From the NCBI GenBank assembly GCA_009761415.1, contig QUOL01000004.1, positions 2,046,001-2,110,000 of the forward strand: 64,000 nt of DNA, given 5' to 3'. This DNA comes from Sarcomyxa edulis. Lineage: Eukaryota; Basidiomycota; Agaricomycetes; Agaricales; Mycenaceae. Numbering within the stretch: the stretch's first letter is position 1; each line of letters starts with the position of its first letter. Below, piece after piece: positions 1-64,000 of the stretch. The position numbers were made by a program, and so were the translations under genes. The notes beneath the pieces are model-generated. The model had not been told where the DNA came from and did not search any database. It was given only the letters and a program-made list of their open reading frames with translations.

Positions 1-938
1 TAGCACTCGCTAATTCACCCAGACCACGATATTCTCATGATGCAGACTCGAATGGACTTGAGCATGATGATTATCATGCAAAAATTCTACTGTTATCGGT
101 TCGCAACGCGGACAAGTCCTTGAAACCCTACGACGCGACGTACATCCAACGTCTCGAGATGATGGCTCTTCTGGCGCAGGACGTTATAAGCCATAGGGAT
201 ACAGACGAGGAGGGAAGTGCAAATGTAGCTGTTGCTATCATAGACGAACCCACTTTCGTCGGGAAATCTGAAATCTTACGGGCCTTTCTACAACGACGAC
301 TAGCTATGATCCTTTCTTCTCTGGGGCACCAAGATGAGTCTGTTGCGTCACCCCAGCCCCAACTAACATTTCTTTTGGGATTCGACACCCTCGAGCGTCT
401 GTTCTCGCCCCGATACTACGTTACTACTCCACCACCTAAATCACCCACATATTCCGAATCCTCCTCCACGATAGCTGCTCTGAATCCCTGCATCACCCCT
501 CCATCCGAAGTAGATACGGAGAATCAGTCAATGACGAATATGCTCGCATCCCTTCGTGACTTCCTCTCCCCGTCTGGGGACGACTCACGTGTAGTCTGCG
601 CCCGACGCGTCTCCGTGCCGAGTTTTGCTCAGCGTAGTCTTGGGATCGGCGATGTCGACCAATCACCAAAGGAACAGCAAGATGAATTTGACTCACTTGA
701 GAAAGAAGCAGAGGAGACGCAACTCGAGATTCAGGAAGGGGTGGATAAGACGTTGGCCCTCGCACGAGAATTCATTGATAGTGAGAGAGTCGTGTTGATC
801 GATATAGGAGAGGATGAGCGGAAGTTCAGCTCGAGTGAAGTCAGAGAGAAGATTGGTAGTAGGGATGAGGATTGGAGAAGACTGGTCCCGAAGAATGTTG
901 CAGATTATGTGGTCAAGGAAGGATTGTATGTAGGATAG
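1..938 (+). CDS. POF1: Nicotinamide-nucleotide adenylyltransferase-like protein (POF1-type), 3' part
   Basis: The reading frame is open from base 3 to a TAG at 936-938, so the gene starts upstream of the window. The protein resembles fungal POF1/NMNAT-like nucleotidyltransferases, which make or handle NAD precursors. Support: an LLGFDTLERLFSPRYY segment like the core of that family, an SSSEVREKI motif near the C-terminus that fits the family's ISSTxVR nucleotide-binding signature, and a C-terminal VPKNVADYVVKEGLY tail typical of NMNAT folds. Between them lies a long Ser/Pro- and acid-rich insert, about residues 110-220 of the visible part. The N-terminal nucleotide-binding loop is outside the window, so catalytic competence cannot be judged. 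No intron is needed in the visible part. Confidence 0.75.
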   Translation, partial: ALANSPRPRYSHDADSNGLEHDDYHAKILLLSVRNADKSLKPYDATYIQRLEMMALLAQDVISHRDTDEEGSANVAVAIIDEPTFVGKSEILRAFLQRRLAMILSSLGHQDESVASPQPQLTFLLGFDTLERLFSPRYYVTTPPPKSPTYSESSSTIAALNPCITPPSEVDTENQSMTNMLASLRDFLSPSGDDSRVVCARRVSVPSFAQRSLGIGDVDQSPKEQQDEFDSLEKEAEETQLEIQEGVDKTLALAREFIDSERVVLIDIGEDERKFSSSEVREKIGSRDEDWRRLVPKNVADYVVKEGLYVG

Positions 939-1060
939 AGTACAGATGAAGAGAATAAATGGACCACGAAGATGTATACGAGCCGTCTAGTGATGGATGA
1001 TGGACAAACCTGGACGAGCGAGATGTCAACAATGTCTCTAGATGTTGCACTGAGGAACGA

Positions 1061-3019
1061 TTACGCACCAAGTCTTCTACCACTGAGCGCACTTAACCGA
1101 GCAAACACTTGCTCATCCGGCGGAGGCTCTGAGCGTAGCACGATCAAACAGAATTTGATCGTTCTCTTCAGTGCAACGTGAGGCGGACGGCCGCCCGTGA
1201 TCACGTCAAAGTCAGGATCCCAGCGTGACTCTATCATATCCGCTAAAGCAGCCAGAGTGGATCGTGAAGGCGAGATCGATTCCCAAAATTTGATTTCGCG
1301 AAGATACGGGCATAGATAATTTGGGGTCCCATCCTCATAGGGATCTCGATAAATCATCAAGTTGAGGAGCTCTTCCGTGACAGAGCTATGTTTGAGCCAG
1401 TCGTTGGAAAGGTTGAGGTTAAGAAGGAAGGGTGAGATTTTGCTAAGGCAGTCGATGAGATCACTGGGTTGTATAACTGTGTCGTGGAGGTTTAGAGTCG
1501 TCAACGCGCATCCCGAACGCGATAACAGTGACATGAATTGAGTATGTGGCCAATGTGCGCGTTCGGGGACATTGTGGAGAAGTTGTTGGTGTATCAGCGT
1601 GAATCCTTTAAGGGAAGGGAGAGTGAGACATGGTAGAAGAGGTCCAATGTCGCCATTGGTACTGAAATCCAAAGACTCTAGGTGTGGGAGTACCACCGAG
1701 GTCGTTTGAGAAGGGTGCTGCAGAACTACCTCCACAGTAACTTGGCAATGGACGAGTTGTGGCGACTGCAGTAGAAGGTCAAGGCAGGCGTCGACAGATA
1801 TACTGCATCCCAAGAAAATGTCCGTTAATTGAGACCATGGGATAGAAGGTAGGCTCGGTTCTATGCTGATCCAACTAACGTCATGTAGTCGCGGAGAAGA
1901 TTCCATCATCCGAGACAATGGTTCTTTGTCGGTGTTTAACCAGAACGATCTTTGCAGATATATGGATTCCAAGAGAGGCGCAGGAGAATCGGGGAGATGG
2001 GATAAACCGGAATTGGTGCGCCAATCGATGCATTCTAGCCGAACGCTTTGCCACCGATGGAGATATGGGATGAACATGTAGAGAATCAGAGCAGAATTGG
2101 GGACTCCTTCTTCTCTGAGGCTGTCCAGGCATGATTCCGATATACTGAACGATAAAGGACACTGGCCAGACCGACTGAGCCAATTGTCTATCAGTGCCGT
2201 ATTGGGAGTACAAGCGTGGGCAGTGATATGCACGGCTATCGAAGACCAAAGCCTAGGAGTCGATTCCGCGATTTTCTTCCAAGACTTGCATACCTAGATA
2301 ACGGAACATATTAAGGATCGAAGAATTTGAGATCTTTAGTATTTGACAGTCACCTGTAGTAGAAGGAGAGGCGCATCTTCGGCGGAAGGCCTGACAAAGT
2401 CCTTGAAGGAAAAGCAAAGACAGTGGTGGAATATCTCCCCGAGGATTTCAGGAGGTATCCGTCGTACGGGTGAGAGGATCGCTTTATGAGATTCGACGCT
2501 GTCTCGGGTTTTGTTGTATTCTCGCACTAGACGTTCGAGATCCTCTTCTCTCCGATGAGCTTCAGCGTTGATACGCTCGAGGTCTATAGTTTCGTTTAAA
2601 CCGGCTTCTGGCGCATCTATCGCCATCTGAGACGCCTCTGCACAACCACGTTCTCTCGCAAGTTCTCTCAACGCACACCGGGTTTCGTCTATCTCTCCAG
2701 AGATACGGGAGAGGGTAGCTTCCTGCTGGAGAATGGTCTCCCGAATGGCGAGGATCTCTGCTTCTGAGGGTGCGGTATTACTGACCAGGAGGTTCCGGAC
2801 TTCAGAACGCCTCTGTACGAGATTCGCTAGAGTTGCTTTAGCCTGTCGAATTTCGGCATCGAGACTCGCCATAATGCGTTCCTCGTTTTGAATGGCCGCC
2901 CGAACTCTTTGCGCCTCTTCATCGGACACAAAGTCGTTGGCCCCTGTAATCAGTGCCCCAGGGAAGTTCATGGCAGCTGATAGCAGTTTTCCTATATATG
3001 TGGGGTTAGATGTGGACAA
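1061..3019 (-). CDS. F-box protein with N-terminal coiled coil and leucine-rich C-terminal part
   Basis: Two exons, 3019-2354 and 2293-1061, are separated by a 60-nt GT-AG intron; the phases join cleanly and give 632 residues. Residues ~30-190 are a charged, heptad-rich coiled coil. An F-box follows (SPVRRIPPEILGEIFHHCL), and the intron lies just after it, before VCKSWKKIAESTPRLWSSI, the usual end of an Agaricomycete F-box. The rest is irregular leucine-rich sequence (for example SLKGFTLI, LTTLNLHDT, LLNLNLSNDW). F-box proteins recruit substrates to SCF ubiquitin ligases; the substrate here is unknown. These families are large and fast-evolving in mushrooms. It converges on the POF1-like gene, with 122 bp between stops. 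Confidence 0.85.
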
Positions 3020-4381
3020 TCTTAGAAGAGAGCTGTTGAATTGAACTCTGTATGAATTGCCAGAAATGATTATTCGGCGAGCTCGGCGCAGGAATCGAAT
3101 ATGTCACACTATCACGTCGTGCGGCACTCTGTCTTTCTCATTTGCAACCTGAACAAGCCGGAACTCGACGTTTTCGTCCTTATAGGCCTCTCATAATGTG
3201 TCGTTGAAACCTCTGCTCATCACTTGACGACAGTGTCATATGCTCTGAGGACCTCAGCAGGACGCAATATCGTCATATCTTTGCTCGAACACAAACAGAC
3301 CGCTGCAAGAGTACGACAAGGCTCTAGACGCACCCGAAGAATTGAAGACTGATCGCACTGTATCTTTCCTTGTATCGTCTGTCTACGACTATCACGGCCA
3401 GTCCGCTACTCGACAGGAACTTTCAGTAGAGGGTACCTTGAGGCGACCCACTTGATTCTTCCAAAAAGCTCCCAAAGCCGACCTATCAGCACGGACGCAA
3501 TCAGGTGTTCTCCGATTTTCTCTGCCTACAGCCTCTCATTTGCCGAAAAGAGCCATCAACCTACACTCTATCTGCACTTGACCTTGCTTGGACCACCACG
3601 GAAGTTGCTCAAAATACAAAGTGAACGGTATTTCTAGATGATTGGAAAGCACAAGCCCAACACAAGCCCAACACCAGATTTCCACCCAGGTATTGCAAAT
3701 ATATTCTAGGGAGATATACATGCATGATAATAATGGTGTGCGGTACTCGTGTGGCGCGATAACTTTAACGGCGATTCCCTGACTTGTCTTCCACATCATA
3801 ACTTCTTGTCCGTCGTGTCCCAACACAACACTCCGATGTTATTTGCGACTTCACAACAACTTCATACATCACATGTCCCTTTCATCAATTGCCGCCTTGT
3901 CGCCTGGTCTTTCTCTCGTCACTTCGTGCCCCAACATTTTCCCCACCATAAGTACCGCTCCAGAATGCGTGAATCTAGCTAGTCTTTGACACTTGCACTT
4001 AGGGCTTCCCGGGTCCTGCGCTGAGGCCAAACAGCCCAATTCGAATGAAGCGCTGAAGTTCGGCAGGATACAGAACGTGGGGCCACTTGGCAGGGAAAGA
4101 GCAGAAATAGCAAGTTGGGTCCACTTGCAGCATTGTTCGGTTCGTGTTCGGGTCCACCGCAAGTCCTCCGTCGGTGCGTGCTCATCAATATGTCATCATG
4201 GGATACAAGTCTGACATGATGCATATTGTCTTTACTTAGCTTGATGCCTCGTACACGTTTGACGCCCACAGATAGTCAAAGCTTATATTCGCCTTCATGA
4301 GATGCATTTTATCAGGTCGCTTTACCCTCTCGCCTTTTCCATTCAGATACCGAAGATCTATATTTGTTGGACTTACAAGCT
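3020..4381. other. Intergenic region between divergent genes
   Basis: About 1.36 kb between the F-box start and the EF-hand/ZZ gene start, so it holds both promoters. Short open frames exist on both strands, but none has splice support or a recognisable family. A small direct repeat (CACAAGCCCAA, twice) lies near 3650-3675. I see no RNA gene or transposon. Confidence 0.6.
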
Positions 4382-7300
4382 ATGGATCCCTTCGATGACG
4401 AGCAGAACAAGCATTCTCTGAAGTCGGATGAAGACACTCTCGATGGCGATAAGAGACATCTACGAAAGGTCACCGATTTTGCAACTAGGGAGCGCACTGA
4501 TCGTTCTATGATCACCAGATTAGGTCTGTTTGATTTGTAGCATACCCCGCATCTCGTCTTATATGCTCTGCCTCGCTTGACAATCCTCCACAGAGAACAG
4601 CAAAGCCGGGAGAGCCTTCGATGCAGGCAAAAGGGTCTTCGATGCCGTTCAAGCTGTCTCAGATGACATCGAGAAAACACCGTTCTTCAAGAGCGCTATG
4701 GACAGCATCGATGCATTTCTTCTAACGAGCACACAGATACTTCCCTTGATTGATGAGGTCGCCCGGCTACATCCCATCATCCAAGGCAAGTTCAGTCCCG
4801 TTGTTCCTAATATCATCCATTTATCATATATGTCCTCAGTCGCAGTGCTCCCGTTTAAAGCGCTCCTCAAACTCAGGCTGAAACAAATGGAAAATGAGAA
4901 GAAGATCACTCTTGTCCTAGTCAAAATACAAGAGACCGTCCAGGTGATCTTGCGGTAAATAGACTCGCTTGCCTTCCATTCACGAGTGATTGATTGTCTA
5001 TAGATTAGGGGATGTGAAGGATCCTTCAAGTCTCGCGGGATCGGGCCGCCCATTTGCGGGATATATGCACCTTATAGGAGAGGACATCAAAGTTTGCGGA
5101 AACGCATTCGATGATTACTACAAGAAACACTCAATCAGTGCGTCCTCGACGGTCATCCTACTCAGAAACAAACTGATCGTCAACAAGTCAAGGCATTCAA
5201 GAGCTACAGTTATGACGACTTGTTTACCGACTTCGTCTCCAAATTTAATGATTGGCAAATCAAGGTTGAAAGGGAGATCTCTTCTTGCACGCTGCTGGTG
5301 ATCAATAAAGTCAACCAGACCTCGAAAGAAATGTGGACGGACATCAGGGCCCTCAAGGATTTATTTCACAAGTTAGTCTCTCGTCAGGACAAAGAAAGGA
5401 TAGACTACATCCGCACTCGGCAGGCTGCTATGCAGGACGATTATACCATTCTCCAGGACTTGCTTTCGAAACAGAAGTTTCATGTGGCAGAGCAAGACTT
5501 AGCTCAATTCAAACATGAATTGCAGGAGGACCTAGAGACGAGCTTGAAGGTGAACATGGAGACTTTCAGCCGGAAAATGAAGGTGCAGAGCGAGGAGTTG
5601 AAGAATCTTGTGACTCGAGAAGCGACGCGCGTAATTGGTGCAGTACAGAATGCCGCTTCTGGAGCGCGTTTCATCAAAGATCCGGTAAGGACTTATTTTC
5701 TTCAGATTCATCTAGCTAACGTACACTACTTACCAGGATTTATATTCTATCTGGGATATGATGGTTGGTCCTTCCAAGAAAATCTCTCTCATCGATGATT
5801 TTGTTTACAGTCCGAGCTATTCAGGGCTGGAAAGGCAGTGTCAAGGCCCGCCATTTTGTCTTGTCTCTCCATGACTACTTCTCAGAGAAGCTGAGCATCG
5901 AGAGCGACAGTTCGGTTACATCTCAGGATGACACCTCAACGACTTGTGACAATATCAAGGTGGACGATGACCGATGGGCCTTGCCATATATCGATATCAT
6001 GGGGGTACAACCGATTCTCGAGACGATCGACGACGACGCCACCGGCTTTGTGAGTATCAGTGAAGCCAACACTTTTACGGCCACCAAGCCTGACGATTGG
6101 AGGTGCGAGAAGTTTTGTCTTTCTAGCATGACGCTTGATGACATATTTCACTCGATAAGCCTACCTGCTTGGCTTGCATATTGGGCGAAAGGTAAATCTT
6201 CCCCTTGTCTTACCGCGGGAAAAACTGACTCGTTATAGGATGGAGATGCTTCCTCTGGATATATCGATTAAGAATATGCGGCATAGTTCAACAGATGTAC
6301 TCTCTCCTGGAAAACGATTCGATCCTGCCCTGCAACCGACAATCAGTGCATCAATACCTCGATGGTCAGGCTTTTTGTCAACTTCAACTTCTGTTGCGAT
6401 CTATCGGTTGGTGTTATATCCCGGACTCCCCTTTATTGGCAAAAGCACAATTATATATCGAACAAGAGGAGCAGAGGTTGAAAGTGAACATCGAAACCTT
6501 CGAGTACGTGCTTGATGCTCCGGACATCGTCCTTCTAGTCACAGGTCCAGGCCGGATCGAGCGCGTGAGTTCTCTCTGACTTCGATTATTAGTCAATACT
6601 TGACATCTCATTGCGACCAGCACCTTCTACCCTTGCTCTATATATTACTGCAGCGCCATCTGAGAATAATCAAAGCGTCATGCACTTTCCCTCTGGTTAC
6701 CCTTGAATTGCCGACCGCGTCAGAATCTTTGGATACTATCTTCGGCGTTGTTGATGTGCGAATCGATAATCTCATTGGTGGGTCGCCGTGTCGATCAGTT
6801 GTTGGCAGACTGTTGACATTGACTGGTGTCGTGAAGCTATCTTCAGACAAACAAACTATGACGCAATCGGCCGGTTAGGCAACTTTGCCTTTGGGATGGT
6901 GAATCGTTCTGTTGCCAATTTTGTGGGTAGATTTTCTTGCTGATGATTCCAGTTCCAATTTTTGCATCATGATCACTGGCATCAACGTCATTCGAAGGAG
7001 ACGGTACAGGAAAACATTTTCTCAAAAGACATGTATGCAATCGTGGACGACTCACCGGATGAAGGAGATGATTCCGCCTTGCACTATGGCAAAGCTGATG
7101 ATGTACTTGGATTAGACGCAAGTACGAACATATGTTATCAGTGAGTTCTACTTACACAAGGTCATTCATGTCTCGCTCATCGGTTCATATGTACATGTAG
7201 TGGGATATATTGTGACTCGTGTTCTCAAGCAATAATTGGATCTAGGCTAGTCTGCCTCCAATGCACAACAATCGGCCTTGGGAACCAGATAGATTTATGC

Positions 7301-7921
7301 ATGAACTGCATCGACGAAACTCTTACGACGGATGACCGTGGCGAACATTGCTTAACACATGATCTTGTCAAGTTCAAAACGCTCCTTCATCTCAAAGACA
7401 AGGCGGATTTCTACAAGCGGGCACGAAAGACAGCCGACCGTGCGAGCTCTTTGTTACGTTCTGGCATCGACGATACAGGAGAATCGACAGCGGATGAAAC
7501 GTCACCCGCAAAGGAGTCGTTAATGTGTACTTGCTGCAAAAAAACTGTGTCTCCCCCGTGCTGGCTATGCGTAGATTGTCGTATGTCACACTAATTTTCT
7601 GTACCCGGCGAGACTTTGCACTTATTCATATATCTCGTTTTAGAAACGTTCATTTGCGATGATTGCGACGCGAAGGAACGTTCAGATGAACAGTCACACC
7701 ACATCGACACCCATCCTGTGATTAAGATTCGGCCCGACCCGATATCTGAAGAGAGCGAAAATATAGAGAATAGGCTCCGCCGCATGCTGGAGGCGAGACT
7801 AGCCGCAATGGAAGCCAACGTTGACCAACGCCTCACGAAGATGGAGGTCACTCTTGAGACCATATTACGGCACATCACGGCGGAACATGGGGTCGGAGAA
7901 GAGGAGGGTGGCGCTCTGTGA
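4382..7921 (+). CDS. EF-hand and ZZ-type zinc-finger protein with helical N-terminal region
   Basis: Fourteen exons fit splice sites and phase: 4382-4523, 4594-4785, 4840-4954, 5004-5137, 5188-5684, 5737-5767, 5811-6102, 6160-6191, 6239-6564, 6621-6781, 6847-6898, 6953-7140, 7201-7580, 7644-7921; product 939 aa. The N-terminal third is helical (AVLPFKALLKLRLKQMENEK and a long coiled coil). An EF-hand-like loop with surrounding helices follows (DDDATGFVSISEANTF, then LPAWLAYWAKGW). Next come a helical middle and two Cys-rich modules: YCDSCSQAIIG...CLQC, a ZZ-type zinc finger, and CTCCKK...CWLCVDC...CDDCDAK. The C-terminus is a short coiled coil. This architecture recurs in Agaricomycetes; the function is unknown, and a calcium-responsive cytoplasmic adaptor is an inference. 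The small exons at 5737-5767 and 6160-6191 are the least certain; intron 5768-5810 is only 43 nt. Confidence 0.8.
4786..4839 (+). other. Probable GC-AG intron
   Basis: The second intron of the EF-hand/ZZ gene starts GCAAGT and ends TCAG, 54 nt. It is a multiple of three with no stop, so retention would add 18 codons. Removal gives HPIIQVAVLPFK, which reads like related Agaricomycete proteins as I recall them. No GT donor in the area gives as clean a join. Confidence 0.5.
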
Positions 7922-8235
7922 TGAGGACCTTGAAGCAACTGTGGAGTCTAGAAAAAAAAAGACCTAAGTAGTACCACTAGTAGTACGACCACATACGATT
8001 TTTTCGCCCTTCAAATGTATTTCGAGCTTGTGTCGAGCAGTTCCGACTCCGTCACTTGTGGACGGTGGACTTTACGCGTGTTATGTCTGCAAGTTATTGG
8101 CGTGGCCGGGCTTGTTAGCGGAACGTTCCGGCAAAGTGCGGAGAGGCCTCGAAGTCTTCTCGACTTATCCTCGACTTGCTTCCACCCAAGAAGTTCATCC
8201 AACTTTACGGCCAACGTCAAGCCAGCGGACACAGG
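7922..8235 (+). other. Intergenic region and MIC60 promoter
   Basis: 314 bp between the EF-hand/ZZ stop and the MIC60 start. It has an A-rich tract just after the stop (7950-7960) and a small repeat of AGTAGTAC around 7967-7985. No gene seen. Confidence 0.5.
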
Positions 8236-10398
8236 ATGTACCGCGTCTTGCCCGTCTCTAGGAATGTCGCGTCGTCGACTGGGAGAGGTCTCGTCAGGGC
8301 ATCTCGAAGGGTGAGTTGAGTGGTCATTCGACGAAGTTCGTCAGGAAATTGACTCAGATCATAGCGTTTGGCGACAGAGGCCGGCCCAACCACTCCAACT
8401 CCAAAGAAAAAGAGAGGTGTCGTTAGCAAAATACTATGGACAACAGCAGGCATGACCGGAACATTCTACGTGGGTAGCACATTCGTTGCATTCAACAACC
8501 AGACATACTACGATTTCTTCTCGGACAACGTCCCTCTCGGACAATCTATGCTGGAATATGCAGAATATCACTGCTGGGATACTCTCACTCTTTCTGGTAT
8601 CGTCAACTCGGGAAAGAATACCGTCACCTCAGTCCAACACATGGTTTCCACCACTGGCACACCTCCCACGAGTCCGGTAGAAAAGGCAAAACATGCCGTA
8701 GAGCAAAAGGCCCACGACGCCAAGGTCGCCGCTCTCGGTGCGTACCGCGATACGAAAGAACGAGTGAAGGCCGTCACAACTCATCTCAAAACGGACATCC
8801 GGAAGGAGGAAGACGAACTCACGGGAAAGAAAGGACTAATTGCCAAACACCAGGCGCAACAGTTTGCCGACGAGGTAGCAGACCTTGTCCGACAAGCTGA
8901 AGCTGCATTGGGAACGAAAGACGTAGCCATTGTCGTGGAAGTCGTCCCTACGGACTCCAGTATACCTCTCTCTGATTCACCAACCAGTAGTTCGGATGAA
9001 CAGGATAAAAACATATATACCGCTCCTCTACCACTTGGCTTTGAGCCACCATTCGGCTTCAAGAGACCTGCACCACCAAAACCTGCCAGCCCACCTGTAG
9101 AAAAAGATGCCGCACCACCACCGCCGTCACCTCTCCCTCTGGTTGCACCCGCTGTCTTGGAACTCAGCGCATCGGAACCCGTCCTTGCTCACCTGGCAGG
9201 CACCATCGATAACCTTGCTTCATACCTCAACTCCAACCCGGAGGCCGCCGATAAAGCCAAAGACGTCCTCGAAACCGCGAAAGAAGACCTCAAGTCGCTC
9301 GCCACTCGTATAGACAAGGCCAAAGAAGAGGAACGTATCAAACTCGAGGCTAAACTAGACGAACAGACGCGGGAGTATACCCTGAAGTTATTGGAAACGG
9401 AGATGGAGGGGCAGGACAAGCTAGATAACCAGGAGCAAGAGTTCAGACAATTCTTCGAGCTCGAGAGAGGCAAATTCGTTCAGTCCTACCGCGAGAAACT
9501 CGAGCACGAGCTACGGACTCAGACGGAACTTATCAACGAACGGTAAGTCTGACATACTCTGTACAGAAGCAATAAATTCTGACAAACTCGTATCCCAGCC
9601 TGAAAGAAGAAGTCATCGCCCAAGGAATCGAAATGCAGCGACGATGGATTCGCGAAATCAAAGTCCGCGTGGAACAAGAGCGTGGAGGCCGTCTAGCCAA
9701 GCTCGACGAACTCTCCGCAAACCTGAAACGCCTAGAACGCGTCGCACTCGACAACTCTGCCTACCTCGACGAGAACATCCGGATACACAGCCTCTGGTCC
9801 GCCCTCCGTGCCGTCAACAGCGCAATCGACTCCCCCGTTCGTAAACCCTTCCGCGAAGAACTCCGCGTTCTCCGACACATCGCCACAGCGCGTGAGGATC
9901 CCATCGTCGCATCTGCTCTTTCATCCCTCGAAGGTACCGATGTCCCAGATATCGGCGTAGAGCCTTTCGCTGACCTCGCGTCGTGGTTCTCGACAAGCGT
10001 CGCTCCGCGGGTGTCCACGGTTGCTTTGGTACCTGATCAAAATGCGGGAGTGCTTTCGCATCTGGCGTCGCAGTTCCTTTCTACTTTCAGATTCAGCCGG
10101 CACGGATTGATTCCGGGAGAGGATGTGTTGAGCGTTTTGGCGAGAGCCGAGTATTATCTGAATGAGAAGGATTTGGATAGTGCTGCTAGGGAGCTTAACC
10201 AGTTACGAGGGAGTGCGAAGGTGTTGTTGCACGATTGGCTGGAAGCTGCACGTCGGAGACTAGAAGTGCAACAGGCGATTGAGGTACGTACTCATTCTTC
10301 TACGCTCACAATGCATGGCGTGCACTGCTGACTCGAATTCTTTTGCCTCGCAGGTTGTACAAACTCAGGCTACCCTTGCTACATTGCTTGTTGTGTAG
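8236..10398 (+). CDS. MIC60: MICOS complex subunit MIC60 (mitofilin)
   Basis: Four exons, 8236-8310, 8365-9542, 9599-10283 and 10354-10398, close in phase. The first exon is a classic mitochondrial presequence, 25 residues rich in Arg/Ser with no acidic residue. An inner-membrane anchor follows (VVSKILWTTAGMTGTFYVGS), then a Pro-rich linker, a long coiled coil in the intermembrane space, and the conserved mitofilin signature near the C-terminus (GEDVLSVLARAEYYLNEKDL, then LLHDWLEAARRRLEVQQA). MIC60 organises crista junctions with MIC19 and lipid. The start at 8236 is chosen because only it supplies the presequence. The last exon encodes just 14 residues, which matches the short conserved tail. 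Confidence 0.93.
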
Positions 10399-10642
10399 AT
10401 ATCTATACAGCAAAAATTACACTCATAGATTTACACGCAAATTGCCTGCTTTGCGAGTATGCATCGTGAGTCGATAATTCTACTCGCGTCAAATGACTAC
10501 CTGTGTCCCGTTGTGAGATATCGGCGCTTTTCCTATCGACAGAGCGCATTCGCAAATGACTTGGGCTCTGTTTGACAGGTGACTCGAATCAAAAATTGTT
10601 CCATCTACACGAATGTGGGCACACACACCTTCTGACGACAGT
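10399..10642. other. Convergent intergenic spacer
   Basis: 244 bp between the converging MIC60 and the unknown minus-strand gene. Presumed 3' ends of both; no further feature seen. Confidence 0.4.
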
Positions 10643-11865
10643 CTAGTAGGCGTTTATGAGTGAGGCGTCTAACGGAAATACAACGGGACCAGTACTGACC
10701 TGTATGTGGGGTGTTTCTTGACCTCCTCCAGGTAGCGGTGGTCCTCGAGTCACCTTGACAAGGCCCGGGAATATCGTAGCTCCTACTCTATCCAACTCCC
10801 CTCGTTCACTCCTTAGACACCTTTTGACCAACTCAATCTGCCTAGGATACAATGTGCTCCCTAGCTCCGGAACGAACGCGCGGTAAAAAGCGTCTGAAAC
10901 ACCCCCAGAACTAGAACTAGTAGAGCTGTGCAGCATTCGAGAGAATTCGTAAGCGGACTCCAGGATGGGTGCTGGGATCGCGTTTCCGAGGAGGTCCATC
11001 AACCCTGGGACTTGTTCGTGGAGGATGCTGTATAACATCTCTGGGGTACAGGTCTCTACAGCCGCTGAGAATGTTTGTCTTCGCCAGACGCATGCCACGG
11101 TCGGATCCCCTGTGATTGAGTTAGTTAGTCACACTACTCGTGAGGAGGCTGGAGTTTACGGTTGAACAAATGTTCGTGGAGACGCGTTAGTTGGATGTTG
11201 GCTTCACTGGGGAACGAGGCGTTGATGTTTTATTTCAGCCACTTCACTAAAGATATCACAGCACACCTGGAGTTCGTTACGATTAAACAGTTGATGATTC
11301 CTTCGGATATAGTTTCAGAAAGGGCATGGCGCAACAAGTTCTGCGTCTGCATAGGTGTTCCGCTGAATTGAGAGGCTACCTCGAGTCCGTTGACCACATC
11401 ATTCAAGATGGTTTCGCAGATTTGGGACAATGGAGCAGGAGGGTTTCGTACTACTTCTGCCGCCCAACGATTAATGAGTTTATCTAGTTTAGAGGCAGCA
11501 TTCTGTCGAACAGACGGTTCAGACCCCCAAAGCAAAGAGACCGGATCAATCCACGTACCTTGATGGAGAAATCGTCGACTGTACTCCTGCTCCCGTCCTG
11601 TTGCGTGTTACGCTGGTCTCCGCTTCCTTCCAAGAGCGCGATTCGGTCTCTCAGAAGTGCTACCTGCTTCTCTTGTGCCTCTAGTTGAGCTCGTTGTTGT
11701 TCGACCTTTTCGTGGGCTATTCGCTGCAGGTAATTCGTTTTCAGAGAGACGCCCTAGGTCTATAATGGTCATACATACGAAATTCGTCAACGCGTAGTCA
11801 TATTGTTCACGCGAGACTGGCTCCTGCTGTTGCTGCCAGGCAAGTAGCTCTTGCTGATGTTGCAT
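10643..11865 (-). CDS. Conserved protein of unknown function, Gln-rich coiled-coil N-terminus
   Basis: Five exons fit splice sites and phase: 11865-11779, 11723-11559, 11502-11267, 11206-11160 and 11109-10643; 333 aa. The N-terminus is Gln-rich (QQQELLAWQQQQEPVS-like) and leads into a short coiled coil (EKVEQQRAQLEAQEKQVALL). The rest is helical and hydrophilic, with motifs such as KLDKLINRWAAEVVRN and EQVPGLMDLLGNAIPAP. I do not recognise the family. The dense, phase-consistent introns show it is a real gene. The last few codons could instead be an intron, since a GT follows HIQ near 10700 and an AG precedes 10642, so the C-terminus is uncertain. It is tandem with NUP49 on the same strand. 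Confidence 0.75.
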
Positions 11866-12156
11866 GATTGGAGGATAATAAACTGGTGTGAGAACGCTAG
11901 TAAGAGCGAGCAGACGATGCCAACGTTAACGTCGTTGCCCATCGTTTCATTATCATTTTCAAGAACAGCGCCTATTTTGACAGATATCTGACAAGTTAGT
12001 ACAAGGCGCTAACAGGCGCTAACAATCGGATGAGTACAGCCGGCCAAGAAATCTCGAATAACCATTTGCACGGCAGACCTCAGAGCTGCAAGAGTCCAAA
12101 ATCAGAGCACTGTTGAACAAAATGGATTCCAAACAATATGATTACACCCTTCAGAA

Positions 12157-13979
12157 TTATGCAACATTCAGACTGCCAAGACCAAAGTCTCCTCCACTGC
12201 CTCTGTCGAGATCATTGAAGGGATCGCGCATGCTCCCTGTCTTTGCACGCCATAATTGAGTGTACAAGGCTTTGATCTTTTGCAATTCAGCATCGAGCGC
12301 GGCTGTTTTGCTGGCTAATGCGATAAATGTGGCATGTTGAGCCTGTAGCGTCGCGGATATGGCTATGATGTGGACGGGGACGGGGAAGTGAGTTATGGTT
12401 ATACAAGACCGAAGAGAGCATCGTACCCTGTGGTGTATATTGTGCCTGGCCTGCTGAAGACGTCAATTTACGTTCGATTTGCTGTCAGACGGACTTTAGC
12501 AATCGAGATCATGAGATAATCGCAGAAAGACTGACTTCTATTGTTGATTTGTACCACGCCAGTCGAGCCTTAATCTGTTCTGTTACCCTAGTAAAGAACC
12601 TAGACAAATGAGGACTATTGAGAGAGTTCGCGCTGAACAATTGAGAAAAAGCCCACTCGAAAGGGAAGCTAGCATAATTCTTCAGGTATTGCCCACTCTG
12701 CTGCGGGTTCTTGAAACCATCCACTATCCGCGTAGCGATAATGGTATCCTGTAATGCCTGATCGACTCTACTCTTTAGATCTCGAGTCAACGCAGAATCC
12801 GACTGGATAGCAGAAGATGTAGCGATGAACTCCTGGAAAAACAGCATCAGCGATGGCTCACAGAACCCTATGTAGTACGGTCCGTACCTTATGCACACCA
12901 CGTATGGAGTCTTGCCCTTTGGTTGCTTCTTCACCCAATTTGCGTTGACGCAGTTCTGCACTGACTTGTACGCGACCTTGAATATACGAACTAAAGAGGC
13001 AGACATTGAGCAAGGGTGAGACGTGAAGATAGACGGTGGCTTACTCGATGTTTTCTAACCCTCGCTTCAGCTCATCCGGTAGATCGTTGAATTTAGTAGC
13101 CTTAGTGAATGGTGGAGGGCCAGATGGTTGTGTTAGTCTGTAAAAAAGCGTCAAAATAGCCCACACACACGATGAATATGATCAGAAGTAGGATACTAAC
13201 CCAAAGCTATTCGAAACAAATCAAGTCAATCAGAGTGAGATACGATGTGATATTTCTGCTACTCACGATTGCTGCTGTTGCTGCTGTGGTGGTTTCTGCC
13301 CAAAGAGACTGGTTGTCGACCCCGATGGGAAGTTTCCAAACCCAGAGCTTCCTGCAGGTAGTGTGGGTTGAGCTTGTAGGGGATTCGATGTTGAGTTGGC
13401 ACCCCATAGGGTCGGTTGTTGTTGCTGTTGTTGGCCTTGGGGTTGGCTATTGAGAGTCGATCCAAAGAGGGTAGTAGACTGGTTGTTATTCGTAGCGTTT
13501 CCGAAGAGGCTCGGTCCTCCAAATGCGTTTGATTGTTGCTGCTGTTGCGGTTGGCCGAGGGGCTGGCCAAATAAGCTCGTCTGAGGTTGTTGTTGTTGTT
13601 GTTGTTGCTGCTGCTGCTGCTGCTGTTGAGGTTGGCCGAACAAGTTTGTCTGAGGCTGTTGCTGCTGCTGAGGTTGCCCGAACAGACTCGTTTGAGGTTG
13701 CTGCTGCTGCTGCTGTGACTGTAGTGGATTTCCAAAGATGGATGTTTGAGCAGGAGGTTGACCAAGGGTCCCACCAAACCCAGACTGTTGTTGCTGCTGC
13801 TGTGGTTGAGGCGTCCCAAAGATAGAACCCTGAGGTTTAGTTGCATTGCTGGTCCCAAATATCGAGGCATTAGCTGGAGCACTCGATTTAATCCCAAACG
13901 CAGCGGAACTGAAGCAAGGTCGATGATCCCGAAACGCCCACGAACACAAAAATCTATCTCACCTGGTTGCAAACGCCAT
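12157..13979 (-). CDS. NUP49: Nucleoporin NUP49/p58-type (FG repeat, central channel)
   Basis: Nine exons close in phase: 13979-13963, 13908-13267, 13206-13201, 13137-13045, 12990-12888, 12832-12657, 12599-12536, 12481-12427 and 12362-12157; 453 aa. The N-terminal half is FG repeats (SIFG, SLFGQ, NLFGQ, GFGG) embedded in poly-Gln, including one run of 14 Gln. The C-terminal half is coiled coil: FNDLPDELKRGLENIDSYIQ, then LKNYASFPFEFFTRVTEQI, and an Ala-rich terminal helix. This matches fungal NUP49 (animal NUP58/45), a member of the NSP1-NUP57-NUP49 channel trimer. The first exon is 17 nt and another is only 6 nt. Intron 12656-12600 is in frame and open, but its removal restores the PFEFFTRV motif. 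Confidence 0.9.
13201..13206 (-). other. NUP49: Six-nucleotide microexon of NUP49
   Basis: The bases CTTTGG are flanked upstream by an acceptor (CGAATAG) and downstream by a donor (GTTAGT). Joined to its neighbours it reads Ser-Phe-Gly-Leu, adding one FG dipeptide. Flanking introns are 60 and 63 nt. Skipping it keeps the frame, so both forms would be coding. Confidence 0.65.
13540..13850 (-). repeat. CAA/CAG trinucleotide-rich polyglutamine tract in NUP49
   Basis: Runs of CAA and CAG separated by FG motifs; the longest stretch spans about 13589-13630. Length polymorphism between strains is likely. The tract also creates long but spurious frames on both strands. Confidence 0.85.
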
Positions 13980-14352
13980 CTAGAATCGAAATGCAAATAT
14001 GGAGATCCTGGATACGGTGTCAGTCGAGATTTCAACGATAATGTCAATGCGATGATCACCTTGTAAGAGCAGGTATGAAGTGGATGAGAACGATTTTCCG
14101 AGGAGGAGCAGTGGCAAGAATTTGAGCGCGTCGAACGCGAATTTCTCACGCTATGGAAAGACGCCTAAATTTAGACGCGTACCAATTCAACGATTTCAAG
14201 GCATTCTGAACCTGTTGGGAGACATACTTGTATAAATACAAAATGATACAGTATTACTACAAGAATGATAGACTAGATCGAACCAGCTAGATAAGTCCAC
14301 ACCACTATTTGATCAACGCACTCCTTGACCCGTATATCGAACCTTGATTGAA
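13980..14352. other. Intergenic region between NUP49 5' end and arrestin 3' end
   Basis: 373 bp holding the NUP49 promoter and the 3' end of the minus-strand arrestin. No gene or repeat seen. Confidence 0.5.
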
Positions 14353-16057
14353 TCATATAAATCCACGACTGGGAGGTATGAAATAATTATCAGGCATAGG
14401 GCGATCGGTACCATAGTTCGGAGGGGCGTAAGCGATAGGACGAGGACCCCTTGCCAACAAAGTGGCGATCTCAATCGGGCGCTCCAGAAGAACGCCCGGA
14501 TCGCTCGCAGTAAATCCAGTCGCTTTGAACGGTAGCATCGCGATGGAATACTAAGCAAAGATAAATGAGGGTCCTGAAACTGTAATCTTGTAAGAAAACA
14601 CATACCACAATGCTGAAGTGAGCCATAGCCGACGTAGGTTTCAAGGATTTTGGGAGGTGGATTTCGCCGTTCAAACGGCGTTGATGTGGTTCAGTTGCAC
14701 TACTACCATCAGGAGATGGCCACCAAATAGCAGAATCAACGTCCTCGATCGTACCCTTCATCTCATCTTTCCCTTGAAGTTGACTCGAGCTACTACGTAG
14801 GAAGAATCCTACTCGACGGCGTAGACACAACGAGACAGACGAAGGAGAACACAACAAATCAAGAGCCTGTGGATCTTGACATTCCATAGTCAGAATGCAA
14901 GGAATGGTTGTTCCTCGAGTGTAACATAGCTGTGTAGACTGTCATGGACCCATCTGAAAAGGTGGAAGTGGCAACTACTTACAGGCTTTGCGAGTGCTAG
15001 CTGCAATACAAAGTCAGTCTCAGGTACAAGATTATTCATACACGGAACTTGACTCACTACGCAGTTTGCCTGTACGGAACGTGTGTTGAACACGGTTCCC
15101 GATACTTTGATACGAGGAAATGACTCCCATCCCTCAGGATCGGCTTCAGGACCTATCAACGGACTATTCTCCCGGTATGCCAGCTGCCGAAGCAAAGAAG
15201 GCGGATCGGGACGTATTGAGGGGACGTATGCAAACATGGTTTGGAGTCTGCTATCCACCCGAAACTTGGTGCGTTTGATATTAACGATGATATCGTACTG
15301 GAGTCCAACCTTCATGCCTCGGTCCATCGACGACTGGGGCAGACGATAGAGTTGTGCGGAGTCTCCTGGTTTTGTTGGGTCGCTAACTTCTCTTGGCAAT
15401 GTGATAGAGAAGGGCCACTCGTATTCGCCGGCAAGTTTGCCTCTATATCTCGCAGGGGTGGAGTCAGATGTGGATGTGGATGGAAGGTTTCTCGGATCGC
15501 CCATGTCTTTAGACCATATTGCGAATGATTGGTCCAGGAAAGTAATTTCTTCGATCACTCTTGTGCCAGTTACGATCTGTCCCCGCACCTGCAATTCAAT
15601 TGTATTTAGTAATAAGCTTTGCATCAACAATATGAATAATCTTTAGGACGAAAGCTTCGCGGGTAAAAGGATCTACGACAAGAATGAAGCAAAAAAAACG
15701 CACAGACATGCTTATCGACGAAATATGGTCGCCACTTTCAAGGTCTAACTTGATTGAGCCCTCAATCTTGTCACCTTCCAGAAACGTTGGCAATTGCTGC
15801 GGCGAAGGCGAGCGGCTAAGGACAACCAACGTCGCCCAAGGTTTGCCGCTGCTGGTTGATAAGTCGTAGCGGTGTTCAGTTCGCTGAACTTCTGGAACAG
15901 ATGTAAGTGGATGAGTAGCTCGGCGTGCATAAGCAGGAAGTTCCGGGTCAGACTCGGGGCCAAATGATTGTAGTATCAGCGATGAAGGATTCAGATCGTC
16001 GACATACTCTGGTGGAGAAACGGACGACATCGAGGGAGTGGTGGTGTATTGGAACAA
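14353..16057 (-). CDS. Alpha-arrestin-like protein 1
   Basis: A multi-exon gene with an arrestin fold in two halves. The N-terminal domain includes WATLVVLSRSP, LPTFLEGDKIEGSIKLDL and VRGQIVTGTRVIEEITFLDQ. The middle carries LLRQLAYRENSPLIGPEADP, the C-terminal domain starts LCYTRGTTIPC, and the end is MLPFKATGF followed by PRPIAYAPPNY. WW-binding motifs are visible: PPEY and LPAY near the N-terminus and PPNY near the C-terminus. Fungal alpha-arrestins use such motifs to bring Rsp5/NEDD4-type ubiquitin ligases to plasma-membrane transporters; that role is inferred. Translation may start at 16057 or at the second Met (16030), which better matches the short N-termini of the paralogs. It is the only arrestin here on the minus strand. 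Confidence 0.88.
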
Positions 16058-16629
16058 GAGGTTCGAGGCATATTTGTCAACTGCTTCAAAGCGAGGCAGC
16101 CAAATGAGTAACCGAGTCCCTGAACGAAATAGAACTCAAGAGTAGGTACGTGGGCGCCCTGTCTAAGTTTGATGAATACATGTGCACCAGCTCTCAGTCA
16201 AACGCACACGTGTAGATAGAGACATGTATATTCGACTTGTCCATATGGTACCATGATACCGAAAGGTACTCCTGTGAGAGCAAGAGTGTCGAGCTTTGTA
16301 CGGCTGTGGAGGTGGGCCTTGGAGGAGGAGGCTATTCGCCGTGAAGATCATTGTAGATCAGATCGCCGTTTTCATTTGATACACCCGAAGATTGAGGCGT
16401 TCGGAAGCGTACAGACTCGATTTTGCATTGACGTCCAAATCCAATGTTTTGGCGAATATATCGAGCAGGATTCGCGTCGAATTCAGAGGGTGAAAGGGAG
16501 AGCTCGAGAGGATGTGGAGAACAGCCCCCGGTGGTCAATACGCTAAAGTTCAGATGGGAGAACGAGGCGCGTTGGTCGATCGCGGTCCACTCTTTTTTTG
16601 GGCAAAGTTTCCCACCCTCAAGCTTTTCC
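16058..16629. other. Left flank of the transposon, 5' of arrestin 1
   Basis: 572 bp upstream of arrestin 1, cut from the rest of the intergenic region by the transposon. Open frames here match no family. It should hold the arrestin 1 promoter. Confidence 0.5.
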
Positions 16630-16636
16630 CACTGGC
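16630..16636. repeat. Target-site duplication, left copy
   Basis: CACTGGC lies directly before the left terminal inverted repeat. The identical heptamer follows the right terminal inverted repeat at 25474-25480. Confidence 0.85.
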
Positions 16637-17079
16637 TACGAAGCGCGGGAAGTCCGAGCTTCAAATTCGAAAAAAAAAACATTTGATCTGCAAGTGAGAC
16701 TGCGAATCCCATTCCTCAACCTGTGTCAAAAGTGTAGTTTGAAGTCGCAGCCTTATTACATTGCGTAGATAAGTGTACTAGGTATAACGATATTAAAGAG
16801 GGAAAAAAACTACCGCAACGAAAATCGAACCCACGACATCATGTTTATCTCGCACAGAACAGAAACTCGTAACCACTGCACTACAGAGGCATTGATAATC
16901 AGTCAAATGTAGAGGCTATATCGCGCGATCATTGTCACATGCTCGTCACGGCCGCGAGTTCACTACTGGTTTTTCGACAACATTTTCTGTACACCGGGGC
17001 TCCACCCACTAAGCTCTAGAATATATCGGAATACCTTCTAGGTATACTAGCCTACCTACCGTTTTTTTCCCTAATACTT
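16637..17079 (+). repeat. Left terminal inverted repeat of the transposon
   Basis: Matches the reverse complement of 25029-25473 along its whole length with only scattered differences and small indels. It contains an A-run (16668-16677), a tRNA-like unit on the minus strand, and the block CTGTACACCGGGGCTCCACC that recurs further inside. Confidence 0.92.
16811..16890 (-). ncRNA. tRNA-like Pol III unit in left TIR
   Basis: Read on the minus strand it starts GCCTCTGTAGTGCAGTGG, giving an A-box-like block, and carries GGGTTCGATTTTC as a B-box. On the same strand it is followed by a 7-T run (A-run at 16803-16809) that would terminate Pol III. The D and T stems pair poorly, so it is tRNA-derived rather than a working tRNA. 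Confidence 0.6.
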
Positions 17080-17298
17080 GGAAGCTGTTTCAACCACAAT
17101 ATCTCGATATCTCTTCTATGCCTCAGGTTACATTGTTGTCATGTGTGTACCATCGCCCTCACCGCTCCCAATCTTTCGCCGTTTTTCATGAATATTTTTC
17201 TGTACACCGGGGCTCCACCTACTAAGCTCCCAAATATAGTAGAATACCTTCTGATCATGACCTTTCACCTGCCTCTCTTTTTTCTAATACTTCGGTGG
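16980..17298 (+). repeat. Subterminal direct repeat, two copies
   Basis: A ~100-bp block at about 16980-17083 recurs at about 17195-17298. Both copies contain TTTTCTGTACACCGGGGCTC, ACTAAGCTC, AATACCTTCT and CTAATACTTGG. The first copy is inside the TIR; the second lies just inside the element. Such repeats can be transposase-binding sites, but that is inference. Confidence 0.7.
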
Positions 17299-17914
17299 AG
17301 TTTCCATTATCTTATGGTGATGCCTTCCCCTCGCTTTCACCCGGGCGTGACTATTTGTCACGTCACACGCACGCGTCACCTTAGTTTGAGATTCCATAAT
17401 GTCTCCGTATTGACTCCGCGTACACTCAAGCACCACCAAGTCAAAGCGCGTAGAGGTGCTAAATTAAGCATCATTTTCCATCGGTAGAATGGTCTTCAAT
17501 GGTGCGCCCTATCATACCCTTGCATGACATCGCAATAATGCTGATGAATCGATGTGCTCCACAGCCCAGTGCATGCTATTTGACCTGCAGAACGTAGGCC
17601 AAGGCAGACACCAGGACCTCATCCAGTAGTATTGTCACTTGTATCCTGTTGCTCTGACAATAAGGGACAATCTTGTGGTCTAATTCAAATATTTGAGGCG
17701 TCCAGAGTGTTCACTCCACAAGATCCCATGTCTTTACAATAGGCTAAACCGGCATTTCGATGGCGCCACTTGGAGTGGTCCCTGCTCCCCTTGAGATTTG
17801 AACGATTATAAGGTAGCTCTCAACTCACCTTTTTTTCTCTTTCATCTTTCGTCTTTCGTCTTTCGTCCAAACTCCCCCCATATCTGGCTATACTTTGTCC
17901 TTCTTATTCCTGTG
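17299..17914 (+). other. Leader region upstream of the transposon alpha-kinase gene
   Basis: About 600 bp without a convincing gene. It has GTCAC and ACGCGTCAC motifs at 17347-17380 and a CTTTCGT-type pyrimidine-rich tract at 17829-17875, just before the start codon, like fungal core promoters. Confidence 0.5.
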
Positions 17915-20384
17915 ATGACCGACTCTCAGCCTACCAATGACCAGCCTTGTGGAGGTCCGGACAACGAGCTGGATGGTTGTCTTGAGATCTTTCCTCGTGG
18001 ATCTCCAGGCCTTTGTTCAAAATGCAAGAAGATCGCTGCTCCTGATCAGTCTCAAGAGGACATCCAAGCCATCAAGGTGAGCGATATTCTTGTTTTCTGC
18101 TTAGACTTCTTGATTATAGACATACTCTTTGATTTAGGGTTTTGCTCAGTGTTCTAGCTGTGGCCTCTGCGGTAGAAACCTATCGTCCGATCCTTGTGGT
18201 ACATGCAAACGGCTGGGTTAGTGACTTCGTATCCTTTGTCACTTTTCCTTGCTAATCTAAATTAACAAGATCTTGCGACACGAGGGGAACAAGACCCTTC
18301 AAAGGCTTCAAGTGTAGCTCTCCGAAAGGAGATGCTCAATCACTCTATAGGAGGACGCCCTGGCATTCCACTCAATACCGCCGTTGCTACCGGCCTCGTA
18401 GGGCCTGCCACTAGCCATGCTGATCTTACCTTGATTCGTGGTGCAGCCTCCTCAGGAGGAAGTATGTGGACTATTATTTTTTCCGTTCGGCGTGGAAATG
18501 TGGTGGACAAGCATTTTGGAACTGGAACGTTGACATTCCCTTCTGAGACTAACATGTCCAGTACGTTCCATCCACCGAGTATTTATCTCTGATTTTGAGA
18601 CTAAAATCATTGTCTATGTAGCGGTCTTAGAGGACTTAGTTCTTCAGGTGAATCCTCGGTGGACTAAGATAGAGGGTCATACCCAGGACTTGAGCCCGTA
18701 CGTTCTTATTCTTATCAACTATTCTGTATGTCCATGTCCTCATCTATTTCTTTTCCTCAGAGATGATTGTGAACTTCGCTTCTCAAACAACATAAACATC
18801 GCTCCCTTTGCCAAATCACTCACCATCAAAGCGTTTTTTGAATACTATAACTCACTCCCAGAGAAAGAATTGGTTTTGAATAATACCTCTAAGCTGAAGC
18901 TAGCAAAAGGGTCGGTCCTCCAGCTCGAGGTTTTTGTCGATGAGAATAGGGTTAGTCTCCGAGTTTTCAACCCTATGGATCAAAACCACATTGACCTATT
19001 TCACTTCTTCTAGTATACGACCCGTACAGCCATGCCAGCTATCAATGACAGCTTCAGCACCTCCAATAAGCGTAAGGGTACCTCTAGGACTAGCTCAGAA
19101 AAACGGGCAAAAGGAAGTAAGTTGACAATCCCTTATCTTATCTCGAACCATCTATCCCTGAACACGACCTTCGTATTCAAGTGAGCGGGACCATCCTCAC
19201 CACAACCTTTGGGAGTACAAGAGATTCCAAGTTCTTCCAAAAGCCCAAAGTTGTCAAGACCGACGTCGTAACATTCAAGACCATGACATGCGTTGTTGAC
19301 TCAGTCAGTGGGGAAGAATATATTTCGGAGAGCTCTAGGGTTAGAACAGGGGATCTAGCAGTTGAGACCATGCATGTTCCAGTAGGCTCAGAGGGGAGGT
19401 CAAAGCAGGTGTTTCTGGTGCGTCATTATATCTTGTGCTGTCAATCGTACCCACTAATTGTGGGCTGTATTTTTTGAACTAGTTACGCATTGACGATCAA
19501 CAATACGTTGCCAAACGCTTCCTTGATATTGGTCTTGGACCTGGCAATGGGCTGCAACAGAACGAGAACCTGTTAATCAGGGATTTGATTCGTCTCAAGA
19601 TGATGGATATGTTCAGGACACTGTTCTTCCAGTTGGGAAAAGACTCGGGCATTGAATTGGCTGGTACGTTTCAATATTAATATCTATCATCTCTCTCTCT
19701 CAAGTTTTGTCCACCATTTTTATCGCCAGACTTCACTGTTTCGGACGGGTTTGTTATCAATACAATAACCCGCAACGGTGTAGAGGAACGACACGCCTAT
19801 CTTGTTGAGCCCCTACGTTCCTCCTCCGTTGTCACAAAATTTAGCGGAACATTGGGTACCAATAACCATACGGACAAGCTGTCTGCAACAATCTCAGCGT
19901 TTGCTCACTTCGTGATGAATCATACTGCATCTACTTTCTCTCTTGCCGATATTCAAGGTATGTTGCACCGCTTCTATGACGTTTGTCTGTATTTCATCTG
20001 GCTCTTATTCAAGGATCGATGCATGCAGAACCTGGCCGTGTCCCTCAGCTCGTTTTATTTGACCCTATGGCTCATACGCTCTTTGGGTGAGCACTTTCTG
20101 TTCAGTCTAAAATGATACGTCTCTTTCTGACGTGTTTCCCGCATATATTCAGACACTCTGGCCTTGGAGACCTCGATGTAGATGGAATCCTTGACTTCAT
20201 TGATAGTCATGCATGTACGAACACTTGCCTTCGCTTCCGCTTCCAAGTGGAGGATCTCCGTGACGCTCTTGAAGCTGCCAAACTAAACAAGGCTGTGATT
20301 TTGAAGGAGCAGGATATAGCTCTTGAATCTGGGGAGCAGGTTGACGATTATGACTCTACGTTCGAGATCCACCAAAGCACTTGA
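17915..20384 (+). CDS. Alpha-type protein kinase in the transposon
   Basis: A gene with about nine introns, coding for roughly 600-650 residues. The N-terminus is Cys-rich (GLCSKCKK, then CSSCGLCGRNLSSDPCGTCK), a probable zinc-binding region. The C-terminal domain is an alpha-kinase: QYVAKRF supplies the ATP-binding Lys, RDLIRL and a DIQG motif follow, then LVLFDPMAHT. The end has the glycine loop and zinc-module signature, SGLGDLDVDGILDFIDSH followed by ACTNTC. This atypical Ser/Thr kinase family is expanded in Agaricomycetes. The gene lies wholly inside the element, upstream of the transposase in the same orientation. Key residues are present, so it may be active. A role in transposition is not known and is only suggested by linkage. 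Confidence 0.85.
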
Positions 20385-20698
20385 TGTGTCCACCTCTCCT
20401 TCGAATTCTTCATAGGTACGCACTTGTATGTAATTGTAGGCTCACTGGTATCCTAGTAGCACATCTTCATCTTCCATTACCTCTATATACTGGTTATCTT
20501 TTGTGCATAGATCGTACCAGAATCTATCAAACTTTGTGATTGAAAGAGCTTGGAGAAATACTGAACGGCCTTTGGCATTCCGGACGCTCAGTTCAGTCGG
20601 TCCGGTACTTTCTTGGTCACACTTCAAGTTGTCCCTACCACAACCGTCCTTCTCTGTGTTTTTTCACTCCTCACTGCATCACTGTCCTAGTTACTGAG

Positions 20699-22352
20699 AT
20701 GGTCAATGCTAGTGGATCTAACCAGCATGCCTCTAAAGACTGTAAGACACGAGTATACGGATGGTCAGACGTCAGACTGATGAATAAATAATACAGATCC
20801 TTCGGATGACGCTCTTCTTACTGCATTCGAACAATATAGCCGTGAAAACAGTGGCTCTGGCTTGAATTGGGAAGACCAGGTTGCTCGTCTGGGTATTGAG
20901 TTCGACTTACATTTGAGGTAAGTGTTGAATATCAAGATGTCTAGGATGTGCCGACTGACTAGTGACAACTTCAAGGCGTTCTACTTTGTTCAAATTACGC
21001 AAACGACTCAATGTAGGTTCGGTACGGAAAAACAAGAGCAAAATGGATCCGATAGACACTATGCAAAAAGTGCTTGATCTCAAGTCTAGTGATGTCCAAG
21101 GGCGATGGGGCGTCGCACAAGTGAAGCAAAGACTTGCAAATGAAGGCACTCTGATTCCCCGGTGTGTCAACACATCCTGAAATGAGACTTGGGTTCTAAT
21201 AGACTTGATTTTCTAGCGATAACCTGCGTATAGTTCTTCATGACCATTTTGACGACGAATTTGTCGATCGATTTGTTGGATCAAAGCGTAAGAGAAAGAT
21301 CCGTACACCCTTGAATGCACTAGGTCCATGGCATCAAGAGCATCAAGATGGCCACGAGAAAATGGCTCAGCAAGGACTAAATATTGGTGAAGGTATACAT
21401 CTTCCAATTTACGCGTCAAAGGATCAATTTTCGGCGTATGTCCATGCACTGGTCCTTATGCCAAAAGTGCGTACCAGTATGACTATGGCCCACTACTACC
21501 TGGACCTAGTAGAAGCTCGAGGAAGTGCGTATATTATTTTCTACATCTGTGACCATATCTAACACGGATTTGTAGACCGTATATCCCTCCAATTGACGAC
21601 TGACAAGGGTACGGAGGTGAACGAGATGCTGAAAATTCACGACGTGTTACGGTACATACCTTCCAGTTCTGGTTGCATCTGATGACCTGATCCAAGTCTA
21701 CATATGTTGCATTACAGACTAGAAGCTGCACCTGAGTACCAGGCTCCCGAATGGCCTGCATCCGTACAGATAGCTAGCACTGGAAATACCCCCATTGAGT
21801 CTTTCTGGCGCTGGCAACGAGAAGGTGAAGGCCATACCCTGAAGTTTGTTATCCAATCTGGGTCAGCAGCAGGCTGGTTTTCTCCGGTTGAGGACCTTCA
21901 AGTGTACGTGAAACCCAAGCCTCTCTGTCTGCCATAGCGCTCATGATATAATACATCTTACCAGAAAAACCTTTTATTGGCTCTGGGTACCTCTAATCCA
22001 GCAACACTTGGATTTATTCCGAGAATACTGGAACAACCACCGCCTTTCCCCGAGTAAAGGGAAACTCAATCCATCCAAGAAGTCGCCCCGCCACATGCTT
22101 GTTGCCCCCCAAACCGTCTCCATGATTGCCCACAACTGCTCCATTGGTATCAACCACGATACCCTACTTCACCTGCGAGAAGCGTATGGAGGTGAAGCGG
22201 CGCGCGATGCTGCCTTTCGCTTTGTCACCGCAGAATTTCAGGCGGAGGCAGATGGTGCATATGTTGCGTTGGGCTGCCCCAATATTTCGATTGGGACAGC
22301 GTGGAATGTTTTTCGAGCCGTGGTGAAAGAGTTGGAGAAGCTTCGTCAATAA
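20699..22352 (+). CDS. D-D-E integrase-core transposase
   Basis: A multi-exon gene of about 440 residues. A helix-turn-helix-like N-terminus (LHLRRSTLFKLRKRLNV) and a spacer resembling GRWGVAQVKQRLANEG lead into an RNase H-type integrase core. Candidate catalytic residues are the first Asp in WHQEHQDGHEKM (near 21347), the second Asp in LTTDKGTE (near 21602) and Glu in NTPIESFWRW (near 21797). The tail VPLIQQHLDLFREYWNNHRL is the usual integrase C-terminal helix in fungal elements of this type. The start ATG at 20699 is followed by a short first exon ending near 20741. It lies 314 bp after the alpha-kinase stop, in the same orientation, and is the natural candidate for mobilising the element. 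Confidence 0.82.
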
Positions 22353-22423
22353 GGACTATGATGTATAGCTGTATAACATATATATGCAAGAATATTTAGA
22401 GATAAAGATTACAATAAGCATAA

Positions 22424-24843
22424 CTATAAATTAAGAAGAAGTCGTTTATCCGCAGATAAACGACGTCGCTTTGGGGCTGGAGGATCATCCAACTTATCTT
22501 CAAGTTGTACCGGGGAAGCCTGATTCTCGACGAGGGACGTCCCCAAAATCGTGGCTTTGGAAGGTGGCTTTTCCGAGGCCACAACTTCTGCCACCTCATC
22601 ATCATCATCACGCTTACGCTTCCCCTTCCCTCGTTCCTTTCCCTTTCCCTTCTTGGTACCTTTCTTAGGGATAGATACTGCTTCCTTTCTTTTTCCCAAC
22701 TTGACTCGGCTCCTCCTCTTGATACCCTGCTCAAGACGAGCCACGATGTAGGAAGGCACAGTAGGATCGTTTCTGCAGATAACAATACTAAGAAGAGATT
22801 AATCTAAAGATATAAATGACAAAGAAAATAAACGACGTACTGCCCCAAGAATATATGGCCTATACCACAATAATCAAGTGGTCCGACGGCGTATTCATTC
22901 GTATGTTTCACAATGTAGTCGAACAGCTGTTTCTGGCGAGCAGCACCTACCACCAGAGTGACTTCTGTATTGGGGCCCTTACCCCCCCGGCGCCTGAGAC
23001 AAGTGGGCATAAATAATTGAGATGGTGTCAATGCAAACCAAGAAGGAGACGTACCGTCTGACAAGACTGGAGGGTCTGGTCATGGGAAGAGAATTCGAAG
23101 GAAATGCACGGACAAGTGACCAAATAGATTTCTCATTCGAGTTGTAGAGATAGGTATGAACCCAAGATTCTCGAAGAGAACCAACGAAAAGGGAAGCCAA
23201 AGGCCGAGGATCTAGATAGGTGGGAGTAGTGGACAAGATGCCTAGTTGCAAATATATAAATGAACTAAATAAACTGGAGGATCGAGTACGCACCATGGGC
23301 TTCAAAATATCCGTCGAGAGGATTGTCGTGCCAAACCGTACCCCCAAGATCTATCCATGCAGTTTCACCAAATATAAGGTGACCCAGATTCTCTGGTTTG
23401 GTAAGAGATGTTTCTAGATAGGAAGGTTCGAAAACATCGAACAAATTTTGTGAATAATCACGAGGCCAGACAGTATCCAAAGCAGCCAAAGTATCCAGCC
23501 GTTCCTGAGAAAAGAAATACGGTGATTTATCGACTCAAAGTGCAGAACAATGCAACAACGTACGTGATACGAATCCCAAAGCTGTCGCATACGCTGCGGT
23601 ATATAGCAGCGGTCACGGGCATACACATTAAGCCATGACCGGAACAGAAGACGGTCATCATTGTTGACCGCCAGAGAGAATGTTCCGTGAAGAAAGGGTT
23701 GAACAAAGTTCCTGTCAAAAGATCACGTATATATATATATATAAAAGAAGACACTCAAAAAGGACCGTACCAGAGATGTTTGTGTCCCTTCTCAATGTGG
23801 GCATATAACGCCTCACAGAACCGAGCAAATCGGGATGGAACATCAAAGACTTCAGCCTCGGTGAGAAAAGGAGAAAGCCCTGTATGCCATGTAAGTATGT
23901 AAGCATCTCAAATCTTGAACAATGGGAAAGCACTCACCTGCTCTGAAAAACAGCTCACATACTGTATACACGCCAACTCCCCCAAAGACCGTCGCAGCTT
24001 TTCGTATAGCATTGACAGCAAGACCGTCTCTGTTGCTTCCTTGACGCGATTCAGCCCATTCTACGGCATCTGACAGGAAAGTCGGAAATGCCAGGTAGAC
24101 ATCAGCATGTTGGGCGGGCAGACTCTCTCTCGAAAACGCCCAGTTCGGCTATGTACAGGATTGATACGTGTCAGAGGAACGGAACTACGACAGAAAGTGA
24201 GGGACGGACCGTGAACATCATATCTAGCGTAAGAAACGTTAGAACGTAATCGTCGAAGTCTAATGCCATTCCAATTTTGAAGCCTCTTGACTAGTATGAA
24301 AGTCGTTTAAGAGAGAAGAAAGATGTAACCAATACTAGGAAGTCACCTTCTTATCAACCTTCGACAGTATATCATCCCATTGGCTGCGGCTAAAGATCTG
24401 AACGACGGTATGAGTGAGCATTTGAACCTATAAGGGATATGAGAAACGGTGGAGTTTAGCACATAGTATGACAGAAATTAATGTATAGAACAGCGCACCT
24501 GAAGCCATAGCTCACGTTCCCCATATTCAAACTGCAATATCACGTTCCGTGGATTGAACAACACGTCTCGAAGTCGAAGTTTTGCCCCAGCAATGGTTGT
24601 GTTGCCAATTGGTGGATATACCTCTTTGGGAGCAAAGCGTGGCCCTCGAGCAACGCGTGATCCAGGTTCAATAGAGTACGCATGGCCTTGAGAAGCTAAA
24701 GAGGATGAGGGTGCCCTTTTTTGCTCTGCATCGGTCGCATCCAGGTAGATTGAGAGGAGGATGAGGGTGCATATACTCTTGACAGAGTTGTACCAGTAGT
24801 TTGCCAAGGAGCACGAGGTTATGGACTCAAGTACCTCAGGCAT
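22424..24843 (-). CDS. Large unrecognised protein of the transposon, basic C-terminus
   Basis: A gene with about nine small introns, converging on the transposase with ~70 bp between stops, and starting ~190 bp inside the right TIR. The product is roughly 600-650 residues. Recognisable stretches include FNPRNVILQFEYGERELWLQ, DFDDYVLTFLTLDMMFT, ADVYLAFPTFLSDAVEWAES and DTVWPRDYSQNLFDVFEPSY. The C-terminus is strongly basic, with KKGTKKGKGKERGKGKRKR and a second KRRR cluster, likely nuclear localisation or DNA-binding. I do not recognise the fold. The acidic motifs could suggest an enzyme, but I cannot assign one. Its position makes it a third structural gene of the element. Confidence 0.65.
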
Positions 24844-25028
24844 TGTGTACTGAGGGTCTGTAATGTAAGTGAGAAGTAATGCGAGACTTTGGCGAGAGTC
24901 GACGGCGGCGACGCGACGCGTTGATTGTTGAGAGCGACGAGAGTGTGACGTGACAGAGAGTCACTCAGTCCGAGTCTCAGGTGGAGGCGAGGTGAAGGTG
25001 TTGTGTTAACTTAACAGAGACTGCATAG
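24844..25028 (-). promoter_or_regulatory. Promoter of the transposon's minus-strand gene
   Basis: 185 bp between the start codon and the right TIR. It contains ACGCG and GTGACGTGACAG clusters (24912-24965) like those near the left end of the element. Confidence 0.4.
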
Positions 25029-25473
25029 AAGTATTAGGAAAAAAAACGGTAGGTAGGCTAGTATACCTAGAAGGTATTCCGATATATTCTAGAGCTTAGT
25101 GGGTGGAGCCCCGGTGTACAGAAAATGTTGTCGAAAAACCAGTAGTGAACTCGCGGCCGTGACGAGCATGTGACAATGATCGCGCGATATAGCCTCTACA
25201 TTTGACTAAATATCAATGCCTCTTTAGTGCAGTGGTTACGAGTTCTTGTTCTGTGCGAGATAAAGGTGATGTCGTGGGTTCGATTTTCGTTGCGGTAGTT
25301 TTTTTTCTCTCTTTGATATCGTTATACCTAGTACACCTTATCTACGCAATGTAATAAGGCTGCGACTTCAAACTACACTTTTGACACAGGTTGAGGAATG
25401 GGATTCGCAGTCTCACTTGCAGATCAAAGTTTTTTTTTTCCGAATTTGAAGCTCGGACTTCCCGCGCTTCGTA
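25029..25473 (-). repeat. Right terminal inverted repeat of the transposon
   Basis: Inverted partner of 16637-17079. It contains the second tRNA-like unit and ends CGCGCTTCGTA at base 25473, directly before the 7-bp duplication. Confidence 0.92.
25218..25298 (+). ncRNA. tRNA-like Pol III unit in right TIR
   Basis: Starts GCCTCTTTAGTGCAGTGG (A-box-like) and carries GGGTTCGATTTTC (B-box). An anticodon-arm-like hairpin, TCTTG / CGAGA around a 7-nt loop, is present. A T-run at 25299-25306 follows directly. The T arm pairs mostly through G-U and the acceptor stem does not close, so this is a tRNA-derived sequence. It points out of the element, as does its twin at the left end. Confidence 0.62.
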
Positions 25474-25480
25474 CACTGGC
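25474..25480. repeat. Target-site duplication, right copy
   Basis: CACTGGC, identical to 16630-16636 on the other side of the element. Confidence 0.85.
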
Positions 25481-26463
25481 ACTCACCGTGACCTTGACAA
25501 GCTGCCCCGTTCTATTTATCCAGCGTTATCTCTGTTCAATTCTATGGTGAGTTCTCGTAGCTCGAAACTCACTAATCTGCGCTTTTATAGGTACAAATAG
25601 GTCCCTTGCGGCCTATTACCCTTCGTGCTCATAGAATTTCCTACTGTGGCGCATTGAGAAGATTGGTGAGCCCAATATTAGTATCTTGTCCTTCTATGCC
25701 TCTTGAATTTACTGTTATCTCTCAGGCATCTGTACATTAACATGTGGTCTTCTCATCATGGCTGCAGCTGGACCTACTGTAAATCTACGAGGCTGTCGAC
25801 ACACGTACCGTAGTGGCACATCGTGTGGGGCTCGATACGCCCTTTCGCCACATAGCAAGGAGGTTTCGCGTCAATATTGAAGTCCCAGCTTTTTGGCTGC
25901 GTACTGGGCCTGGTACCACGCTGCCCTTCGCCACAGAAATCACCATTACAGCAGAGAAGCTCCATTGTCTTCGGCCCATTGGACTGCAATCGATGAGAGC
26001 CTCCCTGTTAGTCGCGTGAACTTACATATTTGCTCTTCCGCTTTATGAGTCTTGTAGTTGATTTGTTAACCACGTACTTTGTACGCGTCCCTTCTGGTAT
26101 TGACTGCACTGATCTGCCGGGAAAGCGGCTACTAGTATACCGCGCCTGTCCTATTTATCGCTTTTGCGTTTAGTTTATCGTGTTGGATGTACAATTATAG
26201 AATACCTTGGTATCTCGAAAATATCAGCCCCTGCTCTACCTAAGTCCTTTCGTGTTTGCATCCGCCGACAAAGATAGTAGGAGATTCCGAAACGTGGTAT
26301 CCTGAAAGCGCGACGACGCGACTGAAATTTTCCCAAACGTTTTCCTCCAGACATAAGCAGAGCGCTCGAAACTTTACGACCTCTCATGTCAACCCCGGGT
26401 CATTTCCCACTTCCATTCTTTACTTGATACGTCTCATAAATCTACTTTTAACCGCCGTTAGCT
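25481..26463. other. Right flank of the transposon, 5' of arrestin 2
   Basis: 983 bp between the element and arrestin 2. Before insertion it was continuous with 16058-16636. A short open frame at 25813-26019 matches nothing I know. The last few hundred bases should be the arrestin 2 promoter. Confidence 0.5.
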
Positions 26464-28250
26464 ATGAGCTTAGCCTACTCGAGATCCAGACGAGGTCGTT
26501 CTCTACTTCCGCCGCCTCCGAGTCTTGGCGCTACCGTTGATCCAGCACCACCTGTATACCAACCAGACGACCTCGCGACCCCTACGTTCGTACCGCCTTT
26601 ACCAGAACTTCCACCGTACGCGGGAAGACGATCACCAATACATCCGCAGGTGTCTCAGACCAACGGAATTCAGCCTGCGGAGTTCAAGTATGAACTGAAC
26701 AGAAAGGGAAAGGCGTGGGCTACGTTGAAGGTCTTTGGAAATGCCATCTTTTCGAAGCAGCTACCGACGATCTTGGGCAACGAGAAGGTGTCAGGGGAGG
26801 TTACTTTGAACCTAGAGTCTCCCGATTCCATACAGGCGCTTAGTATATCGGTGAGTCAAGTCTGTCAACAGTCTCTGGTGTCCTTTCGGCGCGTCCCTGA
26901 GCTTACTCGCCGTGGGGAGTATTCTTTTGTCCCTCTTTCTTCTCGAGTCTTCGAGTTTTCCAAAGAATCTGTCGTCTTAGCCTGATTTTTGGCAGATAAC
27001 AGGAAAGATTATAACTGGAGCTGGACAAGGCAACGTATATACTTTCCTTGACTTTTCTACCCCACTATGGTCCAGAGCTATGGGTGACCCCAGGCGCACT
27101 GACTCACCACCGCGCGAGAAGTTTCGAGGAAAACTCCAAGGCGAATACTTTTGGCCCTATTCATTCACACTTCCCCAAGAACTCAGCATACCCTTTGGGC
27201 CACGGAATGAATCCCACACATACCACCTTCCTCAGTCATTCTTAGAACGGCATACCAGAGCCAGCATCCAATACGACCTCATTCTCCATATAACACGAGG
27301 CAAACTTCGTCCAGATAACAGGTGATTTTTCCAGCGAACTTCTCAAGTTACCTTGCCCGACTAAATGATATATCACAGGCTGGAAACCACATTCGTTTAT
27401 ATTCCAATTTCGAAGCCCGAACCTTTTTCTCTACTGCGACAGTTGGCTTATCAAGAGAATAGTCCACTCATGGGACCAGATGCCGATCCCGACGGTTGGC
27501 ACACGTCTGCTCCTGTTTCCATTCGCGGGACTGTTTTCCAGAACCGCGTCGCTGAGGTACACTGCACTGTAAGTTTGTTACTTGATCTATATAGCGCTAA
27601 ACTGATCCATTGCACACTTGTTCCAAGCTCTCACTCGCAAAACCTGTAAGCATGTATCGCTCGCAATGTCTCCGAATTTCTCTTTTGACTATCGCCTCTC
27701 CAGTTATGTTATACGAGAGGCAGCATTCTTCCCTGTTTTTTGGTCATCCAGTGTAAAGATCTGCAAGCTATTGACTTGTTATCTTCGCCAAGATCCGTCG
27801 TCGTACGCTTGCGACGCTGCGTCAAATACCACGGTAGCGGTAATGAAGGAGTAGAGGGTCTTCGTTTCAGTGATGATATCGATTATACAGAATCAGCTTC
27901 TTGGTGGCCAGCAATGGAAGGTGCTACCGACGAAACTTATAAACGTTTTCTGAGCGGAGAGATACGTCTCAAACAAGATCTCAAGCCTTCCTCTTCTATT
28001 GTCAACTTCCGCATAGAGGTATGCATGATTATCATTCAAACTCTGTGAGGATTTGTACTCAAACGACGTCCTGTTTTATCGTCAGTATTCTGTGGTGATG
28101 TTCCCCTTCGATGCCACAGCATTCGTACCTGCCTCTGCTGAGGGGAAATATCTACTCGAAGAACCTGTCGAAATCGTCACAGCATACGGCTCAGGTCCAC
28201 GCCCACACGCTTACTCCCCTCCGATTTACAACCGTCCTATTCCGTTATAA
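26464..28250 (+). CDS. Alpha-arrestin-like protein 2
   Basis: First of three tandem plus-strand arrestin genes; several introns. Exon 1 (26464 to ~26850) encodes a Pro-rich N-terminus and the first arrestin strands (WATLKVFGNAIFSKQLPTIL). Later exons give LSIPFGPRNESHTYHLPQSF, LLRQLAYQENSPLMGPDADP, VVVRLRRCVKYHG and VVMFPFDATAF, with PRPHAYSPPIYNRP near the end. WW-binding motifs: PPVY and LPPY N-terminal, PPIY C-terminal. Exon order and splice positions match the other copies, so it arose by duplication. No internal stop forces a pseudogene call. The likely role is as a ubiquitin-ligase adaptor in endocytosis of membrane proteins. Confidence 0.87.
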
Positions 28251-28668
28251 ACTGCCCGCCGACTATTCGATTCCCCACTCTTTATCCTCATTATCGCTAT
28301 GCCCTCTTTGTCTTCCTATTCCTCCCTCATTACTGGATTGGCTCCGACTCGGAGTGCCTTACAGGTTCTGATATATCTTTATTTCCTTTTCTTGGACTTT
28401 GTGTTGTTGTTGCCTATTAGGATTGTACCCGATACTATCCCTCTCCAATGCCACATTATCATCTTCGTACTGATGGTCGGATACCTGCTTCAATGCTTGA
28501 TTCTATACAGACTGTTGCGTTGCTAAGTATATCTTCCCCCCAAGTCCTCGGTCCGTCAGAACCGATCTTTCCATCTCACATTTCTGAACGCTTGTGATTG
28601 ACAGGTGGACCTGAGTGCGAATCGAACTCTACACCGAGCTTAACCTCCGAACTAACCACAACAGTCCT
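28251..28668 (+). other. Spacer between arrestin 2 and arrestin 3
   Basis: 418 bp of pyrimidine-rich sequence, presumed 3' end and promoter. Open frames here are low complexity and look non-coding. Confidence 0.5.
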
Positions 28669-30263
28669 ATGGATGGCCCTCCCTCATACGATTCAAACGT
28701 GTCGCCAGCGCTGACCGTTAGCCATGATCCTGAACTTCCCGCGTATTCACGTCGTCCGTCTCCTTCACGGAGGACTCAAGTGACGCCCGTCGTACACGAC
28801 TATCAGTTGGCTAGTCAGTCCGGGAGGGCTTGGGCTGTTTTGAAATTACTTGGCGATCCAGTGTTGTCCAAGCAAATCCCGACTTTTAGAGAGGGTGATG
28901 ATATCACCGGGACTTTGGTGTTGAGTCTGAAGAGCACGGACCCTATACAAGCAATCAAAGTATCGGTGAGAAAATTGCATGATATAGATCAATGAATGTT
29001 TACTCATTGATATATAGGTGAGGGGGCAGGTCACTACTGGCTGGGCAGATCGAGAGTCCGTTATTTTTCTGGACGAATCGACGACGTTATGGTCGAAGGC
29101 GATGGGGGATCCAAGGAATCCTAATAGTAGCCCACAGAGCGAGTACAACGGGAAGCTACTTGGAGATTACATGTGGCCATTCTCCGTCAGACTCCCTCCG
29201 AGCGTCACTCTTACAGGAAACTCGGGAGGAACATTCAAGCTTCCTCAATCGTTTGTGGAACGAGATACGCGAGCTAGCGTCCAGTATGATGTTGTCGTTC
29301 GGTTTGTTCGTGGCATAATGAGGCCTGATAGCGAGTGCGTCTCTATATGAAGCAACTTACTGAGGCTAACGGGATATATCTAACAGACTAGAAGCGCGAA
29401 TAGCATATGTCACTCTCAGCAAGCCAGAACCACCTTCATTACTTCGACAATTGGCATATCAGGAGAATAGTCCTCTTCTTGGTCCAGATGCGGACCCAGA
29501 GGGATGGGAAACATTCGAGCCGGTCAATCTCCAAGGAAAGATATTCAAAAAACGTCATGTGAATGGAACTTGCAGGGTGAGTGTTTCTCATGAAGGTGCA
29601 TCTCAAATTAACTCGATGTATAAATAGCTCTCTCTTGCGAAGCCTGTGAGTGTCGTTTTTGCCTCGACCTGTGTAGAGCACTTATAAATACATTCTTAGT
29701 TGTGTTATACCAGAGGAACCGTGGTCCCATGTTATATGACCATCGAATGCGAAGATCTCCAAGCTCTCGATCTATTGTCTTCCCCCGATGCCATATCCGT
29801 CCGTTTATCACGCAACGTCACTTGCCAGGAATACGGCGGTAGAAATCCCACTGGTCAGAAATGGGACGATCTAGTCGAGTATGACGAGTCGGCCGTTTGG
29901 TGGCCTGCACTGAGTGGCGCGCCCGACTTGAACTCGAACCAGCGTCAGATGCAGGGTGAGATCCACTTGAAGGAAGACCTGGCTCCATCCACCAAGATTG
30001 CTCATTTCAGTATCAAGGTGAGGCGTGTTATATTACGTGCAGTTGAACCGTTATTCAGGATTCGTTTCCAGTATACCGTCGAACTCCATCCGTTCAAAGC
30101 CGTTGCATTTACACCAGCAGACAAAAGAGTTCTCCAAGTGGTACCTATTGACATTGCTACAGCACACGCAGTTGGTCCTCGTACAAGAGCCTACGCTCCC
30201 CCTGGTTACAAGTCACAGAATCCTGCTATCGCTGACTTTCAGCACACACGCGAAACGATATAA
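28669..30263 (+). CDS. Alpha-arrestin-like protein 3
   Basis: Starts at the ATG giving MDGPPSYDSNVSP, so PPSY lies at the very N-terminus and LPAYSRR follows. Exon 1 ends after IKVS near 28963; the next exon begins VRGQVTTGWADRESVIFLDE. The middle has LLRQLAYQENSPLLGPDADP, and the C-terminal domain starts LCYTRGTVVPC. The end is RTRAYAPPGYKSQ, giving a C-terminal PPGY. Stop TAA at 30261-30263. Intron positions match arrestins 2 and 4. It appears intact. A MITE lies 137 bp past its stop. Confidence 0.87.
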
Positions 30264-30394
30264 GGTTCTATTAGTCATTGTACATTGTGTCCAAGTTGGT
30301 CTTCGCTATATAGACTCGACATACTTACGGACGGACACAATTACCGGGACGCGTAGTTATTGTATGGTGTAGCACGTGGTGTTTATTTTCGAGG

Positions 30395-30400
30395 ACATAT
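30395..30400. repeat. MITE target-site duplication, left copy
   Basis: ACATAT directly before the MITE; the same hexamer follows it at 30775-30780. Confidence 0.7.
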
Positions 30401-30774
30401 CAGGACCCCGGATTATACCCTCAGAGGCCTGATCACGATTCCGAGAAAATTTTGAGATTTGGGACACGAAGGCCTGATCAAAATTCCGATAAAGCTTGCC
30501 CGAGGACTACCCAAGGCCTGATTTTTTTTCCGATAAAGTCTCCAGATTGTGGGCGAAAGAAAAATTTTGAGATCACGTTTGTCACGGTTCGTAACCCCAT
30601 GTGATCAAGGCTTCCGTTTTGGGACGCGTGTGTACCTCTGGGAGGATTTTTTGGGCCTAAGGCCTGATGTAAATCCGAGAAAATCCGCCAAAATGTGGTC
30701 AAAAAAATTCCGATAAGATACGAGATTTGGCCCAAAAAAAAATCAGGCCTCTGAGGGTATAATCCGGGGTCCTG
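30401..30774. mobile_element. 374-bp MITE with ~33-bp inverted termini
   Basis: Begins CAGGACCCCGGATTATACCC and ends with its reverse complement; the terminal match extends about 33 bp to AGGCCTGAT. ACATAT is duplicated on both sides. No coding capacity. Inside, an AGGCCTGAT...TCCGAgAAA unit recurs at about 30425, 30469, 30512 and 30659, each ~26 nt. It is a non-autonomous DNA element whose superfamily I cannot assign. Confidence 0.82.
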
Positions 30775-30780
30775 ACATAT

Positions 30781-31045
30781 CGCTCGATCGGGAACGGTAA
30801 AGCTAACGTCCAAAAATAGACATGTCTTTGTTCTCTTTTCACCTGCACTTGGGCGTTGACTCCGGACTAACAATTAACTTCTTCCAAGGGATGCCGTGGA
30901 ACCAGATCCCTCAATTTTGCAGGCATCTCTGAGCTGTCTATGTCCACAATTGGTTCTCTTTGTTCTTTGTACACTCAGCGTCATCTCGTGTTGTCGTGAC
31001 TATATATGTGTCGTTTGCCCACGAAGGGATATCACTCATTCCCTC
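30781..31045 (+). other. Promoter region of arrestin 4
   Basis: 265 bp between the MITE and the arrestin 4 start. An in-frame ATG at 30896 would add a hydrophobic N-terminus not seen in the paralogs, so it is more likely leader sequence. Confidence 0.45.
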
Positions 31046-32710
31046 ATGGATTCCCCCACTGGCTACCGAAGGCTCTCCTCCCGACCTGGTCAGGCACCAC
31101 TGTCTGGATCTGAACTGCCTCTTTATACCCGTCGTGATACACTCTCTCAACCCTACGCCGTTCGTGAGCCCACCGAGCATGTCTTTCATTTAATGGATGG
31201 GAAGAGTAAGCCTTGGGCTTCCTTGAAGGTCCTCAGTAGCGCGAAATCATCACATCTCCTTCCTACTTTCTTTGAGCGTGAAAACGTTGGGGGTTCCGTC
31301 GAGTTTAATCTTGAAAAGGGTGATTCGATTCAGGCTGTTACAGTCTCGGTGAGTTTGTTCATTTTCGTCTTGTCAGTCCCGAAGGCTAACCAGATCGATG
31401 TGATGAAGGTGACTGGCAGAATCATCACAGGAGCGGGCGCTTCAGACGCGTACACATTCCTTGACCTTGCCGTACCATTATGGTCCAAAGCCTCGGGCGA
31501 TAGTAGAACGCCCTCTCCTCAACAAGGACAGAGTACTAGTAATAAACTACAAGGGTCCTGCTCTTTTCCCTTTTCGATAGCTTTGCCGAAGGCCGTCGGT
31601 GTCCCTGCCCATCCGGGGGCAGCTCCGCAAATATTCAAACTTCCCGAAACGTTCCTGGAACGTCACACTAGGGCTAGCATCCAGTACGACCTCACCCTTC
31701 GTATTTCTCGAGGAAAGCTGCGAGCTGATAGCCAGTGAGTGATGTTCTATTTCTGCGATTTGGTAGTAGATCTGATATCGAATTGGGCAGACTTAAGACT
31801 GCGTTTGGTTACATTCCGATGACCAGGCCTGATCCTCCATCTCTCCTTCGACAACTTGCCTATCAGGAATGTTGTTCTCTTCCTGGACCAGACGCGGATC
31901 CCGAAGGATGGAAGACCCTTCAACCCGCCACTGTTCGGGGCTCGATTTTTAGCAATCGTCAAACGGAAGTCAAGTGTACAGTGAGTTAGTCTGTTAAATT
32001 TTTGTTTGTGTGCGAATCTAACAAATCTCTTTTCTCATCAAACTTTCTAGTTCTCACTTGCCAAACCTGTGAGTGTCTTGCCTTCCTTCCGTGTACGTGT
32101 TGATACTAACCATATTCAACAGTTGTGCTACACTAGGGGAACCGTGATTCCATGCTCATTGACCCTGGAGAGCCGAGATACCCAGGTTCTAGACGTGCTT
32201 TCTGCTTCCAGCTCTATCGTTGTTGTCCTCAAGCGACGCGTTAGATACTATGGCGCTGCTACTGCCAGTAGTACGTTGGACAACGGATGGAAAGACTCCT
32301 TCGATGACATCTCTTCTGCTGTGTGGTGGCTTGCAGAAGGCAGGAACGAGGATCTGCAGACCCGTCATCTGGAAGGAGAAATCAGGCTCCCTAAGGAGAT
32401 GAAGCCAACATCGGCTGTAGGTCATTTCAGCGTCTCCGTAAGTCTGGTTCACTCTTCTACACATCTTTTTCTTCCATATCTCTAAAACTCCTTCTCGTTC
32501 CAGTACGCAGTAGTGTTATGTCCATTCGATGCTGCTGGCTTCGTATCTGAAGAATCTGAACCGATTCTGGCAGAGTCAGTGGAGATCGCGACGAAGCACG
32601 CCAAAGGGCCCCGCTGCAGACCATATGCACCTCCAGGCTACGATCCAGTTTCACGACGAAACAAAAAAGAATTTTTCGCAACTTCACGGGGGTTCACATG
32701 GAACGCCTAA
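31046..32710 (+). CDS. Alpha-arrestin-like protein 4
   Basis: The start is chosen at MDSPTGYRRL by comparison with arrestin 3; an upstream in-frame Met at 30896 is less likely. Core motifs: WASLKVLSSAKS, LPTFFERENVGGSVEFNL, TGRIITGAGASDAYTFLDL, LLRQLAYQECCSLPGPDADP, LCYTRGTVIPCSLTLES and VVLCPFDAAGF. The N-terminal PPxY has decayed to SPTGY, while LPLYTRR and the C-terminal PPGY (PYAPPGYDPVS) remain. Intron layout matches the other copies; stop at 32708-32710. ENS in the conserved AYQENS block is ECC here, so this copy has drifted more. Confidence 0.86.
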
Positions 32711-33440
32711 TCATCTTCATGACCGCAACGCCTTCCATTCCACATTCACGCAACTGCACTATATACCAATGTACCACGTCTAATCACAGTCACGTCCGCC
32801 GACACCAACACCGTCATCAGCAGCCACCGCTATGTATTATACATATGGGCCCAGAGCCCTTTCCTTTTCTCTCAGTTCTCTTGTCTTTGCCCGATCGTTG
32901 ATTCGACTCGGATGCTCTGATCTTCAGGTCAACATGCCGGATCATGAACTGCCACGATAACCCTTTACGACTTGACGCCGCCGTTGTAGCACTACATTAC
33001 CTCCGTAGCATTATTGTAATACTCCAATCAAGACTGATCTCGGACTCCAAGTATCAGATATCTCTCATCTTCACTATCATACTCTGCGCTGATGCTCTTG
33101 TGGTGAGTTTAGGCCGCTCATGCCAAAGTTGTTAGTTGCCAAAACTTGTTCGCGAAGTTGTTGACGGGACGCAACGGGCTTGGGCACGGCCACAAATTTT
33201 TGTCCGCGCTCGACCTCGATAGTTTACAATCTTCTCAAAACCAACGACATCCCTTTGTGCCTGACTGAACACGTATCGTGCCAAAGCCATTCAACTGGCA
33301 TTCTGTAGCTTGTCGATCTGTCAATCTTCAAGTCCACGAATCGCCAAGACTGGTGGTACCTTCTCCAGGCTCGAGACTCTGATTCGAGGATCTATGTCTC
33401 CTTCTTCAGAAGATACTGGAAAGCCTGGATCAGGTATTCT
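32711..33440. other. Region downstream of arrestin 4
   Basis: About 730 bp with no convincing gene. Presumed 3' end of arrestin 4, then sequence that may be a decayed 5' part of the next arrestin copy. Confidence 0.4.
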
Positions 33441-33660
33441 TTTGGTCTTTCGAAGCAGGCAGGAGATCATAGAACAATGAAGCCCAGTTCAGAGTTTATC
33501 GTTAGGTGAGTCGATGTCTTGGCTCTCGTTTGACAGTCAGCGAAACGATTCTAATCCTTGTCCTGGCTTCGACTGATACAGCCTAGACTTGATGCCATTC
33601 GACGCGCATGGCTTCAACTCGGACTCTACATCGACCAACCACGAGCCGTTGCCCTCGTAA
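33441..33660 (+). pseudogene. Remnant of an arrestin gene, last two exons
   Basis: MKPSSEFIV followed by a GTGAGT donor (near 33508) mirrors the penultimate arrestin exon (LKPSSSIVNFRIE, MKPTSAVGHFSVS). After an acceptor near 33580 the sequence reads LMPFDAHGF, like VVMFPFDATAF and VVLCPFDAAGF. It stops after ~25 residues and the arrestin core is missing. Its order and orientation continue the tandem array, so it is a dead fifth copy. Confidence 0.5.
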
Positions 33661-35487
33661 AGTAACGAATTGGCGAGTGACCCCGTTGTACGAGAAGGCC
33701 TCGTCTTTTCGCAACGCAAACTCTGGGTTTCGAAGATACGGCAGAGTCATATGTAGGAAAATCGACATCTCGTGTGGTTATGGTCGCGTGTGCGAGCGCT
33801 CGATTCAAGTCGAGTATCGTCCGAACTCCACGCTTTGAAGCTCGATAAAGGTGCACAAGACCCCATGATCGACTTTACCCCGTCAGCACTAGAGCAAAGA
33901 TCGTACCTTCCAGTATCATCATCCCCACTGGCTGGATAGACCGTTATTCTTCGCACGAGTGCGAGATCTCCGAGTGCTGAGCTTTGGAAAGTTGTCTGCA
34001 AGTCTGACATCATCCGAGTGCGATCCCGTCGATACGTGGTCCTGGGTCTCGAATTATTCCGAAAATTCTCCTCGACATTCAAGCATACCAGATGCTGTGC
34101 TCGTGTTTTGTCTTGATTCGGTTCCGAGAGAACCAACGTGGTTTTGTGCGTATGAAGCAGAAAAGTGAGCGAAGGCTACGCTGACGATTAGTCTCATTTA
34201 ATGATAGGTAGAACAAACCTTGTTCAATTACCTCCATCGAATCTGCGCTTCAATCTCTCCTCATAGACAGTTTGGTTTCCCCGGATGCTTTCTCGCCTTC
34301 CATGGCATGGATTTTCACGGATGTTCTCGCGCGTCTTCAAGCCACATATACATGCTGCCACGTTTTCGTATTTGCTGTAACTCGTCATCTATGCTTCGAC
34401 CTCTTCGCCTTCTCTGCACCTCGAGACGGCGAAATGCCGTCCTAAGTCCGTCGCATGTTCCTTTATCCGACAGGCAATACTGTCGCTACTGTGGCGCTCT
34501 GGTTACATCTTGTATGCTGTCAATATTACATACGTCGGTCCAATCCGATATGTACCTCGTATCATCTTGTATGGTCTACATCTGGTCATATCAGCGTTAT
34601 GCTGTGTTACTTCGTCATGCTTGATCTTTCGTGCCACAATCTATATGTTATGTTCGCCGGGACCGCGAAACATCCTCATGACGTTTTACCGCAGCGGTCT
34701 GCGCTTGTTTCGTGGGTTCTTTCGCATTGATATATTCTCAACTCAGAGCGCCGAGCTGTTAGGTACGCCATGGAGCTATCGGTGGCAGGCGACCAGGTAG
34801 CCATCGTGGATCTCTGGATAAGACTCAACAACGTCGAATATCTTGAGCTGGTCGTAATGTTGTTGCCAATACGCAACCTTCTACTTTCACATGTGTGAGG
34901 ATCCGCTTCTTGTCGTTTAAAGTGTGGACGATATGACAAATGGCGTTAATGCACGCTGAAAAAACACCTTGCAATGGTAAGTGCAGTGAATGTTATTCAA
35001 ATACTAGTGCTGATAGCATCTCTCCATAATCAGCTAGACTTGGGTCTGGATGGTCTTAATTCCCTCGGACGCTGAAAGACGATCCAAAACCCGGTACGGA
35101 TCAACCCGCACACCACTCCTATGTACTTCCGGCCAAAATTATCTACGACGAAAAAAAATCAGGAACCAGCCACTTGGCATAACGATCAGCGAGCAGTGCC
35201 AAAGAAGAAGGACCAGGTCGCAGGACGTCCTTGCAACCCCGTACCTCGGTTAGCCAAGACCAGAAGTAGCCATATGACCTCCGAGCACAGACCGAATATT
35301 TTTTTTACATCTCCTCTCTCCACCACAGGCATATAATCAAGTAGCCTTGCGACAGGATGACAGAGAATGGGGAGATATAAAGCATCGCGTGCTGGCACTC
35401 CAGAAAATAAAAGACCCACGAAGCAAACTACCTTGTCAACGCAGCCCCTCCCTCACCAGCCCCAATAATCGCCCCCTTCAGATCGAT
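33661..35487. other. Gene-poor region
   Basis: 1.8 kb with overlapping short open frames on both strands, none with splice support or a known family. A YSENSP match near 34058-34075 resembles the arrestin AYQENSP block but is too short to trust. The last ~200 bp is the promoter of the next gene. Confidence 0.45.
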
Positions 35488-36095
35488 ATGGAAGCCAGAA
35501 ATGATCTCACAAGATTATCTTCATTGTCGGACTGGTCGATCGATCATATCAGAGACGTCTTCGAAGCACCTACAGACGAAGAGTCTCTTCGGTCTATAGC
35601 CGCAACTTTCTCGGACGATGTAACAGCCACTTTGAACGGTGCTCCGTTGAGTCGGGAGGGGATCAATCAGCTCGTACTCGCCATGCGACGAGGTTCGTCG
35701 CATGGACTCCGAGTCGTCTGGCAACAAGCAGTGGAGGTTCCTCGGGATCCTTTTACGAATCGAGTCAGTTTCGATCTCTTTTTTGTAATCGCTTTGTGAG
35801 GTGTACTGACGAGGTTGATCGTTCGACAGGATGGCTCATTCGGTGGGGTGTATGTCATCCGCGGTCTCCAGAAACTGCTCCCTGGAATGAGCAGACCAGC
35901 AGAGTTTGAGCGACACAAGACCGTCACCGTGAAGTAACTTTGTTTCCGTTTTTTGACACGATCGGGCCGATACTGATCCTGTTTGTCCAAAGAATCGAAT
36001 CGCAATCCCCTGAACCATATGTCGACTCTCGAAAGATTGTCAGCCTCGTATTCGTAGCATCGGACATCCGGGTAGATCGGCAGACATCGTTGTAG
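35488..36095 (+). CDS. Small conserved fungal protein, possibly NTF2/SnoaL-like
   Basis: Three exons, 35488-35763, 35830-35933 and 35993-36095, close in phase; 160 aa. Stretches such as WSIDHIRDVFEAPTDEESL, RSIAATFSDDVTATLNGAPL, LSREGINQLVLAMRR and GGVYVIRGLQKLLPG fit a small alpha+beta domain. Length and the pattern of early helices followed by strands ending in SRKIVSLVFVASD are compatible with an NTF2-like fold, which I cannot confirm. No signal peptide or membrane segment. The function is unknown. Confidence 0.7.
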
Positions 36096-37293
36096 CCCCT
36101 CTCCCCTCCCCTTCCCCATGGACTCAGGCATCATACGCTAGTATATGTAGTCGTAGCAGCAGAAACTAATATGTAGAATCAGGAGACGAAGAAATGTACA
36201 TCGATCAGATCTAACTCACATTTTAACGCTTTGAAACTAGTATCAGATCCTGAGCGCCTGAGGTCTATGACGGATCCGGAGGTGCTGCGGGGCCGAGCCG
36301 TCCATGTCCAATGTCCATGTGGGAGAAACATATGTATCAGATATGTCAGACACTTATGGGAGATACAAGATTAGATTCCGAGCGGTGTTATCGCGAGACA
36401 AGTCCCGTGTCGAAGTTCCTTGGCTGAGGGAGATATGTATCGGTCGCGAGGTACGACTACGTACGGGGTTAGGCCATAGTCTCGATGGTCTCGGCGCCCT
36501 TTCAAGGTTCAAGTGGCAGAGAAGTGGAGCTTGCTAGTACTTATCAAGTTACTGTGCATCATTGGACTTGAACAAGTTGATCTTCACTATCAGAGAAAGG
36601 ACAACATGACGCAGTCAGATAGAAAGGGAGAGAAGGCGGATGATAGTAGTACTGACCTTTCTCCGTGCGGAATAGTGATTTGCTTCCGCCTAACTAGAAC
36701 GGGTAGTCTACAGAGTTAGTCTCAGTCTTGAGATTGGTCCTTGTGGACCATTCGAGCTTTTTCCGATTTGTCGGAGGGATGGGCGTCTTTAGTCTTCCAC
36801 CTGACTGTCACCTGCAATTGCCATGATGGTGTGTAAGGATTCGGAAAGGTGTGACCTTGTGAGGTTACTGCTTACTGATCCCTTGAAATTGATCCCTACT
36901 GCATAGCTAAGTTCTGGCTGTAGTCTGACTCGTTCGCTTCAAGTTGAAGTTCTTGATGTGGTGGGACTGACCAAGAAGTGACTCCGACAGTCCGATACAA
37001 AGTCGGTGTGACCTTTGCGACCGAAAATAGTCAAATCAGTGAGCATGTGACCTGGTCGCGTCGCGTCGCGTACTTTGTCTGCCTTCCTCGCGATTGGTTA
37101 TTACGATGCAATCACGTATTCCGCCCCTTCAAATGGATACATTCGAATGACCCAATGACTCATTTATCTGCACTGCTACAATTTCACATGCGTCCTTATC
37201 TAGAACTTGGTGATCGGAAAATATAGACTGAACTTTGTCTGAACCCCTCCGTGATTGTGTCTACGCGTTCATGGTTCATGTGAAGATCAGACG
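36096..37293. other. Intergenic region
   Basis: 1.2 kb with no supported gene. Contains TCGCG repeats near 37052-37068 (GTCGCGTCGCGTCGCG). The next gene may have further 5' exons here that I could not establish. Confidence 0.4.
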
Positions 37294-37848
37294 ATGTGGT
37301 GGGAAAAACAACATCAGAACATAACTTGGAATGCTCTTCTTGATAACAGCACAGTCTTATCCGCCGATTTCGTCACCGGATCGTAAGTCTACCAGTATGA
37401 TTTAATGTGTCGGTAATGAAAAACGTGACACTGTAACATTCCGTCTTTGTCTGGCGTCCTTGAGATCGTGGAACAGAGTGAGCCTTTCGGAAGCTACTCT
37501 CATGAAGGATCTACCCTATGCCCATGGGACTGACTGCGAGGTAAGCCTAGACTTCCGAGAACAAAAACAAAAACGCATAAGGTAAAGATAGACATCCATA
37601 CAGGTAGGCACAAATGTGTTTAGCATTCCGTCCCTCTACGACTAGATCAGTCTCATGTCCATAGCATTCCAGGTTTCATGGGGTATGTGAAAGGTATAGC
37701 TTACTATACAGAAAACGGGACCTCTAGGGTTTCCAGAGAGGTATTGATATTGAGATTAGATGGAGGGTTGAGGTTGAATATCGAGAAGAAGCCTGTACTC
37801 GTGCCAGGAATCGGTATAATTTTATCGTTGCTTGAGACAAGTCAGTGA
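37294..37848 (+). CDS. Hypothetical three-exon gene, 129 aa or longer
   Basis: Exons 37294-37382, 37465-37540 and 37624-37848 join with correct phase at all four splice sites (introns 82 and 83 nt). The product begins MWWEKQHQNITWNALL, continues SWNRVSLSEATLMKDLPYAH and ends after VLVPGIGIILSLLETSQ. The last exon alone is 75 codons without a stop. I do not recognise the protein. The 5' end is uncertain: the exon is open upstream of the ATG, so more exons may precede it. It converges on the VTC1-like gene, with 37 bp between stops. Confidence 0.45.
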
Positions 37849-37885
37849 TCGTCGTCGAATATTCAGGAAGTCGGATGTGCACTCA

Positions 37886-38804
37886 CTATTCACGGACTGT
37901 GTGATATCGATTTGATATTGAGTAGAGAGAGCCAGGCAGCGGATGTGATATAAATGAACAACAAGAAAGGTACCACAAAAGGGACTCGACGCACCGCGGA
38001 TGAGGAAATTGGTGAGGATCGCGAAAAAGAGGAAAGCACTGACTATCACCGGTCCGGCTATCATGTCTACGACGGAAATGAATTATAGACTATATAATGA
38101 ATGGCTGGGGATAGAGAGGTGCATACCGAAATGACCAGGATGTCTACTGCGGATCATGGTAATGCGGCGTTGATATAGAAGATATCCGTATATCTATTTT
38201 GTGTCGACGAGGTGTCGAGTGAGGAAGAAATTGGTAAGTACCATGAGGGCGGATAAGTATATTTCAGCTTACAAGTACACCGACGCTGATGACTGCATAT
38301 GCATATGCAAAGTTGCGTGCAACTTGGTCTTTCGAGGCGTTGAAAAGCGCAACGGAAAGAGTTCCAATCAGGACTGCTGTATTCAGCCATGCGACCCATG
38401 CTACAAGGTACTAAATAAGCCAACAAAACATACAGGAAAAGGGAAAGAGACGCACTTCTCTCGTTTGCAAACCAAACTTTCCCTTCAACCTTCACCGGCG
38501 TTGCAATCTTCTTAGGTATCCTGACCTGACTAGGTAACGAGTTGATAGCATGGTAGTCTCTGACAGTGGGCCTTTGGCCTTCTCCGTCTTGTTCTGTTTC
38601 TGGTATAGCATCTGCACGAGTGTAGCGAGCGGGTCGTTGGGTATTTGGAAGAGAAGCGAGAGCAGATGGGGAAAATGGAGAAAGAATATCGGACATTGCA
38701 TGCCACGATCTCCGTATAATGTTACCAGACTCTGCATTTTGATCTCGCAAAGGAGCTTTGCCTTTATCTGGGTTGGGACGAGGATTAGGACTAGGCGAGG
38801 ACAT
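37886..38804 (-). CDS. VTC1: VTC1-like vacuolar transporter chaperone (DUF202 domain)
   Basis: Five exons close in phase: 38804-38456, 38400-38273, 38193-38127, 38066-37995 and 37896-37886; 208 aa. The first ~100 residues are a disordered Ser/Pro-rich extension. The conserved domain follows: KVEGKVWFANERTWVAWLNT, then three transmembrane helices (AVLIGTLSVALF; AYAVISVGVLIYGYLLYQRR; PVIVSAFLFFAILTNFLI) and a short basic tail VRE. This is the DUF202/VTC1 family, the membrane part of the complex that makes vacuolar polyphosphate. The N-terminal extension is longer than in yeast Vtc1. The last exon is only 11 nt, with the intron before it 98 nt. Confidence 0.85.
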
Positions 38805-39057
38805 CGTTGAGGACGATGAAGAGAGGTATTGTCACAGTCTGTCACGCGCACATGGGTCGGCCTGTTCCGGAACCGGGATGACGTCAGGCCGGATTGGACC
38901 ACTTTCCAGGAGGTTCTGGTAACATGCCCGGAGGACAGAGGCCATTCCAGAACAACGTCTGTCGATAAAACCGCGAGCACTCCGCAATCGTTTCTGTTCT
39001 TACCATTAGCATACTATTCTCGCTAAAGTCTACAACTTGATATCTATATCCTAAATC
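38805..39057. promoter_or_regulatory. Bidirectional promoter, VTC1-like / SIS1-type genes
   Basis: 253 bp separates two divergent start codons, so both promoters must share it. It holds TGACGTCA-like sequence near 38879-38885 (ATGACGTCAGG) and a pair of inverted GGCC/CCGG-rich blocks around 38867-38932 (CTGTTCCGGAACCGGGA). Confidence 0.5.
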
Positions 39058-40363
39058 ATGGGTACAGACTACTACAAACTACTCGGCGTTGACAGAAATG
39101 CCAGCGACGAAGACATCAAACGAGCATACAAAAAAATGGTACGTGTAGCGTTCGTATTACCCTTTGGAGAGTTGACTAATATCTTATCTACTGACTAGGC
39201 TTTAAAATGGCACCCAGACCGTAACCAGGGCTCGGAGGCATCCTCCAAGAAGTTTAAAGAGGTAATGCATCATCCATTATCTATTACCATCCAATTTACG
39301 CTAAGCATCCCGTAACACAGATATCAGAAGCTTTCGAAGTCCTCTCTGATAAACAGAAACGTACCATATACGACCAATTTGGTGAAGAGGGCTTGAAAGG
39401 CGGCGGAGGACCTGCACCAGGAGCAGATGGTGCGGGCGGCGCCGGGTTCCCAGGTTTCAGTGGGTTCCCCGGTGGAGGTGGAAATACCTTCACGTTCACG
39501 AGTGGTCCTGGAGGATTCTCCAGCTCTGGCGGCGGAGGTTTCGCGCCTACAGATCCAAACAAAATATTCGAGTGAGTTGTCCGCATTTCGCATTCATAAC
39601 CATAATTAACACTCTTGTTTGTAGACAATTCTTCCAGGGCTTTAGTGGTGGAGGCAGAAGCGGTGGGATGCGTGGAATGAGCAGCATGTTTGGGGATTCG
39701 GACATTGATATGGAGGGATTCGGCGGTATGCCCGGCGCGATGCCTCGTACACAACAACCGCGCGCACGACGACCGCAATCCCACCCATCCTCGACACCTT
39801 CAGCATCACAAGCACCTTCTGAAATTGTTCGGCCCCTCAAAGTAACACTATCCGAACTGTACTCTGGTACAACGAAACATCTGAAAGTCGGTCGGAGGTT
39901 GTTGGGTGGTGGGACGGAGGATAAGGTCTTGGAGATCCAGGTTTTGCCTGGATGGAAGAGTGGCACGAAGGTTCGGTTCCCGAGGGCTGGGAACGAGGTC
40001 CCAGGGGGTGAGTCGCAGGACCTGGTGTTTGTGGTGGAGGAGAAACCACATGAAAGGTTCACCCGTGATGGAAACGATTTGAGATGCACGTTGAAGGTCC
40101 CACTAGTCGACGCACTTACGAATCCGACAACGGGGACGAAGAAGATGGTGGTGGAAACGCTAGACGGGCGGAAACTACAAGTTTCCTTACCTCCTGGGGT
40201 CGTAAAGCCTGGCGCAGAGAGTGTCGTTAGTGGACAAGGCATGCCGATACGCAAAGATGGAAAGATAGATCGGCGAGGAGATTTGAGAGTACAGTGGGAA
40301 GTTGTGTTCCCTGATAGACTGACGGACATTCAGAAAGATGCTGTTCGGAAGGCTCTTTCATAA
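39058..40363 (+). CDS. SIS1: SIS1/DNAJB-type Hsp40 co-chaperone
   Basis: Four exons, 39058-39138, 39199-39261, 39321-39571 and 39625-40363, join in phase. The J-domain includes [20 protein letters not shown] and WHPDRNQ, so the HPD motif that stimulates Hsp70 ATPase is present. A Gly/Phe-rich region follows ([16 protein letters not shown]) and then two substrate-binding beta domains ([47 protein letters not shown]). There is no Cys-rich zinc domain, so it is class B. The first exon-intron junction falls inside the J-domain at KKM|ALKW, as in its paralog at 44 kb. Confidence 0.93.
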
Positions 40364-43300
40364 TTTGTAATTTTTTCACTTATCTCCCATTTTCTCTGTA
40401 CTTTTATACCCACAGTCAAATAACCAACCGCAACATGTATTTATCGACGCGACCAGACCACGTGCTCGAATATCAACCCTTTTTGGGAATGGAAGCAGAA
40501 CGAAGTCGCGTATTATCGTTCCTGGTTGTCTCGAGAATGGCTTATCTTTATGTATCTTCGTAGAGACTTCTGAGACATGCGTATGAGTATATTTTGACCG
40601 ATATATACACGACTGAGCTCATTCTGCTCTACAGCAACAACTTTTAGTGTCGGCCTAGCTAGTACTAGAATATGAGAAGTGCCGTCATTCAATTAAGTGC
40701 ATAATTAGTGTGACTAGAGAGAGGGACGAGGGAGATACATACAGCGTCATCAGACATCCAGGAACTAAATAAGGAGAATCACCGAGTGGGTGAGAAATGA
40801 CTCACATGTACCTGGAAACTTGAGCCACCCAAAGAAGATGGTTTCCATTCAAGAACCATGTAATGGGTGGTTGGTTTGAAATTCACCCGCACCATTGTTT
40901 TCGCCCCGTAGACGCCGTACATAGAACACCTATAATGGTCCATTACCCTTCGATATTACTATAAGTATACCATGAGGCGATGAACCAGGTAACGAAACTT
41001 CAGCGCGTCGATCCAGTGATACAGTACTCGCCCTCCCCCATTGTTCGAGGGAGGCGTGGGGCGGGGGAAAAGGGGCGATGTTCGTCGAAGAGACTCAAAG
41101 AGGACGGTCCGGGCATCGAGGCGAGTGTTCACTTCACTCTGGATAGGAAAGACAGGGTTTTACCGTGACCTACGAGTAAAACTCCGAGGACATATTGACA
41201 TCGAGACTCAAGAGTTCCCCAGGTACACGGACCGACGGGGAAATCGCAGAGGAGATGTCCTTCTGATAAGAAGACATTCAGCAGAGGGCGCAAGGGTTTG
41301 GTATTATAGGGCGTACCTTGCTAGCAAGAGAACTTCGAGGGAGGAACAGGGAGAAGGGGTAGTTTACCCTCTTGGGGTTCCAGGCCTTTTGGCCGAGTTT
41401 ACTATGCTATACGCCGTGTCCCCTGCGGAACTTTACTCCTCGAGCATTTCACGGGGAATAGGCGGACGCCTTCATGCTCGGGAGAAACATCGTGGATTGG
41501 ACGAAGGCCTACGTTGCGTGAGTCCAAAACGGGCATAATAGAGAAGATATGAGATAAGACTTTCGTTGTGAAATTGGTGGGAGGGGAAGGCGGGGAAGGA
41601 GAGTGTTTAGTGGTGCGGATGCCATACGAATTGGAAACACACCTCGGTAGCCGAATATGAATGTGCACACAGCATCATCATGGCGTTCACTGGATAATTG
41701 TTGTGTGAGTGGTACAACTGACGCAAACATAAAATTTACCGAACGAAACATCATTGCTGTTCAAACGTTCTCCTAGCCATACGCGTCATGGAAGGAGAAC
41801 AGAGGGGAAATCACAGGCCATACGCAGAGAGGCGACGTGCTTACTATCACGTTCAGATTCGCAAGGGGGAGAGGAGAAAGATCGTTGTGAAGTTGTGTCG
41901 AGTTACGTTGGAAATGAGAGATCAGTAGTCATATATGACATTTGATGATGGTAGTCCAGCTTTACGAGTAGCGGCCTAAAGATTACAAGGAACTGAGCAA
42001 TCGGGGCAACGGGCATAGTAGAATGAGCTCGGAAAACGCACTTACATTTTCACATGTTGTAAACTGCCAATGATACGTCACAAGTCAAAACGCACTCAAG
42101 TAAGTAGCGCTGCGGCACAAGGATTTCGATGAAAACAACGGTGAGGAAAGTATGCAAGAGGGCTAGGTCTCGAAAGAATCGCGGATCGTTCCCAGAACCC
42201 TTTCGTTTGAGCGAGGTGTAACCTGGCCTGAGAACGTGGCAGATGTTTAGCGAGAGAGGAGGGCTATCGGATCGACATTTCACCGAATAGATTCGAGGGT
42301 GAAAGGTGAGGTGAGGAGATGAATACCATCGGTCGGAGTACCAAAGTGAGAATAAGATAACGTATTTTGCCATTGGACAAACAAATCATTGTTGGATCAC
42401 TGATGTACACAGGGCGTCAACTACAGGCTTGATCGATGAAAGGTAGCACGCACGGAAGCGATATCGATGGAGCTTCGGGGGAGAACACAGAATTGAATCA
42501 ATTGATGGCTTCAAACGGATACATGTTAATATTTCCTCTAAGCGTAGTTGAGAGGAAGGCATTCACTGACCATGTCTAACTACATCTAGATTCAAGGTGT
42601 TACATTGAATGTGGGTCGAAAGAAGAAGGTGTACGTTCGACGAGGCTTAAGAAATTGGCTCTCCTTGTCTGCGGTCTAAGGGGATGATATTTTGCAGTAA
42701 TAGACGCGTCGTGGAAGACGGCAGAGGACAATTGGCAGTGGTACATTGTGGACACAGGCAAACCCCGAGAATCCAGTAGGCCTCGCTATGAAAGGAAGTC
42801 GAGGAATTAATGTTCTTAGTGCCTGCGGTGATAAACGGGGTCGATTGAGGATATTGAGTAGCCGACGAAGCGATGTGATGCAAATCTTTTTAAAGAACAA
42901 GGAATTCAGGTGTCCCAAAGCAAAAATTCGCAGAGACGAATCATCCGTCGATAGCACATGTAAGACGCCGATAAACTAGCCCTTTAATGTTGGAAAGGCA
43001 ATCGGGAGGAAACATTGTCCTTTCGAGATAGGGATTTGGGTTCTTGAAGAATAGGATGACAGAGGTTTCTGGGTCCAATCATCTGAAGTAATTGAAGACC
43101 TAACACGTCTGAAGGACGATGAAAGGAGGCCGATCCAAAGCAAGAATTGGTCTGCAGGTCGAGTGAAAGGATACGGAGAACGAGGGGGAATCAACGCGGC
43201 ATCCATGGGGAGAAGACGACTATCCGAAATTGAAAGGCAGTTTGAGAAATGGGACAGCGTGCGCATGAGTCGAGGATTGGAGCGTAAAGTCTTAAAACTA

Positions 43301-44254
43301 TAAACATCTTCCAGACTGTGAGTAGTACGGGAGGGCGGGCACGGATTACTTTGTAGCAGAATTACGTTGTCCGTAATCAGTGTGCGCTTACACGTTCTAG
43401 GGTTCTCGTTCATGAGGCGGTCTGTGTGAAAGGTTTTAGTTATCGACGCACCTCAAAAGCGCGTTACGTCAAGCTGAAAAGGAAATCGTGTAAACCTCAG
43501 AACCCTAGGGACTCATTATGAGCGATTTTAGTCTGTCTTAGAGAGGGCAGAAGGAAGGAAACCTAGATATCCACAGCACATCCGGCGCCAAATTTGGTGG
43601 CTGAAATCCTGGTGATTTGTAGGTGTGAAGCTGCGTAAAAATCGGTCTTCGGCCCATCCAACTTCGATGAAGAATGCACTGCCAAGATAACAAGAATAGT
43701 GAGCGCAGCGGGAAGCCATACTCATGGATGCAAGCAGCCCCAACGAGCTCGAGCTTCAGCCTGAGGAGGAGAGTAATCAGAGAAGTAAACCGCGTCCGCA
43801 TATGGGTATCACCGAGTTCCGACAGGCGTACGCGACTCAGACTCTTCAGTGAGTCCTCATCCAAATCTTCAGGACGGTTCTTGACTTGATTCCTCTTGGA
43901 ACGCGATATCGATAGGGTAAAAACGCGCAAACTCATCCTAGAACTCGCACTACACACTCTCAGAGTCCTGGGATCTGCGCTGGAAGTCTCCGGAGTAAAC
44001 GAACTCTCGCTAGGTTGTACACAACCCGCCCAACGTGGGGACCATGAGGCTTCAACGATCTAGGGAATGACTCGGTATCTCACTAAAAATGTCTTGTATG
44101 TGATTAATGTGGGACTGCTTCCTTGATCTGGTTCGGTCTGCCTCGTTTTCGTTGGATTTCCCTTAAAAACACGGTTGGGACTCTCTCTTTTTTCTTTCTC
44201 CAAACACCTTCAGTACGGTTTTTCGCATTAGTCCTGCATACAAGACTCTCTCCA
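40364..44254. other. Gene-poor 3.9-kb region between the two J-protein genes
   Basis: Purine-rich on the plus strand over long stretches (for example 41040-41130 and 43000-43270). Open frames occur on both strands, such as minus 43413-42976 and minus 43957-43538. None joins to neighbours through clean splice sites or resembles a known family. It may be a decayed gene or unique intergenic sequence; I see no TIRs or LTRs. Confidence 0.45.
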
Positions 44255-45742
44255 ATGGCCAACACAAGAATGGATTACTATAAAGTCCTCGAAATCCCCA
44301 GAGACGCCAAACCCGACGAAATCAAGGCCGCCTACAAGAAGATGGTATGCCTTCCAGTATCATGCTCTATATTGTCAACAACCTTATTCTTATTTTCTAG
44401 GCCCTAAAATGGCACCCCGATCGCCATCTCGACGATACGAAAGGTGCCACGGAGAAGTTCGTCGAGGTAATGAAACTTTGATCGTCTTGCCACGCCACGC
44501 CCTCGATCTAATCTCTTCGTTTCTGTTATAGATCAATAAGGCATACCGAGCTTTGACTCGTGAGCGTCGTCGTGCTCCCAATCGTTCCAACATTCCTTCC
44601 AAAGCACCTGCTCCTCGTCCTTCCTCTCCCACCCCCGTGTCCAGCAAAAGTTCTTCTTCATCTTCGTCTGGCTCGAACTCGTCGCACCATCAGGGCTCTG
44701 ATACATGCACCACTCCGCCTTCGAGTCCAAAACATGCTCATTTCGACCTACATGCAACAGAGCCTACACCGCAAGCGAAATCTCGTAGCGACGGTCTGGG
44801 CTTGCACGCTCAACCCAAACCATCAACTCTCAATTCCACTTCCACCACAGCTCCTCCCTGCGAGCCCCCAACGTCTCCAAAACCTGCCCGTGCCAAGTTA
44901 CGCAAACAGTCGAAACCAGCCCCGCACCAGTGAGTTTTTTTTTATGATTGACCTATTGATTATCCCAAAGCTAATTGTCGTCTCCAGTGACTTCGAGCCC
45001 CCAAAGCCCGCCCCAAAACGTCGCAAATCTGAGACCCCCCCTCGCAATACAAACGAAACAAAACCTCTCCACCCGGAATACGTCTCCCCACTCTCTTCCC
45101 GCGGTACTGGAACATCCAAAGAATGGCTGTACGCTCTCAGACTCACCCTCGAAGAATTGGCGCGCGGAAAACACTTTCGATTCCGTCTAACCCGATATCT
45201 TCTCTCCAACAAAAAGCGAGACATCATCCTCGAACTCGACGTCCCTCCTGGATGCCGGCCTGGGACCAAAATCCTGTGCAGAGGCGTCGGGCACGAATAC
45301 AAAGATGCGGGAGACGGCGAAACTGTCAAAAGACAAGACGTGATTTTCATCATCGAGGAAGCTGCGCATGAGAGATTCACGCGGGTAATGGATGATTTGC
45401 TCATGGATGTAAGGTTGCCGTGGCTGGATAGCTTAGAGACGGAGTTGGGCGAAGTCTGTTTCAATGGTGTGGATGGAGAGGAAATTACTGTGCAGATCGA
45501 TTTCCCGAAGGATAGGATGATGAAGGGACGGACTGTGATCGTTGGTGCCGGGATGCCCATCCGAGAAGGTGGGGAAGTGACTGGACGGGGTGATTTGGTT
45601 GTCCGGTACGCCACTCCTCCTTTGCAGTTCATTTCTATAATTCCTTCTCATCTTTTCTCGTTCTTACAATAGATGGGAAATAATCGCTCCCCCACACTCA
45701 AAATGGGAATCCCTGAAAAAAGCCCTTCACTTGAAAAAGTGA
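44255..45742 (+). CDS. Divergent J-protein, SIS1 paralog with altered linker
   Basis: Exons 44255-44344, 44401-44466, 44533-44929, 44988-45605 and 45673-45742 join in phase. The J-domain keeps YYKVLEIPRDAKPDEIKAAY and WHPDRH (HPD intact), but its last helix ends as INKAYRALTRERRRAP, without the usual YDxxG close. The Gly/Phe region of SIS1 is gone, replaced by ~140 Ser/Pro/Thr-rich residues. The two C-terminal domains remain (LRLTLEELARGKHFRFRL; IIEEAAHERFTRVMDDL; VGAGMPIREGGEVTGRG). The first two introns sit where they do in the 39-kb gene, so this is a duplicate. Loss of the G/F region, which sets SIS1 specificity, suggests a changed role. Confidence 0.88.
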
Positions 45743-46081
45743 TCATTGTGGGCTGCCCTGTAACATTTATGTACTTATGTCTCGCCGTGTCGATGGCGAA
45801 CTCTGGACCTCCTGGTTTGCATATCTTCTGTATTGATATTGCCGCTTTTTGCTACTTCAAGGGGACATTGCTACTACTACAACTGACATTGTGTAGTCGC
45901 TGGGATTTGTATTATATGTATGTACGCTATATGAATGTTTTCGACCCAGTCAGGGTTCGGGTATCATGCATCCTGGAACGCGAGTATGCATGCCCCCTTC
46001 ATAATAGAATCTATCGGATACACTAACAAACGCACGCAACACGCAGAGAAGGGTCGGCGATAAGTATGACCAGTCTGTGAT
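45743..46081. other. Convergent spacer before the kinase cluster
   Basis: 339 bp between the J-protein stop and the stop of kinase-like gene A. No further feature seen. Confidence 0.5.
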
Positions 46082-47665
46082 TCAAATTCGCAATCTACGA
46101 CGAATAAACCTAAGCAACCCCGAGGTCAGACGGTGGCTGGCGAACCATCTGAGAATGCGAATGGACAGCGTCGGCGGAGTCTCGCGATAACTGGACCATT
46201 TAGAAACAAATTCAGGAGGAAGGGATTTCCAGCGGTCTTTGATTATGGGTTCGCCAGTCAATTTCGGCCTAGGAGGTATCGGAGCGTCCAGCTGTTCCTG
46301 AGACATATTGTCTATGATGTAGTCACAGAATTTGGCAGCTTCCAGAGCGGTGAAACGACGGGATATGATATGGGTGGTCATTCTATCAAATAATGGAGCA
46401 AGAAGGGGGATGCGTGGAATTACGAACTAAATCAATGGCACCATCAGTGTAGACACAGAAGTGTTCTAGGATGTAGCTTACATCATACTCTGCCAGAAGG
46501 TTTCCAAGGCAGGCGACATCGAAAGGAAAGGGATCATAATCGAACTCTCCCTGCTTGGTATCCGGCGGGTGGTAAAAGGAGATGCCCCAGTTAGAGAGGG
46601 AAGAGTCCAAGCGGCAGTCAACGGATGGTGCATCAGGAGAGAATATCATCGAGATATCGAAGTCTAATAAGCAGTACCGAGCAAGTCCCTGCTCTCGAAG
46701 GGACACTCGGTCTGCACAGGAAGCGGCGTTACGCTCGTGCAGTGGACTCGCCCCATAGATGTCATTGCGGTCAAAATGGTTTATGAGAACGTTAGAATGA
46801 CTTATATCCTGTATGGATTGTCAGACTCGAAAGCGGGGACCTAACACAGCACTTACCCGGTGGACAATCCGGCGGCTGTGAAGGAAAGCCAGACCCTATA
46901 CGAGACAGCCAGGTTATGCAGACTGAAAGATAATCACAATCTTGAGGACGTACGTGGATCAGAGATGCCATATAATAGAGCGTCTCACGAACACTTTCGA
47001 ATTTGGGATAGTCAGGATTACTACCCCAGCTAGATTACAAATGATTATATCATCATATATTTATCTTGAGTCTCTCTTACCGTGGTATAACAACGAAGGC
47101 AAAATTGTGGGGAGAGACGAGTAGGTCAACGGGACGCATTACAGCTGGAGCAGGCATAGGAAGCTTCGTAGATTCAAAGAGATCCTGGTAAACCATAAAT
47201 TCTTGAGAGCCCTTTTCTACTATTTTGATGACGACGTCGCGGCACAGGGCGTCCTGGGCGTAAGTAATACGCGTCTAAGTAATCCACACGAGTATCAGAC
47301 CAGACAGACAGATATGAGTGGTACTCCTCACCTGGAAGCTACCGCCGCAAGGTACCACCGGCCGAAGGGCATACCATGAAAAAAATGAGTATGGGTACGA
47401 TATGTGTGATAGATCAGGGGGAGGTAATGAAGGAGTTCCTTTGGTGTTGCCCCATTCATCTTTCGTAAAATCGTAAAATGTGTAGCCATGGTAAGCAAGC
47501 CAAGGTCTGCAAGCATTCAAGAAAGGTAGATTGTCCCATTGCTCTTCCCTGTCTTCCTCAAATACGAATGCGTCGGCGTCGATCTGAAATAAAAATGATG
47601 TTAGGCGACGGGAAACGCTCATTATTCCAGAGCAATGTCACCTGAGGAACTTCAGGAAACTTCAT
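46082..47665 (-). CDS. Kinase-like protein A
   Basis: Multi-exon, starting MKFPEVPQ. The N-terminal region carries IDADAFVFEEDREEQWDNLP and SLPPPDLSHISYPYSFFSWY. The kinase-like fold follows: a VVIKIVEKGSQEF strand with the Lys, and the loop HR-DISHSNVLINHFDRND split by an intron after HR. Then come LLDFDISMIFSPDAP (DFD where DFG is usual) and EFDYDPFPFDVACLGNLL. The last exon is MTTHIISRRFTALEAAKFC to the stop. No Gly-rich loop is visible. Splice sites and frame look intact. Its promoter region shares GCGGTGGCAGAAGTCCGGAT with gene D, and its last exon is closest to C and D. This family is common in Agaricomycetes, with unknown substrates. Confidence 0.8.
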
Positions 47666-47884
47666 GATATCGAGTACCCCGGGTGCTGCAACAAATTGAA
47701 AAGCGCGTGTCGGAGCTGCCTTCAAGTTGCGTTGTAAAACTACTTCGTAGTACTCGGAGCTCAACGCGTTGAACAAACTCGAAGTACTAAAGTTTCAACT
47801 TTCTGCACCCGAAACCCGATCCGGACTTCTGCCACCGCGGCCTGGACCGCGTGCGTGGCCTTATCGATCCGCAATGTCACACAG
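47666..47884 (-). promoter_or_regulatory. Promoter region of kinase-like gene A
   Basis: Read on the minus strand, it matches the region before gene D (57820-57975) in several blocks: GGTGGCAGAAGTCCGGATCG, a GCAACxTGAAG block and GCAGCACCCGGG just before the start codon. Confidence 0.6.
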
Positions 47885-48203
47885 TCACGTCACCCACCGA
47901 CGCGCGACGCGTGACATGTGACATTGGAGAAGTTGATTCGCATCCCAGCCCGCTGCCGAGATTCCTCGACGTAAATCAACATAGCAATACAAAAGGCAGC
48001 TGCAGCGACAAATGTGCACATGTCTTAGTAGCAGACCTTATCTTTTCATGACTATCCAGCATCCTGAAGATCCGTTCCATACGTCGTCCAAAATGCACTA
48101 GGCTGTCTACAACACAGGAAAACTAGCGAGTACAGCCGCCCCTCCTTTCCCCTGCCCATCGTATGCAGTCCACTTCCCAACGTAAACATTACAGAAGCAA
48201 TGA
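47885..48203 (-). repeat. Inverted copy of the sensor gene's 3' flank, next to kinase B
   Basis: On the minus strand it matches 54620-54790 (TGCTTCTGT, TTGGGAAG.GGACTGCAT, TTCCTGTGTTGTAG, ATTTTGG.C.ACGTATGGAA) and 55105-55190 (GACATGTGCA, TATGT..ACGTCG). The end of the window, 63822-64000, carries the same blocks after gene E. Confidence 0.75.
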
Positions 48204-48270
48204 ACTCCGTCTATTGCGGTCCGAATACAGGAAGCTATAGCCTATCAGAGTATTCTCCATCTCTGTGGGA

Positions 48271-49864
48271 TTAGATACGGAAGGTACGACGAACAAATCT
48301 AAGTAAGCCAGAGGTCAGCCGGTAATCTGAGAACCATCGAAGTATACGAATAGACAGTGATGGCGGAGTTTCGCGGTAGCAGGACCACTTCGCAACAAAG
48401 TCAAGAGGAAGGGATTCCCAGCGGTCTTTGACCACGCGTCGCTCAGCAGGATCCGGCTCAGTAGGTATTGGAGCGTCGAGTTGCTCTGGTGACATGTTTT
48501 CGAGGATGTTATCACAGAAGTTGGCAGCTTCAAGAGCTGTGAAACGACGCGATATAATATGGGTGGTCATTCCGTCCAATAGTGGAGCAAGAAGTGGAAT
48601 ACTTGGGATTGCGAACTGACCAAACAACGAAATGAAATTCAGACACAAAAGGACGCAAGAATGACAGCTCACATCATATCTGGCTAGAACGTTCCCCAAG
48701 CAAGCGACATCGAAAGCAAAGGGATCGTAGTCAAATTCTCCCTGCTTTGTGTCGGGTGGATGGAAACAAGGCATGCCCCAGGTGGATAGAGAAGCATCCA
48801 GGCGACATTCCACCGCAGGCGCATCAGGGGGGAATATCATCGTGATGTCAAAATCGAATAGACAGTACCGAGCGAGCCCCCGTGTGATAAGAGACACTCG
48901 ATCCAAATAGGAGCCGGGATTTCTTGGATCCACCCCGTAGCTATCATTGCGGTCAAAATGGTTTATCAGGATATTGGCGTATCTTATATCCTTCAAGCAG
49001 CACTCGTCGGTCTATAGAGCGAGGATATATTACATCAAAGCACTTACTCGATGAATGATTCGGCGGCTGTGAAGAAAAGCTAAGCCCTATAGACCTAGAT
49101 GAGCTGAGATAGAAGAATAAATATAAGAATGAGCGTACATGGACTAGTGATGCAATATAGGAGAGCGTCTGACGGATATTTTCGAATTTGGGATAGTAAG
49201 TAGTGTCACCCCAGCTGATGATAGAGTTATCACGACCATGATGCGACTCTTTGCTAAGCATGTCTTACCGCGGCATCACGACGAAGGCAAAGTTGTGGGG
49301 AGAAATGAGAAGGTCAGCAGGACGCATGACACCCGGAGCTGGTATAGAAAGCTTGGTAGATTCAAAGAGATCTTGATAAACCAAAAATTCTTGCGAGCCC
49401 TTTTCCACTATCTTGATGACCACGTCGCGACGTAGGGCGTCCTGGGCGTAGGTGATACGTGTCTAGGGAGCGAATGAGCGCGATAGACTAATCATACAGA
49501 TCCAAGTAAAACTCCTTACTCGATATCCGTCGATTGGCTGCACAGGCATATCTTTATCATACGAAAAGAACGCGTGGGGGTACGATATGTGTGAAGTCTC
49601 GGGTGGAGGTAACACGGGTGATGCAATAGTGTTATCGCAATCATCCTTGGTAAGATCATAGAGCGTGTACTCATAAAAAGCAAGCCACGACTTGCAGGCA
49701 GTCAAGAAAGGTATATTGTCCCATTGCTCTTCTCTATCCTGTTCACTCCTGAACGCGTCGGAATCGATCTGGACCAGAAGACCGTCAGACGACAGAAGGT
49801 GTTCGATGCTCAAAAACGTTACCTGAGGGATCTCAGGATATTTCATCGTCGAGTGTACCGTCAT
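48271..49864 (-). CDS. Kinase-like protein B
   Basis: Starts MTVHSTMKYPEIPQ, like gene E (MTVLSTMKHPDIPQ). Exon 2 begins IDSDAFRSEQDREEQWDNIP. Kinase motifs: HR-DIRYANILINHFDRND across an intron, CLFDFDITMIFPPDAP (DFD), and EFDYDPFAFDVACLGNVL. The C-terminal exon runs MTTHIISRRFTALEAANFC to FVRRTFRI. Near-identical to gene E over the last 200 residues, on the opposite strand. No disruption seen. Upstream sequence GCTCGGATCGGATTTCGGGTC (minus strand, near 50000) is shared with E. Confidence 0.82.
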
Positions 49865-50168
49865 TGCGAGATGGAAAAAGTGACTGTACTTGTAAGTTGC
49901 CTGTAGTTGTCTACCCTGAGTCGTGACAGAAGAGTTCAATCCAAGTTCAATCTCAAATTTGTCATCTGCTTGCTACTTTAGACCCGAAATCCGATCCGAG
50001 CAAGTTTGTACCCAGTCTGTACAGTGTTCTACATAGCTTCAAGTTCGGGTCGCCTTTCAGAGATATAGAACCTTTACATTCTCAGCCATAGCGTCTCGAT
50101 TTAGCAATGTGATGATGATATAGGATTCCATATTCAAGAATGAACCGCGCTCGTTTCTGAAAGGTGCG

Positions 50169-50836
50169 TTAACTTGAAGCTCGCCCCTCCTGCTGCAAGC
50201 TGCCAGCTCTACCAGCAGGTCGCTGTGTGGCATTGGGGCTTAGCAAATCGGCACGAACCACAAGAGGATAGTGTACAACTCCATCCGCCAACTCAACCAT
50301 CGAATATTCAATTCGAGAGCCCCATTCCAATGGGTCAGACGATCGCGAACCGTACTCACAGAGTGAAGAACAGGACAGGGTTGAGTATAACCGAAATAGT
50401 AAATACCGTCTGAATAGTAAGGGGCCCACCACGAATAGTCATCCGCGTGCCTTTCCTCACTAGGAACTGTGTCCCCTCTATATTGAAGTTGAAGTCATCT
50501 GTAAGAAAAGCCTGCAAAATTGGTTTGATATGATCATAACAATTCGATGTATTGCGATTATACCTGCTGGTTCGGAAACATTTCAGCTTTCTCGTACGGA
50601 CCATTGGGGGTAAGGCTCATTTTCTTGTTGGGGCAAAATAGTTTAAACGAAGCAGGACTTTTGATTTTAGTCTCGATTTGACGTTTCCCAAACTTGCTGG
50701 GGATATATTCGGTGTTGTGAATATTGGGATTTGTTCTCGGTTGATAAGACTGGGAAACAATATGATCATCGCAAAGACGGGGAGGACTCAGAATCACTTG
50801 ACTAACCACGTGAGCTCTCGCTCTTCTCGTATACAA
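50169..50836 (-). pseudogene. NPL1: 5'-truncated copy of the ~190-aa NPL family
   Basis: Retains the middle and end of the protein: IHNTEYIPSKFGKRQIETKI, MSLTPNGPYEKAEMF, FLTDDFNFNIEGTQFLVRKG and WGSRIEYSMVELADGVVHYP, then SPNATQRPAGRAGSLQ. The first exon, most of the second and the promoter are absent. At about 50828-50836 NPL-homologous sequence (GTTTGTATACGAGAAG) abuts sequence that matches the 3' flank of kinase D. The NPL3 stop TAG is CAG here, adding a few residues. It is probably not expressed as a full protein. Confidence 0.7.
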
Positions 50837-50839
50837 ACG

Positions 50840-51126
50840 ACGGAGCAGTGCATTGTGGGGGGAAGTCAGTTCATACGCGAGTACATCTGAATATCGTTCG
50901 TGCTGGCATAGCAGCTGGATTCAATCTAAGGGCTCGGCTCTAAAGTTTCCCGTAGTCATCACGAGACGAGGTTGTTTGTTGCTAGAGGTAGGAGAAAGCC
51001 ATATGGGGTCCGGTATGTTGTAAAGGGCCGAAGTCAATGCAGGACTACTGTATCGAATACATCAAGCAATGCCTTCCGATTCGGAACACTGAGGAATCTC
51101 CCGTCCCAACAATGGCCAGCTGTGAT
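50840..51126 (-). repeat. 3' flank of kinase C, inverted copy of 3' flank of kinase D
   Basis: Matches 59560-59850 in reverse orientation almost base for base (for example TGCATTGACTTCGGCCCTTT and GGCTCTAAAGTTTCCCGTAG). It ends at the NPL1 truncation point. Confidence 0.88.
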
Positions 51127-52715
51127 TCAGATGCGAAATCTACGACGAATGAACCTAAGCAACCCCGAGGTCAGACGGTGGCTGGAGAGACATCTGAGAA
51201 TGCGAACGGATAGCGTTGGAGGAGTCTCGCGATAGGTAGACCAGTTAGCGATAAATTCCGGAGGAAGTGATTTCCAGCGGTCTTTTATTATTCGTTCGCC
51301 AGTCAATTTTGGCTTTGGAGGGATCGGAGCGTCCAGCTGTTCCTGAGACATATTGTCTATGATGTATTGGCAGAATTTCGCAGCTTCCAGAGCGGTGAAA
51401 CGACGGGATATGATATGGGTGGTCATTCTATCAAATAACGGAGCAAGAAGGGGGATGCTTGGAACTACGAACTAGATAAATGGCACCATAAGTATAGACA
51501 CATAAATGTTCTAGGATGTAGCTTACATCATACTCTGCTAGAAGGTTTCCAAGGCAGGCGACATCGAAAGGAAAGGGATCATAATCAAACTCTCCCTGCT
51601 TGGTATCCGGCGGGTGGTAAAAGGAGATGCCCCAGTTCGAGAGGGAAGAGTCCAAGCGACAATCAACGGAAGGTGCATCAGGAGAAAAAACCATCGAGAT
51701 ATCGAAGTCGAACAAGCAGTACTGAGCAAGTCCACGCTCTCGGAGGGATACTCGGTCTGCACAGGAAGTGGGGTTACGCTCGTGCAATGGACTCGCACCA
51801 AGGATGTCATTACGGTCGAAGTGGTTGATGAGAACGTTAGAATGACTTATATCCTGCGACACATAGTCAGTCTCGACGGTTGGGATAAAGCTGGCAAAAA
51901 GCGCACCCGATGGACGATCCGGCGGCTATGAAGGAAGGTCAGACCCTATACGAGGGAGCCAGGTTATACAGTCGGAAAGACAAACACGATTCTAAGGACG
52001 TACATCGACCAAAGATGTCATATACTGGAGCGTCTCACGAACGCTCTCAAATCTGGGATAGTCAGGATTATCACCCCAGCTAGAAGGCCAATGGTTAGAT
52101 CATGGCTAATTTCATCCTGAGTCTCTTACCGTGGCAACACGACGAAGGCAAAATTGTGGGGAGAGATGAGTAGATCAACGGGACGCATGACACCGGGAGC
52201 CGGTATAGGAATCTTGGTAGATTCAAAGAGATCCTGATACACTAAAAATTCCTGGGAACCCTTTTCTACTATTTTGATGACCACATCGCGGCGCAGGTTG
52301 TCCTGGGCGTAGGTGATACGCGTCTAAGTGATTTAGAAGTCTCAGACCAAACTAAATTAATAGAGGTGGCTAGTACTGCTTACCTGGAAGCTACCGCAGG
52401 GCACCACGGGCCGATGGGCATACCACGAAAGAAACGAGTATGGATATGATATGTGCGATAGTTCAGGTGGAGGCAACGAAGGTGTTCCTTGAGTGTTATC
52501 CCACTCATCTTTGATGAGATCGTACAGCGTGTATCCATAGGAGGCAAGCCAAGGCCTGCAAGCGTTTAAGAAAGGTATATTGTCCCATTGCTCTTCCCTA
52601 TCCTGTTCAAAAATGAATGCATCGGCGTCAATCTGGGTTACAAAACGATGTCAGGCTACGGGAGGTGCTCATTATTCGAGAACAATGTCACCTGAGGAAC
52701 ATCAAGATGATTCAT
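51127..52715 (-). CDS. Kinase-like protein C
   Basis: Starts MNHLDVPQ, a diverged form of the family's MKYPEVPQ. Next comes IDADAFIFEQDREEQWDNIP. The catalytic-loop exon gives DISHSNVLINHFDRNDILG after an intron, then CLFDFDISMVFSPDAP and EFDYDPFPFDVACLGNLL. The final exon is MTTHIISRRFTALEAAKFC to IRRRFRI. Closest to D on the other strand, including the whole 3' flank. Homology upstream of the start fades by ~52790, so the promoter may differ from the other copies. No frame break seen. Confidence 0.8.
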
Positions 52716-53254
52716 AATAAATCACTGGGTTTCTCGGGTACTGCAACGTTCTGACCACAGAAACGTTGACAAGGAGTGCACTGGCCTGCGTTTGACAGTC
52801 TGACAGGGAGTATAATGGAATTTAGGTGATGCAGAAATGTGGTCTATATAGAGATGAATACCAGCAGCAAAGTCAGGATGCTTACCAGCGGAAAATACCC
52901 GACTCGGAAAGCGAAGCGTCGATGCCCCGACGGATCGCCAGGACTTGTAGGTGTGAAACTCAGGCTGCTGCGCCTCGACTCAATGCACATGCATGTATAG
53001 ATGGATCGTGGATACATACCTTGCGTCGTACAGCCCGAGGGCGGTGAGGATGAGCCTGAGCTGGTTGCCTTGTGCTGCGAGATATTCCACGTGGTCACAC
53101 AGCCACAGCTAGCAGCACTGCTCCAAAAGATCTTGAGTCGGCACCACAATTTCACCTTGAACGAATTCAACGGGCAGCCTCAAGATCTTTCTTTTTGCCA
53201 CCATCCACGACGAAGATTTCTCTCAAAATCCACATCTAATATTCGTCGAGGAGT
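52716..53254. other. Divergent region between kinase C and the sensor gene
   Basis: 539 bp holding both promoters. The half nearest C has weak similarity to other kinase promoters; the rest is unique. No separate gene. Confidence 0.5.
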
Positions 53255-54606
53255 ATGCGGACAAGTCGCTCTCTTTTCGTATCTTGCATCGTTGCATTCG
53301 CGTTGGTCCAATTGTCTGTTGCTGCTGACGACCACCCGTTTCTTGCTCCTCGTCAGCAGTCGAATATCCTTAGTATTCCGGCTGGGACAACTACTGCCGC
53401 TGCAGATACTGCAACTGCGACAACTACAACCACAGATGCTGCTGTTACGACGACAACACCCACATCCACTTCGACAACACCCACCTCAACCACTCCGACA
53501 TCTACCTCGACTACTCCTACTTCAACAACCCCGACATCTACATCCACGACCCCAACAAGTACTTCCACAACTCCATCGACTCCTACGGTGACCAGCACAT
53601 CCCCAACGGCAACGTCCACTACACCCGCCAATACTCCGACTCAGACCAAAGCAAATACTTCTCCAACTCCAACCCCCACTGCCGTTACGACCACTAATGC
53701 CGAAGGTGAAGCCGTAACAGTGACTATCACCCCCTCAGACACCTCGTCTGCCACCAGCTCAGCGGCAGCAGCTAGCTCTTCTGCTGCCAGTGACTCTGAT
53801 GACGATAAAGGTTTGAGTACGGGCTCTATCGTCGGTATGTCAGTAGCAGGTGGTGTGGCACTTTTCGGTATCATCGGTTTCTTTGTCTGGAAGTTTACTA
53901 GAAAACGCTTCAACGACTTCAATGACAGTAAGTCGCCTCGCTTTCCGAAAACTTTCGAATTAAACATCATCGGAGGCTGATCTCATATCAACTAGACGAA
54001 GCCATCAAGTGGCCCGAACTAAACGCCCACGGCGAAGACAGTCACCCTCTTCCCGTAAACAACACCGGTCGCGCGGGCTTCGACACCCAATCCGAGCTCA
54101 ATCTCAGTCGAGCTCCCTCAGCATCCACCGGTTACGCCACCTCTACCCCAGACCTAAACTACCCCTCAGGTGGTCCAGACCCATACGCCGTTCCTCCTCT
54201 TCCCCACCTCAACCCAAACCAACCGTATCACGACGACCCATCTATAAGCACTTATTACGACCCTTACCGTGGTCCCGTACCAAACACATTCAACGACGCA
54301 GCCTCTATGGACGTACCCCACACACCCGGTGGATACGGAGAAGCCATCCCCATGACACAGATGGCCGGTCAGAGAAATCCTGGGCCCGGCATGGGTATGG
54401 GCATGGGTGGTTACGATATGGGACGATCAAGCCCCGCACCACAGATGGGTGGAAGGATGTCGCCAATGCCACAGGCAGCGGGCAGGCAGTCTCCCAGCCC
54501 GCAGGCGGCATATGGGATGAGGACGAAAAGCCCCGGGCCTGGATTCGGTGGGAGAGCATCGCCGGGCCCACAGGCGGCGTACGATCCTGGATATGGGCCA
54601 CGATAG
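53255..54606 (+). CDS. Mid2/WSC-like cell-surface sensor (signal peptide, Ser/Thr stalk, one TM)
   Basis: Exons 53255-53927 and 53996-54606 join in phase; 427 aa. A signal peptide (SLFVSCIVAFALVQLSVA) is followed by a short mature N-terminus and ~140 Thr/Ser/Pro residues with TTPTSTS repeats, a typical O-mannosylated stalk. One transmembrane helix (SIVGMSVAGGVALFGIIGFF) ends in the basic stop-transfer WKFTRKR. The cytoplasmic tail of ~200 residues is Pro/Gly/Met-rich and disordered. This layout matches fungal wall-stress sensors feeding the Rho1/PKC pathway; membership is by architecture, since no WSC Cys domain is present. It sits in the unique spacer between the arms of the duplication. Confidence 0.8.
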
Positions 54607-55499
54607 ACGGATTTCCATTGCTTCTGTGATTTTTACATTGGGAAGAGGACTGCATGGCTCGGTGCGGGTGGGAAGGGGAAGGGAAAGGGCGGCTGTATTC
54701 GCTGGATTTCCTGTGTTGTAGCGAGACTAGAGCATTTTGGGCAACGTATGGAATGGATCTTCGGGATGCTGGATATTCGGAAAAATATAAAGTATGTCAT
54801 AGTGTTGGTTCGGACAGATACCCTTTTTCTTCGCATTCTCTCACTCTCGCACGAATACCCACACACACACTCATGCACGCATGCACGAACACGCCGTCAT
54901 TCCTTTCTCGTTCCTTTTTTTTCACTTTTCCAGTTTCCTTGTATGCATTTATTTAAATAATACTCACCACCCGTTGCTTTTTTCCAGTTCTTTAATCCCC
55001 ATCAACACCTTCCCTTCCTACTGCATCTTCATTTACCATATATCTTTTTTTTCCTTCTTGATTTTTTCCCATCCTCCTACGCAATCATTGAATCCAACGC
55101 ATCGAATCACTAGGACATGTGCATGACCCGTCGCTGTTTTTTGAACGGCTATGTACGTCGTTGAATGCTTTTTTTTGCCGCAGCTGGCTGCGATGCGCGA
55201 ACTACTTGCTTCGAAGTTCGGTTGCTTAGCTGTGCGATGGTAAAGTATGCTTGAATAATCCAGTCTCTTGCGTGGCCGAGTCCAAGAAACAAATACTTAT
55301 ATATCACTGATGTTCACACAATTCAAGCTCCTATAGATCAGTCAAACTCTCCTTTACAATGTTTATATCGTGTCCGTCAGTGGCAAGGCGTTGCTTCAAA
55401 TCAGTCACCGTTGATTCTAGGAGGTACGTCTTCCAGTTCATTATTACCATCAGATCTCAAGCTCAAGAATATCGGGTTACTTTGATATGAAATGATGTG
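54607..55499 (+). other. 3' flank of the sensor gene; source of dispersed copies
   Basis: Pyrimidine-rich in part (54890-55075). Blocks at 54612-54790 and 55105-55195 recur beside kinases B and E. No gene found. Confidence 0.6.
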
Positions 55500-56855
55500 G
55501 TGTCACATTGCACTGTTCTCTGATCGAGTCCTATCCTCATGATTTCTTTTCAAGTGAGTGATACACCAGATATATCAAATTTCACGCCTCCAACCGTTTT
55601 ATCCCTATTTTCCAACTGTATTGTATAAATCTCGGTTTATTGGGTGTTGCACTTTCCTCTCCAAGGGGATTTCATTCGCCGAAATCTAGGAGGAGGAGGA
55701 GGCCGATTATCCAACTGAGTTGCGTGACGTTGTCACGGACGCGTCGACATCGTGACGTGACAAAGTGACGTTACGGATCGATAAGAAATTCCATCCGCCA
55801 TAAGTACTCTCAGTCCTCTGATCAAGGATTCATTTACTGCTTGCTTTATCTCTATTTCTTTGGGGAAAATTTCGCCCTATATTGTTTCCAGTCTCTGGCG
55901 AAGCTCTGCACGTCTACGGTCTGTTATCATTTGGTTATCATGTTTTTTTTTGGATCATCGATCTCGAAAAAGTTTTTCTTCCCTCGAAAGCTCATAGGCC
56001 TTCCTAGGTCCCGAGCCACATATGCTTGATGTCCGTCTCCTACGGCGGCTTCTTTCACTTGAGGTTGGTTCCATCAGAAAATCCATGTCGCGATGAATAA
56101 CATGTTGTTCTTTCCTAGTGTTCGATATCTTGCCCCGGTGCTCAACATCTCGCTGCCAGAGATTTGCAGTCTTTAGGTTGCATGGCAATCAATGGTCCTG
56201 CTCTTGTCGCTCTCAGGGCTTTCTTCCTCGAGAGATTATAAGCATACATATCTCTTAAACCCGTGAAGCTCAATGGCGGCCCACGAGGCTTCGAGGGTGC
56301 TGTTTTTCTCCCACAAGAAGTGAGTTTCGGTACCGCTAAAGGCCATACATGCTACTACAGAACAGAAATGGCTTTTGTGCCCTGTTTGGAGCTACACAAA
56401 AGAATGATCACGCGCTTGTACGGTACGTGAGATTGTCGTCTGCCTCGTTGCTGCTACTCGCATGACTGGATGATCTCTCGGATGCTTTCATCTGCACGAT
56501 AGGTCGACGCATACATTCTCCGTTGATGGTGGTCTGAGGTGATTCGACTGGATGGCCCTGATGATTTTCTGATACTTGCGGCACCCCCACCCCTTCCCAA
56601 AAAAAGTCATTCGAGGCTTCGAGGGAGGTCACCAGTTTGAGGACGATCTTCAAGGCAGAATACGGGAATCAATTCTCTGTAAAAATGGTATGCAGTTCCC
56701 ATCGCTCTCGTTTTGTCGATCATCGTCAATATGTTCATATTCTTGTCAGCATGTCCAATTGTATCATCGATAAGACTTTCCGACATGCTATATAGTTATG
56801 TCTTGATTCCAGCCCCCTCGTTCTTCTTCAACTCGTCCCCCTCTGAACTCGCACC
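55500..56855 (+). repeat. Upstream region of NPL2, repeated upstream of NPL3
   Basis: Begins with TTGCACTGxTCTCTGAT and matches 59836-61084 in order. Shared blocks include GTCACxGGACGCGTC, CGATCGATAAGA, ACGAGGCTTCGAGGGTGCTG and CCATxGxTCTCGTTTxGTCGATC. Carries clustered TGACGT and GTCAC half-sites at 55721-55780. It marks the start of the repeated NPL + kinase module. Confidence 0.72.
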
Positions 56856-57685
56856 ATGTCGTTGACTCCCTACATCAGAATCGATCCCATTCCTGCCGCT
56901 CTTAGGGTAATTTGTCATTTCCTTCCAGTATCGCAGGCTAATCATGAATACTTCGTAGGCCGGACAGTGGACGGTCCTTCTGATTGATGCACCTCCTGTC
57001 AGTGATGAGCTGCTCTTTAAGAAAAACGATCGTGTCTACATACGATCAGTTTCTAGGGCAGTTTCAATCCCGGTGAGCATTGATTGTGCCATCACAAAGT
57101 ATAACTCGCTTATAATCATGCTTTTGAAACCAGTCTTATAGTTGGAAGGAAAATATCTTCGACACAGAGTATATCATCAGTAAATTCGGTCAACGGCAAA
57201 CTCGCACAATCCAGATGACCCCTGCTGCTACCAGTCTATTCGTTCCCAACACAGATCTGAGTCCTTTTCTCAATGGCCCAATGGAAAGGGAACGGTATGG
57301 ATCGACTCAACAGGTATAAGCACTGCTGATACGTTGTATTCATCATGATACTCAGTCTAATTCAATAGGTCTATCTTACCAAAAACTTCGAGTACAACTC
57401 ACAAGGGAGGAATATTGTAGTCAAGAAGGGTACCCGGGCAACTGTTTTGGTTGGCCCCGTTACCAAGAGGGTATAATCGTTATGATTTCTTTCGCCGTCG
57501 TATTTTGGTCTGATTCGTGTGTATAGGGTTCTCAATCATCCAACCCAGAGGAGTGGAGGTATAGACTTCAATATACAATATACGGCATGGAGGAAGCAGT
57601 TGTGTGCTACCCCGTAGCAATCCGTGCGCATATGTTGAGCCCCCATGCCGTCCCACAGCCTTCTGGTAGAGCTGGCTCGATTTAG
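56856..57685 (+). CDS. NPL2: small protein family of unknown function
   Basis: Starts MSLTPYIRIDPIPAALR; the first exon ends at 56906. Later exons give AGQWTVLLIDAPPVSDELLF, FDTEYIISKFGQRQTRTI, VYLTKNFEYNSQGRNIVVKK and WRYRLQYTIYGMEEAVVCYP, ending SPHAVPQPSGRAGSI. About 190 aa and beta-rich in appearance. No signal peptide, membrane segment or known motif. The most constant parts across copies are VKKGTR, EW and the terminal GRAGS. It lies upstream of kinase D in the same orientation, 290 bp from its start. I do not recognise the family. Confidence 0.7.
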
Positions 57686-57975
57686 GGAGCTATTTTGCGC
57701 ACCTATCAGTATCGACTACGCGCCTTCGTATATGTACTTCGTCTATATCGCACCAGAATAAATTACCTAGCTTGCGTGCAAAATCCGAGTTATCGATCGA
57801 GCCCGCGGTGGCAGATGTCCAGATGTCCGCGGTGGCAGAAGTCCGGATCGACTTCTGGTTGAACAGTGAAAGTGAACGACTACTTCTACTACGCAACCTG
57901 AAGACAGCTTCGAGACATAACGCGTTCTTGTCCAGGACGACTCAGAACACTGCAGCACCCGGGACACCTAGTATT
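57686..57975 (+). promoter_or_regulatory. Promoter region of kinase-like gene D
   Basis: Contains GGTGGCAGA twice and GTCCGCGGTGGCAGAAGTCC near 57808-57846, shared with the promoter of gene A. An upstream in-frame Met at 57772 exists, but the paralogs favour MKYPEVPQ as the start. Confidence 0.5.
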
Positions 57976-59559
57976 ATGAAGTATCCTGAAGTTCCTCAGG
58001 TGACAGCGCTCTCGAACAATGACCATTTTCCCGTCGCCTAACATCATTTTTATTCTAGATCGACGCCGACGCGTTCATAGTTGAAGAAGGCAGGGAGGAG
58101 CAATGGGACAATCTGCCTTTCTTGAATGCTTGCAGGCCTTGGCTTGCCCACCATGGATACACACTTTACAATCTTACGAAAGATGAATGGGGCACTACCC
58201 AAGGAACTCCTTCTTTGCCTCCACCTGAACTATCGCACATATCATACCCATACTCATTTTTTTCGTGGTATGCTCATCGGCCCGTGGTACCTTGCGGTAG
58301 CTTCCAGGTGAGCAGTACTGGTCAATTCTGTTGGTTTGGTCTGATACTCTTATGAAAAACGTAGCCGCGTATTACTTACGCCCAGGACACCCTGCGCCGC
58401 GACGTAGTCATCAAGATAGTAGAAAAGGGTTCCCAGGAGTTTCTGGTGTATGAGGATCTCTTTGAATCTACCAAGCTTCCTATACCTGCTCCAGGTGTCA
58501 TGCGTCCCGTTGACCTACTCATCTCTCCTCACAACTTTGCCTTCGTTGTGATACCACGGTACGAGAGACTCAGCATAAAGTTATCTCATGCTCTAATTTT
58601 ATAATGTAGCTGGGGTGATATTCCTGAGTATCCTAAATTTGAGAGTGTTCGCGAGACGCTGTATTATATGTCATCTTTAGTCCAGGTGCGTCCTCAAGAT
58701 TGTGTTCATCTTCAAACTGTATAAACACGCTCCCTCGTATAGGGTCTGGCTTTTCTTCACAGCCGCCGGATAGTCCACCGGGTGAGTGCTGTCCTAGATC
58801 TGTCCCGCTAACAAGTCTGACCATCTATGACAGGATATAAGTCATTCTAACATTCTCATAAACCACTTTGACAGAAATGATCTCTATGGGGGGAGTCCAT
58901 TGGACGAACGTGGCCCCGCTTCCTTTGTAGAACGAGTATTCCTTCGAGAGCGGGGACTTGCTCGGTACTGCTTGTTCGACTTCGATATCTCGATGATTTT
59001 CTCTCCTGATGCACCATCCGTTGACTGCCGCCTGGATTCTTCCCTCTCTAATTGGGGCATCTCCTTTTACCACCCGCCGGATACTAAACAGGGTGAATTC
59101 GATTACGATCCTTTTCCTTTCGATGTCGCCTGCCTCGGAAACTTGCTGGCAGAGTATTATGTAAGTCATATTCAAGAGACTTTTTCGTCTGTACTGATGT
59201 TGTTTTGGGTTTAGTTCATAATCCCGAGCGTTCCGCTTCTTGCTCCATTATTCGACAGAATGACTACCCATGTTATATCCCGTCGTTTCACCGCTCTTGA
59301 GGCTGCAAATTTCTGCGACTACATCGTCAACAATATGTCCCAGGAAGAGCTGGACACTTCGATACCTCCAAAGCCAAAATTGACTGGCGAACGAATAATA
59401 AAAGACCGTTGGAAATCACTTCCCCCGGAATTTATTGCTAATTGGTCTACCTATCGCGAGACTCCGCCAACGCTATCCGTTCGCATTCTCAGATGTCTCG
59501 CCAGCCACCGTCTGACCTCGGGGTTGCTTAGGTTCATTCGTCGTAGATTCCGCATCTGA
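57976..59559 (+). CDS. Kinase-like protein D
   Basis: Starts MKYPEVPQ, then IDADAFIVEEGREEQWDNLP. Kinase features: VVIKIVEKGSQEFLVYEDLF; HR-DISHSNILINHFDRND with the intron after HR (58780-58834); CLFDFDISMIFSPDAP with DFD; and EFDYDPFPFDVACLGNLL. The last exon runs MTTHVISRRFTALEAANFC to IRRRFRI. Reads as intact. Its partner is C on the minus strand, and its 3' flank is shared with C. No glycine-rich ATP loop, so activity is uncertain. Confidence 0.83.
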
Positions 59560-61084
59560 TCACAGCTGGTCATTGTTGGGACGGGAGACTCCTCAGTGTC
59601 CCGAATTGGAGGGCATTGCTTGATGTATTCGATACAGTAGTCCTGCATTGACTTCGGCCCTTTACAACATTCCGGACCCCAGATGACTTTCTCTTGCCTC
59701 TAGCAACAAACAACCTCGTCTCGTGATGACTACGGGAAACTTTAGAGCCGGGCGCCGAGCCCTTAGATTGAATCAGGCTGCCATACCAGCACGAACGATA
59801 TTCATGTGTACTCGCGTATGAACTGACTTCCCCTCATATTGCACTGCTCTCTGATTGGATCGCTCGGGGTACCCATTTGGTTTCTCTCGGAGTGAGCGAT
59901 ACGCTATCTCAATTAACTTTATCTACTTACTCGCCAATACCGTTCCTCTGTGTTATCATGATTGTCGACCCGAGTCGCGTACTCCAGGAGTCACTGTCAC
60001 CGGACGCGTCAGTCAGCGTGACCTTTTCGATCGATAAGAGATTCAGATTGTCGCTGATCGTCTACTTATTCTGTCATACTGACTCCTCCTGATTCCTAGC
60101 TAATGAGTCAATAACTTTATACCCTTCCGCTTTTACCCCCCTTCTTTCTTGAGCCCACGGTCCCCTACTATCTCAGCTCCAAAATAACTTTTGTCCCCTG
60201 TTAGACCCGAGCCATCCCGCTTGCTGCGGCCCGTACAAGATATCTCGAGGTGAGATTCTTTTCATCTTTTCATATGAGTATATTCTGACTGCGAACCTAT
60301 TTCTTTTTACCAAAAGATCACTGTCATTACGCACCGCGAGGAAGATCTGGTTCGAAAATGACAGACTGTATTTGAGCTGTGAGTATACTCCTGCTATATC
60401 AGCTTCCTCCGTCAGATTCTCGCCTACACTCTTTTCTGACCCCGCGAATGTGGATGCCGTCAGATACACACACGAGGCTTCGAGGGTGCTGATGTACGAT
60501 AGGTGAGCTTGACTCGAACTCCTCAGTTTACACACACTTTAATTGTATATGGGGCCGTACGGATCAGAGAACCCAAATGTTTTCCCTTTAATGCACGGCA
60601 AAATATTCCATATATCGATAGTAAGAGACCGTGGTGTTGTCCAAAGATAGAGATGTTACTCATATAACCCGACCCTTCCTCAGATATTTGTGTGTTCAAT
60701 ATCGCGCATGTCTCTTTGTGGAGTACTCGTCTTAGGATGTTCCAATTCGCAGGATCTTGCGGCCCACGTCTTGTCTAAAAACGAGCGAATCAGACCGTCA
60801 AATGGAACGCATATAGTATCGACGATAACTCTAGATCTTGTGGGCGTCAGAAGGCACGGGATCCAATCAAAGACTGTCATGAGGACCCATAATAAGCCGA
60901 ATAAGTGGATTCTAAACCTCCAGTGAGAAAGCTCAATATTCGGAGGTAATCATCTCCCATTGTTCTCGTTTCGTCGATCTTCGTTGACCCCCATACCCTT
61001 TGATCCATCGATAAGATTCTACAGGACCCCATATATATTCCTGCTCCTTGTCGGTATCAAATCGCCTCTTTCCCAAGCTCACCC
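59560..61084 (+). other. Spacer between kinase D and NPL3; second copy of the module start
   Basis: 59560-59850 is the D 3' flank (inverted copy at 50840-51126). From ~59836 it matches the NPL2 upstream region at 55500. No gene of its own; frames here follow the repeat. Confidence 0.65.
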
Positions 61085-61927
61085 ATGTCTTCATTACCGT
61101 TCTACAGGATCCCTGAATTCCCATTAGCTCTTCAGGTAACCTGCTGTCTCTTACGAGTTCTCGCATAGCCTGACCATGAAACGCCAATTGGCAGGTTGGC
61201 CAGTGGACCATCCTCCTCCAGAATCTACCTCGTATCAGCGCCGATTCTGCTTTCAAGGCGAACGACGTTGTCTGCATACGAGAAGTGCATCCAGCGAGAG
61301 CTCACATGGTTGGTACATTGATTCTGACTTCTCTCCGTCTTTTCAATGATTGTATGGGTACCCAGTCTTATGTATCCAGAACCAATTCAAATATCCACAA
61401 CACCGACTATATCATCAGCAAGTTTGGGAAACGTCAAATCGAGACTAAAATTCAAAGTCCATCTTCGTTTAGACAATATTGCTACAACAAAAACATGAGC
61501 CTTACCCTTAATGGACGGTACGAAACAGCTGAACTGCGCCCGGGCCTCAAGGTATATTGCAAATACATCGTACTGTGATGATGATCGTCGAAACGCTGTT
61601 GCAGGTTTACCTCACAGATGACTTTACATTCAACATAAGAGGGACGCAATATCTAGTGAAGAAGGGTACACGGGTGACTATTGCTGAGGGGCCCCGTACT
61701 GTTCAGACGGTATTTACCATCTCAATGAGACTACATCCTTAATGCGTACTAATCTTCTTGTGTAGGGTTCACGATCGACCAACCCATTAGAATGGGGCTA
61801 TCAAATTGACTATTCCATGTTTGAGCTGGTGGATGCAGTTGTATACTACCCTCTTGCGGTCCGTGCCGATTTTTGCAGCCCTAATGCTACCCAAAGGCCT
61901 GTTGGTAGAGCTGGCAGCTTGCAGTAG
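61085..61927 (+). CDS. NPL3: small protein family of unknown function
   Basis: Starts MSSLPFYRIPEFPLALQ, then VGQWTILLQNLPRISADSAF, KANDVVCIREVHPARAHM, IHNTDYIISKFGKRQIETKI, VYLTDDFTFNIRGTQYLVKK and WGYQIDYSMFELVDAVVYYP, ending ATQRPVGRAGSLQ. Exon borders match NPL2 one for one. It appears intact and is the functional counterpart of truncated NPL1. It precedes kinase E by 273 bp. Confidence 0.7.
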
Positions 61928-62199
61928 AGCTTAGCCCACATCAGAATCGAGGGCGTTTCCCTCGTGCATATGTAGATTCTATATTATCCCATGCCAGAAT
62001 AAGACGCTGTCCTACAGTTTATGGACATGTAAAGGCTCGATATTTGTCAGAAGCAACGTGGGAGGTTGGTGGAAGGTGTACCAATGCTATACTTAGACTC
62101 GCTCGGATCGGATTTCGGGTCTGAAGCAACTTTGAGCTATAAGTTGAACTTCACTCGGGTAAGTTACCAGTATACCTCCTCCTCCAAGTATCTTCTACA

Positions 62200-63791
62200 A
62201 TGACTGTACTCTCGACGATGAAACATCCTGATATCCCTCAGGTAACATTGTTTTTAGTCATCGAATCCGTCGTCTGACACGAGTTTCTATTCCAGATCGA
62301 TTCCGATGCATTCATGAATGATCAAGATAGGGAAGACTTTTGGGACAATGTACCTTTCTTGACTGCCTGCAAGTCGTGGCTTGCTTTCCGTGGATACACG
62401 CTCTATGATCTTACCAAGGATGATTGCGACAACACTATTGCGTCACCTGCGTTGCCTCCGCCCGAGGCATCACACGTATCGTATCCCTACGCGTTCTTTT
62501 CGTATGATAAAGACACTCCTATACAACCACTTGGTGGATACCGGGTGAGGATCCTCACTTGATTCTATCTGGTCAATCTTTGGCACTCATTTAGGTACTA
62601 AGACACGTATCACCTACGCCCAGGACGCCCTACGTCGCGACGTAGTCATCAAAATAGTGGAAAAGGGCTCGCAGGAATTTTTGGTATATCAAAATCTCTT
62701 TGAATCCACCAAAATTTCTATACCAGCTCCAGGCGTCATGCGCCCTGTTGACCTACTCATCTCTCCTCACAACTTTGCCTTCGTTGTGATGCCGCGGTAA
62801 GATATACCTAGAAAAGTGTTGCATCATATCGTGATAACTCTATCGTCAGCTGGGGCGATGATACCTACTATCCCGAATTCGGGACTGTTCGCCAGACGCT
62901 CTCCTATATTGCATCATTGGTCCATGTGCGCAAAATTATAACTATCTTTCTATCCCGGCTCATCTAGGTCCATAGGGCTTAGCTTTTCTTCACAGCCGCC
63001 GGATTGTTCATCGGGTGAGTGCTTTGATCCTTCAAATGCTCGCTCTATAAACCGACGATTGCTTCTCCAAGGATCTAAGATATGCTAACATTCTCATTAA
63101 CCACTTCGACCGCAATGCCACCCCCGGTATGGATCCAACAGGCCGTCAGTCCTACGTGGATCGGATGTCTCTTTTAGAACGGGGGCTCGTTCAATACTGT
63201 CTATTCGATTTTGACATCTCGATGATATTCCCCCCTGATGCGCCTGCGGTGGAATGTCGCCTGGATGCTTCTCTATCCACCTGGGGCATGCCTTGTTTCC
63301 ATCCACCCGACACAAAGCAGGGAGAATTTGACTACGATCCCTTTGCTTTTGATGTCGCTTGCTTGGGGAACGTTTTAGCCAGATATGATGTGAGCTGTCA
63401 TTCTTGCGTCCTTTTGTGTCTGAATTTCATTTCGTTGTTTGGTCAGTTCGCAATCCCGAATATTCCACTTCTTGCTCCACTATTGGACGGAATGACCACC
63501 CATATTATATCGCGTCGTTTTACAGCTCTTGAAGCTGCCAACTTCTGCGATAACATCCTCGAAAACATGTCCTCAGAGCAACTCGACGGTCCAATACCTA
63601 TTGAGCCGGATCCTGCTGAGCGACGCGTGGTCAAAGACCGCTGGGAATCCCTTCCTCTTGACTTTGTTACGAAGTGGTCCTGCTACCGCGAAACTCCGCC
63701 ATCATTGTCTATTCGTATACTTCGATGGCTCTCAGATCACCGGCTGGCCTCGGGCTTACTTAGACTTGTTCGTCGTACCTTCCGTATCTAA
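62200..63791 (+). CDS. Kinase-like protein E
   Basis: Exons 62200-62241 (MTVLSTMKHPDIPQ) and 62296-62544 are exact; more follow. Kinase motifs: RRDVVIKIVEKGSQEF; SRRIVHR-DLRYANILINHFD with an intron after HR; CLFDFDISMIFPPDAP; EFDYDPFAFDVACLGNVL. The last exon ends LVRRTFRI. It keeps the invariant Lys, the HRD Asp with downstream Asn, and the DFD Asp, but has no Gly-rich loop. Partner of B on the minus strand. Confidence 0.84.
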
Positions 63792-63821
63792 TCCCACAGA
63801 GCCGGATATATGAAGATAATA

Positions 63822-64000
63822 CTAGAGCATTTTGGACTACTGTATGTGCTGAATACCCATAAAATGATAATGTTTGCCACTAGGGCATGTGCATGATCGT
63901 CGCTGCTACTTTTGTATTGCTATGTACGTCGATGAATCTCTTTGCGACAGCGGGCGACCAGCGGGCGACTTCACCACTGTCACATGTCACAAGTCGCGCG
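63822..64000 (+). repeat. Third copy of the sensor 3' flank
   Basis: ACTAGAGCATTTTGG and the block CACTAGGGCATGTGCATGA...TATGTACGTCGATGAAT match 54727-54745 and 55108-55170. The end (GTCACATGTCAC..GTCGCGCG) matches the flank of gene A/B at about 47890-47925 in reverse. Confidence 0.72.

What the first reader, a model, noticed from the sequence alone, without database searches (positions are those of the whole stretch)
16637..25473. An 8.84-kb DNA transposon combining an alpha-kinase with a D-D-E integrase
Both ends are visible: 444-bp TIRs starting TACGAAGCGCGGG and a perfect 7-bp duplication (CACTGGC). Inside are an integrase-core transposase, an alpha-kinase and a third unrecognised gene. 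I know of no described superfamily with this gene set: Ginger, IS3EU and Polinton elements share an integrase of this kind but not the kinase. Near-identical TIRs and intact frames suggest recent activity.
Basis: partly seen in the sequence, partly recalled or inferred. Interest (0 to 1): 0.88.

Follow-up and report, generated by a model that had tools for sequence, protein, structure and literature searches.

The report
Fungal transposon with glycosylase-fold gene
This is a real, apparently recently active jumping gene of a fungus that carries, besides its cutting enzyme and a protein kinase, a gene whose predicted shape and active-site start match DNA-repair enzymes that cut out damaged or modified DNA bases, which suggests it may erase the chemical marks its host uses to silence it.

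Summary
Window 16637-25473 is a complete 8,837-bp DNA transposon with ~444-bp TIRs (TACGA...TCGTA), a 7-bp TSD (CACTGGC) and three intact intron-containing genes. A second copy, 99.1% identical over 8.7 kb, lies elsewhere in the same 35.6-Mb genome with all three frames open.

Alpha-kinase genes inside IS3EU transposons are already in print (Kojima 2025, PMC12730594, rust fungi), and transposase, termini and an older kinase-integrase element in this genome point to an IS3EU-like element. I do not file it as IS3EU: its TSD is 7 bp, not the usual 6, and the phylogenetic test could not be run.

The parts
16630..16636 (.). Left target-site duplication CACTGGC
   Evidence: identical to 25474-25480
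16637..17080 (+). Left terminal inverted repeat, begins TACGAAGCGCGGG
   Evidence: 13 mismatches + 4 gap columns of 446 against the right arm
17196..17252 (+). Subterminal repeat of a TIR segment (57 nt, 88% like 16983-17039)
   Evidence: D1, I3
17915..20384 (+). Gene A: alpha-kinase, 11 exons, 611 aa, with an N-terminal Cys-rich region
   Evidence: model; PF02816 E 1.4e-17 on the first 625-aa model; a profile of gene A and 10 homologues matches myosin heavy chain kinase A in PDB, E 8.3e-16
20699..22352 (+). Gene B: integrase-type D-D-E transposase, 7 exons, 435 aa; D161, D229, E272
   Evidence: model; PF24764 in 33 of 33 aligned family members at E <= 0.01; gene B itself E 6e-4, 20 bits, below the curated cut-off of 26; catalytic columns
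22424..24843 (-). Gene C: Fpg/Nei (NEIL)-fold protein, 10 exons, 624 aa, begins MPEVLE
   Evidence: model; AlphaFold pLDDT 83.7; Foldseek and VIA-align to NEIL1/Fpg; 0 of 29 members match a Pfam glycosylase family
25030..25473 (-). Right terminal inverted repeat, ends ...CGCGCTTCGTA
25474..25480 (.). Right target-site duplication CACTGGC

Best explanation
An autonomous IS3EU-like cut-and-paste DNA transposon. Gene B is the D-D-E transposase that cuts at the TACGA...TCGTA ends and makes a staggered insertion (TIRs and TSD shown; catalysis inferred). Gene A is an alpha-kinase with an apparently complete active site, probably acting on the transposase or a host factor (role inferred, unknown). 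Gene C is a very diverged Fpg/Nei-superfamily protein (fold predicted twice, catalytic N-terminus seen in sequence). Most likely it is a bifunctional glycosylase/AP-lyase or a derivative that acts on modified or damaged bases in the element's DNA, and so counters cytosine-methylation silencing or repairs deamination products, as TET/JBP enzymes are proposed to do for related elements (inferred). My sub-confidences: transposon of the PF24764 type 0.97; gene C of Fpg/Nei fold 0.95; catalytically active 0.55; anti-silencing role 0.35.
Against: Sequence-level support for Fpg/Nei is weak: hhalign probability 12.3%, E 0.0024, 42 columns; no glycosylase match in Pfam, PHROGs or NCBIfam for 29 members; only a chance-level PDB sequence match. 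The H2TH Asn is Val in 28 of 28 rows, and the sequence has no CxxC..CxxC zinc finger. The position I take as Fpg Lys57 is Arg in 25 of 25 (correspondence inferred). The selection signal comes mainly from gene C: A has 2 synonymous and 2 nonsynonymous differences, B 2 and 3, too few alone. Divergence is uneven (gene A exons 0.22%, gene C exons 0.96%, TIR 2.4%), so conversion between copies may confuse it. Gene C linkage to this transposon is shown only in two near-identical copies of one genome; by shared contig length only 1 of 28 gene C hits shares a contig with a gene B hit and 1 of 28 with a gene A hit (tables). The older kinase-integrase element on C4 has no gene C match, and a gene C paralogue on C1 stands alone. 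The element is more CpG-depleted inside (o/e 0.79) than the rest of the window (0.98), the Plavaka insert (0.96) and the C4 relative (0.93), which does not favour escape from methylation. TSD evidence is one insertion.
Confidence: 0.5

Rival explanations
1. Gene C keeps the Fpg/Nei fold but is a non-catalytic or lyase-only DNA-binding accessory of transposition (end recognition, nick processing or gap repair), not an anti-silencing enzyme.
For: H2TH Asn replaced by Val in 28 of 28 rows, no zinc finger, large C-terminal extension with a conserved basic tail; the element needs DNA processing at its ends in any case.
Against: P2/E3/E6 kept in 23, 22 and 24 of 24 rows, more than DNA binding alone should need; the older C4 kinase-integrase element has no gene C match, so it is not required by all relatives.
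Confidence: 0.3
2. Ordinary IS3EU transposon; gene C is a passenger host gene caught once and irrelevant to the element.
For: A lone gene C paralogue lies at C1:3978902 with no significant transposase or kinase match in the 10 kb held; gene C linkage elsewhere is not shown.
Against: Purifying selection on gene C between the copies (11 of 447 synonymous against 4 of 1428 nonsynonymous); 28 homologues in many genera, two of them on contigs of 2-3 kb; no such passenger is mentioned for IS3EU in the passages and sections I read.
Confidence: 0.15
3. A new superfamily distinct from IS3EU, because of 7-bp TSDs, long TIRs, and transposase and kinase on the same strand.
For: TSD is 7 bp, not 6; end TACGA, not TAYGG; same strand, not opposite.
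Against: TA..TA termini, no HHCC (no Cys in residues 1-160), first catalytic D at residue 161, inside the 100-300 range given for IS3EU; the alpha-kinase partner as in rust IS3EU; a related element in this genome with TACKG ends and opposite-strand kinase.
Confidence: 0.15

Closest known systems
IS3EU/GingerRoot DNA transposons, in particular the TET+ IS3EU families of rust fungi (Kojima 2025, PMC12730594; PMC10045372 of 2023)
   Same: Integrase-type DDD/E transposase without HHCC, TA..TA termini, alpha-kinase as second gene, a third gene encoding an enzyme of DNA-base chemistry.
   Different: TSD 7 bp against usually 6; TACGA end against TAYGG; ~444-bp TIRs; transposase and kinase on one strand; third gene Fpg/Nei-fold instead of TET/JBP and placed outside, not between, the other two.
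Fpg/Nei (MutM, NEIL1) DNA glycosylases
   Same: Predicted fold over 256 of 270 residues of NEIL1, MPExxE N-terminus, H2TH-like motif.
   Different: About 13% identity in the structural alignment, no Pfam match, Val for the H2TH Asn, no zinc finger, ~350 extra residues, resides in a transposon.
TET/JBP-carrying KDZ, Plavaka and other fungal transposons (Kojima 2025, PMC12730594)
   Same: A transposon carrying an enzyme that may act on DNA modification of its own copies.
   Different: Unrelated enzyme family and, if active, base excision rather than oxidation.
Alpha-kinase family (MHCK A, eEF2K, TRPM7)
   Same: PF02816 domain; the family profile aligns DxQ, GxG and HxCxxxC regions to MHCK A.
   Different: Transposon-borne, with its own N-terminal Cys-rich region and unknown substrate.

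Membership tests
IS3EU/GingerRoot superfamily | Termini TA..TA | tested here: met
   TAC...GTA; criterion from PMC10045372 section 3.3
IS3EU/GingerRoot superfamily | TSD usually 6 bp | tested here: not met
   7 bp at the window copy; the C8 copy has no direct TSD
IS3EU/GingerRoot superfamily | TAYGG..CCRTA ends of the TET+ rust families | tested here: not met
   TACGA..TCGTA here; the older C4 relative reads TACTG/TACGG
IS3EU/GingerRoot superfamily | No HHCC; first catalytic D 100-300 residues in | tested here: met
   0 Cys in residues 1-160; D161, D229, E272
IS3EU/GingerRoot superfamily | Transposase groups with IS3EU in a tree | not testable with these tools
   No Repbase IS3EU sequence at hand; supplements not available
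IS3EU/GingerRoot superfamily | Alpha-kinase on the opposite strand (TET+ rust IS3EU) | tested here: not met
   Kinase and transposase both on + here; opposite strands in the C4 relative
Fpg/Nei superfamily | Fpg/Nei two-domain fold with H2TH | tested here: met
Fpg/Nei superfamily | Catalytic N-terminal Pro2 with Glu3 and Glu6 | tested here: met
   MPEVLE; P2 23 of 24, E3 22 of 24, E6 24 of 24 rows with an N-terminus; sequence only, geometry not inspected
Fpg/Nei superfamily | H2TH asparagine (GVGN) | tested here: not met
   Val in 28 of 28 rows
Fpg/Nei superfamily | Zinc (or zincless) finger with catalytic Arg | tested here: inconclusive
   No CxxC pair in the gene C sequence; a zincless finger could not be assigned residue by residue
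Fpg/Nei superfamily | Profile match (PF01149 and relatives) | tested here: not met
   0 of 29 members; the genome has one separate PF01149 match at C1:3161723
Fpg/Nei superfamily | Glycosylase/AP-lyase activity | not testable with these tools
   Needs a bench assay
Alpha-kinase family | PF02816 domain over cut-off | tested here: met
   64.8 bits against 21.3 on the first, 625-aa gene model
Ginger1 | HHCC domain upstream of the core; 4-bp TSD | tested here: not met
   No Cys in residues 1-160; TSD 7 bp; criteria from PMC10045372

The most novel reading that the evidence does not exclude
The element carries a selfish base-excision enzyme: a transposon-borne Fpg/Nei-type glycosylase that removes methylated, oxidised or deaminated cytosines from its own copies and so defeats host methylation. 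It would be an excision counterpart of the TET/JBP enzymes carried by sister elements, and it would found a new Fpg/Nei clade.
Probability: 0.3. Interest if true: 0.9.

Novelty: new variant of a known kind. Interest (0 to 1): 0.7.

Why it matters
If gene C is active, DNA transposons have taken up base excision itself, and a family whose 28 hits are all named only 'hypothetical protein' gains a predicted function that can be tested. It also offers a reason why alpha-kinase genes are so numerous in some fungi. PMC4469406 (passages read) calls the family highly expanded in rusts; part of that may be transposon cargo (inference). The same genome holds integrases of the same Pfam family close to TET/JBP-like exons at two places, so alternative DNA-modification cargoes of one transposon group could be compared within one host.

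Tried and rejected
Considered and rejected: Ginger1 (HHCC and 4-bp TSD not met). A segmental duplication: blastn of window 16001-26500 against the C8 stretches stops at the element ends, though only 211 and 261 bp of C8 flank were in that comparison. An RNA or tRNA gene in the TIR, which I suspected from A/B-box-like letters: ARAGORN found 0 and Rfam gave one chance match, E 0.62. Viral-contig relatives of gene B or C: none confirmed, 0 of 101 and 0 of 24 candidate stretches. A TA..TA TIR with 5-8-bp TSD around five related places (six fetched stretches, L072-L077): none. PDB sequence matches for gene B or gene C profiles: only chance-level ones.

Led nowhere: the C8 right flank was read from the wrong orientation and one search failed to find it; the reading I use is from L009. 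The contig-sharing check used a typed subset (30 of 101 B, 8 of 22 A, 6 of 28 C rows); I then compared the full tables by eye and found the same four pairs. Literature: 10 searches, of which only named glycosylases. None of the papers listed was, by its title and the start of its abstract, about an Fpg/Nei protein in a DNA transposon. Papers read: PMC12730594 (abstract, passages, section 4.1), PMC10045372 (passages, section 3.3), PMC4469406 (passages). The library lacks most subscription journals, so absence from print is not shown; whether Repbase already holds such an element was not checked.

Recalled, from no call: that Pro2/Glu3/Glu6, Lys57 and the H2TH Asn are the Fpg catalytic or binding residues; that NEIL1 has a zincless finger; which alpha-kinase motifs are catalytic; that the named host genera belong to Agaricomycetes.
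Full report
What is there. The element spans 16637-25473. The arms differ at 13 positions plus 4 gap columns of 446. The three genes are intron-rich: alpha-kinase A and transposase B on the + strand, gene C on the - strand facing B. The junctions of my models are GT-AG in the window copy and in the second copy (one search was set to print exceptions and printed none).

Copies. A TIR search of the 35.6-Mb genome gave 7 matches that resolve into two elements. The copy on C8 is 99.08% identical over 8,707 columns; the match stops at the element ends. A, B and C are open in both; gene C of the C8 copy has one extra in-frame codon. Changes, gap columns counted, are fewer in coding sequence (27 of 5019) than in introns (25 of 1525). 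Synonymous differences outnumber nonsynonymous per site in the three genes together (15 of 1169 against 9 of 3850) and in gene C alone (11 of 447 against 4 of 1428). Genes A (2 and 2) and B (2 and 3) alone have too few changes to say. So gene C appears to have been kept working during the element's recent life. Divergence is uneven along the element, lowest in gene A exons (0.22%) and highest in gene C introns (2.9%) and TIRs (2.4%), for which I have no explanation beyond possible conversion. The C8 copy's far TIR is broken by a ~6.8-kb insert with a 594-aa frame that matches PF18759, Plavaka transposase, E 1.9e-89. Its outer flanks are not a direct duplication but a 25-bp inverted repeat, which I cannot explain.

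Transposase. PF24764 (integrase core) matches 33 of 33 members of the gene B alignment (33 of the 102 sequences at hand, gene B included); gene B itself scores below the curated cut-off. D229 and E272 are invariant and D161 nearly so; spacing is 67 and 42 residues, and there is no Cys before D161. Of 101 homologues at E <= 0.001, 98 carry a species name, of genera I know as Agaricomycetes. Two of the nine longer than 460 aa are read-throughs of a kinase into the transposase in the same order as here.

Relation to IS3EU. PMC10045372 gives TA..TA ends, usually 6-bp TSDs, no HHCC and a first D at 100-300 for IS3EU. Kojima 2025 reports that TET+ IS3EU of rusts carry transposase and alpha-kinase in opposite orientation with TET/JBP between them (PMC12730594). 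The present element meets the termini, protein and kinase criteria, but not TSD length, the TAYGG end or strand arrangement. An older relative on C4 (about 251518-257045) has transposase and kinase on opposite strands and 26-bp inverted ends reading TACTG/TACGG, with no TSD found and no gene C match. I therefore call it IS3EU-like and do not file it as a member.

Function. An enzyme that kept the nucleophile Pro and both Glu is more likely active than not, but the changed H2TH and missing zinc finger leave room for a binding-only role. The host has PF00145 DNA methyltransferase matches at three places. CpG sites show excess transitions between the two copies (22 of 778 against 31 of 3217), about equally in each copy, as expected if both have been methylated. 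CpG is depleted inside the element (o/e 0.79), more than in the Plavaka insert (0.96) or the C4 relative (0.93), but not in the TIR (26 seen, 20.3 expected). So a target for anti-silencing exists, and the element has not escaped CpG decay; that gene C counters silencing is inference.

A parallel in the same genome. Two of six TET/JBP-like exon matches (PF12851, all six below its cut-off), at C12:112496 and C9:559007, lie 2.3 kb from PF24764 integrase exons at C12:115040 and C9:561550; no kinase was detected there. They suggest that PF24764 elements here carry alternative DNA-modification genes.

Verdict. Observation confirmed; interpretation partly right. The kinase is known cargo of IS3EU; the glycosylase-fold gene is, as far as my searches show (two of ten named glycosylases), not described in a transposon.

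Noticed in passing
G000:C8:496686-496710 and 512340-512364 (L008, L009): The second copy's outer flanks are a perfect 25-bp inverted repeat of each other instead of a target-site duplication; cause unknown.
   Followed up: partly
G000:C8, L009:113-6903: A ~6.8-kb Plavaka element with CATCAGGAAAA inverted ends is inserted in one TIR of the second copy.
   Followed up: yes
G000:C12:112496-115601 and G000:C9:559007-562111: TET/JBP-like exons (below the family cut-off) about 2.3 kb from PF24764 integrase exons, facing each other, at two places.
   Followed up: partly
G000:C4:251518-257045 (L073:4019-9546): Older kinase plus integrase element, genes on opposite strands, 26-bp TIRs, no gene C match, no TSD found.
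   Followed up: partly
L075:4400-6942 (G000:C1:3978902-): A lone gene C paralogue, also starting MPEVVE, with no significant transposase or kinase match and no TIR found in 10 kb; possibly a host gene or a remnant.
   Followed up: partly
window 14400-16100 (-) and 26450-30260 (+): The insertion lies between two divergent groups of genes that read like arrestin relatives, apparently tandem copies; of three pieces tested one gave a weak Arrestin_N match below its cut-off, two none.
   Followed up: partly
window 16983-17039 and 17196-17252: A TIR segment is repeated once more just inside the left TIR (57 nt, 88%), a possible second transposase binding site.
   Followed up: no
G000:C5:58934-60041 (L074): A PF02816 kinase exon next to a weak gene B-like exon on the other strand, possibly a decayed relative.
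   Followed up: no
P0142/P0106 (Mycena filopes) and P0096/P0123 (Mycena polygramma): A distant kinase and a distant transposase homologue share contig lengths with gene C homologues, hinting at wider linkage.
   Followed up: no
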